This document shows positions 1 through 25,531 of a DNA stretch of 25,531 nucleotides, one piece after another. Position numbers and translations under genes: made by a program. The notes beneath the pieces are model-generated. The model was given only the letters and a program-made list of their open reading frames with translations. It made no database searches and was not told the origin of the DNA. Positions within the stretch are counted from its first letter, which is position 1, and the number at the start of each line of letters is the position of its first letter. Source of the DNA: a virus; IMG/VR virus record IMGVR_UViG_3300027805_000081, positions 1 through 25,531 of that record; one strand, written 5' to 3'.

Positions 1-173
1 CAGTTCAAAATCAATTTACGGAATCTCCAACAAATCTATTAGGTCAAGTTGTTGAGGCGTCTATACTAGTAGCAGCTCCCAGACCCCCAACCTTTGAAGC
101 TCCTCCACCACCTGGGCCAACAGGTCCGACTGGACCTGTTGGCCCAGCATCTAATTTCTATTGGGGAAATTAA
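1..173 (+). CDS. Collagen-like virion protein, C-terminal end (partial)
   Basis: The reading frame enters from the left edge (first full codon at 3) and stops at TAA 171-173. The visible 56 residues end with a proline-rich stretch (PRPPTFEAPPPP), a short collagen-like run [11 protein letters not shown], and the terminus ASNFYWGN. Gly-Pro-Thr triplets also fill the fibre gene at 4814, so this is probably a related fibre or appendage protein on the same strand. It is convergent with the metallophosphoesterase at 184, with only 10 bases between the stops. Nothing can be said about its N-terminal part, which lies outside the window. Confidence 0.75.
   Translation, partial: VQNQFTESPTNLLGQVVEASILVAAPRPPTFEAPPPPGPTGPTGPVGPASNFYWGN
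112..147 (+). repeat. Perfect 16-bp inverted repeat inside the collagen-like gene
   Basis: The arms 112-127 and 132-147 are exact reverse complements around a 4-base loop (gact). The sequence encodes the [11 protein letters not shown] repeat and lies 24 bases before the stop codon. There is no T-run after either arm, so it is not a standard intrinsic terminator. It would form a very stable hairpin in the mRNA 3' end. Confidence 0.7.
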
Positions 174-183
174 TCAAGCACGA

Positions 184-717
184 TCAAGTATCTGAAGTCT
201 TGACAGAATTCATCTTCTTCTTGATGTCTTCCCAGGAAATAGGAAAATAGTTGTTCGCATCAACACCTACGTCTAGCCTGCGAAATTGGTTGTCAAATGG
301 AATTGAATTGTGGCTGTGCCCGTGGAGCATAAAAGATCCATAAAATGCCTTGTTCCAAGAAAGAAGCGGATAGTGGCACATCACAGTAAGAATACCATCT
401 ATATGTTCTTGGTGAAGATCGGGATAGACCTTCTCAAACATATCCTGAATTGGCTTTTGGTTTCGGATCATCTTGTCGTGATTGCCAAGGATAAGGTGCT
501 TTCTTCCGCGTAACCTAGAAAGAATCTCCTTGGCTCTCGCTGCGCCGCAGAAAAAGACATCACCAAGAAACCACACCTTATCATTATTTCCTACCACGCT
601 GTTGTAGTTGGTGATAAGAGTTTCATCCATTTCTTCAGCTGATGAATATGGTCTATTGCAATACCGTATTACATTTTCATGGCCAAAGTGCATATCAGAA
701 GTGAAGAAAGTATTCAT
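184..717 (-). CDS. Calcineurin-like metallophosphoesterase
   Basis: A 177-residue cytoplasmic enzyme of the calcineurin-like phosphoesterase fold, which uses two metal ions to hydrolyse phosphoesters. The full motif set is visible: D8-x-H10 (SDMHFGHENV), G52-D53, GNHD at 78-81, H115 (MCHYP) and HGHSH at 132-136. The length is typical of the small single-domain phage and bacterial family. The ATG at 717 follows a GAGAGA-type ribosome site. The natural substrate cannot be read from sequence; nucleotide, phosphoprotein or RNA-end phosphates are all possible. It is the last gene of a minus-strand run, separated from the gene at 781 by a terminator hairpin. Confidence 0.9.
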   Translation of the reverse strand: MNTFFTSDMHFGHENVIRYCNRPYSSAEEMDETLITNYNSVVGNNDKVWFLGDVFFCGAARAKEILSRLRGRKHLILGNHDKMIRNQKPIQDMFEKVYPDLHQEHIDGILTVMCHYPLLSWNKAFYGSFMLHGHSHNSIPFDNQFRRLDVGVDANNYFPISWEDIKKKMNSVKTSDT

Positions 718-729
718 GCGATTCTCTCG

Positions 730-761
730 GATATAACAAAAGGGATCCTCAAGGATCCCTT
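730..761 (-). terminator. Intrinsic terminator, minus strand
   Basis: A perfect 10-bp stem (740-749 with 752-761, AAGGGATCCT/AGGATCCCTT) is followed on the minus strand by TTTGTTAT. It sits just after the stop of the gene at 781, so it should end the early transcript before the metallophosphoesterase. Confidence 0.7.
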
Positions 762-780
762 CGATTTGATGTAGTTGGGA

Positions 781-1152
781 TTACAAAGTCCTGGCAATCA
801 CAGCAGCAATTTCAGGTTGGGAGAGATCATCGCTCACCTTTACACCAACGAAGCTAGCAGTTTCCATCAGCTTCGGCATGTTCTGTGGCTTAAGCGCGAT
901 GCCCTTACCTTCTCGGATTGATCGCATCCACACGGGACCAAACTTGAAACCGCGGGGACCCTTGGTGCGAACGGCACTGGCCTTGCGCACCTTCAACGTG
1001 GCACCAGCGCTTTCCTTAGGCTGGAGCAGTGATTCAAGTTCAGAGATGGCCTCGAGAGCCTTCGACTTGTTGTCGAACCCCTTGCGAACAGGGCGACCAA
1101 GGCTTGTGGCAAGTTCATTGTACTTGGCGATAAGGGTGGTAAGGGTCAGCAT
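781..1152 (-). CDS. Small early protein, paralogue of the product at 1294
   Basis: About 123 residues, function not recognised. The N-terminal half has a YNELATSLGRPVRKGF segment of the kind seen in small helical DNA-binding-like proteins. The C-terminal half (FKFGPVWMRSIREGKGIA, then FVGVKVSDD and AAVIARTL) aligns without gaps to the C-terminal half of the 152-residue protein at 1294. Start choice: the first ATG (1158) is only 2 bases from AAGGAG, while the ATG at 1152 is 8 bases away, so the second is preferred. It is driven by the early promoter at 1200-1228 and ended by the hairpin at 740-761. Its base composition is richer in G+C than the late genes. Confidence 0.8.
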   Translation of the reverse strand: MLTLTTLIAKYNELATSLGRPVRKGFDNKSKALEAISELESLLQPKESAGATLKVRKASAVRTKGPRGFKFGPVWMRSIREGKGIALKPQNMPKLMETASFVGVKVSDDLSQPEIAAVIARTL

Positions 1153-1199
1153 CTTCATTTCTCCTTCATCAGTTGCAGTCGTTATTTGACTGTAAGACT

Positions 1200-1228
1200 A
1201 TTATAACACGTTAATCAGAAAAGTAAAC
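1200..1228 (-). promoter_or_regulatory. T4-like early promoter, copy 1
   Basis: On the minus strand, GTTTAC (1228-1223), a 17-base spacer and TATAAT (1205-1200). An A-tract (AAAAAACT) lies just upstream like an UP element. It faces the gene at 781. Four other copies in the window share the same hexamers, spacing and flanks. Confidence 0.85.
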
Positions 1229-1239
1229 AGTTTTTTGAT

Positions 1240-1256
1240 AAAAAGTGTGACTTTTT
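1240..1256. repeat. Inverted repeat upstream of early promoter 1
   Basis: The arms aaaaagt (1240-1246) and acttttt (1250-1256) surround a 3-base loop. It begins 11 bases upstream of the -35 box. Inverted repeats occupy the same place before promoters 2 and 3. It lacks a downstream T-run in the minus direction, so a role as terminator of the gene at 1294 is doubtful. Confidence 0.5.
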
Positions 1257-1293
1257 TCAAATAGTACTGCTAACTTACTTTCACCATGAGTTT

Positions 1294-1752
1294 TTAAAAA
1301 GTCGAGGCAATTGCAGAACAGAGCGCCTGCACTTCCATCTTCTCGGGGTGCTTTACACCTACCATTGTAGCCTGGTGATTAAGCTTTGCACGATTAGTTT
1401 CGACAACTGCAATCCCCTTCCCCTTCTTTACTGATTCATTCCAAATCGGGCCGAAGGAGAAGCGCACTCCATTTGCGGCTGCAATCTTAATTCGGGCACC
1501 CTTGGGGCTGGACTTGATCTTCAGCACCTTTTCAGGGGTGGGTGCGGTGATCTGCTTGACAAGGGAAACGATCGCCATCTGACCTTCTTTGTCAACATCT
1601 TGCTCTGCCTTGAGCACAAGAGAAGGGAATGCAGGATCATTTACGTCTGCTGATTGAGGAAGTTTGCTTTGAATTCGCTGAAGAATAGCAATGCTCACGC
1701 CATCAGATTCATTGAAACGAATGCCAACAATTTCTGCGATTTTTTCCAGCAT
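1294..1752 (-). CDS. Small early protein, paralogue of the product at 781
   Basis: 152 residues, function not recognised. The C-terminal half (FSFGPIWNESVKKGKGIA, then ATMVGVK, then ALCSAIASTF) matches the neighbouring 123-residue protein. The N-terminal half differs, so the two share one domain joined to different N-terminal parts. The ATG is preceded by AAGGAG at a 9-base spacing. It lies downstream of the 53-residue gene (1785-1946), and both are probably transcribed from early promoter 2 (1981-2009). It is likely an early host-takeover or DNA-associated protein by position only. Confidence 0.8.
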   Translation of the reverse strand: MLEKIAEIVGIRFNESDGVSIAILQRIQSKLPQSADVNDPAFPSLVLKAEQDVDKEGQMAIVSLVKQITAPTPEKVLKIKSSPKGARIKIAAANGVRFSFGPIWNESVKKGKGIAVVETNRAKLNHQATMVGVKHPEKMEVQALCSAIASTF

Positions 1753-1784
1753 TACAAATAACTCCTTGTTTGCTTTGAAGTGGT

Positions 1785-1946
1785 TCAGGACAGCGAGTAC
1801 GTGTCACCACGCCGCACCCCGATCTTATCGAGAAGCCGTTCAATAACAGCTGAATTCACAATGCTACGCCCGTTTTCGGTTCGAGCCCTCACAAGGAAGG
1901 AATGAAGCTTGCCACGGAAGCGAATGGAAATCAGCGTTATCTTCAC
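1785..1946 (-). CDS. 53-residue protein with GTG start in an early operon
   Basis: An open frame starts at GTG 1946, with TAGGTG placed 7 bases upstream, and ends at TGA 1785. The product begins MKITLISIRFRGKLHSFLV and is rich in Arg and beta-prone residues. No family is recognised. It fills the space between early promoter 2 and the gene at 1752 almost completely, which supports it as the first gene of that transcript. Short length and non-ATG start keep confidence moderate. Confidence 0.6.
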   Translation of the reverse strand: MKITLISIRFRGKLHSFLVRARTENGRSIVNSAVIERLLDKIGVRRGDTYSLS

Positions 1947-1980
1947 AGTTTAGCACCTAAGCTATTCAATCGATAAGGCT

Positions 1981-2009
1981 ATTATACACTGAACCTGGCA
2001 AAAGTAAAC
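1981..2009 (-). promoter_or_regulatory. T4-like early promoter, copy 2
   Basis: Minus strand GTTTAC (2009-2004), 17 bases, TATAAT (1986-1981), followed by the conserved transcribed leader AGCCTTATCGATTGAATAG. It drives 1785-1946 and 1294-1752. Confidence 0.87.
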
Positions 2010-2022
2010 AGTTATTTTTAAG

Positions 2023-2050
2023 AGAAGTGTAACATTTTTGTAACACTTCT
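2023..2050. repeat. Inverted repeat upstream of early promoter 2
   Basis: Arms 2023-2034 and 2039-2050 pair over 12 positions with one A-A mismatch around a TTTT loop. It starts 13 bases upstream of the -35 box. It is not followed by a T-run on the minus strand. Confidence 0.55.
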
Positions 2051-2084
2051 GATGTATTGGTCATAGGAAAGAGTGACCGATCAT

Positions 2085-2112
2085 CTCTGGAGGCCTCTGG
2101 TGACCTCCAGAG
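2085..2112. repeat. GC-rich hairpin after the H-NS-like gene
   Basis: Arms ctctggagg (2085-2093) and cctccagag (2104-2112) are perfect complements. It lies 3 bases beyond the stop codon of the H-NS-like gene. On the plus strand it is followed by CATCAGTTTTTC, so a T-run exists only in the direction opposite to that gene. It may block readthrough from either side or stabilise the mRNA end. Confidence 0.5.
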
Positions 2113-2114
2113 CA

Positions 2115-2390
2115 TCAGTTTTTCTTGATTTCGTAAAGACTTCTATCCTTACCAATCAACCATTTTGGTGTTTTTCCACGCCCCGTCCAAAGCTCTCCAG
2201 TTTCTGGATTCCTATATCTAGGTTCGACTTTTATCGAGATCTCGTCAAATACATCATATGGCTCTAGTCCAAAATCTGATATCAGCTTTTTTACCTGAAA
2301 GATTGCGGACGAGCGCGCGTGTTGATCTAACTGCTGGATACGCAGTTCTAGTTCATTTCTTTCTTTTAGCAATTCTTGAAGATCTACCAA
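2115..2390 (-). CDS. H-NS-family nucleoid-associated protein
   Basis: A 91-residue DNA-binding protein. Residues 1-30 are a charged heptad-like helix (LQELLKERNELELRIQQL) suited to oligomerisation. Residues 33-48 (VKKLISDFGLEPYDVF) match the H-NS linker helix. Residues 59-77 (YRNPETGELWTGRGKTPKW) are the H-NS C-terminal AT-hook-like motif of the type common in Beta-, Alpha- and Gammaproteobacteria (YRxPxTGxxWxGRGxxPxW). The start is TTG at 2390, with AAGAGG about 6 bases upstream. An exact T4-type late promoter box lies about 100 bases upstream, suggesting late expression. Likely roles are modulation of host H-NS, silencing of DNA, or a nucleoid function on phage DNA; the sequence does not decide among them. 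Confidence 0.87.
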   Translation of the reverse strand: MVDLQELLKERNELELRIQQLDQHARSSAIFQVKKLISDFGLEPYDVFDEISIKVEPRYRNPETGELWTGRGKTPKWLIGKDRSLYEIKKN

Positions 2391-2487
2391 ATTTAACCTC
2401 TTATAGTTGTGTTCACTAAAATAACCAGCGTTTTATTGTAAAAAAATAGTGTGTCGGTGTAAACTGGCTGTAAAAGAAAACTCACAA

Positions 2488-2495
2488 TATTTATA
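2488..2495 (-). promoter_or_regulatory. T4-type late promoter box toward the H-NS-like gene
   Basis: Exact TATAAATA on the minus strand, the -10 element recognised by the T4 late sigma gp55. It is divergent from the plus-strand box at 2577 and points to the H-NS-like gene, with a leader of about 95 bases. Confidence 0.6.
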
Positions 2496-2576
2496 CCTTT
2501 TTCTTGATTATGATAATCAGGCAGTTACCAAAAATTACTGATTAAGCACAGGTTTTTATAATATTCCGGGCCATTT

Positions 2577-2584
2577 TATAAATA
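2577..2584 (+). promoter_or_regulatory. T4-type late promoter box for the plus-strand structural operon
   Basis: Exact TATAAATA on the plus strand, 80 bases before the ATG at 2665. All genes from 2665 to 7838 run in the same direction with short gaps, so this is the likely start of that late transcript. Confidence 0.7.
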
Positions 2585-2586
2585 TA

Positions 2587-2614
2587 TTTAGATAATATTT
2601 TAATATTATCTAAA
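2587..2614. repeat. 28-bp AT palindrome in the late leader
   Basis: Arms 2587-2599 and 2602-2614 are exact complements (13 bp, TT at the centre). It begins 3 bases after the TATAAATA box, so it would form a 5'-terminal hairpin on the late mRNA or act as a symmetrical binding site. The remainder of 2391-2664 has no convincing gene. Confidence 0.65.
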
Positions 2615-2664
2615 GAGCATAATGAAAATTATGCAGAATTATTAACGTGCTCAAGGAGGAAACT

Positions 2665-3207
2665 ATGGACCCACTATTTCAAATTTACACTAAGATGGGT
2701 GAGATTGAAACAAAGGTAGCTGATAGCATATTTGAAAATTATAAACTGAGCGTCGCTCAAACAAATGATATCAATAACCGCGCAATGCAAACTGCATTCC
2801 ACACGGACGCAACGCTTGCCGCTATAAAACAGACAGTTAATGATGCAAATACGCAGAATCTACTAGCGTTTGAGCGCTTAAATTCTGCAGTTCAGCTAGC
2901 AGCTGCTCACACTAATGAAGTGGTAATGAATGAAGGTGGCGCAACTCGTGCTCTCATCGGATCCATCGATCGTGAGAATCTAAATCGTCAACTAACTGAT
3001 CGTGCGACTGAAATCGTTGCTCTAAGAGAAGGATTCCGCGGCTGGGAAAGAGATTGGGGTCGTCTAAATGGCGCGGTCCAATCTGCTAACGTAGCTAGCC
3101 AAATCGCTGCTCTAGGAAGCCAACTTCAAAGCGCAAGGCAAGGCGTAATCAATACTGGTACATTTACTGGTAATACGCAAACACAGACGCCTACTAACAT
3201 TGGTTAA
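2665..3207 (+). CDS. Late structural-type protein, first copy of tandem pair
   Basis: 180 residues; family not recognised. The ATG at 2665 is chosen because AAGGAGG (2653-2659) lies 5 bases upstream; a longer reading from GTG 2647 would run through this site. The protein is mostly helical and rich in Asn, Gln and Ala. Segments FENYKLSVAQTNDINNRAMQ and GSIDRENLNRQLTDRATEI are also present in the next gene, with about four fifths identity overall by eye and no gaps. It ends with TGNTQTQTPTNIG, a terminal motif also found, diverged, in the protein at 4562. As the first gene after the late promoter, it is probably a virion component or an appendage assembly factor. Confidence 0.85.
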   Translation: MDPLFQIYTKMGEIETKVADSIFENYKLSVAQTNDINNRAMQTAFHTDATLAAIKQTVNDANTQNLLAFERLNSAVQLAAAHTNEVVMNEGGATRALIGSIDRENLNRQLTDRATEIVALREGFRGWERDWGRLNGAVQSANVASQIAALGSQLQSARQGVINTGTFTGNTQTQTPTNIG

Positions 3208-3218
3208 GGAGAAACATC

Positions 3219-3803
3219 ATGCCAGAAAATATGACAGGACCAGTTATGCAAACATTCCTAACTGACCCAATGTTTCAGGTCTACACCAAGATGGGTGAGA
3301 TCGAAACAAAGGTATCAGACAGCGTGTTTGAAAACTACAAGCTTCAAGTAGCCCAAACCAACGATATCAACAATCGTGCTATGCAGACAGCTTTCCACAC
3401 AACAGCGGCTCTAGATGCTCTTAAGCAAGCAGTAAATGATGCAAACACGCAGAACCTACTTGCAGCCGAGCGCCTTAAGTCAACAGTTGAACTTTCAGCT
3501 GCACACACAGCTGAAGTTGTTATGCAGGAAGGCGGCCAGACCAATGGTATCATTGGTTCTATTGATCGCGAAAATCTCAACCGTCAGCTAACTGATCGTG
3601 CAACTGAAATCTTTTCACTAAGGGATGGTTATCGTGGTTGGGAAAGAGATTGGAGTGGTCTAAATGGCGCATTCCAGTCAGCTAATGTAGCATCACAAGT
3701 TTCAGCACTAGGAAGTCAGCTTCAAGGAGCCTCACAGGGCTTTCTAAACACTGGAACAGCTACTGGTAATGAGCAAACACAAACGCCTACTAACATTGGC
3801 TAA
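3219..3803 (+). CDS. Late structural-type protein, second copy of tandem pair
   Basis: 194 residues; paralogue of the preceding gene with 14 extra N-terminal residues (MPENMTGPVMQTFL) before the common TDPMFQVYTKMGEIETKV segment. SD AAGGAG lies before ATG 3219. Synonymous positions differ widely between the copies, so the duplication is not recent. The C-terminus ends in the same tail, TGNEQTQTPTNIG. No catalytic motif is seen. The role is presumed structural from the late operon and its fibre neighbours. Confidence 0.85.
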   Translation: MPENMTGPVMQTFLTDPMFQVYTKMGEIETKVSDSVFENYKLQVAQTNDINNRAMQTAFHTTAALDALKQAVNDANTQNLLAAERLKSTVELSAAHTAEVVMQEGGQTNGIIGSIDRENLNRQLTDRATEIFSLRDGYRGWERDWSGLNGAFQSANVASQVSALGSQLQGASQGFLNTGTATGNEQTQTPTNIG

Positions 3804-3821
3804 AAGGAGTAACTCAGCACT

Positions 3822-3947
3822 ATGCTAGATTATTATTACCCATACCCTTATTTTGGAAGACACTGTCTTCCATGCTACCCATGGAGGAGACCATACTTTC
3901 CATATTATGGTTATCCATATGGGTATTACCCTTATTTTAGATATTAA
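3822..3947 (+). CDS. 41-residue Tyr/Pro-rich miniprotein
   Basis: ATG 3822 to TAA 3945-3947, with AAGGAG 12 bases upstream. The product starts MLDYYYPYPYFGRHC and ends YGYPYGYYPYFRY. Well over a third of residues are Tyr, with Pro, Phe and Arg making up much of the rest and two Cys in the middle. Such aromatic-rich chains are typical of adhesive, cross-linking or phase-separating proteins, but no family is recognised. The neighbour at 4562 carries a similar Tyr-Pro-Gly repeat, which argues that the frame is real. It is the third gene in the late operon. Confidence 0.7.
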   Translation: MLDYYYPYPYFGRHCLPCYPWRRPYFPYYGYPYGYYPYFRY

Positions 3948-3958
3948 TCTTTGAAAGG

Positions 3959-3985
3959 AAAGCTGGGAGCCTGGCTCCCAGCTTT
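3959..3985 (+). other. Strong intergenic hairpin within the late operon
   Basis: The 27-base sequence is a near-perfect palindrome (AAAGCTGGGAGCC, central T, complementary arm) and is followed by only TTTAATGGG. It lies between the Tyr-rich gene and ATG 3999. It could be a leaky terminator, reducing expression of downstream genes relative to the first three, or an RNA processing or stability element. Confidence 0.6.
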
Positions 3986-3998
3986 AATGGGAGAAAAA

Positions 3999-4559
3999 AT
4001 GAATAATGCAGCAAATATAAAACAAAATGCAAATAACATCATGTATATTGATTCTAGACAGAGATGGTGTAATTATGCATGGACAATAAGAAATTATTTT
4101 GTTAGCAGTCTAGAAGATCTTCCAGATTCCGTGACAAGTAAGGCGTGGGTAATAAAATCTATCTATAAAATTGCTGAACCACTTAAGGACAACATCAACG
4201 AATATACTGCATTTAAGATGATACAGCTACTATACAGCATGTTTTCACTTTTAAATGATAAAGTTGAACAAGTAAAAGAGGGTAAAGAAGCAATTCAACT
4301 AGAAATAGTTGATATAGCTACTTTATCTTCAATCGCTGAACTTTTAAGCTCCCTTAATCCTTCTATGGATCAAGAAAAATGGCTCTCAGCTTTAGAGCTC
4401 ATATTCAATCTAATGATAAATCAGATAATGGCAAGAACTGCCCAAGAATGGGTATTAGATGAAAAATACCAAGAAGCTATTCTTGAACAAATATCATTCA
4501 TATCAGATAATATCATGATTGCGGTTTTTTCTGAGGATCAAGAATGTAAAGGAGAGTAA
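3999..4559 (+). CDS. Helical late protein of unknown function
   Basis: 186 residues from ATG 3999, chosen because GGGAG lies just upstream. A longer frame from TTG 3951 would run through the hairpin at 3959-3985. Predicted to be almost entirely alpha-helical with amphipathic segments (ALELIFNLMINQIMARTAQEW and similar), no signal peptide and no clear membrane span. It begins NNAANIKQNANNIMYIDSRQ. It sits between the two Tyr-rich genes. No known family is recognised; an assembly chaperone or structural role for the fibres is an inference from context. Confidence 0.75.
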   Translation: MNNAANIKQNANNIMYIDSRQRWCNYAWTIRNYFVSSLEDLPDSVTSKAWVIKSIYKIAEPLKDNINEYTAFKMIQLLYSMFSLLNDKVEQVKEGKEAIQLEIVDIATLSSIAELLSSLNPSMDQEKWLSALELIFNLMINQIMARTAQEWVLDEKYQEAILEQISFISDNIMIAVFSEDQECKGE

Positions 4560-4561
4560 TT

Positions 4562-4798
4562 ATGCGCTATAGATTATGCAATGTTCCGGCTCATCTCGCT
4601 CGAACATTTCCGTATTATCCGTATTATTCGTATTATCCTGGTTATTCGTATTATCCTGGTTATTGGTACTATGGTAGTAATATTATAGGAAGCCAAGTTC
4701 AAAATGCAGATCAGAGCATTTTGAACACCGGAATAATGTCAAACAATATTCAGACGCAGACTTTGAGTCAAATAGGCAATCTACCATTGCTTAGATAA
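4562..4798 (+). CDS. Tyr-Pro-Gly-rich protein with the shared C-terminal tail
   Basis: 78 residues, starting 2 bases after the previous stop with AAGGAG inside the end of that gene. Residues about 17-40 are a YYPGYS-type repeat (YYSYYPGYSYYPGYWYYGSN). The last third (GSQVQNADQSILNTGIMSN, then QTQTLSQIG) corresponds to the tail of the tandem pair (GSQLQ, NTG, TGN, QTQTPTNIG). It therefore joins an aromatic repeat to the same terminal module. Probably a small surface component anchored by that tail; no family is recognised. Confidence 0.75.
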   Translation: MRYRLCNVPAHLARTFPYYPYYSYYPGYSYYPGYWYYGSNIIGSQVQNADQSILNTGIMSNNIQTQTLSQIGNLPLLR

Positions 4799-4813
4799 GA
4801 AAGGTACGTCTGT

Positions 4814-5587
4814 ATGGAAAATGATAGCCTTAATAAAAAATTGCACGACATAAATTCTGCAATTTCATTTTTAAAATATGGGAGAAATAGAGCTGGGTTT
4901 AACCCGCTTGCTGCTAGAGCATTTCAGCTTGCAGCAGCTGCTCTTCAAGATGAAAATAATGATGTTTTATCTATAGACATAGGTTCACCGTGCACCACGG
5001 GGCCTACTGGACCAACTGGACCAACTGGCCCACAAGGTTTGGACGGTCCAACTGGCCCCGTGGGTTTAACCGGTGCAACGGGTGACCCAGGAGTAACAGG
5101 TCCGACTGGACCTTCAGATGGCCCCACTGGTCCCACTGGTCCAACTGGTGATGTGGGTGCAACTGGACCTACAGGTGCAGGTGGATTAGATGGAGTAACT
5201 GGCCCCGCCGGTGCAAATGGATTAGATGGACCCACGGGCCCTATTGGCCCTACTGGATTAGATGGGGTTACAGGTCCGACTGGCGCGGCTGGCTCCCTAA
5301 TTGTTCCGGTAACTAATGTAACAACTACTCCTTATACCATACTGAGCACGGATTACATGCTCGCAATAAATGTTGCAGGTGCAAGTTCTATCGTTCTTCC
5401 ATCTGCACCTTCAACAGGAACAGTTTATATTGTCAAGGATGTATCCGGAAATGCATCAACAAACAATGTCACAGTAACTGTTTCTGGTGGTGCAGTTACT
5501 ATAGATGGAACAAATTCAGCACTCATAAACACTGACTATGGCGCGTTAAACTTTATCTTTAATGGCACAGAATGGAACGTTTACTAA
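4814..5587 (+). CDS. Collagen-like fibre protein with C-terminal beta head
   Basis: 257 residues. Residues 1-60 form a helical N-terminal part with Cys60. Residues 63-161 are about 33 Gly-X-Y triplets, mostly GPT, GLD, GVT and GAT, with one break at Asp102 (GPS-D-GPT). This predicts a trimeric collagen-type triple helix. Residues about 165-257 form a beta-rich head ([32 protein letters not shown]) that recurs in the proteins at 6152 and 6665. Start ATG 4814 has AAAGGTA upstream. Phage collagen-like proteins are usually tail- or capsid-fibre parts; Thr-rich triplets like these are also used in spore surface fibres, but nothing else here suggests that. Confidence 0.85.
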
Positions 5588-5588
5588 A

Positions 5589-6143
5589 ATGGCATACCAA
5601 GAACCATTAGCAACTACAACGCGGCCTGGTGTAATGCAAGTAGGAACCGGACTTTCTGTCTCAAATGGAATAGTATCAACTTCAGGTGGTGGTTTAGCAA
5701 ACGGATATTTTTATGATACTACCATACAGACAAATCCTGTAGCAAATGCCATCAACACAGTTGGATTCAATTCTACTGCAATTTCATCTGGTGTTTCTAT
5801 AGTAGGCGGAAATCAAATAACAGTAGCCGGTGGTGGTACCTTTAATCTTCAATTCACATTTCAGTTTGACAAAACTGATGCAGGAACAGATTTTGTAGAT
5901 GTGTGGCTGCGCAGAAATGGATCGAATGTCGCAGATTCTAAAACTACGCTTAGCTTGGTATTTAACAATGCCGTGCTCTTAGCGGGATGGTCATATCTAA
6001 TATCTCTAAATGCCGGTGATAATTTACAGATAGTATGGACATCGTTAGATGTTAACCTGCGACTATTGACAGTGCCAGCGCAGGTGGGTCCACCACTTCA
6101 GCCTGAGGCACCATGCGCTCGCGCTATTCTTATACAAGTGTGA
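5589..6143 (+). CDS. Fibre-like protein with jelly-roll-type C-terminal domain
   Basis: 184 residues from ATG 5589, one base after the collagen gene's stop; the in-frame ATG at 5562 lies inside that gene and is less likely. The N-terminus (TRPGVMQVGTGLSVSNGIVS) is the short module shared with the next three proteins. From about residue 40 (GYFYDTTIQTNPV to ARAILIQV) it is beta-strand-rich, with GGTFNLQFTFQF, VDVWLRRNGSNVADS and LNAGDNLQIVWTS. That pattern is found in viral tail-fibre beta-sandwich domains of C1q/TNF-like appearance. A receptor-binding or fibre-tip role is likely but not shown. Confidence 0.75.
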   Translation: MAYQEPLATTTRPGVMQVGTGLSVSNGIVSTSGGGLANGYFYDTTIQTNPVANAINTVGFNSTAISSGVSIVGGNQITVAGGGTFNLQFTFQFDKTDAGTDFVDVWLRRNGSNVADSKTTLSLVFNNAVLLAGWSYLISLNAGDNLQIVWTSLDVNLRLLTVPAQVGPPLQPEAPCARAILIQV

Positions 6144-6151
6144 GGTGAGTC

Positions 6152-6649
6152 ATGGCATACATAAGACCACCAAATACTGTTATTGCTGGGAGAGCGCTTT
6201 CACAAAATCCACCACCCACTCCCCTAGATCCAGCGGGGGTGCTTCAAGTAAACATTGATGCTAACATTGCATCAAAAACTGAACTTGGTGTAGTTCAAAT
6301 AGGTGACAACATTGATATAACGCCTGATGGAGTTATATCAGTTACGTTTCCGAATGCGTGTCAAAAATGCAGCGCTATTGTAGTAGATGAAGATTATTTT
6401 GTTCAAGAAAGTGACTACTACATAGGTATCAAAGCAGTGGGACCAGTAAAGATATACTTGCCAGAAAATCCTGATGATTGTTTTCACCTGATTATAAAAG
6501 TTGATATGGGACCCCCAATAGGAAATAAAAAAATAACAATAATCGCACAGGGCGCTAGCACTATTGATGGTGCGCCAACATATGTTCTTACTGTTCCATA
6601 TGAGTGTGTGAACTTAATAAGTCAAGGTAATAATTGGCACGTAATATAA
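6152..6649 (+). CDS. Fibre-like protein with shared N-terminal and beta-head modules
   Basis: 165 residues, SD GAGGTGAG before ATG 6152. It begins with a Pro-rich leader (RPPNTVIAGRALSQNPPPTP). It then has the short module GVVQIGDNIDITPDGVISV, and from about residue 85 the beta head (YFVQESDYYIGIKAVG, KKITIIAQGASTIDGAPTY, NNWHVI) seen in the collagen-like protein. Cys72 and Cys75 (NACQKCS) may bind metal or form a disulfide. It is probably an alternative fibre subunit built from the same parts. Confidence 0.75.
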   Translation: MAYIRPPNTVIAGRALSQNPPPTPLDPAGVLQVNIDANIASKTELGVVQIGDNIDITPDGVISVTFPNACQKCSAIVVDEDYFVQESDYYIGIKAVGPVKIYLPENPDDCFHLIIKVDMGPPIGNKKITIIAQGASTIDGAPTYVLTVPYECVNLISQGNNWHVI

Positions 6650-6664
6650 AAAGGAGAAACTAAC

Positions 6665-7297
6665 ATGTCATATTTAAGCCAACCAGCCTCAAAAATTTCA
6701 TATGGCGTGGTGCAAATTGGAAACAACATAGATGTAAATGTTGACGGAATTATTTCTATACCTCAAGATATATCTACAACAGCATCTGTTGTATTTGCCT
6801 CTGTAGAAGCATCAACTTCACTTACACTGGATTCTAAGTCTGTAATAACAACAATCATACCAGCTGCTGGTGCAGGAATTTCTATAACAGATGTTTCAGA
6901 AGGTGGCCCAACTGCAGGGTTTAACATTGTCAATACTGGTGTCCTAAGCTTAACGGCTGGAGCTGGCATTACTCTTAGCGCTTCTACAGGGAACATCACG
7001 ATCTCTTCATCAGGCGCAGATCTTATATCTGTATATGGTACTTCTACTAACTATACTGCTACGGCAACTGATGAATATATTGGTGTTAGCAGTGTCGCCG
7101 CTATTACTATAAGTCTTCCTGCTGGAGTAAATGGTAGGGTTTATACGATAAAGGATGAGTATGGCCAAGGTAGTGGTAAGATTACTATTCTGCCAGTAGC
7201 AGGAGAACAGATTGATGGTAAGCTCAATTACATCATCAGCGTTCCATACCAGAGCGTAAGCGTGGTTTTTAGAGCTGGCCAGTGGAGAATAATTTAA
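6665..7297 (+). CDS. Fibre-like protein with shared modules
   Basis: 210 residues, SD AAGGAG before ATG 6665. It carries the N-terminal module GVVQIGNNIDVNVDGIISI, a middle beta-rich Ser/Thr section (AAGAGISITDVSEGGPTAGF, then LTAGAGITLSASTGNITISS) typical of tail-fibre shafts, and the terminal beta head (YTATATDEYIGVSS, VYTIKDEYGQGSGKITILP, QWRII). Its domain order places it between the proteins at 6152 and 4814. Role inferred as a fibre or tip protein. Confidence 0.78.
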   Translation: MSYLSQPASKISYGVVQIGNNIDVNVDGIISIPQDISTTASVVFASVEASTSLTLDSKSVITTIIPAAGAGISITDVSEGGPTAGFNIVNTGVLSLTAGAGITLSASTGNITISSSGADLISVYGTSTNYTATATDEYIGVSSVAAITISLPAGVNGRVYTIKDEYGQGSGKITILPVAGEQIDGKLNYIISVPYQSVSVVFRAGQWRII

Positions 7298-7307
7298 GGT
7301 AAGTCAA

Positions 7308-7838
7308 ATGGCTTATATTAATTCCCAAAAAGTTGCAACTAGAGATGAATGTGGTTTAGTAAAAATTGGCAATCACTTAGATATTTCTAATGACGGCGAA
7401 CTGACCATAAACTTAAGGTCCATAATTGAAGAGGGTGTATGGCAGCCAAAATTAATAAGCGGCCCAGAAGGTGGGGCCATTACGTGCAAAATTCTTTATG
7501 CTAACTACTCAAAAATAGGAAGTTTAGTCCATGCCGCGTTTGATCTGCAAGTAGTGCAGATGGAAAGAGGCAAAGGAAAAACATCGAGCCATGTTATGAT
7601 TGAGGGAATCCCCCTTATGTCAGTATCATCTGATGGATACTGTGGTTCTGTAAACATAACCTATTTTAATAACTTGAATTCTTCAGTATGTGCGCTGTCT
7701 GGGTCAGTCAGACCAGAAAGTTACTCTTGCGATATATGGCACTCAAGAAAAAATGTCACCACTCTAGCGAAGCTAGAATACGGTGACATTAAAATATCTA
7801 CTAGATTGCAGGGAATTATTATTTACAACTGCGCGTAG
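7308..7838 (+). CDS. Fibre-like protein, last gene of the late operon
   Basis: 176 residues, SD TAAGGT before ATG 7308. It starts like its neighbours (MAYINSQKVATRDECGLVKIG, then HLDISNDGELTI) but then carries a different beta-rich C-terminal domain (VWQPKLISG, VHAAFDLQVVQME, GIPLMSVSSDGYCGSVNITY, IIIYNC). That domain resembles small tail-fibre ends. The 3' end overlaps the convergent minus-strand gene at 7823 by 16 bases. Confidence 0.72.
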   Translation: MAYINSQKVATRDECGLVKIGNHLDISNDGELTINLRSIIEEGVWQPKLISGPEGGAITCKILYANYSKIGSLVHAAFDLQVVQMERGKGKTSSHVMIEGIPLMSVSSDGYCGSVNITYFNNLNSSVCALSGSVRPESYSCDIWHSRKNVTTLAKLEYGDIKISTRLQGIIIYNCA

Positions 7839-8044
7839 TTACTCTTTCGTACTGGTTCCTCGGCTGTGCATAGAAGTTGATACCCAACAACTGTAAGTGA
7901 TTCATCATCTAACATTGACTGCCCGATTCTTGCAAGAAGGTGAGCATTTTCTTTTTTTGCTATTACCAGCTTGTTTTCAGTGTCAGTCACTAGCCATTTT
8001 TCTCCATTTTCATATTCAACCATAAGAAGGTAGACTCCAATCAT
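7823..8044 (-). CDS. Small hypothetical protein in the AAA operon
   Basis: 73 residues from ATG 8044; the upstream in-frame ATG at 8050 directly abuts the GAGGAG site and is too close to use it, while 8044 has a 6-base spacing. The sequence (MIGVYLLMVEYENGEKWLVT, then LLARIGQSMLDDESLTVVGY) looks like a compact alpha/beta protein. No family is recognised. It is last in the run that starts at promoter 3 (9284-9312) and is convergent with the fibre operon. Confidence 0.7.
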   Translation of the reverse strand: MIGVYLLMVEYENGEKWLVTDTENKLVIAKKENAHLLARIGQSMLDDESLTVVGYQLLCTAEEPVRKSNYAQL

Positions 8045-8054
8045 CTTCATCTCC

Positions 8055-8255
8055 TCAGTCGAACTTGATCGGAATGCCAGCTTCTTCCAGCATTCTGATT
8101 ATCTTAGAATCTTTAGGCTTACCTCGCCCCTGATTTTCATTACGGCACATAATGACATAATCATAGACGATTTCTAGTTGTTCATCTGACAGCACTTTGG
8201 CTTTCGATTCATCGTTTGGAAAATTAGGATTCTTGACGACTACCTTTTTCATCAT
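8055..8255 (-). CDS. Small hypothetical protein in the AAA operon
   Basis: 66 residues from ATG 8255 (MMKKVVVKNPNFPNDESKAK), with TTGGAG 10 bases upstream; the second ATG at 8252 is equally possible. A longer frame from TTG 8285 would overlap the end of the ATPase gene and run through the ribosome site. The sequence is Lys-rich with a helical middle (SDEQLEIVYDYVIMCRN) and a C-terminal RMLEEAGIPIKFD that could contribute to a helix-turn-helix. Function unknown. Confidence 0.65.
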   Translation of the reverse strand: MMKKVVVKNPNFPNDESKAKVLSDEQLEIVYDYVIMCRNENQGRGKPKDSKIIRMLEEAGIPIKFD

Positions 8256-8281
8256 GATGTATCTACTCCAATTTACAGCAA

Positions 8282-9250
8282 TCAAACAGCTGTTAGCAGG
8301 TACTCAGCGCGACGCTTCCAGTTATCACCGCCTCGACCAGCCACCTTCGTGACCGAGATCAGAGTGCGGAGGCTGAGCTCGCGGGCTTCGTCCTTCATCT
8401 CGCAGAGGAACTCGAGAGCATTCTGCTTGACAGTCATGTCATACTCGGGAAGGAAGTCGTCACCCTTGATAATGACGCTCATGCGCTCAATCTTTTGCAC
8501 AGTCGTCATCGAGAGATCCACGCAGATCGCACGACTGCGTACTGCCTGATCAACCTTGAAGATGGGAAGGTTCGAGATAAAGATGACACCACCCTTGAAC
8601 TCGAACGATCGAGGCAGATCATCGTCACCGAACGATTCAGCATTCCAGGAAATCACCCGCTTGTCATAGGAATCCAGTGCTCCCTTGAGAAGATTGAGAG
8701 CTACCGGATCGCGGAGAACGCTGTCACAGTCATCAAAGACCACGATGCGGTTGCGATTTTCGTAGAGAGTCCGGTACAGACCCTTCGCGGTAGAGTACCC
8801 CTTGACCACCGTGTAGATCTTGCGAGACTGACTTTCGAAGAGGTTGTCATCATGACCCAGGCCGATAGCATCAGCTGAGTTGATGAGACCTGCATCCTTG
8901 AGTGACTTATTAACGGTGAAGGTCTTGCCAAGACCACCTTCACCGGTTACAAGCAGGGAAGGAGAAGTCCGATCGGCAACCATGTTAACAAAGTCAGTGA
9001 GAAAGTCAAAGCGCTCGTTGATGCCGAAGCGATCTACTTTTTCCGTCTTGCCAGTTTCAGCATTGACCTCAGTGGTTCCGACTTCACGAACATCAGTTAC
9101 ACGCATTTGATTTGCCTTAGTGCAGCGGCCGGCCCTGATATTACCAACCACATATTCCTTGTTGGGAGACGCGGCCAGAATCTTGCCCGCGTGGGTAGCC
9201 GTCCACTTGTTCATCCGAGAATCAAAGGAGAGGATTGCAACGTTCGACAT
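8282..9250 (-). CDS. AAA+ ATPase, early
   Basis: 322 residues. Walker A GEGGLGKT at 103-110, Walker B IVVFDD at 169-174, and a sensor-1-like FISN ending at N227. The C-terminal helices (SLRTLISVTKVAGRGGDNW) resemble an AAA+ lid. The first 80 residues are a small beta-rich domain. The same core occurs in the larger protein at 12053, so these are paralogues. Start ATG 9250 has GAGGAA 6 bases upstream. It is first in the transcript from promoter 3, so it is probably made early. Substrate unknown; remodelling of a nucleoprotein or protein complex would fit the fold. Confidence 0.85.
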   Translation of the reverse strand: MSNVAILSFDSRMNKWTATHAGKILAASPNKEYVVGNIRAGRCTKANQMRVTDVREVGTTEVNAETGKTEKVDRFGINERFDFLTDFVNMVADRTSPSLLVTGEGGLGKTFTVNKSLKDAGLINSADAIGLGHDDNLFESQSRKIYTVVKGYSTAKGLYRTLYENRNRIVVFDDCDSVLRDPVALNLLKGALDSYDKRVISWNAESFGDDDLPRSFEFKGGVIFISNLPIFKVDQAVRSRAICVDLSMTTVQKIERMSVIIKGDDFLPEYDMTVKQNALEFLCEMKDEARELSLRTLISVTKVAGRGGDNWKRRAEYLLTAV

Positions 9251-9283
9251 TAAAAATTCCTCAGTTAGTCAATCGATAAGGCT

Positions 9284-9312
9284 ATTATACCAATAATCTG
9301 GAGAAAGTACAC
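9284..9312 (-). promoter_or_regulatory. T4-like early promoter, copy 3
   Basis: Minus strand GTGTAC (9312-9307; one base off GTTTAC), 17 bases, TATAAT (9289-9284), then the leader AGCCTTATCGATTGACTAAC and the GAGG ribosome site. It drives the AAA+ gene at 9250. Confidence 0.83.
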
Positions 9313-9323
9313 AGTTTTTTGAG

Positions 9324-9367
9324 AGAAACTGAGAAAAATTGTAAAATTTATTGGTTTCTCAGTTTCT
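9324..9367. repeat. Perfect 13-bp inverted repeat upstream of early promoter 3
   Basis: Arms agaaactgagaaa (9324-9336) and tttctcagtttct (9355-9367) enclose 18 AT-rich bases. It starts 11 bases upstream of the -35 box and lies between the stop of the gene at 9388 and the promoter. An A-run, not a T-run, follows on the minus strand, so an operator or activator site is as likely as a terminator. Confidence 0.65.
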
Positions 9368-9387
9368 GTTACAGAAATGATACAGAT

Positions 9388-9807
9388 TTACAGCTTTTTT
9401 ACAATTGTTTCATGATCCATGTCTTCTCCAAAAGACATATTTTCAAGCATTGCCTCGACTAAACCTTTACGGGCCAAAGATACACAAGTAATAAAAATGC
9501 ATAGAGAATTGATATTTTTGATAGATTTTTCAATACTATCAGACGCAAGTCCTTCAGCGCTTGAAAGCATTTCACTCAAAATGGCAAGATTCTTTGCTGC
9601 AAAATCATCTACTTCACAATCATTTACCATTTCACAGAGATCTGCAATATCTTTATCAGACAGACCATTAAAAAAATCTGCTAGGGTCATGTACGAATTT
9701 TTCTGAAGCATTAGCGCCGTCATACGTGTAATCGGGTGGAATGCTGGAGAGCTAGCAACTTTGTCATAGTTGACAACTGAAAAACTATCAGAATTTTCTT
9801 GTGTCAT
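9388..9807 (-). CDS. Helical protein of unknown function
   Basis: 139 residues, mainly alpha-helical and acidic (MTLADFFNGLSDKDIADLCE, then VNDCEVDDFAAKNLAILSEM), ending FGEDMDHETIVKKL. A hydrophobic helix near residues 100-117 (NSLCIFITCVSLARKGLVEA) is too polar to call a membrane span. Its ATG overlaps the TGA of the preceding 58-residue gene (ATGA), indicating translational coupling. No family is recognised. Confidence 0.78.
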   Translation of the reverse strand: MTQENSDSFSVVNYDKVASSPAFHPITRMTALMLQKNSYMTLADFFNGLSDKDIADLCEMVNDCEVDDFAAKNLAILSEMLSSAEGLASDSIEKSIKNINSLCIFITCVSLARKGLVEAMLENMSFGEDMDHETIVKKL

Positions 9808-9980
9808 TGCTTTCCCGTACTTTCAAAAAAATCATAATTGCGCTTATTTCGCCTAACATCGCGTTTCTTATCCTTGCGCGTAAACTCTTCATCAACTGGC
9901 ACTTGCCGCTTAGGGTTTAACCCCTTCCTAATAGGAATAAAGGTTTCAGCATCATCTTCATAGAAACGAATACGCTTCAT
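9804..9980 (-). CDS. 58-residue basic protein coupled to the gene at 9388
   Basis: ATG 9980 to TGA 9804, with CGGAG 7 bases upstream. The product starts MKRIRFYEDDAETFIPIRKG and has a strongly basic middle (TRKDKKRDVRRNKRNYDFF). This suggests nucleic-acid or acidic-partner binding. The stop overlaps the next start as ATGA. The coupling, ribosome site and codon use make it a convincing small gene. Function unknown. Confidence 0.75.
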   Translation of the reverse strand: MKRIRFYEDDAETFIPIRKGLNPKRQVPVDEEFTRKDKKRDVRRNKRNYDFFESTGKQ

Positions 9981-10059
9981 GCTACATCTCCGTGTGTTGA
10001 GAATTTAATAGAAATAAAATTGTTTTTTGACATTGATTTAATAGTCACGCGTGTGCTGC

Positions 10060-10278
10060 TTAAAGTTTTGATTTATTGCACATACTATCCGTTGCGGGAA
10101 AGAATGAAAGATGCGATTCTTGGAAAAAGCACTTTAATCCTTTTAAGAATATACTGGGAGATGTTCTGTAAAGAGGAATTGTCTGTCCTGTTTCACTATC
10201 GTAAAAAGTATCTGCTGGGTATGCATCAACGATAGTTCCAACAAATTCAGGATATCCGCCAATAACAAGTGCTTTCAT
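10060..10278 (-). CDS. Small hypothetical protein after the GIY-YIG gene
   Basis: 72 residues; ATG 10278 lies 2 bases after the stop of the gene at 10281, with only a weak GGTG site, so translation may be coupled. The N-terminal part (MKALVIGGYPEFVGTIVDAY, then FYDSETGQTIPLYRT) is beta-rich and plausible as a small barrel. The C-terminal part with two Cys is less typical. Function unknown. A plus-strand frame overlaps it but has no ribosome site or neighbours. Confidence 0.6.
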   Translation of the reverse strand: MKALVIGGYPEFVGTIVDAYPADTFYDSETGQTIPLYRTSPSIFLKGLKCFFQESHLSFFPATDSMCNKSKL

Positions 10279-10280
10279 GA

Positions 10281-10610
10281 TTACACCGTGTTCAGGGTGA
10301 ATTGACCAGTCTTGCGTAGTTCAGTCTCGCGGGCATGCGCTTCAGCCTTGCCGCGGACAAACTCGAAGATGTATGGAACGAAGGCACCGGGACCGTACTC
10401 GCGAATGGATTCGCAGAGAGCCCAGTTCTTTCCTTGGTTGAAGGCACGACCAACATGGCGGCTCCAGCGAGCAGCTAGCGTTTCCTTGCCCGAGCGATCT
10501 ACGCAGACGGCAATACCGACGTATTGCTCGTTCGTTATCACGTTTGACAGCACGTACACGATGTGACGACGATCAGAACGACGCTTCCGCTTTTTGATTT
10601 GGTTGTCCAT
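10281..10610 (-). CDS. GIY-YIG family nuclease, early
   Basis: 109 residues. After a basic N-terminus (KKRKRRSDRR), IVYVLSNVITNEQYVGIA matches the GIY-YIG strands; WSRH and a Glu in HARETEL fit the catalytic Arg and Glu positions. It is a single-domain nuclease without a visible DNA-binding extension. The -10 box of its promoter ends 6 bases before the ATG, so the transcript probably starts at or next to the start codon (leaderless). In T4, the early GIY-YIG enzyme endonuclease II degrades cytosine-containing host DNA. A similar role would fit the hydroxymethylcytosine genes here but is inferred. Confidence 0.8.
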   Translation of the reverse strand: MDNQIKKRKRRSDRRHIVYVLSNVITNEQYVGIAVCVDRSGKETLAARWSRHVGRAFNQGKNWALCESIREYGPGAFVPYIFEFVRGKAEAHARETELRKTGQFTLNTV

Positions 10611-10616
10611 GATGGT

Positions 10617-10645
10617 ATTATACCATGAACCTGTAGAATGTAAAC
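10617..10645 (-). promoter_or_regulatory. T4-like early promoter, copy 4 (leaderless arrangement)
   Basis: Minus strand GTTTAC (10645-10640), 17 bases, TATAAT (10622-10617), then ACCATC and the ATG at 10610. It lacks the GCCTTATCGATTGA leader of copies 2, 3 and 5. Confidence 0.83.
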
Positions 10646-10652
10646 AGTTGTT

Positions 10653-10898
10653 TTACAGAACGGTGATTCGACCCGGATGCAGCTGGTCCATGAAGTGACC
10701 GCCCTCAAGCGGGGTAATGAACACTCGGTCGGAGCTAGAAGCCCTGCCCTCGGTCACCTGGCTCACACCTTGGCAAGTAATCATCCCGTCCTTGATTTCA
10801 AGAACCTGGCCGATCATGTAGCAGTCCGAACGTCCAGCAAAGTCAAGGCTACGAATCACATCGCCGACCTTTACTTCCACAGCTTTCGAGCTAAGCAT
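10653..10898 (-). CDS. Small beta-barrel-like early protein
   Basis: 81 residues; ATG 10898 with GAGG 5 bases upstream. The sequence (VKVGDVIRSLDF, then DCYMIGQVLEIKDGMITCQG) has the alternating strands and turns of a small SH3-like or S1-like barrel, without a specific family match. It lies 30 to 60 bases downstream of early promoter 5. Its stop is just upstream of promoter 4. Confidence 0.78.
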   Translation of the reverse strand: MLSSKAVEVKVGDVIRSLDFAGRSDCYMIGQVLEIKDGMITCQGVSQVTEGRASSSDRVFITPLEGGHFMDQLHPGRITVL

Positions 10899-10928
10899 AG
10901 CAACCTCAGTTATTCAATCGATAAGGCT

Positions 10929-10957
10929 ATTATACCATCAACCTGGTAAAAGTAAAC
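10929..10957 (-). promoter_or_regulatory. T4-like early promoter, copy 5
   Basis: Minus strand GTTTAC (10957-10952), 17 bases, TATAAT (10934-10929), then AGCCTTATCGATTGAATAAC and GAGG before the ATG at 10898. This is the fullest copy of the shared element. Confidence 0.88.
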
Positions 10958-10985
10958 AGTTAATTTGTATCTTTTTTGTAACAGT

Positions 10986-12008
10986 TTACAGCAGTTTTAG
11001 CAGTTGCTCTGGCATCGTTCTGAGCAGTTCCTTGGTTTCTTCTGCTCGTTGCTTAGACTTTTCAGTTGAAGCCTTTTCAAACTTGGTTGCTAGAGTTCCG
11101 GCGTGTGCTTTATCTAAATAGGCCTTCTTTATTTGAGAGATAAAGTCATCATAGTTCTTGATGTTCTTAAGGTCACCTTTACCGTACATTCCGTTCATTT
11201 CAAATGACTGACCTAGTCCCTTTACTGCATTTGCTAAATCCTTAAAGGCAATTTCATCTCTGTTTATTCCCGGATGTGACTTTAGAAGAGCTGAAATTTT
11301 AGGCTTATCATGGCCTTCATGAGAGCGGTTATAGAAGTAATCAAAAATGTGACGCGCAAAATTGCCTGGATCAAGAGAGATAGTGTCTACACGGTCAACC
11401 TTCTGCTTCTTGAATGAAACAATCTCATCACCAATGTGCTTGGCCATAACACCATTTCCACCCATGCTTAGGTTCAACACTTCTGCTAATGCTGTATAGA
11501 GAAATCCCATGAATGATCCCTTGAGCTTGTGCTGTGGTGTCATTCTATGTGTTGTCCAATCCTCAGTATGCGGGAATGATTTGACTAGATCTACTTGGTG
11601 AACTTCATCCCCAAGATTGACTATTAAATTTTGACCTACTCTGTCTGGATCATCTACCAAGTATGATGGCTTTTTCTCGTGCGTAAATTCTGCAATAAGG
11701 TCTTGATAGATTGTTGAGTTCTTGTTCTCGGAAACGCCTTCAATTCTAGGAATAACAAATATGACGTCAATGTCACCATATTCTTTTTCAGGATTTTCCT
11801 TTAAATCTCTTTCCCAATACTTAGATGAACCAACAAAGCTTCCAAACTTGATAGGAAGGTAGTTCTTCTTTTTCAAGAACGCGTTGAAGTCGCTTTCAAA
11901 CTTCTTTAGGAAAGGAGTTATCTCCTTCACCGTTTTTGGTGTGGGCTGGCTTCCCTGAGTTTTGGTGGTAGCCCATCCACCTTCTTGAAGGAGCTCGTAT
12001 ACTTTCAT
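10986..12008 (-). CDS. Nucleotidyltransferase-fold protein with putative capsid-targeting N-terminus
   Basis: 340 residues. GSFVGSS at 56-62, then D79-x-D81 (YGDIDVIFVIP) and D140 (HQVDLVKSF) form the GS-DxD-D active-site pattern of the polymerase-beta nucleotidyltransferase superfamily. All three acidic residues are present, so catalysis is plausible. The C-terminal 200 residues are helical and Lys-rich. The first nine residues (MKVYELLQE, then GG) resemble the T4 capsid-targeting peptide cut by the gp21 protease after L-x-E. A near-consensus late box (TATAAATT) lies 28 bases upstream of the ATG. Candidate virion-packaged enzyme that modifies RNA, protein or nucleotide; the target is unknown. 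Confidence 0.72.
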   Translation of the reverse strand: MKVYELLQEGGWATTKTQGSQPTPKTVKEITPFLKKFESDFNAFLKKKNYLPIKFGSFVGSSKYWERDLKENPEKEYGDIDVIFVIPRIEGVSENKNSTIYQDLIAEFTHEKKPSYLVDDPDRVGQNLIVNLGDEVHQVDLVKSFPHTEDWTTHRMTPQHKLKGSFMGFLYTALAEVLNLSMGGNGVMAKHIGDEIVSFKKQKVDRVDTISLDPGNFARHIFDYFYNRSHEGHDKPKISALLKSHPGINRDEIAFKDLANAVKGLGQSFEMNGMYGKGDLKNIKNYDDFISQIKKAYLDKAHAGTLATKFEKASTEKSKQRAEETKELLRTMPEQLLKLL

Positions 12009-12035
12009 ATTTTCCCAGATACAAAAAGTGATGCT

Positions 12036-12043
12036 AATTTATA
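12036..12043 (-). promoter_or_regulatory. Possible late promoter box (one mismatch)
   Basis: Minus strand TATAAATT, one base from TATAAATA, 28 bases upstream of the ATG at 12008. The same distance is seen before the next capsid-targeting-like gene. Confidence 0.4.
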
Positions 12044-12052
12044 ACCTGATTT

Positions 12053-13537
12053 CTAGGCGTATAACTCCACGAGTTTTTCCCAGTTGGGAGCTCCCGATGC
12101 AGCTAAGTTGAGCGCACGAACAAGCTTACGGAGGGAAACATCTCCCTTGCGCTTAGAAGTTTTAACTACCTTCATAACATCTCTGCGCTCTGATGCTGAA
12201 AGTGAAAGACCTTCCTCAAGCTTAATATCATCTAGAATCTTTTCCATGTATTCGAAGAGCTCTTCATCTGTTGGATCAACGTTAATGACGAAAGCACGCG
12301 TGCGAAGAGCACCATCAGGGTCTAGCTTATTAAGAGGTAGATTTGAGATGAAAATAATTCTTCCCTTAAAGTCAAAGAACTTAGGAGCCATGCTCAAATC
12401 ATCTTCATATACTTCAGGATCTTCAGCATCTGGATCAAATATAAACGATGACTTCTTATTCCACACAAGTTTTCTAATTTTCTTTGTGTCAGTTGCTGCT
12501 TTAATAATATTGCGAGCATCTTGATCTGCTAGCGCACCGTCTGAATCGTCGAACACGATGATGTCATTTCTGTGATGATAGAGAAGCGTATACACACCAG
12601 CTGCTGAAGCTGATCCAGTATTCTTAAAATATCCGTTTCCATCTGATAATCCGTGGGATCCCAAAACGTTCTCAACGGTCTGAGTCTTACCAGTACCACC
12701 TTTTCCTGCAACGAACAACGCGTTAAACGCACCCTTAACGATGCCAGTCACTAGTCCTTCTAGGTGCTCAAGAACATCACCATAAGGCACTCTTTCAGAT
12801 GAAGATGATTCTACTTGTTCTTCTTGCTTTGTCTTTAAGTAAACTTCTTTAGTACCGCCGGCCGTTACTTCAATAACTCCTGCTTTAGAAAGAATAGAAT
12901 CCTTTAGCTGATCAATGCTTACGCCTGGCTTAATTGCGATTCTCTTTGCGTCAATTTGAAATTTATCGGCAAAGCTCTTAAAAATAGTGTCAAAGATACC
13001 CACATTAACAATATGATATGTGCCAATAAATTCAGAGCGAGTAAATGTATGCCCCGAAATAAGCTTTTTCATGAAATCATTCAGTGCTTGCTCTGCCGTG
13101 AAATCATCACGCTTTGCTTCCATGACCGCTGATTCTGTTGCTTCTTCAGGATCTACAGGAAATACAGTCATTCTACCTATAGTTGGCGATTTTAAAATAG
13201 TAACGAGTGCGGGTAATGACTTAACTAAAGAAATTCCTTGGGTATGAATGCTGAAAGATGGATCATGTTTTCCATGGAAAACATCTATTGAAGTTATTTC
13301 TGCAGATTTTCCAGCAGATGGTTCTGACTTCCAATTAAATCTAATGCAGTGAGTTGAACCTGAAAAAACATACCTATAACCATATCCATGGGAATCACTA
13401 TTATGAAAATGCTCTACTCCAGGTATCTTGATAAGCTTTACACCTAACTTTTTCTGCAAGAAAGAAATCATCTTTTCCATAGCAAGATGAACCTTAGAAC
13501 TGCTTATCTGTGCTTCAAATAAATCTATTATTTTCAT
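12053..13537 (-). CDS. AAA+ ATPase with long N-terminal domain and putative capsid-targeting peptide
   Basis: 494 residues from ATG 13537; GGGAG lies 8 bases upstream, inside the longer TTG-13552 frame, which is therefore rejected. It starts MKIIDLFE then AQISSSK, matching an L-x-E cleavage site after residue 8. Residues about 10-250 are a mixed alpha/beta region not recognised. Walker A GKGGTGKT is near 278-285, Walker B is IIVFDDSDG, and FISNLP is like sensor 1. The ATPase half is paralogous to the protein at 8282 (KFFDFKGRIIFISNLPLNKL versus SFEFKGGVIFISNLPIFKV). It probably acts late or in the virion, unlike its early paralogue. Confidence 0.8.
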   Translation of the reverse strand: MKIIDLFEAQISSSKVHLAMEKMISFLQKKLGVKLIKIPGVEHFHNSDSHGYGYRYVFSGSTHCIRFNWKSEPSAGKSAEITSIDVFHGKHDPSFSIHTQGISLVKSLPALVTILKSPTIGRMTVFPVDPEEATESAVMEAKRDDFTAEQALNDFMKKLISGHTFTRSEFIGTYHIVNVGIFDTIFKSFADKFQIDAKRIAIKPGVSIDQLKDSILSKAGVIEVTAGGTKEVYLKTKQEEQVESSSSERVPYGDVLEHLEGLVTGIVKGAFNALFVAGKGGTGKTQTVENVLGSHGLSDGNGYFKNTGSASAAGVYTLLYHHRNDIIVFDDSDGALADQDARNIIKAATDTKKIRKLVWNKKSSFIFDPDAEDPEVYEDDLSMAPKFFDFKGRIIFISNLPLNKLDPDGALRTRAFVINVDPTDEELFEYMEKILDDIKLEEGLSLSASERRDVMKVVKTSKRKGDVSLRKLVRALNLAASGAPNWEKLVELYA

Positions 13538-13564
13538 TTTCAGATCTCCCAAGTTTATAGTTTT

Positions 13565-13572
13565 TATTTATT
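13565..13572 (-). promoter_or_regulatory. Possible late promoter box (one mismatch)
   Basis: Minus strand AATAAATA, one base from the T4 late consensus, 28 bases upstream of ATG 13537. Confidence 0.35.
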
Positions 13573-13585
13573 AGTTAGCCTTTAC

Positions 13586-13629
13586 AAATATAAAAATAAG
13601 GGGGGATCTATTAAATAGATCCCCCCTTA
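13586..13629 (-). terminator. Strong intrinsic terminator after the tail spike gene
   Basis: Arms 13597-13612 and 13614-13629, including GGGGGG/CCCCCC, form a long stem. On the minus strand they are followed by TTTTTATATTTG. It lies 15 bases after the stop of the gene at 13644. Confidence 0.88.
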
Positions 13630-13643
13630 ATAGCAAGGAAATT

Positions 13644-15137
13644 TTAAGCCGCAGTTACAGTAGTAGTAGCAGGAATCCTTGTTGCTGCAGAGCTAACTCT
13701 GTTGTTAATAACCGCGTTAGCTGGATTAGTGTTAAGGAAGGTTAGGTAACCATAAATGATTACTGAGCCCGCTACACCCTTAATAGCAAAACCAGAGTTA
13801 GTTGCTGTGGTAGAATGCGCAAAAGTTGTTTCTACTGCAACAAAATACGCACTGGTTGCAACGTCTACTCCATCTCCGTCATTCTGTGTGTTACGGAAAG
13901 AACTACCTCGTACTAGCATCGTGCCACCAGAAGAAACTGATGCTACTTTCGCGCCGCCAGCCTCAAATGACGTATTCGTAAATGTCACATTTGACGCTAA
14001 TCCTAGAATAGCAGCTTGTGCTGTTCCAGAGTATAAGTATGCATCGTCAATCGTACCATACACATTTTGTAGTTCAATAGTATTTTGGTTACCATTATTG
14101 GTTTGAATGTCTACATTTCTCCACCGCATCCTGTTGTTTGGTGAGCCGACGGTAGCATCAAGATCTTGAGCAGTGTTATTCATAACAACACCCTTACCGT
14201 TTGTTGTATAAATCCTAACTCTATCAAGATTAAGCATTCCACTAAATGAACTTCCCGTATATGTAAGAGCATTTTGTCCTGTACCCACATTAAAAAAGAT
14301 GTTTTCAAATGAGAACGGATTATTTCCTGGATGGGCTACTCTTCTTGAGGGAGTAATAGTTACTGGAGTTTGAATAATAGTGCCCCATTCAAAACCAGCA
14401 TATCCAACAAATGCTGTCCTAGGACGTGTTATAGCAAGTGCTTCAGTGTAAGTACCTGGCATAATCAAAACAGTTACACCCTGAGTGGTACTAACATTTG
14501 CTTCAGCATAATCATGCGCCTTCTGAATAGTGGCAAATGGCTTATTAAAAGAACCGTTTCCGGTTGTATCATTGCCATTCTTAGCAACGACAAATATATT
14601 GTTAAGTGTCGGAATATTAGACAGGTCGCTGAAGTTTCCAGACGTTGCCACTGTAGAGAAAGATGGCTTATTATTAACATTAGACCAATCTACAATAATG
14701 TTTCCATCTGGTGTTTTACGAACTGGTCCATCGATGCTACCAGTTACTATTACAGCTTTACCGGTGATAGCTGTAGAAAATCCCAATTCCATCGTGTTTA
14801 CGCCAGTCGTTCTAATTGAATCTGGAATAATAACGTGGTTAGTGCTATCATAAACCATCACTGTTATATCAGTGGTATTCAGATCATGCTGAACATTCCA
14901 CGTTGCTGAACTAGAAGACTGTGTATGAGTATAAGCAGTGAGTTCTCTTGTTAGAGGAGCCCATATGTCAACGGGAGTCGTTGACACGCAAATATACAAA
15001 ACATCTTCTACGAAAGCGATATGGCCTACACCATATGCTGTGGGAAAATTTGGTAACGGTGATACGGTTACATTATCCGAAAGTTCAGCATTTAAGATCC
15101 TGTTATGAACAAGATCAGCCTCTCCATAAAATTTCAT
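13644..15137 (-). CDS. Tail spike with parallel beta-helix domain
   Basis: 497 residues. Residues 1-70 form an N-terminal attachment-type region (MKFYGEADLVHNRILNAEL). Residues about 70-135 are a small beta domain (ATWNVQHDLNTTDITVMVYD). From about residue 180, VAKNGNDTTGNGSFNKPFAT followed by IQKAHDYA opens a parallel beta-helix of the kind found in pectate-lyase-like spikes. It continues with repeated N-rich turns (FENIFFNVG, MRWRNVDIQTNNG, VTFTNTSFEAGG, MLVRGSSFRNT). No catalytic triad is evident, so binding or depolymerase activity is open. SD GGAGG lies 5 bases before ATG 15137. Confidence 0.85.
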   Translation of the reverse strand: MKFYGEADLVHNRILNAELSDNVTVSPLPNFPTAYGVGHIAFVEDVLYICVSTTPVDIWAPLTRELTAYTHTQSSSSATWNVQHDLNTTDITVMVYDSTNHVIIPDSIRTTGVNTMELGFSTAITGKAVIVTGSIDGPVRKTPDGNIIVDWSNVNNKPSFSTVATSGNFSDLSNIPTLNNIFVVAKNGNDTTGNGSFNKPFATIQKAHDYAEANVSTTQGVTVLIMPGTYTEALAITRPRTAFVGYAGFEWGTIIQTPVTITPSRRVAHPGNNPFSFENIFFNVGTGQNALTYTGSSFSGMLNLDRVRIYTTNGKGVVMNNTAQDLDATVGSPNNRMRWRNVDIQTNNGNQNTIELQNVYGTIDDAYLYSGTAQAAILGLASNVTFTNTSFEAGGAKVASVSSGGTMLVRGSSFRNTQNDGDGVDVATSAYFVAVETTFAHSTTATNSGFAIKGVAGSVIIYGYLTFLNTNPANAVINNRVSSAATRIPATTTVTAA

Positions 15138-15161
15138 AGGGCCCTCCGTTTTAGTGAAAGC

Positions 15162-15184
15162 GGGGGTGATTTTAAATCACCCCC
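15162..15184 (-). terminator. Hairpin between small gene and tail spike
   Basis: GGGGGTGATTT pairs perfectly with AAATCACCCCC around a single T. It follows the stop at 15192 on the minus strand. The following GCTTTCAC is only weakly T-rich, so it may be a partial terminator or an mRNA processing element ahead of the spike gene. Confidence 0.55.
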
Positions 15185-15191
15185 AACTCGA

Positions 15192-15491
15192 TCAAGAAGC
15201 TACGCGCTTTGATAGAATTTCTGAAACTGCCTGAAGTCCTTGGCGGTAAACAGCCATTGGCGTTTCTGCATTAACTCGGCGAGCGACGAATTCATTGCTG
15301 ATAACAGCACCATTAGCGGTGACAGAGTAGACTGGACGAATTGTCTTGCGGCCAGCCTTAATCTTTCCACTGAATGCTAGAGTTCCATTTTGGAGCTGGC
15401 GCTCTGTAGAAACTAGCTTTAGGCCAGCAGCTAGAAGTGACTGATATTGCTTGGTGCGCTGAACTGCAGCGAGTGTCTTTGAAGTAGTCAT
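15192..15491 (-). CDS. Small hypothetical protein
   Basis: 99 residues, basic; SD AGGAGAT lies 7 bases before ATG 15491. It has an N-terminal helix (SKTLAAVQRTKQYQSLLAAG), a beta-rich centre (GTLAFSGKIKAGRKTIRPVY, then SVTANGAVISNE) and a C-terminal helix (YRQGLQAVSEILSKRV). It is flanked by hairpins on both sides, so it may be a separate transcript. No family is recognised. Confidence 0.75.
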   Translation of the reverse strand: MTTSKTLAAVQRTKQYQSLLAAGLKLVSTERQLQNGTLAFSGKIKAGRKTIRPVYSVTANGAVISNEFVARRVNAETPMAVYRQGLQAVSEILSKRVAS

Positions 15492-15514
15492 TTGTATTAT
15501 CTCCTATACAACAA

Positions 15515-15542
15515 AAAATGCTAAGAGAACTTGTTCTCTTAG
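15515..15542 (-). terminator. Intrinsic terminator after the MazG-like gene
   Basis: CTAAGAGAAC (15521-15530) pairs perfectly with 15533-15542. On the minus strand it is followed by GCATTTTTTG. A second hairpin (15544-15562, TTGAGAC/GTCTCAA) overlaps the stop codon of the gene at 15559 just before it. Confidence 0.8.
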
Positions 15543-15558
15543 TTTGAGACACCATGTC

Positions 15559-16008
15559 TCAATCCTTAAGTGCCCTAGGTAGTAAACCTACATTATCATG
15601 ATGAGAAGGTGCTGTCCATCCCTCTGGCTTAATTAGATCTGGAAATCCATATGGGTTTGGCCTTCCTGGCTTTACGCCCGGTTGCTTAACCATGTTTGCG
15701 CAATGAACTTTATTCCATGCGGTGTAAGCATCAATATTAAAGGCATCTAACGTTCCTATTGCAAAAACGATGCAATCAATTAGTGCGTCTACGACACCAT
15801 CTGCATCTTTGTCAGCGAATGCCTTATGGGCTTCTGATACTTCTTCTTGAACCATGTCCAAGCGGAATTTTAGATAAGACTTAAGCTGCTCATTGCTTAG
15901 CCCCTGCACGACCTCATTCACCTTGAACTTAGTATGCATGTCTTGGATATCGGCGGGCCAAAAAGTTGGATCAGTTGTGTTTTGCATTTGTGTTTGATCG
16001 TTTGACAT
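15559..16008 (-). CDS. MazG-like all-alpha NTP pyrophosphatase
   Basis: 149 residues. EEVSE at 55-59 and DALID at 74-78 are the EExxE and ExxD/DxxxD metal-binding helices of the MazG/dimeric dUTPase superfamily. W and NM residues after them (AWNKVHCANMVKQPG) resemble phage MazG-like proteins, as do the C-terminal KPGRPNPYGFPDL residues. The family hydrolyses (d)NTPs to the monophosphate plus pyrophosphate. In phages it is thought to clear unwanted nucleotides or alarmones. It closes the nucleotide and DNA-modification cluster, with the terminator just beyond. Confidence 0.82.
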   Translation of the reverse strand: MSNDQTQMQNTTDPTFWPADIQDMHTKFKVNEVVQGLSNEQLKSYLKFRLDMVQEEVSEAHKAFADKDADGVVDALIDCIVFAIGTLDAFNIDAYTAWNKVHCANMVKQPGVKPGRPNPYGFPDLIKPEGWTAPSHHDNVGLLPRALKD

Positions 16009-16043
16009 TATATTTACGTCCTATTCTATCTGTTGTTGCTCAG

Positions 16044-16700
16044 TCATCTTCCTGAAATTTTCTTGATGTCTTCAAGAATAATATTCAGATTATTTTCTGG
16101 TAAATCAACACCAAAAAGTACTCTATCCCACTGCACAGAAGCAAACCAATTTTTTTCTTCTGTATACATGCTCACGAGCCTATCAATATGGCTAAATAAA
16201 GTCTTCTCTATTGTATTTGATTGTTTACCCATTCTTTTTAGATTCGCGTGTGCTTCTGAAGCAGTAGTAACATCTGATAGAATGCGTTTCTTAAATCTTT
16301 CAAGCCTAACATCCATGTCGGTATGAATGTAGTACTTAAGGTGAATAGCCCCGGCATCCAACGCAGGCTTAACATAATTATCTATGCCAGATGGTTCAAC
16401 AATCAGGAATGCAACACCATGAGAAAGCTTCTGTTGAAATTCATCCTTTGTGACACCATATCGAATGCCACGATAAGTAGCAAGCTCTGCAAACTGATCG
16501 CTCTTTTCAAGAGCTTTAGAGAAGTCTTCATCGATGAAGTAATAGTCAACTCCTTCTTCTTCTCCCATTCTTGGCTGCCGCGTTGTTGTAGATATAAGAC
16601 ATGGCAGTTTAGCCACATCTCTAATGTAATTAAAAAGATATGATTTTCCTGCGCAAGATGGTGCGGTTAATGTTACTAGAACTGGTTTGCTATTAGCCAT
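16044..16700 (-). CDS. Guanylate-kinase-like nucleotide kinase
   Basis: 218 residues. The P-loop is APSCAGKS at 13-20 (K19), an acceptable variant of GxSGxGKS. TTTRQPRMGEEEGVDYYF at 38-55 is the guanylate kinase GMP-binding signature (TTRxPRxGExxGxDYxF). VAFLIVEPSG fits the usual strand with Asp replaced by Glu or Pro. The enzyme family makes GDP from GMP using ATP. The start overlaps the end of the NTP transferase gene by 25 bases, so the two are coupled. It may recycle GMP or dGMP for replication, or serve the neighbouring NTP transferase and YvcK/CofD-like protein. Confidence 0.82.
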   Translation of the reverse strand: MANSKPVLVTLTAPSCAGKSYLFNYIRDVAKLPCLISTTTRQPRMGEEEGVDYYFIDEDFSKALEKSDQFAELATYRGIRYGVTKDEFQQKLSHGVAFLIVEPSGIDNYVKPALDAGAIHLKYYIHTDMDVRLERFKKRILSDVTTASEAHANLKRMGKQSNTIEKTLFSHIDRLVSMYTEEKNWFASVQWDRVLFGVDLPENNLNIILEDIKKISGR

Positions 16701-17479
16701 TTTTGCTTTATCTCCTCTTGAATCAGTGCAACTTCTTCTGGTGTGTTGAAGCTCCTGGTTGGGTAATCAGTTTCATACACCTGAGCTGGCCGCTCGGTGT
16801 TGTGCAATATATGAAATGCATGAAGAAGAGAAAGCTCTCCTCCAGGGGTTATATATCTCCCATTCTTCCAAAAACACGTATGTAAGTTGAACAGGGCATT
16901 GAGAATAACTTTTTTATCAAATCTAAAAATAGATTGATCATGGAATCCTGATGGATGATTTTCTCCATATTTTGAAAAATCTGCAGACATGCACGACATA
17001 TGCTCATCCACCAAAAGTGTAACATAAGGATTATCCTTACGTACAGCAGGAATGAATCCTGAGATATGATTTCCTGCATACCTCTTACTAAGTAATTCAT
17101 CAACCGTTTGGCAAAAAGGCAGAAAAACATCACCCCAGCAAATAACTATATCATCGCTAACTACTGAATAATCAGTAGCTCTTTTAAGCCCCCGCATAAC
17201 GGCATGCCCATCTCCTAGGCCAGATTTAATTGGCACAAAGTAAACACGCGTGTTATCAATTAGAGTTGGAAATAATTTTTCTGTTTCCCTTCTATATTGA
17301 TCCCACTGTTCAGTAATCAGTTCATTTATGATAATAAAAATATTATTAAATTTGTGTCCAATTTGCTGCAGCGTTGTAGTTAAGTTTGGTATGTCTGTAA
17401 TAGGAACTAGGGCCTTAGGGATATTTCCGCCCATCCTTGATCCCTTACCTGCGGCAATAATAAAAAGATCAGTATTCAT
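16676..17479 (-). CDS. GT-A-fold NTP transferase (sugar or phospho-ligand nucleotidyltransferase)
   Basis: 267 residues. IIAAGKGSRMGGNIPKALVP at 7-26 is the nucleotide-binding signature of the GlmU/RmlA/MobA/CofC superfamily, with the Lys in PKALVP. The metal-binding Asp is probably in ICWGDVF. The end (SFNTPEEVALIQEEI) is typical of sugar-phosphate nucleotidyltransferases. It would join an NTP to a phosphorylated ligand, releasing pyrophosphate. The ligand is unknown: glucose-1-phosphate for UDP-glucose supply, another sugar, or a CofC-like phospho-acid. It overlaps the upstream gene by 11 bases and the downstream kinase by 25. Confidence 0.8.
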   Translation of the reverse strand: MNTDLFIIAAGKGSRMGGNIPKALVPITDIPNLTTTLQQIGHKFNNIFIIINELITEQWDQYRRETEKLFPTLIDNTRVYFVPIKSGLGDGHAVMRGLKRATDYSVVSDDIVICWGDVFLPFCQTVDELLSKRYAGNHISGFIPAVRKDNPYVTLLVDEHMSCMSADFSKYGENHPSGFHDQSIFRFDKKVILNALFNLHTCFWKNGRYITPGGELSLLHAFHILHNTERPAQVYETDYPTRSFNTPEEVALIQEEIKQKWLIANQF

Positions 17480-19322
17480 TTTTTGAGTGAATTACGGTTG
17501 TTAGGAAAAATGCAGTTTCTGCTGGATCCCTCACTTTCAAGCACTTTACTCTGTCATCATTCAGCTGAGCAACAGGCCAATCATTTCCAGTTTCAAGTTC
17601 ATCACCAACATATGTAATAGATTTTACCCTGCTTTTAAGTACGTGTTTAACTGCATCCTGCTTTGATAGCACCCGATTATGTATCTCAATAGTTGTTCTA
17701 CCTGTTGGTTTAACAACTAGGGTGTTGAGCTGCAATTTTTCAAGAACGTGCTTTATTAGATTGATAGCAATTTCCCTGTATTCTTCATTGATTGGTTTGA
17801 TACAGATCATTGCATTGCCACGATTCTCTATCTTAGAGTATTGAAATCCGCTTTCTAGTAAATTCTTGATGATTAGATTAGCGGTATCATAATCAATTAA
17901 GCATGATTCATTGATACATCTAACGAAGTTTGGTTTAACACCATCATCAGAATCCAGATGACTTAGGGTATTATATGAATACTCATTAATACCACCATCA
18001 GCATAAACTGTTAGTGGTTTAACTGCGTCAGTTCCCCAAGTATTGAAACCTAGACTATATTGAATCCTAAGAGATACTGCCTTGATGCTGTTTCCAGTGC
18101 ATACTGAGACGCTTGATCTATTCTTTAGCTCACAAAGCATTTTCTTGTTTAGCTCAGATGCCTTTTTCTGGTAGTTACCCCTACCAACCAAAGTATCATC
18201 ATAGTCAAACATGAAGTGCGCACTGTCTAGATAATCTAGAAAGTACGCTCTAGAAATTGCTTTAAAAAGATCTTCAGGCTCATGCTTTGATGATTCATTA
18301 TAGCTTTTGAATGTCGTGACCGATTTGAGAAGAGCGGACGCACTTTCGTCAATTACAGACATCTGTGGGTGGCCACCTACATCTACAACAAGATTAACTC
18401 TTTTCTCACTGAAGTATTTAGGAACAATCAGTCGCACAATGTCGCTTGCTGTCTGCCCGGGTGAATCTTTATCTGGTTCACGATTCATCACCATTATGAC
18501 CTTTGCCTTACTTTGCTGAACTGCTTCTCTGAAGCCAATTGATGCATAGGTTGGAATTAGCGATGACCACTGCGTGCCAGATGAAAGGATTATAAGGTCA
18601 GCATCTAGAATAGCTGCCCGCGCTTCGTGACAAAGAATAGGTCTAACTTCATTTCCTGCTGAATCTACGAAGAACACATCAACGAAGGGATCATCCATAT
18701 TTCCCCAAGAGACGATGTCACCTTCATCTGTTACTCGCGCCCCACTTTTGGTAATAGCCCCAAGGAACATGGACGTATCATCATTAATGATTACATTATC
18801 ATTGATCCCCATTAGGTTAGCCATAATTCTAGCTGCCTCTCTCATAGAGTTTCTATTTGCACTAGCAAATCCAGCATAGATGATGTTAGCTAAAGAAAAG
18901 TCCGTGTAGTCAATCTTCGTCGCTACCGGTATAGAGAAGAACGTTTCAACGGCTTCTTTTAGAAGTGTCATCTTCTCTAGTGCACTTTCTAATCCAAGTT
19001 TATCTCCCAATTCATCAATTGCTTTGATGCAGAAGCCCTGTGCCTTGGATGATTCGCTCGTGAAACGAATATCCAAAAATTTATTCCAAGGTGACAAAGG
19101 ATTCTCTAACTTTAGCCGCGTCGTTTGATTTTTACGAACATCTGATGGTCCTAGAATTTTACCATCACACACCTTGCGCACAGCGCCGGTGCTTAGGCCA
19201 TTATCATATGCGTTAACTATGACCTTGGTGTTAATCCCGTCAATAGGGTTATCGAGCAGATTGTATAGCCCTGTTTGGAGCGCTATTGATCCGGTTCCAC
19301 CTGCCAATATAACTATATTCAT
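17469..19322 (-). CDS. YvcK/CofD-like domain fused to a HAD phosphatase
   Basis: 617 residues in two parts. Residues 1-340: LAGGTGS at 6-12, NAYDNGLSTGAVRK at 37-50, LGPSDVRK at 57-64, LANIIYAGF around 144-152 and LSSGTQWSSLIP at 246-257 follow the YvcK/CofD order (GGGTG, DDGGSSGRLR, PPGDIRN, HSLGNLLLAG, GPGSLYTSIIP). Residues 365-617: FDYDDTLVG at 372-380, CTGNS at 408-412, ADGGINEY and GDELETGND at 573-581 are HAD motifs of the Cof/phosphomannomutase type. CofD transfers a phospho-ligand from a guanosine diphosphate carrier to an alcohol; YvcK binds UDP-sugars. The fusion's reaction is unknown. It lies directly downstream of the DNA beta-glucosyltransferase. Confidence 0.8.
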   Translation of the reverse strand: MNIVILAGGTGSIALQTGLYNLLDNPIDGINTKVIVNAYDNGLSTGAVRKVCDGKILGPSDVRKNQTTRLKLENPLSPWNKFLDIRFTSESSKAQGFCIKAIDELGDKLGLESALEKMTLLKEAVETFFSIPVATKIDYTDFSLANIIYAGFASANRNSMREAARIMANLMGINDNVIINDDTSMFLGAITKSGARVTDEGDIVSWGNMDDPFVDVFFVDSAGNEVRPILCHEARAAILDADLIILSSGTQWSSLIPTYASIGFREAVQQSKAKVIMVMNREPDKDSPGQTASDIVRLIVPKYFSEKRVNLVVDVGGHPQMSVIDESASALLKSVTTFKSYNESSKHEPEDLFKAISRAYFLDYLDSAHFMFDYDDTLVGRGNYQKKASELNKKMLCELKNRSSVSVCTGNSIKAVSLRIQYSLGFNTWGTDAVKPLTVYADGGINEYSYNTLSHLDSDDGVKPNFVRCINESCLIDYDTANLIIKNLLESGFQYSKIENRGNAMICIKPINEEYREIAINLIKHVLEKLQLNTLVVKPTGRTTIEIHNRVLSKQDAVKHVLKSRVKSITYVGDELETGNDWPVAQLNDDRVKCLKVRDPAETAFFLTTVIHSKNEY

Positions 19323-19335
19323 AATTGTCTCCTAT

Positions 19336-19362
19336 AAAACGCCCTAGTTCCGGGCCCGTTTT
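19336..19362 (-). other. Intercistronic hairpin after the glucosyltransferase gene
   Basis: AAAACG and CGTTTT pair across the gap, with CCC/GGG inside and a 2-base bulge. The stem overlaps the stop codon region of the glucosyltransferase and ends just before the AGGAGA ribosome site of the YvcK/CofD-like gene. It could attenuate transcription or set the relative expression of the two genes. Confidence 0.35.
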
Positions 19363-20485
19363 ATTTACGGGATTCTGATAGATCTTTAATCAGATTTACG
19401 AATGATTCACAGTACGCTTTAGAATCAAATCCTACTGCTTTTATTTGATCCTGTAGAATTTGCTTTCTTATAGTGGGATCATTTTTCAACAGTTGAATTT
19501 TTTCTGATAATTCTTGCCTATCATTTACATAGAGAAAATCTGCGAGATTTTTATCAACGCCATAAACACGCCTAAGTTTGTCCATATCAGCATCAACAAA
19601 AGTAATAACCGAAGACCAGATACTTTCATATAGTCTTTGCGGAATATCATTGATCTGCTCATACCAAGGATCTCCTATGACACAGTGAGCCATAGCCCTG
19701 TTCATTTTAGGCAGCATCTCATCATATTTTACGGGCCCAGTAAATATCGGTGGCCGAGGAGACGAGAATTTCACGAGATCAAAATCTTCTTGAGAAATTT
19801 TGCCAAACATCTCAACTGTAATATCATCCGGGTGTCCAAAGTAATACTTAATCATCTTCTTTTCACGCTTACCACCGCGCATAGTCCCACCATATGATAG
19901 GTCAACCTCAGGAGTGGAATTAAAGGGAATCCGTGAATTCAGACATGGAAACTTTTCAAATGGAAAGTGCACAATCTTAGAAGGGATTACTTCATTCTTC
20001 TTTAGATCACCAAGAACCTTCTCAACATCATATGGCTGAGAAACATAGATGATGTCTTTGCGAGTGATGCCAAGCATCTGCTCTGTCCAATTGCTAGCCC
20101 ATGACTTCTTAGATACAGAGGGCCATACTTGCTTCAATGTGAGCTCTGGATCACATAGTAGGTAAAACACTGGTCCATAGAAGTTATTGATTATCTTGTA
20201 ATTTAATAGTTGCTCTTTATCTTCAGCACCACCAAAAAAGTTCACGTTGCCGTTTAGAACCACAAGAGCGTCAAACGCACCAAGCATCATGTGATCTTCT
20301 TCAATGTTATGCCAATGGTAATCAGCAACTAAGTTGTCCTTCTTCAGAATTTTCGTAAAGATGTGAACATCAGCGCCACCAAGCTTAAGCATCTTGCAGA
20401 TGCTTCTCGCTTCACCATTAGCACCAGAGGTATCGTTTGCATTAAACGAAATTCTTGATCCAAGCTTAATAACTGCTACTTTCAT
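19361..20485 (-). CDS. bgt: DNA beta-glucosyltransferase (hydroxymethylcytosine)
   Basis: 374 residues, close to the 351 of T4 BGT, and alignable along its length. Shared landmarks: N-terminal MKVAVIKLGS, NFFGG at 82-86, FYLLCDPEL with D112 at the place of the T4 catalytic Asp100, YGGTMRGGKRE at 198-208 (T4 YGGSFRSGQRE, UDP-contacting Arg residues kept), PPIFTG at 245-250, VIGD at 269-272, and E287 in QRLYESI at the place of T4 Glu272. T4 BGT transfers glucose from UDP-glucose to 5-hydroxymethylcytosine in DNA, protecting it from nucleases. Start ATG 20485 overlaps the kinase TGA (ATGA). With the hydroxymethylase at 24978 this indicates glucosylated hmC DNA. Confidence 0.9.
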   Translation of the reverse strand: MKVAVIKLGSRISFNANDTSGANGEARSICKMLKLGGADVHIFTKILKKDNLVADYHWHNIEEDHMMLGAFDALVVLNGNVNFFGGAEDKEQLLNYKIINNFYGPVFYLLCDPELTLKQVWPSVSKKSWASNWTEQMLGITRKDIIYVSQPYDVEKVLGDLKKNEVIPSKIVHFPFEKFPCLNSRIPFNSTPEVDLSYGGTMRGGKREKKMIKYYFGHPDDITVEMFGKISQEDFDLVKFSSPRPPIFTGPVKYDEMLPKMNRAMAHCVIGDPWYEQINDIPQRLYESIWSSVITFVDADMDKLRRVYGVDKNLADFLYVNDRQELSEKIQLLKNDPTIRKQILQDQIKAVGFDSKAYCESFVNLIKDLSESRK

Positions 20486-21033
20486 GATATTGCTTCTTCC
20501 AAAATATCCTCAGTACATCTAAAGTTCCCATCTTCACTGGTCACACAGATAATTTTCTTATCCTTGATGATTGACTTGTTGAAAGCTTCTATGAATAGGT
20601 TCTGCTCTTCCTTTCTCTTTGATGCATCAAATGATTCTCCATCATCAACAAAGTGCGTGCTGATATCAAAGTTTTCTGTGAGAAGAATCATCCTAACATG
20701 ATCAAGACGACTAAAAGCAGCATAGCTACGCTCAAGATCAAAAACATAGGAACCAGAATAACCACGATAAATGGGTGCGTAAACCATTTCTCCAAGGTGC
20801 GCACGATCAAGTATAATACGTGCATCTGAATTTAATATGTTGAACATGCTTCTGAACGCAGCAATTTGATACATCTTTTTAGAATCTGTACCATATTGAT
20901 GTTCATAGCATTCAAGAACCTTTGGCTTTTGGTAATGGATTACCTGGAAATATCCTAGTCTGTTCTGGATGCCTTCAATTAGTGTTGACTTCCCAAGACG
21001 ATCAATTCCCTCGATAATAAAAGATCTACGCAT
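20482..21033 (-). CDS. Deoxynucleoside monophosphate kinase (thymidylate-kinase-like)
   Basis: 183 residues from ATG 21033, preceded by GAGG 6 bases upstream; a longer frame would overlap the previous gene. IIEGIDRLGKST at 6-17 is the P-loop of the thymidylate kinase family (FIxxEGxDGxGKST). ILDRAHLGEMVY is the DRxxxSxxVY region. A lid segment with DASKRKEEQN follows. T4 uses a dNMP kinase (gp1) to phosphorylate hydroxymethyl-dCMP. This protein is not obviously gp1 but could do the same job, or act on dTMP. It is coupled to bgt by ATGA. Confidence 0.8.
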   Translation of the reverse strand: MRRSFIIEGIDRLGKSTLIEGIQNRLGYFQVIHYQKPKVLECYEHQYGTDSKKMYQIAAFRSMFNILNSDARIILDRAHLGEMVYAPIYRGYSGSYVFDLERSYAAFSRLDHVRMILLTENFDISTHFVDDGESFDASKRKEEQNLFIEAFNKSIIKDKKIICVTSEDGNFRCTEDILEEAIS

Positions 21034-21034
21034 G

Positions 21035-21289
21035 TTAAACCTCGAAGACTGCTTCATCTCCATCAAGAGTAAGAATCTGGTTTCCGTTATATCCATCAAC
21101 GGTTATAGTTAATTCTACTTCAGTATAACATGAATTAAAGAGCTCACTGTCAATATTTTCAAACTCACTGCATAGATCAAATGCCGCATCTGAAAAGCGC
21201 GTGTTTGCTCCTAGACGTACCTGTGACAATAATCTTCCTAGCAATAAAAACTGGTCTTCATTTAGATCAATTTGATATGTGTTACTCAT
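21035..21289 (-). CDS. Small hypothetical acidic protein
   Basis: 84 residues. An N-terminal helix (LNEDQFLLLGRLLSQVRLG) is followed by a C-terminal beta section (EVELTITVDGYNGNQILTLD). Its ATG lies within the end of the AbrB-like gene, and its stop is 1 base from the kinase start, so the three are tightly coupled. Function unknown. Confidence 0.75.
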   Translation of the reverse strand: MSNTYQIDLNEDQFLLLGRLLSQVRLGANTRFSDAAFDLCSEFENIDSELFNSCYTEVELTITVDGYNGNQILTLDGDEAVFEV

Positions 21290-21443
21290 GTTTATCTCCT
21301 TTTGTCAAAGTTGCCGTTTTAGTATTTTCATCTAAAGAAAATACCAAAGTATCTCCTATGTTTAGATTTAGTTGATCCATTATTTCTTGCGGTATAGGCA
21401 ACAACAGATCATCACCGTCTTCTTCCAATTTAACTATCCACAT
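21282..21443 (-). CDS. AbrB/SpoVT-like small DNA-binding protein
   Basis: 53 residues, ATG 21443 to TAA 21282, with TGAGGTG overlapping the helicase stop codon. LLLPIPQEIMDQLNLNIGDT fits the AbrB/MazE swapped-hairpin motif (hxLPxxhhxxLxLxxGDxh), preceded by the first strand WIVKLEEDGDD. No toxin gene follows, so a regulator is more likely than an antitoxin. Its ribosome site and coupling to both neighbours support a real gene. Such phage AbrB-like proteins are usually transcription regulators; the target here is unknown. Confidence 0.7.
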   Translation of the reverse strand: MWIVKLEEDGDDLLLPIPQEIMDQLNLNIGDTLVFSLDENTKTATLTKGDKHE

Positions 21444-21452
21444 TTTAACACC

Positions 21453-23189
21453 TCATAAGAATTTTGTAAACCTTAGGTTAAATTCATTCTTCCAGATATT
21501 CTGTGAAGAATTAAAGAGACGCTGCGCATTTGCATCTAGGCAATAAGTAACAGCGTGGTCATCCGCAGATCTCACAGATCTGCCAGCTCCCTGCACCATC
21601 TTCATGATCGTAATGATGTTATAAAGATCAGGATGTCTATCAAGTATGAACTTCATTCGCTTATCAGCTAATGATGGGAAAGGTGCCTTCACTAAAATTT
21701 GAAACCTGGAAAGGTCACCCGGTAGGTCAATTCCTTCAAACATAGCCGGAGAAATAAGAACAGCTGGTCCATCTTTAAAGTGCTTGAATGATGCAAGTAC
21801 ATTCTCTAGTTTTTCTCCCTGGCGATGCTCGAATAGTGTAAACTTTCCTGCCTTATAAAGTGGCAAAATTTCTGCAACTATTTCTTGCTGAAGTTTAAAG
21901 CTAGGCGCAAGAATAATTCCTCGCTCACCTTCGTCAACGTGTTTTTTAACAATCTTGTATACATTCTTTCTAAGCTGCTTTACTGTATCGGGATTCTGTA
22001 GAGAAGTATAGCTAAGTGATAACGGGTCAAAGAAAACTACTTCTTTATTTTCCTTAGGAAAAGTAGGGTCAAGCCGTATGAACTTTGTTTTTTCTGTATC
22101 TAGCTTAAGAGTTTTAGAAAGAAAATCTGCGCTCACTGTCGCTGACATAAAGAGGTTATGCGTGGAGCATTGCAGCGCTTCCATCATCGTGCCAACAAAT
22201 ACTGGTTTAACCGATACTGCTGCTTCATCTTCTTTGTATTCGAAGACGTGCTCATATCCATACTTAAATAGATCATCTATCTTGCACACTAGACCTTCAT
22301 ATTTCTTAGTGAATCGTGATAGCTTGGTGTATTTACCCATATCACCAGATCTAAGAGCTCTTTCTCCTGCTATAGTGCCCTGCTCCTTAGCATAAGAATA
22401 AACTTTATGAAGCGCTCTAAGGTAAGCATCATAATTTTTCTCATTAATCTTATCTTTTTTGGCACAGTCAGATGCTATGCTGGTTAATGTCTTTGCTATT
22501 TCTATATCAGTTAGCCTAACGGTTTCTGCTATTTCCTCAGCCATTGCTTGGATTCTCTTCTGTGAAAAATAGATAGCATTATGCTCACTGAAAAGATCAT
22601 TAACCAGGTGTGCCTCGTCCCATATTAAAAGGTCTCTATCTTCAAACTTACCCGTGTACATTCTATCGATAAAGAAATACGAATAGTTTGTCGTTAGATG
22701 TCTCACCGTATTCTTTTTCTTTTTTACTGCAAGGTACTCGCACTTGTTGCAGTGGTTAGCAATTACATCCTCAAACTCTGATCCTGATTGCACCATTGTA
22801 TACCATGCACAGGCCTCAGCATTTTCTTCGTTTTCAGGAGTTGTTAGAGCAGAACAGCCATAGTTGCTCGCTCCCTTAATCATGATGTACTTGCTACCAT
22901 TAGAAAGTTTTTCAAAGGTAGAACTGTATTGTTTTAATAAAGTATTCGTTGAAACTAAACTAATGCTAGATTTTATTCCGTGATTATTAGAATTTATCAT
23001 ACTAAGTGCCTCGGCGCAAACGGCACCAATAATGCTTTTTCCTGTGCCAGTAGAAGCAGAGAGAATAACATTTTGCATTTTCTCGTCAACAAATGCGCAA
23101 ATTATCTTTTCTACTACATCAACCTGACCATTCCTAGGGATAAATCCTAGGTTAGAAAAAGCTTCATTTATAATTGTTTTTTTGTCCAT
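21453..23189 (-). CDS. XPD/DinG-type Fe-S DNA helicase
   Basis: 578 residues, superfamily 2. The Q-motif-like region IPRNGQ is at 17-22, Walker A STGTGKS at 46-52, four Cys at 112, 127, 147 and 150 in the position of the XPD/DinG 4Fe-4S cluster, DEAH at 191-194, MSATVS near the middle and QGAGRSVRS near 533-541 (motif VI). The family unwinds DNA 5' to 3' in repair and replication. Start ATG 23189 has no visible ribosome site, unlike nearly every other gene here. A second N-terminal start of the same type lies beyond the HNH gene (23989-24087), so the 5' end of this gene was probably rearranged by homing. Confidence 0.88.
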   Translation of the reverse strand: MDKKTIINEAFSNLGFIPRNGQVDVVEKIICAFVDEKMQNVILSASTGTGKSIIGAVCAEALSMINSNNHGIKSSISLVSTNTLLKQYSSTFEKLSNGSKYIMIKGASNYGCSALTTPENEENAEACAWYTMVQSGSEFEDVIANHCNKCEYLAVKKKKNTVRHLTTNYSYFFIDRMYTGKFEDRDLLIWDEAHLVNDLFSEHNAIYFSQKRIQAMAEEIAETVRLTDIEIAKTLTSIASDCAKKDKINEKNYDAYLRALHKVYSYAKEQGTIAGERALRSGDMGKYTKLSRFTKKYEGLVCKIDDLFKYGYEHVFEYKEDEAAVSVKPVFVGTMMEALQCSTHNLFMSATVSADFLSKTLKLDTEKTKFIRLDPTFPKENKEVVFFDPLSLSYTSLQNPDTVKQLRKNVYKIVKKHVDEGERGIILAPSFKLQQEIVAEILPLYKAGKFTLFEHRQGEKLENVLASFKHFKDGPAVLISPAMFEGIDLPGDLSRFQILVKAPFPSLADKRMKFILDRHPDLYNIITIMKMVQGAGRSVRSADDHAVTYCLDANAQRLFNSSQNIWKNEFNLRFTKFL

Positions 23190-23225
23190 ATTGATAAATA
23201 ACTACATTAGTAATTTGGAGTAAAA

Positions 23226-24011
23226 ATGTTTAACGATTCTAAATATACTCGCTGGTATTTTTCAATCATATGTAATCCAGATACTGTGTCTTATACTGAG
23301 AAACATCATATTATTCCCAAATCTATTGGTGGATCGGATGAAGAATCAAACATAATCGCAGTTTCTCTTCGTCAGCACTATGTTCTTCATTTACTTTTAC
23401 CCAAAATGGTAAAGAATAAAACTCACAAAAACAAAATGTTATTTGCTCTTAGATGTATGCTTAATTTTAACAAACTTTCTAGAAGATATAAACCATCATC
23501 TCGAATTATTGAACATCTTAAAAAAGCCATTCGAGAAACTCCAATTTCTAGTCATCATTCAGACAATATTAGAAAGGGTCAACTTGGAAAAACTTTAAGT
23601 CAAGAACATAAAACGGCAATTTCAAAGGGATTGCTGGGTAAAAAGCATACTGTTGAAACTTTAGAAAAAATGTCACGTGCTCAAAAAAGACGGATATTAT
23701 CCCCAGATCATAAAAATAAAATTAGTCAAACCAGAAAAGGCAAAGGTCTGAGTTCTGAACACAAAAATAAGATTTCAACTAGTCTTTTAGGAAAAAAACG
23801 ATCTGAAGTATCAAAAATCAATTCTAGTAATGGGCAGCAAAAATATGTTTACACATTAATTTCTCCAAATGGAGAAATCTGCACCACATCTAATCTTAAA
23901 GAATGGTGCAGTATCATGAATATGCCATATTCATCATTTTCTGAAATATCTAGAATTGGTGGATCTACAAAAAATGAATGGAAGGTTTTTAGAAAAAGAA
24001 AAGCTGTTTAA
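23226..24011 (+). CDS. HNH homing endonuclease with NUMOD3-like repeats
   Basis: 261 residues, the only plus-strand gene in a minus-strand region. HHIIPKSIGG at 27-36 with N42, H51 and H55 is the HNH motif. Residues about 110-185 contain repeated NUMOD3-type DNA-binding units (GKTLSQEHKTAISKGLLGKK, then HTVETLEKMSRAQKR, LSPDHKNKISQTRKGKG). The C-terminus (YTLISPNGEICTTSNLKEW) resembles a NUMOD1-type helix-turn-helix. SD TTGGAG lies before ATG 23226. It is AT-rich, inserted between a helicase 5' remnant and the helicase gene, and is probably a free-standing mobile gene whose target lies in the helicase gene. Confidence 0.88.
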   Translation: MFNDSKYTRWYFSIICNPDTVSYTEKHHIIPKSIGGSDEESNIIAVSLRQHYVLHLLLPKMVKNKTHKNKMLFALRCMLNFNKLSRRYKPSSRIIEHLKKAIRETPISSHHSDNIRKGQLGKTLSQEHKTAISKGLLGKKHTVETLEKMSRAQKRRILSPDHKNKISQTRKGKGLSSEHKNKISTSLLGKKRSEVSKINSSNGQQKYVYTLISPNGEICTTSNLKEWCSIMNMPYSSFSEISRIGGSTKNEWKVFRKRKAV

Positions 24012-24087
24012 CCGCTTCTCTCTGACCAGGGCGGGGGCTGAACTTTAGCCGCTCAAAAGCAGCATCAACTTGAGTTTCGTATTTCAT
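23989..24087 (-). pseudogene. Stranded 5' fragment of a helicase gene
   Basis: The ATG at 24087, 6 bases after the upstream stop, opens a 32-codon frame: MKYETQVDAAFERLKFSPRP then GQREAVKQL, then FFF and TAA. AAFERLKFSPRPGQREAVKQ aligns with residues 9-28 of the downstream helicase (EAFSNLGFIPRNGQVDVVEK), including the conserved PR-GQ of the Q-motif region. The similarity ends at the 3' end of the HNH gene. It is therefore the broken start of an older or different helicase allele, separated from its body by the homing gene. It may still be translated as a short peptide. Confidence 0.72.
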
Positions 24088-24093
24088 TTCGTT

Positions 24094-24705
24094 TTAGTTG
24101 TGAGGTGTTAGTTCTGAAAAATCTACATTATCATTCAACCAAGATCTGCCTGCTGGACCATCAACATATGCCTCAAAGAAACAACAGTCTTCGTAAATCA
24201 AGCCAAGCTTCGGTTTAGTCATGAGCCTTTGGTGATCATAGCTTTCTATTTCGCCGGTTTTTCGATCTATCATTCTAGGATAATCACCCTTCATCTTTTT
24301 ATAGTATTCTGCGAAAGATGCAACAGAGGATTCTCCTGCGGTGCTAAATGCTCCACCAACAAACAGGTCATCATCTAGCAAAAGAGTAAGTTCCCAAGAC
24401 AACTCGGCCGCGTATCCTTTTTTGGTTTTGCTGGGATCAGTAGCACTGAACAGAATGCTGATGTACTTTTTTCCAGCAATGATAAATGGCTCAGTATTTT
24501 TATATGAAACCAGCTCTCCATCTACCCACAAAGAATATTTAGTTCCACTGTGGCCATCAAGCTTCTTGATAAACTTGTTCTTGTTGATCTGCTTAACAAC
24601 TTTTGCGATTGACTGAGAGGCCACTTCATGTGCCCATTGCTCAGGAGTAAAATCGTATCCCAACGGATTGCGTATTGCCATTTCTTTGAGAGAAGATAAT
24701 TTCAT
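24094..24705 (-). CDS. Hypothetical protein with possible capsid-targeting N-terminus
   Basis: 203 residues, AAGGAG 4 bases before ATG 24705. The N-terminus MKLSSLKE then MA has an L-x-E pattern at residues 6-8, as in the proteins at 10986 and 12053, but with Met after the cut site the match is weaker. The rest is mixed alpha/beta (SLWVDGELVSYKNTEPFIIA, YISILFSATDPSKTKKGYAA, then LSWELTLLLDDDLFVGGAFS). No family is recognised. It is separated from the dCMP hydroxymethylase by the small gene at 24757. Confidence 0.72.
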   Translation of the reverse strand: MKLSSLKEMAIRNPLGYDFTPEQWAHEVASQSIAKVVKQINKNKFIKKLDGHSGTKYSLWVDGELVSYKNTEPFIIAGKKYISILFSATDPSKTKKGYAAELSWELTLLLDDDLFVGGAFSTAGESSVASFAEYYKKMKGDYPRMIDRKTGEIESYDHQRLMTKPKLGLIYEDCCFFEAYVDGPAGRSWLNDNVDFSELTPHN

Positions 24706-24756
24706 GGCGCTCCTTTTTAGAAATTCATCGCGTTAGCTGGATTGTGGTGCTCAGAA

Positions 24757-24981
24757 CTATTTTGGTTCATCTAAGAGGTGAATTACGCCTGGAGATCTGT
24801 CGGTATAATAATCATCATCTTCTACGGCTGTCACGTAGACTTCATCGAGCGTCTGTGCAAATTTTGGGTGTGTAGTATCTGTCTTAATAAGAGTGCAGCA
24901 CGTTTCATCCCCTTGCTTTTTGCGATCTAGCTTGCTAAGTAGGGTTAGAAGATTTCTTCTTGAAAGGTAGATTTTGTTCAT
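24757..24981 (-). CDS. Conserved small phage protein
   Basis: 74 residues (MNKIYLSRRNLLTLLSKLDR, then GDETCCTLIKTDTTHPKFAQ, then VYVTAVEDDDYYTDR). I recognise the pattern as a widespread uncharacterised phage family often found near replication and nucleotide genes. The ATG overlaps the TGA of the hydroxymethylase gene (ATGA), so it is translationally coupled. Function unknown. Confidence 0.82.
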   Translation of the reverse strand: MNKIYLSRRNLLTLLSKLDRKKQGDETCCTLIKTDTTHPKFAQTLDEVYVTAVEDDDYYTDRSPGVIHLLDEPK

Positions 24982-25531
24982 GCTTGCTTAGGATAATTTA
25001 CTGGATCAACTAGATGATAGTGACGAGCGTACACGTGCAGAGATCCAACCTGCCACATAATATTTCCAACAGGAAGTTCTAGATCTGCAGCCAGCTTTGA
25101 TAATACGTGGTGCTGCCACGCTCTATCATTTTTGTAACCGAACACTGCATCATTAGAGCGCATTTGAACTACCGCATTAAGTGATCCGTTTCGGATTAGA
25201 TATTGAACGGCATTGGTGCACATGAAATCAGAGCGACCATTCTTGTTGTAGTCTAGCCACATAGATGGCCTAGTGTAGATCATGATAGCTCGACGAGATT
25301 CTGGGTTCTTCTTTAGTTCTTTTCTAGCAAACTTATACTGATTAAAGAATGACCCGTCATCTTGTACTTTGACATCAGCGGGATTAGCAACAGTATTATC
25401 TGCAGAGTAGATGCACCAACCATAGTTTGAGTTGATGAATCCATCCTTATCAGCAACTGCCTTCCAGATTTGCGGTGCACCACCAGGAATATCATTCACG
25501 TTGAGAGACATGGAGTTATACCATTCTTCTT
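24978..25531 (-). CDS. 42: dCMP hydroxymethylase (T4 gp42-like), 5' end outside window
   Basis: A thymidylate-synthase-fold enzyme that converts dCMP to 5-hydroxymethyl-dCMP using methylene-tetrahydrofolate. The frame stays open to the right edge (EEWYNS before the Met at 25511, matching T4 ELEWYKS), so that Met is internal and the gene continues beyond 25531. Segments matching T4 gp42: NDIPGGAPQIW, INSNYGW, IMIYTRPSMWLDYNKNGRSD, FMCTNAVQYLIRNG (catalytic Cys), MRSNDAVFGYKNDRAWQ, MWQVGSLHVYARH. The C-terminus is shorter than in T4 by about 15 residues. It is the upstream step for the beta-glucosyltransferase at 19361. Confidence 0.93.
   Translation of the reverse strand, partial: EEWYNSMSLNVNDIPGGAPQIWKAVADKDGFINSNYGWCIYSADNTVANPADVKVQDDGSFFNQYKFARKELKKNPESRRAIMIYTRPSMWLDYNKNGRSDFMCTNAVQYLIRNGSLNAVVQMRSNDAVFGYKNDRAWQHHVLSKLAADLELPVGNIMWQVGSLHVYARHYHLVDPVNYPKQA

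What the first reader, a model, noticed from the sequence alone, without database searches (positions are those of the whole stretch)
10986..13537. Two adjacent enzymes with T4-like capsid-targeting N-termini: candidate injected effectors
The nucleotidyltransferase starts MKVYELLQE-GG and the AAA+ ATPase MKIIDLFE-AQ. Both are short, near-identical in pattern and end in L-x-E before a small residue, as in T4 internal proteins cut by the gp21 prohead protease. Both have a near-consensus late box 28 bases upstream. They may be packaged in the head and delivered with the DNA.
Basis: partly seen in the sequence, partly recalled or inferred. Interest (0 to 1): 0.75.

Follow-up and report, generated by a model that had tools for sequence, protein, structure and literature searches.

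The report
Enzymes tagged for phage-head packaging
Two neighbouring enzymes of an uncultured T4-like phage begin with short tags of the kind T4 uses to load proteins into its head for delivery with the DNA; comparison with hundreds of relatives supports this, and suggests that such phages pack whole kits of enzymes for the first moments of infection.

Summary
The nucleotidyltransferase (10986-12008, -) starts MKVYELLQE|GG and the AAA+ ATPase (12053-13537, -) starts MKIIDLFE|AQ; each has a one-mismatch T4 late box 27 bases before its ATG. The packaging reading is well supported by comparison, though not shown in virions. (1) Distant AAA+ homologs carry near-copies of the T4 IPIII leader (MKSFKSYLKE|G, LTEFKRYLTE|A). 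(2) Of 54 distinct NT homologs, 50 have E directly before the conserved GG, 51 have L/I/V at P3, and most start M[KR]. (3) Unrelated proteins of one phage share its leader, and NT leaders resemble their contig neighbours' more than expected (4 of 5000 permutations). (4) A 239-kb relative with both genes has the gp21 protease and a gp23 site LQE|T; another relative has LFE|S. (5) The NT model folds well except residues 1-10. (6) In cultured phages Atu_ph07 and CBB, similar leaders concentrate in virion-protein clusters or sit on mass-spectrometry-detected virion proteins. The NT is an undescribed, apparently phage-only Pol-beta-fold family. The AAA+ is a NrdC.10-type ATPase with an extra N-terminal domain. 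What they do in the host is inferred only. New variant of a known kind.

The parts
10986..12008 (-). Pol-beta-fold nucleotidyltransferase (NT), 340 aa; invariant G60-S61, D79-x-D81 and D140
   Evidence: ORF; alignment of 41 homologs; model pLDDT 92.6; fold match to Pol X/Pol beta, Z about 10
11982..12008 (-). NT leader codons MKVYELLQE; predicted gp21-type cut after E9, before GGW
   Evidence: Residues 1-10 pLDDT about 39 against over 90 for most of the rest; E at P1 in 50 of 54 and L/I/V at P3 in 51 of 54 homologs
12036..12043 (-). near-consensus T4 late box TATAAATT, 27 bases before the NT ATG
12053..13537 (-). AAA+ ATPase, 494 aa, long form of the T4 NrdC.10 family
   Evidence: phrog_1250 E 3.6e-32 over residues 188-491; tblastn to NrdC.10 of T4-like phages
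13514..13537 (-). AAA+ leader codons MKIIDLFE; predicted cut after E8, before AQ
   Evidence: Homologs MSKLTEFKRYLTE|A, MKSFKSYLKE|G, MKTFNLWLSE|S, MKFSQYLYE|G
12788..13513 (-). N-terminal domain of the AAA+ protein (residues 9-250), lacking in NrdC.10; function unknown
   Evidence: Named-phage matches cover only the C-terminal half; modelled at moderate confidence
12056..12787 (-). AAA+ domain (residues 251-494): Walker A GKGGTGKT, Walker B IIVFDD
   Evidence: Invariant in 21 homologs; NorQ/CbbQ/RFC-like fold, Z about 13
13565..13572 (-). near-consensus T4 late box AATAAATA, 27 bases before the AAA+ ATG
8282..9250 (-). short NrdC.10 paralog (322 aa) without leader or extra domain: internal control
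   Evidence: phrog_1250 E 3.6e-59; starts MSNVAILSFDSR

Best explanation
Both proteins are late-expressed internal head proteins of a T4-type phage. The first 9 (NT) or 8 (AAA+) residues act as a capsid-targeting sequence that docks the enzyme on the prohead core. The gp21-type protease cuts after E9/E8 during head maturation, leaving the mature enzymes in the head, from which they leave with the DNA. In the new host the NT transfers a nucleotide to a host or phage macromolecule (my first guess is RNA ends, in a carried-in repair or takeover kit), and the AAA+ ATPase remodels a target. Shown: the leaders, their conservation and sharing, the catalytic residues, and a protease plus matching gp23 sites in relatives. 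Inferred: loading, cleavage, delivery, substrates.
For: Distant AAA+ homologs have T4 IPIII-like leaders. IPIII positions 4 and 7 (targeting) and 8 and 10 (processing) (PMC9026906) match MISFKQFLSE of a relative exactly. 50 of 54 NT homologs have E right before GG. A relative with both genes has gp21, gp23 site LQE|T, and unrelated proteins sharing MISFKQFLxE or close variants, among them an acetyltransferase, a zeta-toxin-like kinase and a T7-kinase-like protein. Further gp23 sites are LAE|S, LFE|S, LAE|G and LME|N. NT leaders resemble same-contig leaders: 0.945 against 0.715 of 5 residues, 4 of 5000 permutations. Leader residues are disordered in the NT model. A leaderless homolog starts at M-GGW. 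In Atu_ph07 the leaders are 13 of 47 genes in a cluster with 29 MS-detected virion proteins, against 13 of 629 outside the three virion clusters. CBB_210 and CBB_299 carry such leaders and were detected in virions.
Against: The window itself has no head genes, so its own protease and gp23 are unseen. Leaders are 1-2 residues shorter than the tested T4 one. Virion detection of either family is unknown. The Atu_ph07 enrichment is inflated by paralogs. One homolog (G23) lacks the leader although that phage has leaders on other proteins. GG right after the leader is invariant, so part of the conservation may serve the enzyme.
Confidence: 0.82

Rival explanations
1. Packaged, but acting in head assembly or on the packaged DNA rather than in the next host, as proposed for T4 IPIII.
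For: IPIII mutants have assembly defects (PMC9026906); some leader genes lie beside the head genes.
Against: Catalytic enzymes with intact active sites, patchy presence between related phages, and company of ADP-ribosyltransferase-like and kinase-like proteins fit host-directed roles better.
Confidence: 0.12
2. The short N-terminus is an ordinary conserved element of each enzyme, not a targeting tag.
For: GG[WY] after the leader is nearly invariant in the NT family.
Against: Leader letters vary between phages while the pattern stays; they match unrelated proteins of the same phage; the model leaves residues 1-10 unfolded; a homolog does without it.
Confidence: 0.05
3. Function: the NT works in RNA repair, restoring lost nucleotides on cleaved RNA, as proposed for RlaP-type NTases beside RNA ligases.
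For: Pol-beta fold with full catalytic set; in relatives the neighbours include other NT-like proteins (E|GGN) and DUF6267 proteins with a KxDG ligase-like motif and their own leaders; phages use such NTases with RNA ligases (PMC7824862).
Against: No Pfam match for the NT up to E 1, so no sign of RlaP membership; the ligase nature of DUF6267 rests on one motif.
Confidence: 0.35
4. Function: the NT modifies host proteins or tRNA acceptor ends, a takeover enzyme like T4 Alt but with nucleotidyl transfer.
For: Leader-bearing neighbours in relatives look like ADP-ribosyltransferases, an acetyltransferase and kinases.
Against: No match to known protein- or tRNA-modifying NTase families.
Confidence: 0.35

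Closest known systems
T4 internal proteins IPI, IPII, IPIII and Alt (capsid-targeting sequence plus gp21 processing)
   Same: Short N-terminal leader with hydrophobic residues and L/I-x-E just before the cut; shared by otherwise unrelated proteins; late boxes.
   Different: Cargo is a Pol-beta-fold NT and a AAA+ ATPase; leaders are 9 and 8 residues; virion presence not shown.
T4 gp24 leader (MAKINELLRE|S)
   Same: Nearly the same ending as NT leaders (ELLQE, EILRE, DLLRE).
   Different: gp24 is a shell protein, not cargo.
Ejection proteins of giant phages SPN3US and phiKZ
   Same: Head proteins with propeptides cut after E by the prohead protease.
   Different: Their propeptides are mostly far longer and the motifs differ (A-x-E in SPN3US).
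T4 NrdC.10 (phrog_1250)
   Same: C-terminal AAA+ domain.
   Different: NrdC.10 and the window paralog have neither leader nor the extra domain of about 240 residues.
Pol beta/Pol X family and phage RlaP NTases
   Same: Fold and catalytic GS, DxD, D.
   Different: No sequence match; separate helical C-terminus; family seen only in viral contigs.
MuF fusions and polyvalent proteins
   Same: Host-directed enzymes carried in phage heads.
   Different: Those use fusion to head proteins or large multidomain chains, not a removable 8-10-residue tag.

Membership tests
T4-type CTS internal proteins | Short N-terminal leader ending L/I-x-E before a small residue | tested here: met
   MKVYELLQE|G and MKIIDLFE|A; P1 E in 50/54, P3 L/I/V in 51/54 NT homologs
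T4-type CTS internal proteins | IPIII determinants at positions 4, 7, 8 and 10 | tested here: inconclusive
   Met exactly in relatives (MISFKQFLSE, MKSFKSYLKE, MKTFNLWLSE); window leaders are 1-2 residues shorter
T4-type CTS internal proteins | gp21-type protease in the same phage, with matching cut sites in gp23 | tested here: inconclusive
   Window is a 25.5-kb fragment without head genes. Met in G001, which has both genes: PF03420 4.4e-25 and LQE|T
T4-type CTS internal proteins | Same leader on unrelated proteins of one phage | tested here: met
   Relatives: MISFKQFLxE in G001; permutation test 4/5000; AAA+ contigs
T4-type CTS internal proteins | Protein present in virions with cleaved N-terminus, ejected with DNA | not testable with these tools
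   No virion data for this uncultured phage; only indirect support from Atu_ph07 and CBB
Pol-beta superfamily nucleotidyltransferases | GS motif, DxD and third carboxylate in a Pol-beta fold | tested here: met
   Invariant G60 S61 D79 D81 D140; Z about 10 to Pol X/Pol beta over residues 12-255
RlaP RNA-repair NTases | Sequence match to a described RlaP family | tested here: inconclusive
   No Pfam match up to E 1 for 6 members; a remote relation is not excluded
NrdC.10 family (phrog_1250) | Profile match over the AAA+ domain | tested here: met
   E 3.6e-32, residues 188-491

The most novel reading that the evidence does not exclude
Environmental T4-like and jumbo phages run an open loading system. 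Each lineage has its own 8-10-residue head-entry tag, kept in step across many unrelated enzymes (nucleotidyltransferases, AAA+ ATPases, ADP-ribosyltransferase-like proteins, acetyltransferases, kinases, DUF6267), so that gaining the tag turns any enzyme into injected cargo. Some cargo may be made as polyproteins (NT-GH19) cut apart in the head at LTE|G-like sites.
Probability: 0.5. Interest if true: 0.82.

Novelty: new variant of a known kind. Interest (0 to 1): 0.66.

Why it matters
If right, the first residues of a phage protein can tell from sequence alone that it travels in the head and acts at time zero of infection. That would give a direct way to list injected enzymes in thousands of uncultured phages and make most of their 'hypothetical proteins' testable as delivery cargo. 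It would also show that T4's few internal proteins are a small sample of a larger practice, and add nucleotidyl transfer and AAA+ remodelling to the known injected activities.

Tried and rejected
No NT relatives among 50,697 named phage records, with two different members as queries, or among 84,980 bacterial and archaeal genomes (one peptide pattern only, so close relatives only). PDB sequence search of the NT profile gave one chance match. gp21 was absent from many other NT contigs; of the eight also searched for gp23, only the one with gp21 had it, so absence there says little. Of 9 strict leader hits in G001 at least two are chance (a gp15-like tail protein at 158220 and a thymidylate-kinase-like P-loop protein at 13258). 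Late boxes: exact TATAAATA is enriched before genes in relatives, but some permuted octamers reach similar counts, so they are weak evidence. A first script looped and was ended. Atu_ph07 supplementary tables, which would name the detected proteins, were not readable. The N-terminal AAA+ domain gave no clear fold match when searched with the whole chain; it was not folded alone. A conserved NT/AAA+ functional pair was considered and not adopted: the pairing is seen only in the window's own clade, often with a homing endonuclease between.

Full report
What is there. The window is a 25.5-kb fragment of an uncultured phage. On the minus strand lie a 340-aa protein (10986-12008) that starts MKVYELLQEGGW and a 494-aa protein (12053-13537) that starts MKIIDLFEAQ. 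Each ATG has a T4-type late box with one mismatch and exactly 27 bases between box and ATG. A strict leader pattern picks just these two of 36 window genes, against 0.11 expected from shuffled N-termini.

What the proteins are. The 340-aa protein has no Pfam, PHROG or PDB sequence match, but it has at least 158 relatives in viral contigs, none found in named phages and none found in bacterial genomes. Its model (pLDDT 92.6) has the Pol-beta/Pol X fold, Z about 10, with GS, DxD and a third D invariant in 41 members. The 494-aa protein ends in a AAA+ domain of the T4 NrdC.10 family and has an extra N-terminal domain. A short paralog without leader or extra domain sits at 8282-9250.

The leaders across homologs. 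Among distant AAA+ homologs the N-terminus reads MSKLTEFKRYLTE|A, MGTMLEFKEYITE|E, MKSFKSYLKE|G, MKTFNLWLSE|S or MKFSQYLYE|G. T4 IPII and IPIII begin MKTYQEFIAE|A. In IPIII, residues 4 and 7 mainly direct loading, and 8 and 10 processing (PMC9026906). In the NT family 50 of 54 distinct members have E right before GG, 51 of 54 have L, I or V two residues earlier, and 43 of 47 clear leaders start MK or MR. T4's closest matches to these shorter leaders are gp24 (MAKINELLRE|S) and Alt (MELITELFDE). Residues 1-10 of the NT model are unfolded while the rest is confident. One homolog (G23) starts at M-GGW with a good ribosome site and a terminator-like hairpin upstream, so the enzyme can exist without the leader.

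The leaders across unrelated proteins. Relative G001 (239 kb, holds both genes) has near-identical MISFKQFLxE on an NT2 protein, on two proteins that look like ADP-ribosyltransferases, and on the NT itself, with close variants on an acetyltransferase, a T7-kinase-like protein and a zeta-toxin-like kinase in one gene run. G017 carries eight such leaders, 0.36 expected. AAA+ contigs show the same: in L018 five unrelated proteins share SFKxYITE-type leaders, and in L088 the AAA+ and a 465-aa protein share M[KR]FSQ[FY]LxEGI. NT leaders resemble leaders of their contig neighbours more than those of other contigs (0.945 against 0.715 identical of 5; 4 of 5000 permutations), and 14.5% against 1.2% of leader and non-leader neighbours share three or more residues. 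This is what a phage-specific docking tag predicts and an enzyme-specific segment does not.

The protease. gp21-type proteases are found in G001, G009, G011 and G012. Aligned by eye with T4 gp23 (FLTE|A), the gp23 sites read LQE|T in G001, LAE|S in G011, LFE|S in G012 and LAE|G in G009: the same endings as the two window leaders (LQE, LFE).

Bridge to cultured phages. Agrobacterium phage Atu_ph07 has gp21 and gp23. Its gp53-gp63 begin M[KR]W.QL[TN]E or close variants, within CDS 31-76, of which 29 products were detected in virions (PMC6102473). Leader-like starts are 13 of 47 called genes there and 13 of 629 outside the three virion clusters; paralogy inflates this, two of the 13 look like chance, and the boundaries of the other two clusters were estimated. 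Which of gp53-gp63 were detected is unknown to me. In phage CBB, MRFSQITE|D (CBB_299) and MNKLQKILTE|L (CBB_210) are in the published virion list; MRYNQLQE|A (CBB_321) is annotated structural but not in that list; two weaker candidates (CBB_64, CBB_273) are not.

How it probably works. Late synthesis, docking on the prohead core by the leader, cutting by gp21, retention in the head, ejection with DNA. The substrates are open. RNA-end repair is suggested by the fold and by neighbouring NT-like and DUF6267 (KxDG) proteins with leaders and by the published role of phage Pol-beta NTases beside RNA ligases (PMC7824862). Modification of host molecules is suggested by the ART-, GNAT- and kinase-like company.

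Limits. Genes outside named records were called by a simple script. Leader patterns were refined while looking. The window lacks head genes. Nothing here shows either protein in a particle. Published work already infers head packaging of phage ADP-ribosyltransferases and others from gene context and fusions (PMC9503650), and related basic CTS proteins in T4-like phages are known (PMC9026906); I found no report on these two families or on lineage-specific leaders of this kind in the open-access library searched.

Noticed in passing
L226:17877-19844; L095:1259-4209: The AAA+ gene of relative G23 holds a mini-intein exactly in Walker A (GKGG|C...HN|TGKT); in G001 the same site is split into two ORFs with a Vsr-like endonuclease gene between the intein halves, like published fractured genes (recalled, not looked up).
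   Followed up: partly
L162:6001-7791, L174:1971-3758, L153:6001-7629: NT fused to a C-terminal GH19 (chitinase/peptidoglycan hydrolase) domain; the L153 linker carries a possible second cut site (LTE|G).
   Followed up: partly
L102:9879-13510: Run of five leader-bearing genes in G001: ART-like, GNAT, T7-kinase-like, zeta-toxin-like and a further ART-like protein.
   Followed up: partly
L218:11060-11797 (-): In G012 another NT-like protein with leader MRWREIITE|GGN lies two genes from gp23; E|GG recurs across several NT-like families.
   Followed up: partly
window 24094-24705 (-): A third possible leader, MKLSSLKE|MA, on a protein without family match; weak.
   Followed up: no
window 10281-10610 (-) and 23226-24011 (+): Small GIY-YIG-like ORF next to the NT and an HNH-like ORF with a GATAAATA box; homing endonucleases often sit between AAA+ and NT in relatives.
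   Followed up: no
window 16044-19322 (-): Conserved block of sugar-nucleotidyltransferase-like, kinase-like and 617-aa LAGGTGS proteins, kept in G001, G017 and G023; role unknown.
   Followed up: no
window 4814-5587 (+): Collagen-like GPTGPT repeat protein among fibre-like genes.
   Followed up: no
L227:13666-14652: NT homolog that starts directly at M-GGW, without leader, in a phage whose other proteins carry leaders.
   Followed up: partly

Follow-up and report, generated by a model that had tools for sequence, protein, structure and literature searches.

Results

The cassette and its surroundings

The window, a 25.5 kb virus record (25,531 nucleotides), carries on its minus strand four closely packed genes. 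The cassette starts with a gene for a DNA beta-glucosyltransferase (BGT; 19361..20485; PF09198, 5e-19; phrog_7922, 7e-56; T4 BGT 1bgt, 6e-36), followed after 38 nt by a gene encoding a fusion of a CofD-superfamily and a HAD domain (CofD-HAD; 17469..19322; PF01933, 3.5e-22 over residues 3-313; HAD-IIB, residues 370-592). The latter overlaps by 11 nt the gene for a putative NTP transferase resembling sugar-1-phosphate nucleotidyltransferases (16676..17479; PF12804, 2e-8), which in turn shares 25 nt with that for a guanylate-kinase-like protein (16044..16700; PF00625, 2.7e-13). The flanking genes lie on the same strand. A dNMP (thymidylate-type) kinase, possibly an hmdCMP kinase (20482..21099; phrog_761, 8e-15), overlaps the BGT gene by 4 nt, a dCMP hydroxymethylase-like gene (24978..25529; PF00303, 1.7e-15) has its 5' end cut by the window end, and a gene for a MazG-like pyrophosphohydrolase (15559..16008; PF01503, 1.1e-9), which could remove dCTP in an hmC phage, adjoins the cassette. 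The identities, places, order and common strand of the four genes are as an initial annotation had claimed, and are borne out by the profile matches and by recurrence of the arrangement in 12 lineages. Relatives are found on contigs of up to 462 kb, and the window phage and its relatives are therefore probably huge phages.

Several other features were seen in the window. A plus-strand ORF (23226-24011) between the helicase gene and the gene upstream looks like an HNH homing endonuclease with NUMOD3-like repeats; a protein with a long collagen-like GPTGPTGP run (4814-5587) lies inside a plus-strand block of fibre-like genes; and two closely similar ORFs of 186 and 194 aa, with no assigned function, stand in tandem at 2647-3803. 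Two similar AAA-type ATPases are present (8282-9250 and 12053-13552), the second with an extra N-terminal part, as read by eye. In lineage L001 the homologue of this second ATPase (13948-15915) has its Walker A loop interrupted by an intein-like insert (GKGGC...SHNTGKT) that the window protein lacks. Intein-like pieces and homing-endonuclease-like ORFs also seem to split the topoisomerase/gyrase genes of LR756500 (L004, 33150-39559).

Genes for hmC synthesis and glucosylation

The window BGT aligns with T4 BGT along its length, as expected of homology across the whole enzyme, and retains E22, D100, R191, R195, D258, Y261, R269 and E272, residues of functional importance in the T4 enzyme. The T4 UDP-glucose-site residues are present with the exception of K237. 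The protein is thus predicted to be a T4-type DNA beta-glucosyltransferase, moving glucose from UDP-glucose to hmC DNA. The L001 homologue of the truncated dCMP hydroxymethylase is 52.6% identical to T4 gp42 over 97%, compared to 23-34% for its lower matches, mostly named as thymidylate synthases. BGT homologues also occur in nine Enterococcus phage records, i.e. in phages of a Gram-positive host. CofD-HAD was found in a single one of 120 phage records with BGT; since most BGT phages do without the CofD-HAD/NTP-transferase pair, the pair is an addition to glucosylation and no requirement of it.

The CofD-HAD protein

The predicted model of the fusion (pLDDT 90) has a CofD domain at residues 1-361 and a HAD domain at residues 366-615. 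The former scores 79.4 bits against the CofD superfamily (PF01933; Pfam curated cut-off 30), and stays below the NCBIfam cut-offs both for CofD, 2-phospho-L-lactate transferase (TIGR01819; 13.9 bits, equivalog cut-off 257.45) and for YvcK/GlmR (TIGR01826; 67.8 bits, subfamily cut-off 196). The structural comparison with CofC, CofD and YvcK that the initial annotation had proposed, made here on predicted models, placed this domain nearest to YvcK/GlmR (YvcK BH3568, Z 30.9 over 292 residues, 2.3 A), ahead of FbiA (Z 21.2) and CofD (Z 20.1).

Two residues of this domain, D40 and D61, do not vary among 16 phage sequences. They align with YvcK motifs and, by sequence pattern, would fit D45 and D57 of FbiA, which bind the catalytic metal and the GDP beta-phosphate in a reaction that makes a phosphodiester and releases GMP (PMC7253369). 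Listeria GlmR, on the other hand, converts UTP and GlcNAc-1-phosphate to UDP-GlcNAc, and a triple mutant showed that it depends on D40, D41 and N198 (PMC10128056). In the YvcK alignment, with the numbering offset deduced, these positions map to D40, N41 (mostly) and T258 here; two of the three catalytic residues are therefore replaced, which makes uridylyl transfer of the GlmR type less likely.

The HAD domain has the HAD motifs DxDxT, K and GDExxxGND, and D373, D375, T377, K554, G573, E575 and D581 are invariant in the same 16 sequences, D574 nearly so. Profile comparison favours phosphomannomutases and alpha-phosphoglucomutase (7myv, 4e-12; PMM2, 1.5e-8), whereas the fold gives a tie between mutase and phosphatase (PMM1, Z 17.4; trehalose-6-phosphate phosphatase, Z 17.2). 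Three phages (L015, L017 and L020) lack R501, the residue that lines up with one in the PMM2 cap.

The NTP transferase and the guanylate-kinase-like protein

The NTP transferase (model pLDDT 92.9) matches GlmU (Z 27.1 over 249 residues, 2.5 A), UDP-glucose pyrophosphorylases and related enzymes at Z 23-27. Its invariant D117 and N245 presumably correspond to the metal-binding D105 and N227 of GlmU, and the protein models as a GlmU-like sugar-1-phosphate nucleotidyltransferase. It had initially been called CofC-type, a label that these matches bear out poorly, although it may still apply: CofC did not appear in the Pfam search, the PDB sequence search or the best 50 structures, where GlmU-type enzymes lead.

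The guanylate-kinase-like protein exceeds the Pfam cut-off for PF00625 (50.4 bits, cut-off 25.2) and falls short of that for the guanylate kinase equivalog TIGR03263 (71.3 bits, NCBIfam cut-off 160.45). It conserves S37, R41, R44, Y53, E72 and Y81, to which we assign GMP-binding roles by assumption from the yeast enzyme. The initial annotation had it recycling GMP as one of a trio. PF00625 had no match, however, in five whole records bearing the pair (four without BGT, plus lineage L019); an obligatory partnership is thus rejected and the protein is dispensable to the module, an accessory to the CofD-HAD/NTP-transferase core. Guanylate kinases also occur in many phages without the pair.

Recurrence in BGT phages

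Scans of IMG/VR and of phage records, followed by gene mapping, yielded 12 distinct huge-phage lineages in which BGT, CofD-HAD and the NTP transferase share a strand, with 29 nt to 6 kb between CofD-HAD and BGT and 33 to 58% identity to the window CofD-HAD. This recurrence points to a gene association beyond chance. The dCMP hydroxymethylase is present in 11 of the 12, the contig of the twelfth (L031) being too short to show it; the dNMP kinase is likewise found in 11, as is the guanylate-kinase-like gene, which is lacking in L019 next to a hydroxymethylase, BGT and the pair. In eight of the lineages a MazG-like gene follows the guanylate-kinase-like gene. The order dNMP kinase, BGT, CofD-HAD, NTP transferase, kinase is common to the window and nine close lineages. 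It is shuffled in LR756500 (L004/L014), where a stretch of about 10 kb contains all the genes, on a single strand, and CofD-HAD has 33% identity. The NTP transferase adjoins CofD-HAD in every phage lineage found, at a distance of 1.2 kb in LR756500. The T6 beta-glucosyl-HMC-alpha-glucosyltransferase (TAGT; PF20691), which adds a second glucose to glucosyl-hmC (PMC13216743), was considered as an extra enzyme of these phages and rejected, as none was found in the eight BGT phage records searched.

The pair in phages without BGT

As BGT phages supplied most of the sequences behind the search profiles, other contexts may be under-represented; scanning with only the L015 protein yielded no new relatives. 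Four phage records, possibly incomplete, have the pair without BGT. TAGT lies directly upstream of the pair in L015 (PF20691, 2.8e-24), flanks it closely on both sides in L017, and is encoded by two genes elsewhere than the pair in L016; in L020 the gene adjoining the pair has a weak glycosyltransferase match. Any of three DNA glycosyltransferases occurs in only 111 of 5388 RefSeq phages (PMC13216743), and TAGT in three of four such records is therefore unlikely by chance, by a rough and post hoc estimate. The L015 pair sits inside a block that, read by eye, resembles portal and terminase genes.

Neither a hydroxymethylase of the thymidylate synthase family nor TET was found in these four possibly incomplete records, and TET was accordingly dropped as their source of hydroxymethyl groups; a C5-methyltransferase was rejected as a common partner of the pair, being found only in the L016 record. 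The tie to hmC as such, as initially conceived, is thus not supported, since TAGT accompanies the pair where BGT, a hydroxymethylase of the thymidylate synthase family and TET all went undetected. The initial annotation had also set its proposal against finding all three downstream genes in relatives that lack hmC or glucosyltransferase genes. The strict trio was seen only with BGT; the pair does occur without hmC genes, although three of the four phages concerned have a DNA-type glycosyltransferase and the fourth the adjacent weak match.

Bacterial relatives

One bacterial genome scan returned 69 loci, in 23 of which, mostly from gut Firmicutes, CofD-HAD adjoins an NTP transferase (CofD and HAD are separate ORFs in L062); in most of the others the CofD domain is part of a longer protein. 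The neighbours at 18 of these 23 pair loci include many GT2, GT8, GT4, epimerase and flippase genes (GT2, 15 of 77; GT8, 7), with a GT2 gene directly in front of CofD-HAD in L057, L061 and L066. CofD is fused to GT2 in four of six scanned examples of a distant bacterial group, and the NTP transferase is usually nearby or fused. One polysaccharide locus (L044, 11798-14353) resembles the arabinose region of RB69 in that it has, next to the pair, a HAD gene, a SIS isomerase and an apparent fusion of NTP transferase and kinase. A stand-alone CofD-superfamily protein of 418 aa that shares the STG and SDxRKN motifs was seen in Lachnospiraceae and Clostridium (L077, L079, L081 and L112), with no nearby match to the NTP-transferase profile at these loci.

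In trees, phages fall in at least three places among bacteria (the BGT phages, L016, and the L015/L017/L020 group), and transfers of the pair between bacteria and phages have therefore probably occurred more than once. Two separate acquisitions by BGT phages, hinted at for LR756500 by the CofD tree, were set aside, since the AU test on the longer alignment did not reject BGT phages as one clade (p 0.42).

Discussion

Our comparison of gene neighbourhoods identifies CofD-HAD and the NTP transferase, and only these two, as the conserved unit. The pair is only rarely without some glycosyltransferase, occurring with BGT, with TAGT, and with GT2 or GT8 neighbours or a GT2 fusion; its glycosyltransferase partner is therefore exchangeable, BGT being the one in the window, and judged by sequence the pair is a module that phages share with bacterial surface-glycan loci. 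This suggests that the window phage adds a further or unusual sugar group to its DNA. That it is a predicted glycosyltransferase-linked modification module is well supported, and the extra pathway tied to DNA glycosylation that had been proposed is matched by recurrent linkage across phages. Both of the roles initially offered, transfer of a phospho-group and provision of a special sugar nucleotide, remain the two best readings, the reaction itself being one that we infer.

The best explanation, which we put somewhat short of an even chance, is that the pair activates a sugar phosphate to an NDP-sugar and that the CofD domain moves the phospho-sugar to glucosyl-hmC. For the substrate, the group transferred, the nucleotide, the CofD-domain reaction and DNA as the acceptor, we infer the following route. 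The phosphomannomutase-like HAD domain would provide a sugar-1-phosphate, which the NTP transferase would convert to the NDP-sugar; the CofD domain would then transfer the sugar-1-phosphate (phospho-X) from it to hmC, either at a hydroxyl of the attached glucose or at that of the base. A phosphodiester would form and NMP would be set free, which the adjacent kinase could recycle if it is GMP. Decoration of the DNA by the pair would thus come after glucosylation. The invariance of D40 and D61, together with the constant presence of the NTP transferase beside CofD in phages, favours such a reaction of the CofD kind, in which the NTP transferase activates the phospho-ligand to be transferred, and we also count in favour of this explanation that BGT phages that only glucosylate do without the module. 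Against it, the CofD domain is nearer to YvcK/GlmR than to CofD (Z 31 versus 20), and the activity shown for GlmR is synthesis of UDP-GlcNAc rather than phospho-ligand transfer (PMC10128056); the HAD fold tie between mutase and phosphatase, the absence of the kinase outside the BGT group and in L019, and the loss of R501 in three phages also count against it. That the final product is glucosyl-hmC with a phosphodiester-linked second sugar or phospho-ligand, made by a CofD-superfamily enzyme that is shared with bacterial surface-glycan loci, is possible and rather doubtful.

The main rival, for which we would allow a real if lesser chance, is that the pair makes an unusual NDP-sugar for BGT or TAGT, replacing or feeding UDP-glucose, with no phosphodiester formed. 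The HAD domain would then be a mutase or phosphatase, the NTP transferase a pyrophosphorylase and the CofD domain a second nucleotidyltransferase or an NDP-sugar-binding part. All three domains do resemble NDP-sugar enzymes, GlmR makes UDP-GlcNAc (PMC10128056), YvcK binds UDP-glucose (PMC5482804), and pairing with any glycosyltransferase would be accounted for. There are precedents in Thanatos TH1_063, a UDP-xylose pyrophosphorylase for cytosine pentose (PMC12838424), and in the NTP-transferase region of RB69, proposed to serve UDP-arabinose (PMC6024577). Two nucleotidyltransferases would be redundant, however, the replacement of GlmR catalytic residues speaks against the second of them, and the BGT retains its UDP-glucose site apart from K237, UDP-glucose normally coming from the host.

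It is unlikely, in our estimation, that the acceptor is instead a virion protein or a host cell-surface glycan and that the place beside BGT reflects shared expression timing. The surface-polysaccharide loci of the bacterial homologues, the portal/terminase-looking surroundings of the L015 pair and the failure to find hydroxymethylating genes in BGT-less phages would agree with this, whereas clustering with BGT and DNA-precursor genes in 12 lineages, and the presence of TAGT, a DNA glycosyltransferase family, in three of the four other phage records, argue against it. We consider it very improbable that CofD-HAD acts like GlmR, as a regulator or accessory enzyme for the sugar-nucleotide pools of the host, with the kinase a plain dGMP kinase for DNA synthesis and no new modification at all. 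GlmR does control UDP-GlcNAc supply in Firmicutes (PMC10128056, PMC7525490), and the guanylate kinases of phages that have no pair fit an ordinary role, but a regulator of host pools would have no need of an attached HAD domain whose catalytic motifs are invariant, or of an NTP transferase and a glycosyltransferase that stay with it throughout unrelated phages and bacteria.

If the phosphodiester reading is true, the decoration of the DNA would be charged and the CofD/YvcK superfamily would gain a new reaction; the hmC tailoring described for T-even-type phages consists of neutral sugars added by glycosyltransferases. This would possibly be a new type of DNA hypermodification acting against restriction and Type IV enzymes. 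If one module accompanies unrelated glycosyltransferases on phage DNA and on bacterial polysaccharides alike, the two would have in common a chemistry for decorating with, or supplying, sugars, and the module would offer a way to learn what CofD/YvcK domains do as enzymes beyond F420 synthesis and GlmR. The open-access literature yielded no paper linking CofD or YvcK with phage DNA modification, and no described phage pathway with this gene set, in agreement with the initial annotation.

Among known systems, T4-type hmC glucosylation (gp42 and BGT) shares with the window a dCMP hydroxymethylase and a BGT with conserved catalytic residues, although T4-type phages lack the CofD-HAD/NTP-transferase pair and use host UDP-glucose. 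The arabinosyl-hmC of RB69 and the pentose of Thanatos likewise involve a phage-encoded sugar nucleotidyltransferase beside DNA glycosylation genes, which the window NTP transferase resembles only remotely. In RB69 this region encodes sugar isomerases and an NTP transferase attached to a kinase-like part, and no CofD or PMM-like HAD. The gentiobiosyl-hmC of T6 is also the product of a second step on glucosyl-hmC, and TAGT co-occurs with the pair in other phages, but there the sugar is added by a GT-A enzyme, of a family not seen in the BGT phage records searched. The two-gene logic of an NTP transferase and a CofD-superfamily protein is that of CofC/CofD (FbiD/FbiA) in F420 synthesis, where CofD makes a phosphodiester and releases GMP; the window proteins differ in a GlmU-like model for the NTP transferase and a CofD domain that has a YvcK-like structure and is joined to a HAD domain. 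Finally, YvcK/GlmR shows the closest fold and sequence motifs, and GlmR is a UTP:GlcNAc-1-P uridyltransferase, whereas the window protein has two of the three GlmR catalytic residues replaced, a HAD fusion, and a separate NTP transferase at its side in every phage lineage found.

Follow-up and report, generated by a model that had tools for sequence, protein, structure and literature searches.

To our knowledge, sugars joined to phage DNA through a phosphate have been reported from Bacillus phage SP-15 only, and the enzyme that transfers them in that phage has not been established. In SP-15 the sugar is a glucuronolactone attached to the DNA by a phosphodiester, and a phosphomannomutase, a uridylyltransferase and a glycerophosphotransferase are among the genes proposed for this system (PMC5977210). 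In T2 and T6, a second sugar is added to glucosylated DNA by an enzyme of the PF20691 family (PMC13216743). A precedent for pairing a nucleotidyltransferase with CofD-fold transfer chemistry is provided by CofC and CofD (PMC8764529), the counterparts of FbiD and FbiA of coenzyme F420; in FbiA, Asp45 and Asp57 bind metal, and the acceptor hydroxyl attacks the beta-phosphate of the nucleotide-activated donor (PMC7253369). Another CofD-fold protein, GlmR/YvcK, binds UDP-sugars through residues that include a ligand-contacting Asn (N217 in BH3568 and N218 in B. subtilis; PMC5482804) and has been reported as an accessory uridyltransferase that turns UTP and GlcNAc-1-P into UDP-GlcNAc and requires D40, D41 and N198 (PMC10128056).

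Here, we describe a phage locus with a gene of the CofD fold. The window, that is, the whole stretch of DNA analysed, comprises the 25,531 bases of a virus record, has a GC content of ~40% and showed no tRNAs. Its central feature is a CofD-HAD gene, a single intact open reading frame of 617 codons at positions 17469-19322, followed downstream by a nucleotidyltransferase gene whose start overlaps its end by 11 bases (Table 1). The original prediction, which had proposed a YvcK/CofD domain fused to a HAD phosphatase, gave this interval correctly and left the minus strand unstated; it made no mention of the nucleotidyltransferase. The AlphaFold2 model of the CofD-HAD protein, built from 30 homologues, has a mean pLDDT of 91.8 and a pTM of 0.90, and a single polypeptide with both folds is borne out by the uninterrupted frame, this model and the recurrence of the same fusion in independent contigs. 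A separate profile search with each half returned CofD (Pfam) for the N-terminal and HAD-IIB (NCBIfam) for the C-terminal part, and neither half was assigned to another fold.

Table 1 Features of the CofD-HAD locus and its surroundings in the 25,531-base window
Feature	Positions	Strand	Evidence
PRA-PH/MazG-type pyrophosphohydrolase	15559..16008	-	Pfam PRA-PH 1.1e-9
Guanylate-kinase-like gene	16044..16700	-	Pfam 2.7e-13; PHROG 1815 1e-30
GlmU/UDP-sugar-pyrophosphorylase-like nucleotidyltransferase, obligate partner	16676..17479	-	Pfam, profile, model
HAD-IIB domain (residues 365-617 + stop), family profile closest to phosphomannomutase / alpha-phosphoglucomutase	17469..18230	-	TIGR01484; profile vs PDB; Z 16.3 to 4bnd
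CofD/YvcK-like domain (residues 1-345)	18288..19322	-	Pfam CofD; YvcK, FbiA and CofD structure matches; family profile
T4-type DNA beta-glucosyltransferase	19361..20485	-	Pfam T4-Gluco-transf 5e-19; PHROG 7922 7e-56; profile vs T4 BGT 8.6e-45
Deoxynucleoside monophosphate kinase-like P-loop enzyme	20482..21099	-	PHROG 761 thymidylate kinase 8e-15; recurs with cluster
T4-type dCMP hydroxymethylase, 5' end off contig	24978..25511	-	Family profile vs T4 dCMP hydroxymethylase 1b49, E 2.6e-72

The architecture, which had been thought unusual for a phage, is not unique to this one: the family recurs in phages and Firmicutes, always with the nucleotidyltransferase. The search for the same domain architecture recovered the fusion from ~25 divergent contigs of viruses. 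Of the 19 bacterial contigs that hold both halves, 18 have them fused, the bacterial sources being contigs of Clostridia, Lachnospiraceae, Oscillospiraceae and Bacilli together with one binned as Bacteroidales. Full-length viral relatives occur in IMG/VR contigs and, at 32% identity, in an unannotated 462-kb phage genome; at the DNA level, the region had no nucleotide match in the phage collection. Across all 30 aligned sequences, D40, D61, R63, K64, N65 and N280 of the CofD half and D373, D375, T377, K554, G573 and E575 of the HAD half are invariant.

The N-terminal half is of the YvcK/CofD type, as originally proposed. Pfam CofD (PF01933) covers its residues 3-313 (E 3.5e-22; 79.4 bits, the cut-off being 30), its family profile retrieves YvcK from the PDB at E 3.9e-24, and residues 1-358 of the model superpose on YvcK BH3568 with Z 31 (2.3 A over ~291 residues), as compared with Z 21 for FbiA and Z 20 for CofD. 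Identity as a true YvcK, an F420 CofD or a GAK-system protein was considered and rejected, all three curated cut-offs being missed: 67.8 bits against 196 for YvcK/GlmR (TIGR01826), 13.9 against 257 for F420 CofD (TIGR01819) and 32.9 against 340 for the GAK-system CofD-like proteins (TIGR04357), with which it shares the CofD-like fold and a weak profile match. By these low scores, the half is a separate subfamily within the CofD fold. Its nearest solved fold is YvcK: the ligand-contacting Asn of YvcK corresponds in the profile alignment to the invariant N280, whereas the GlmR catalytic D40, D41 and N198 align with D40, N41 and T258, so that the first alone is identical. The profile alignments to YvcK end before its UDP-sugar-binding Tyr265 and Arg301. 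D40 and D61 are likely counterparts of the metal-binding FbiA Asp45 and Asp57, a motif correspondence drawn through YvcK, with the direct mapping to FbiA being inferred.

The C-terminal half carries the predicted HAD motifs, with DYDDT at residues 373-377 and GDELETGND at 573-581, and its assignment as a HAD-IIB sugar-phosphate enzyme is well supported. It combines a DxDxT motif I, a motif II position that is T409 or Ser in the 30 sequences, a Lys motif III, an acidic motif IV and a C2B-type cap; TIGR01484 (HAD-SF-IIB) matches residues 370-592 at E 8.8e-7, below the NCBIfam cut-off (29.2 versus 41.8), and HAD-IIB enzymes give Z scores of up to 16 with residues 365-615 of the model. The top PDB match of the family profile is the L. 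lactis alpha-phosphoglucomutase 4bnd (2.5e-14), followed by phosphomannomutases at 2.2e-13 (7myv) to 4.3e-6, as against 7.8e-5 for the best phosphatase (1nf2) and 0.08 for trehalose-phosphatase. The structure scores rank alike, with Z 16.3 for alpha-phosphoglucomutase, ~15 for phosphomannomutases, ~14 for trehalose-phosphatases and ~13 for Cof-type phosphatases. These mutases are thus the best profile and structure match, although identity is ~22% and the cap-domain arginines are only partly kept across the CofD-HAD family. From the profile and structure ranking we lean towards a mutase rather than a phosphatase, while Pfam scans of single sequences favour Hydrolase_3 (19 of 30 members, compared with PMM in 4 of 30, two S6PP matches and one Trehalose_PPase match). 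Of the phosphatase originally predicted, the HAD fold and motifs stand, but the best family-profile matches are to mutases.

The most durable of the alternative readings retains this phosphatase and places it after the CofD step, where it would strip a phosphate still present on the CofD-attached group or clear the nucleoside monophosphate by-product. The complete HAD motif set, the Pfam matches to phosphatase families and the structural similarity to trehalose-6-phosphate phosphatase speak for it. We nonetheless consider it unlikely, though still a serious contender, in that the family profile puts phosphomutases ahead by nine orders of magnitude and one locus (L045) has the HAD domain fused to the nucleotidyltransferase, which suggests that the HAD step precedes activation. 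A phosphatase of this kind would be compatible with a role in DNA modification and overlaps with the explanation that we prefer.

The partner enzyme has a GlmU-type fold and the AAGxGxRM....PK signature: IIAAGKGSRMGGNIPKAL. It matches Pfam NTP_transf_3 (2e-8, 35 bits against a cut-off of 27) and, by profile, GlmU (2.9e-12), and its model (pLDDT 95.2) superposes on M. tuberculosis GlmU with Z 26.7 over 248 residues; the uracil-contacting Gln of GlmU is apparently not kept, as read by eye from the motif. Wherever the flank of a viral locus is long enough, the nucleotidyltransferase lies within 1.3 kb of CofD-HAD; it is the direct neighbour in all of these loci but the 462-kb phage and a near-copy of it, in both of which three small genes lie in between. 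It is likewise adjacent in all 19 bacterial loci with both halves (L020-L038), including the one in which CofD and HAD are separate genes (L037), and the domains have been re-fused in other arrangements, as HAD-nucleotidyltransferase in L045 and CofD-nucleotidyltransferase in L039. Among 24 glucosyltransferase-anchored viral loci, 18 hold CofD, HAD and nucleotidyltransferase and 6 hold none of the three; the 18:6 ratio is biased and is not a frequency, since set-bearing phages supplied the patterns for the glucosyltransferase search and several near-copies are among the 24 loci, but the all-or-none pattern stands. The three domains are therefore a set of three functions that are present or absent together.

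In the window, this set is embedded in a T4-type pathway. Like T4, the phage carries both a dCMP hydroxymethylase, which keeps the cytosine-specifying Asp in 'GYKND', and a beta-glucosyltransferase, which in the profile comparison with T4 BGT keeps Asp100 and the R191/R195 region; the two elements of T4-type hydroxymethylcytosine glucosylation, a hydroxymethylase specific for cytosine and a glucosyltransferase with its catalytic residues, are thereby present. The locus differs from the T4 pathway in the extra step that the set implies: as far as we know, T4 lacks the set, and no T4 record matched the CofD-HAD protein in the homologue search. The guanylate-kinase-like gene was considered as a fourth member and rejected, as it occurs without the set in four loci (L079, L080, L082 and L084); we assign it to the hydroxymethylcytosine pathway because it is also found in glucosyltransferase loci that have no CofD-HAD set. 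In the set-less loci, the genes between the glucosyltransferase and the kinase were read by eye. The PRA-PH pyrophosphohydrolase is possibly a nucleotide clean-up step; on modified phage contigs, PRA-PH domains have been found together with genes of the thymidylate synthase type (PMC8670742).

This setting is shared. In most viruses the set adjoins a T4-type dCMP hydroxymethylase and a beta-glucosyltransferase, and the combination recurs in very divergent phages. In three others (L014, L016 and L055) it adjoins a TAGT DNA glycosyltransferase (PF20691), and in the record of a further phage copy (L015) two TAGT genes lie away from the set; in two phages (L019 and L042) the set is present and neither glycosyltransferase was detected. 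Among eight selected contigs, thymidylate-synthase/dCMP-hydroxymethylase-type genes were found in L018 only, at the PF00303 level, and a search of the TAGT-type contigs for TET dioxygenases gave no match, the controls being likewise unmatched. A phylogeny of the CofD half does not unite the copies linked to the glucosyltransferase: its well-supported branches require three or more changes of label, and two copies (L044 and L045) sit in a clade with TAGT-linked and bacterial GT2-linked ones. Association of the set with DNA-modification genes thus came about, or was re-established, on more than one occasion.

In our judgement, a role of the set in DNA modification is quite likely in phages. Lying mostly among genes that glucosylate viral DNA, it is likely to attach another sugar, perhaps through a phosphate, and this would hide the viral DNA from bacterial defences. 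The domain identities, the fusion, its conservation, the fixed partner and the proximity to DNA-modification genes are observations; the reactions that follow are proposals. We see about an even chance that the best explanation overall is correct, namely, that CofD-HAD and the nucleotidyltransferase are a tailoring set adding a further group to glucosylated 5-hydroxymethylcytosine DNA, and we are slightly less sure that what is installed is a phosphodiester-linked sugar. By profile similarity, the HAD half would supply a sugar-1-phosphate, through phosphomutase action or bisphosphate hydrolysis, which the GlmU-like enzyme, going by its fold and family, would turn into a nucleotide-diphospho-sugar. 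The CofD half, as its fold and conserved acidic residues suggest, would then use a metal ion as CofD and FbiA do, with an acceptor hydroxyl attacking the beta-phosphate, such that a nucleoside monophosphate would be released and the sugar left attached through a phosphodiester. The gene neighbourhood points to the glucose on 5-hydroxymethylcytosine in phage DNA as the putative acceptor.

Two described systems resemble this scheme in part. CofC-CofD (FbiD-FbiA) likewise pairs a nucleotidyltransferase with a phosphotransferase of the CofD fold to yield a phosphodiester, and the metal-binding acidic residues are apparently kept here. However, the present half scores far below the F420 CofD cut-off and is fused to a HAD domain, and acceptor and donor must differ because there are no F420 genes here. 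SP-15 shares a sugar tied to the base by a phosphodiester, together with a glucose, as well as proposed mutase, uridylyltransferase and phosphotransferase genes, but its modified base is uracil rather than cytosine and its phosphotransferase is of the CDP-glycerol type; no CofD-like gene was found in SP-15 at E values up to 10 in a search in which the controls were detected.

A consideration against the phosphosugar-transferase reading is the nearest solved relative, YvcK, which is a UDP-sugar-binding protein and a reported uridyltransferase rather than a demonstrated phosphosugar transferase. The set might accordingly make an unusual sugar nucleotide and nothing more: the HAD domain and the nucleotidyltransferase would build it, the CofD half would act as a second uridyltransferase or as a holder similar to GlmR/YvcK, and the T4-type glucosyltransferase would transfer the sugar with no phosphodiester being formed. 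Both activities described above for GlmR/YvcK favour this alternative, as does the closer structural match of the CofD half to YvcK than to CofD. We regard it as rather improbable: two of the three GlmR catalytic residues differ, and a second uridyltransferase beside the GlmU-like one would be redundant. Moreover, phages with the same glucosyltransferase and no set exist, so this enzyme does not need the set, and the set also occurs with unrelated glycosyltransferases. Other features that distinguish the protein from YvcK/GlmR are a score well below the family cut-off, the fused HAD domain and the fixed nucleotidyltransferase partner. A connection to sugar-nucleotide chemistry, as originally proposed, is upheld; a biosynthetic step is more probable than control of the pool of sugar nucleotides, given that the neighbours are DNA-base-modifying enzymes in phages and glycosyltransferases in bacteria.

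The bacterial copies occur in two settings, either in capsule-type clusters with genes for GT2, GT8, LicD, a cytidylyltransferase, a SIS-domain isomerase and a flippase, or in a three-gene unit of a membrane GT2, CofD-HAD and the nucleotidyltransferase; in L033, GT2 and CofD-HAD share one frame. In bacteria, the same set would decorate a surface polysaccharide. Given these clusters, with their glycosyltransferases, LicD, CTP-transferases and flippases, and given that one phage copy (L015) groups inside the bacterial capsule clade of the CofD-half tree, the phages might have captured a module for surface polysaccharide and use it to change the envelope of the infected host, for instance so as to exclude other phages, with no action on DNA. 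Yet in most phages the set adjoins the beta-glucosyltransferase, the hydroxymethylase and nucleotide kinases, in overlapping or near-overlapping genes, or TAGT, and no envelope genes were seen near the phage copies, which makes this alternative decidedly improbable. The weakest alternative, that an assembly or sequencing error joined two genes, had nothing in its favour beyond the caution attached to the original prediction and is ruled out for practical purposes by the full-length fusion, with all motifs kept, in dozens of independent contigs down to ~28% identity. CofD-HAD is a genuine two-part gene, neither a chance nor a sequencing join, as independently found full-length homologues have the same fusion.

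Each part belongs to a known kind; what appears to be new is their combination and the setting in which it occurs. A literature search on CofD-like proteins in phage DNA modification found no description within its coverage, outside which the key papers on TET-type clusters fall, and CofD is unmentioned in the main text of MetaGPA. Tentatively, and with a little less confidence than in the phosphodiester-linked sugar itself, we propose a widespread, previously undescribed module of DNA hypermodification: a HAD domain resembling phosphomutases, a nucleotidyltransferase of the GlmU kind and a transferase with the CofD fold would together join a sugar to glucosylated 5-hydroxymethylcytosine in phage DNA by way of a phosphodiester. 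The module would be exchanged with bacteria, where it would decorate surface polysaccharide, again through phosphodiester links. If this is true, DNA would for the first time join the known substrates of CofD-fold enzymes. The set shows a CofD-fold enzyme beyond F420 synthesis and cell-wall control, and as a shared, exchanged module it ties the decoration of DNA to that of surface polysaccharides. Phages decorate their DNA bases for concealment, and the set is a compact two-gene candidate for placing a phosphate-linked sugar on cytosine; it can also serve as a marker in the search for phages whose DNA is so decorated.

Hydroxymethylase, glucosyltransferase and guanylate-kinase-like genes occur together in four viral loci (L079, L080, L082 and L084) that lack the CofD-HAD set, the intervening genes having been judged by eye. 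In L018, a viral record, the thymidylate-synthase-type match includes one in-frame TGA, which may reflect an error, a frameshift or recoding.

Within the DNA-modification cluster of the window, the helicase lies between the hydroxymethylase and the kinase, a position kept across many related phages, and the free-standing homing endonuclease gene interrupts the cluster on the opposite strand. Two related AAA-type ATPases recur near the cluster in related phages, one of them being longer (655 aa) in the viral locus L007; also found again in such phages is the protein with a possible nucleotidyltransferase motif, for which no family match was obtained. The tandem near-duplicate pair is followed by a collagen-like protein with a GPTGPT repeat and a number of small proteins, possibly virion fibres.

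Features in the window and the compared loci
Feature	Location	Strand	Details
Near-duplicate protein, tandem pair member 1	window 2647-3803	+	
Near-duplicate protein, tandem pair member 2	window 4814-5587	+	
AAA-type ATPase, second	window 8282-9250	-	
Possible nucleotidyltransferase motif	window 10986-12008	-	GSFVGSS...EYGDIDV
AAA-type ATPase, first	window 12053-13552	-	PHROG 1250 (labelled unknown function)
DinG/XPD-type helicase	window 21453-23189	-	PHROG 2488, 2e-81
HNH/NUMOD3 homing endonuclease	window 23226-24011	+	
Thymidylate-synthase-type match	L018 record, G014:C1:70752-71336		
GT2 membrane glycosyltransferase joined to CofD-HAD	L033 385-3408	+	one frame, 1007 residues
Trio upstream of CofD-HAD	L019 7122-9986		
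Trio upstream of CofD-HAD	L042 7444-9987		

In the bacterial locus L033 the GT2 glycosyltransferase and CofD-HAD share a frame. The trio common to L019 and L042, two phages with the set, comprises a no-match protein with a DSGAF motif, a short-chain dehydrogenase and a second no-match protein, and possibly represents a third type of acceptor pathway.

Follow-up and report, generated by a model that had tools for sequence, protein, structure and literature searches.

A homing endonuclease gene between two helicase starts in a virus genome: probable delivery of a substitute gene 5' end

Why should a phage helicase gene have two starts, one on each side of an HNH homing endonuclease gene? The question is raised by a virus record from IMG/VR, of which we analysed a 25,531-nucleotide stretch (hereafter the window, meaning that whole stretch). 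Read along the minus strand, the locus comprises a gene for a 203-aa protein, 6 nt of spacer, a 32-codon frame, the HNH gene on the opposite strand, a 36-bp gap and the intact helicase gene (minus strand, 21453-23189), whose first residues are MDKKTIINEAFSNLGFIPRNGQVDVVEK, also written MDKKTIINEAFSNLGFIPRNGQVDVVEKI. Its parts are as follows, HEG standing for homing endonuclease gene.

24094-24705, minus strand: gene upstream in the operon, 203 aa, with syntenic counterparts before the helicase gene in the HEG-free relatives L001 and L005
23989-24087, minus strand: stranded helicase start, a 32-codon frame (MKYETQVDAAFERLKFSPRPGQREAVKQLFFF, then the stop codon), with the helicase-homologous codons 1-29 at 24001-24087
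24001-24011, no strand: junction at which, from the sequence, the HNH 3' end and its stop codon overlap putatively resident helicase codons 26-29
23226-24011, plus strand: free-standing HNH homing endonuclease gene (P0002), NUMOD3-containing and MobE-like, from Pfam, PHROG and GenBank matches
23217-23220, plus strand: GGAG, likely ribosome-binding site of the HNH gene, from the sequence
23190-23225, no strand: 36-bp divergent gap from the HNH start to the helicase start, with CAATATGGA at its helicase-side edge, as in the L023 gap
23103-23189, minus strand: putative substitute helicase 5' end, codons 1-29, with an anomalous divergence and an A+T-richness similar to that of the HNH gene
21453-23102, minus strand: helicase body, read as resident, with ResIII/DEAD and Helicase_C_2 domains and a match to phrog_2488 (DNA helicase)

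The ATG of the 32-codon frame lies 6 nt beyond the stop codon of the 203-aa gene, its last codons extend into the HNH 3' end, and the HNH stop codon sits within what reads as resident helicase DNA. The product of the HNH gene, P0002, has HNH and NUMOD3 domains above the Pfam cut-offs and matches phrog_655 (homing endonuclease). Its GenBank matches include MobE of T4 and of phiN3, and the catalytic residues H27/H28, N42 and H51, which are invariant in the comparison, are kept. Elsewhere in the window, a small GIY-YIG-like frame (10281-10610, minus strand; HIVYVLSNVITNEQYVGIAV) is possibly a further mobile endonuclease.

A gap-free alignment of the stranded and intact starts spans 29 residues and has a BLOSUM62 score of 52, a value reached by none of 5000 shuffled sequences (best scores of 43 against the first 60 residues and of 46 against the whole protein). 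An earlier note on this DNA had reported a second, diverged helicase start on the minus strand beyond the HNH gene, and this start is thus real. The note had also placed the end of the similarity at the HNH 3' end, rightly so, as it stops at codon 28-29, within the last ~11 nt of the HNH open reading frame. The HNH gene is therefore flanked by two copies of the helicase N-terminus, one in frame with the body and the other stranded. At the DNA level, the two starts share an identity of 0.53 over 87 nt, and the LGFxPRxGQ motif is retained in the start of the intact gene. The G+C content of the latter is 0.31, the same as that of the HNH gene, compared with 0.39 for the helicase body and 0.48 for the stranded start. 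Taken alone, composition is a weak test, as the start of the window gene has a z score of -1.6 against its own body and ~6% of the body windows are equally A+T-rich; the composition drifts back towards body values past the first ~40 codons. It is true that the intact gene lacks a ribosome site, as the earlier note remarked, but this is not diagnostic. No obvious Shine-Dalgarno sequence was found at the stranded start, at several other genes of the window or in several HNH-free relatives, and we rejected the missing site as evidence because such sites are commonly absent from this phage and from its relatives.

Scans of IMG/VR, with near-identical and truncated copies set aside, yielded 27 other distinct helicases, which form two groups (66-75% and 45-49% identical). 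No HEG is present at the helicase site in 25 of these 27 relatives, and each of the 25 has one start only, of the M[KRSN]Y type. MKY-like starts are found in all 14 HEG-free members of the closer group, with TTG and GTG as start codons in L007 and L159, respectively. As to whether HNH-free relatives start like MKYETQVDAAF, a check suggested in the earlier note, their helicases start with MKYEKQVANAFERLGF, MKYKQQIDAAFERLGF, MKYETQINDAFKRLGF and similar sequences, with one start each. None of the 25 carries both the short frame and a helicase start, and no second helicase start was found in the 1.5 kb upstream of their helicase genes; apparent second starts in L171 and L173 proved to be wrong-frame, G+C-rich noise.

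The stranded fragment has a mean identity of 0.65 with the HEG-free starts, equal to their identity with each other. The intact gene of the window compares with its HEG-free orthologues at 0.46 over the first 29 codons and at 0.71 over the body, which is up to 77% identical to them. Outside these 29 codons, the other ~550 codons are ordinary in this comparison, most of the body being as close to the HEG-free orthologues as those are to each other, or closer. When the first 29 codons were scored against 29-column windows of the body of the same helicase, z scores of -4.4 and -3.6 were obtained for the window and L023, respectively, and of -1.4 to +0.9 for the 14 HEG-free members of the closer group. 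These two HEG-bearing phages are the only members of that group below -3.5. The HEG-free L165 (position 4001) also has an unusually diverged helicase start (z of -3.1), which is possibly the old scar of a lost HEG, or simple drift. Because the fragment fits the family (0.65), the intact start does not (0.46, z of -4.4) and the body is ordinary, the sequences identify the stranded start as the resident one and the start of the intact gene as the putative intruder, of about 29 codons and not a whole allele. The earlier note had proposed that the HNH gene and a diverged helicase allele were copied in together, leaving the first codons of the resident allele stranded. The stranding of the resident start agrees with the identity values (0.65 vs 0.46), but not the arrival of a whole allele, given that the anomaly is limited to the first ~29 codons. 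As the rest is resident-like, the insert would consist of the HNH gene and a substitute 5' end.

The site is polymorphic for the HNH gene, which is present in the window, L023 and L166 and absent in the 25 other relatives. In L023, whose helicase body is 69% identical, the HNH protein is 50% identical to P0002 over residues 2-256, and its gene lies divergently about 60 bp upstream of the helicase start. In L166, from the more distant group, the corresponding figures are 40% over residues 1-256 and about 41 bp. The HEG of both phages is purely intergenic, in the same place and orientation as in the window and with no stranded fragment, which is the arrangement expected of a donor. The gaps of L023 and the window share the 9-mer CAATATGGA, located at the window's own start codon; this sharing is suggestive only. 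The L166 start has no protein-level anomaly (z of -0.3), and divergence of the 5' end does not always accompany the HEG. When the G+C content of the first 29 codons was compared with that of the body in the 28 helicases, L166 (z of -3.3) and L023 (z of -2.7) were the two most A+T-rich outliers, and the window ranked about sixth (z of -1.6). No donor with the 29 codons of the window was found; the start of L023, the nearest HEG carrier, is only 0.345 identical. In a cultured phage, Sinorhizobium phage phiN3 (L174, 483-2666), a mobE HEG lies divergently 48 bp upstream of a different gene, a uvsW-like helicase gene whose first 29 codons are A+T-rich (G+C content of 0.32 vs 0.51), with the same layout.

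In L001 and L005, the helicase gene is flanked upstream by genes for thymidylate synthase (TS), a 74-aa protein and a 203-aa protein, and downstream by tmk and o374; most of these flanking genes are also found in other relatives. The HNH insertion is the main break in gene order between the window and its relatives. A DNA search of the locus among GenBank phages gave no match, and a search of genome contigs returned no relatives. Neither did a pattern scan with the upstream gene as the query, although the synteny comparison did show them. A scan for promoters and terminators performed no better on the locus than on shuffled sequences.

Several other histories could be envisaged for the two starts. 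If the HNH gene had arrived from another phage with an entire diverged helicase gene, leaving only the first codons of the resident, the stranded start would be accounted for equally well, and a body drawn from the same clade would be compatible with the identity values. However, the anomaly does not go beyond codon 29, the body is for the most part at or above the mutual similarity of the HEG-free helicases, and composition returns towards body values beyond the first ~40 codons, which makes such a replacement unlikely. Since the 25.5-kb window is a virus record lacking an isolate, two related phages might have been joined at the HNH 3' end during metagenomic assembly. We hold this to be very unlikely: that the HNH insertion is the main synteny break argues against a chimeric contig, L001 and L005, each a single relative, having the same gene order on both sides (TS, 74-aa, 203-aa, helicase, tmk, o374), L023 and L166 carry an orthologous HEG at this site, and the same kind of junction occurs in other genes on independent contigs (see below).

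Two diverged starts in tandem on the same strand might also be the remains of two former helicase paralogues, one of which was hit by the HNH gene and survives only as its start. Two copies, or a second upstream start, are found in none of the relatives, the end of the fragment coincides exactly with the HNH 3' end, and the aberrant copy is the intact one rather than the fragment; a duplication is also not needed to explain the same-site HEGs of L023 and L166, and we regard it as most improbable. The order exon-HEG-exon and the frequent location of phage HEGs within group I introns could suggest that the fragment is a first exon spliced to the helicase body, the HNH gene being the intron reading frame. 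To this we give almost no credence, as the HNH gene lies on the other strand, the complete start already present in the downstream gene would make splicing superfluous, and no Rfam match was found in 21400-24800 at E values up to 1. We rejected the assignment to group I introns with HEGs for the latter two reasons.

We consider it very probable that the locus is the homing product of a free-standing MobE-like HNH endonuclease, and that the mobile unit includes the first ~29 codons of the helicase gene. The donor would have been a phage with the layout of L023 and L166, i.e. with an intergenic, divergent HEG 40-60 bp upstream of its helicase gene; its start would be MDKKTIINEAFSNLGF, and the resident-type start MKYETQVDAAFERLKF. 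In a co-infected cell, P0002 would have cut the HEG-less resident helicase gene at about codon 29, near the conserved GFxPRxGQ. The helicase-side end may then have been repaired by homology with the donor helicase gene, such as one of the L023 type, so that the donor start and the HNH gene were copied in. The other end, having no homology to the donor, would have been joined directly to the HNH 3' end by an illegitimate event. The outcome would be the observed arrangement, with the first 29 resident codons stranded behind the HNH gene and a hybrid helicase made of a foreign start and the resident body. Resident sequence is missing between codon 29, where the fragment ends, and about codon 32, where the body becomes resident-like again, and a double-strand break by P0002 between these codons would be the simplest account. 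Helicase function is probably preserved in the hybrid because the substitute start keeps LGFxPRxGQ, and this start is probably no longer cut, conferring self-immunity, because its DNA differs from that of the resident start.

It is established that free-standing HEGs swap C-terminal gene ends in fungal mitochondria (Allomyces atp6; Glomus atp6/atp9/cox2/nad3; PMC3630166). As in these mobile ORFs with terminal duplication, the HEG carries a foreign, diverged gene end, giving an intact hybrid gene with the native end stranded past the HEG (PMC3630166). Here too, the stranded copy groups with the host lineage (0.65) and the fused copy is foreign (0.46, z of -4.4). The fungal mobile ORFs replace the 3' end and involve LAGLIDADG or GIY-YIG HEGs in an organelle (PMC3630166), whereas in the window the 5' end including the start codon is replaced, in a DNA phage, and the HEG is of the HNH type and on the opposite strand. 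The locus is therefore a variant, not a member, of the fungal terminal-duplication element, because the replaced end is N-terminal here.

For phages, HEG invasion has been reviewed as resulting either in intergenic insertion accompanied by co-conversion or in the splitting of a gene (PMC2988022; PMC5009743). The Seg and Mob endonucleases of T4-like phages spread by cleavage of HEG-less alleles and co-conversion of flanking DNA (PMC2988022). The locus resembles this intronless homing in that a free-standing HEG adjoins its target gene (PMC2988022), with P0002 being MobE-like. Nevertheless, the repair described for Seg and Mob runs into donor homology flanking the HEG (PMC2988022), whereas one junction of the window lies inside the target gene, has no sign of homology and leaves a stranded gene start. 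Like mobA in T4 gene 39/60 and mobE in Aeh1 nrdA, the HNH gene is inserted within a gene whose function survives (PMC2988022; PMC5009743), or probably does so in the case of the window. In T4, a 50-nt insert nearby may protect against cleavage (PMC2988022; PMC5009743). In contrast with gene 39/60 and nrdA, which are split into two cooperating polypeptides, the helicase is in one piece, and the insert appears to supply a substitute end. We found no phage report of an HEG carrying a substitute 5' or 3' gene end in the open-licence literature, which is weak evidence of absence. On the preferred reading, an intronless HEG can thus enter the coding sequence of a phage gene that is probably important and yet, by means of a substitute end, avoid its destruction. 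The stranded resident codons would be a fossil of the event; as they locate the break with a precision of a few codons, they predict which sequence this uncharacterised endonuclease targets.

We also screened phage HEG loci of the P0002 family for flank duplications by comparing their translated flanks with each other (83 + 31 + 13 loci, the last from GenBank phages, about 127 in all). Mismatched flanks served as controls and gave a maximum score of 46 in the 83-locus set, and a 99% quantile of 44 with one outlier of 62 in the 31-locus set. Besides the window, three clear cases emerged, a count that is not a rate, as the loci are partly redundant. One is N-terminal and affects a T4 gp21-like prohead protease gene (L153, 4881-5795 and 5779-6453). 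Its two starts differ by 13 synonymous and 1 non-synonymous codon changes in 25, i.e. the new start has been recoded almost wholly synonymously, and the G+C contents are 0.27 for the new start, 0.30 for the HEG, 0.41 for the stranded start and 0.42 for the body. The others are C-terminal swaps by plus-strand HEGs, with the native C-terminus stranded past the HEG, in an HD hydrolase gene (L069, 2789-4370) and a SleB-like hydrolase gene (L076, 2860-4104). A further locus, noticed by eye (L013, 2257-2760), has a stranded MKFSEFI, a truncated HEG and a new start, MYKFNEYKEGSQDVILTEEKDGKNLHLE, whose reading frame does not match that of the resident body; it is a decayed N-terminal case, a frameshift or an assembly error. 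Matches at L080 and L084 were rejected because their alignments cross stop codons, and one at L118 because of intein C-terminal motifs. The latter locus (1-1361) has a MobE-like HEG near these motifs (HRFYTNGILSHNS) in a terminase-like frame. Stranded gene ends are absent from all 13 HEG loci taken from cultured phages (phiN3, phi-pp2 and Aeromonas 65 among them), and this swap anatomy is therefore not the rule.

It is conceivable, though we would not yet call it probable, that phage free-standing HEGs form a distinct class of mobile cassettes that carry a recoded end of the interrupted gene, thereby mending the gene and at the same time erasing the cut site. There would then be 5' versions (the window, L153 and L013) and 3' versions (L069 and L076). 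The recurrence of this anatomy in other phage genes suggests that foreign sequence can form the start or end of a gene beside an HEG, with consequences for gene phylogenies and for the annotation of start codons. Elsewhere in the window, the plus strand carries two clearly related tandem genes for proteins of 186 and 194 aa (2647-3803), followed by a gene for a GPTGPT collagen-like repeat protein (4814-5587).
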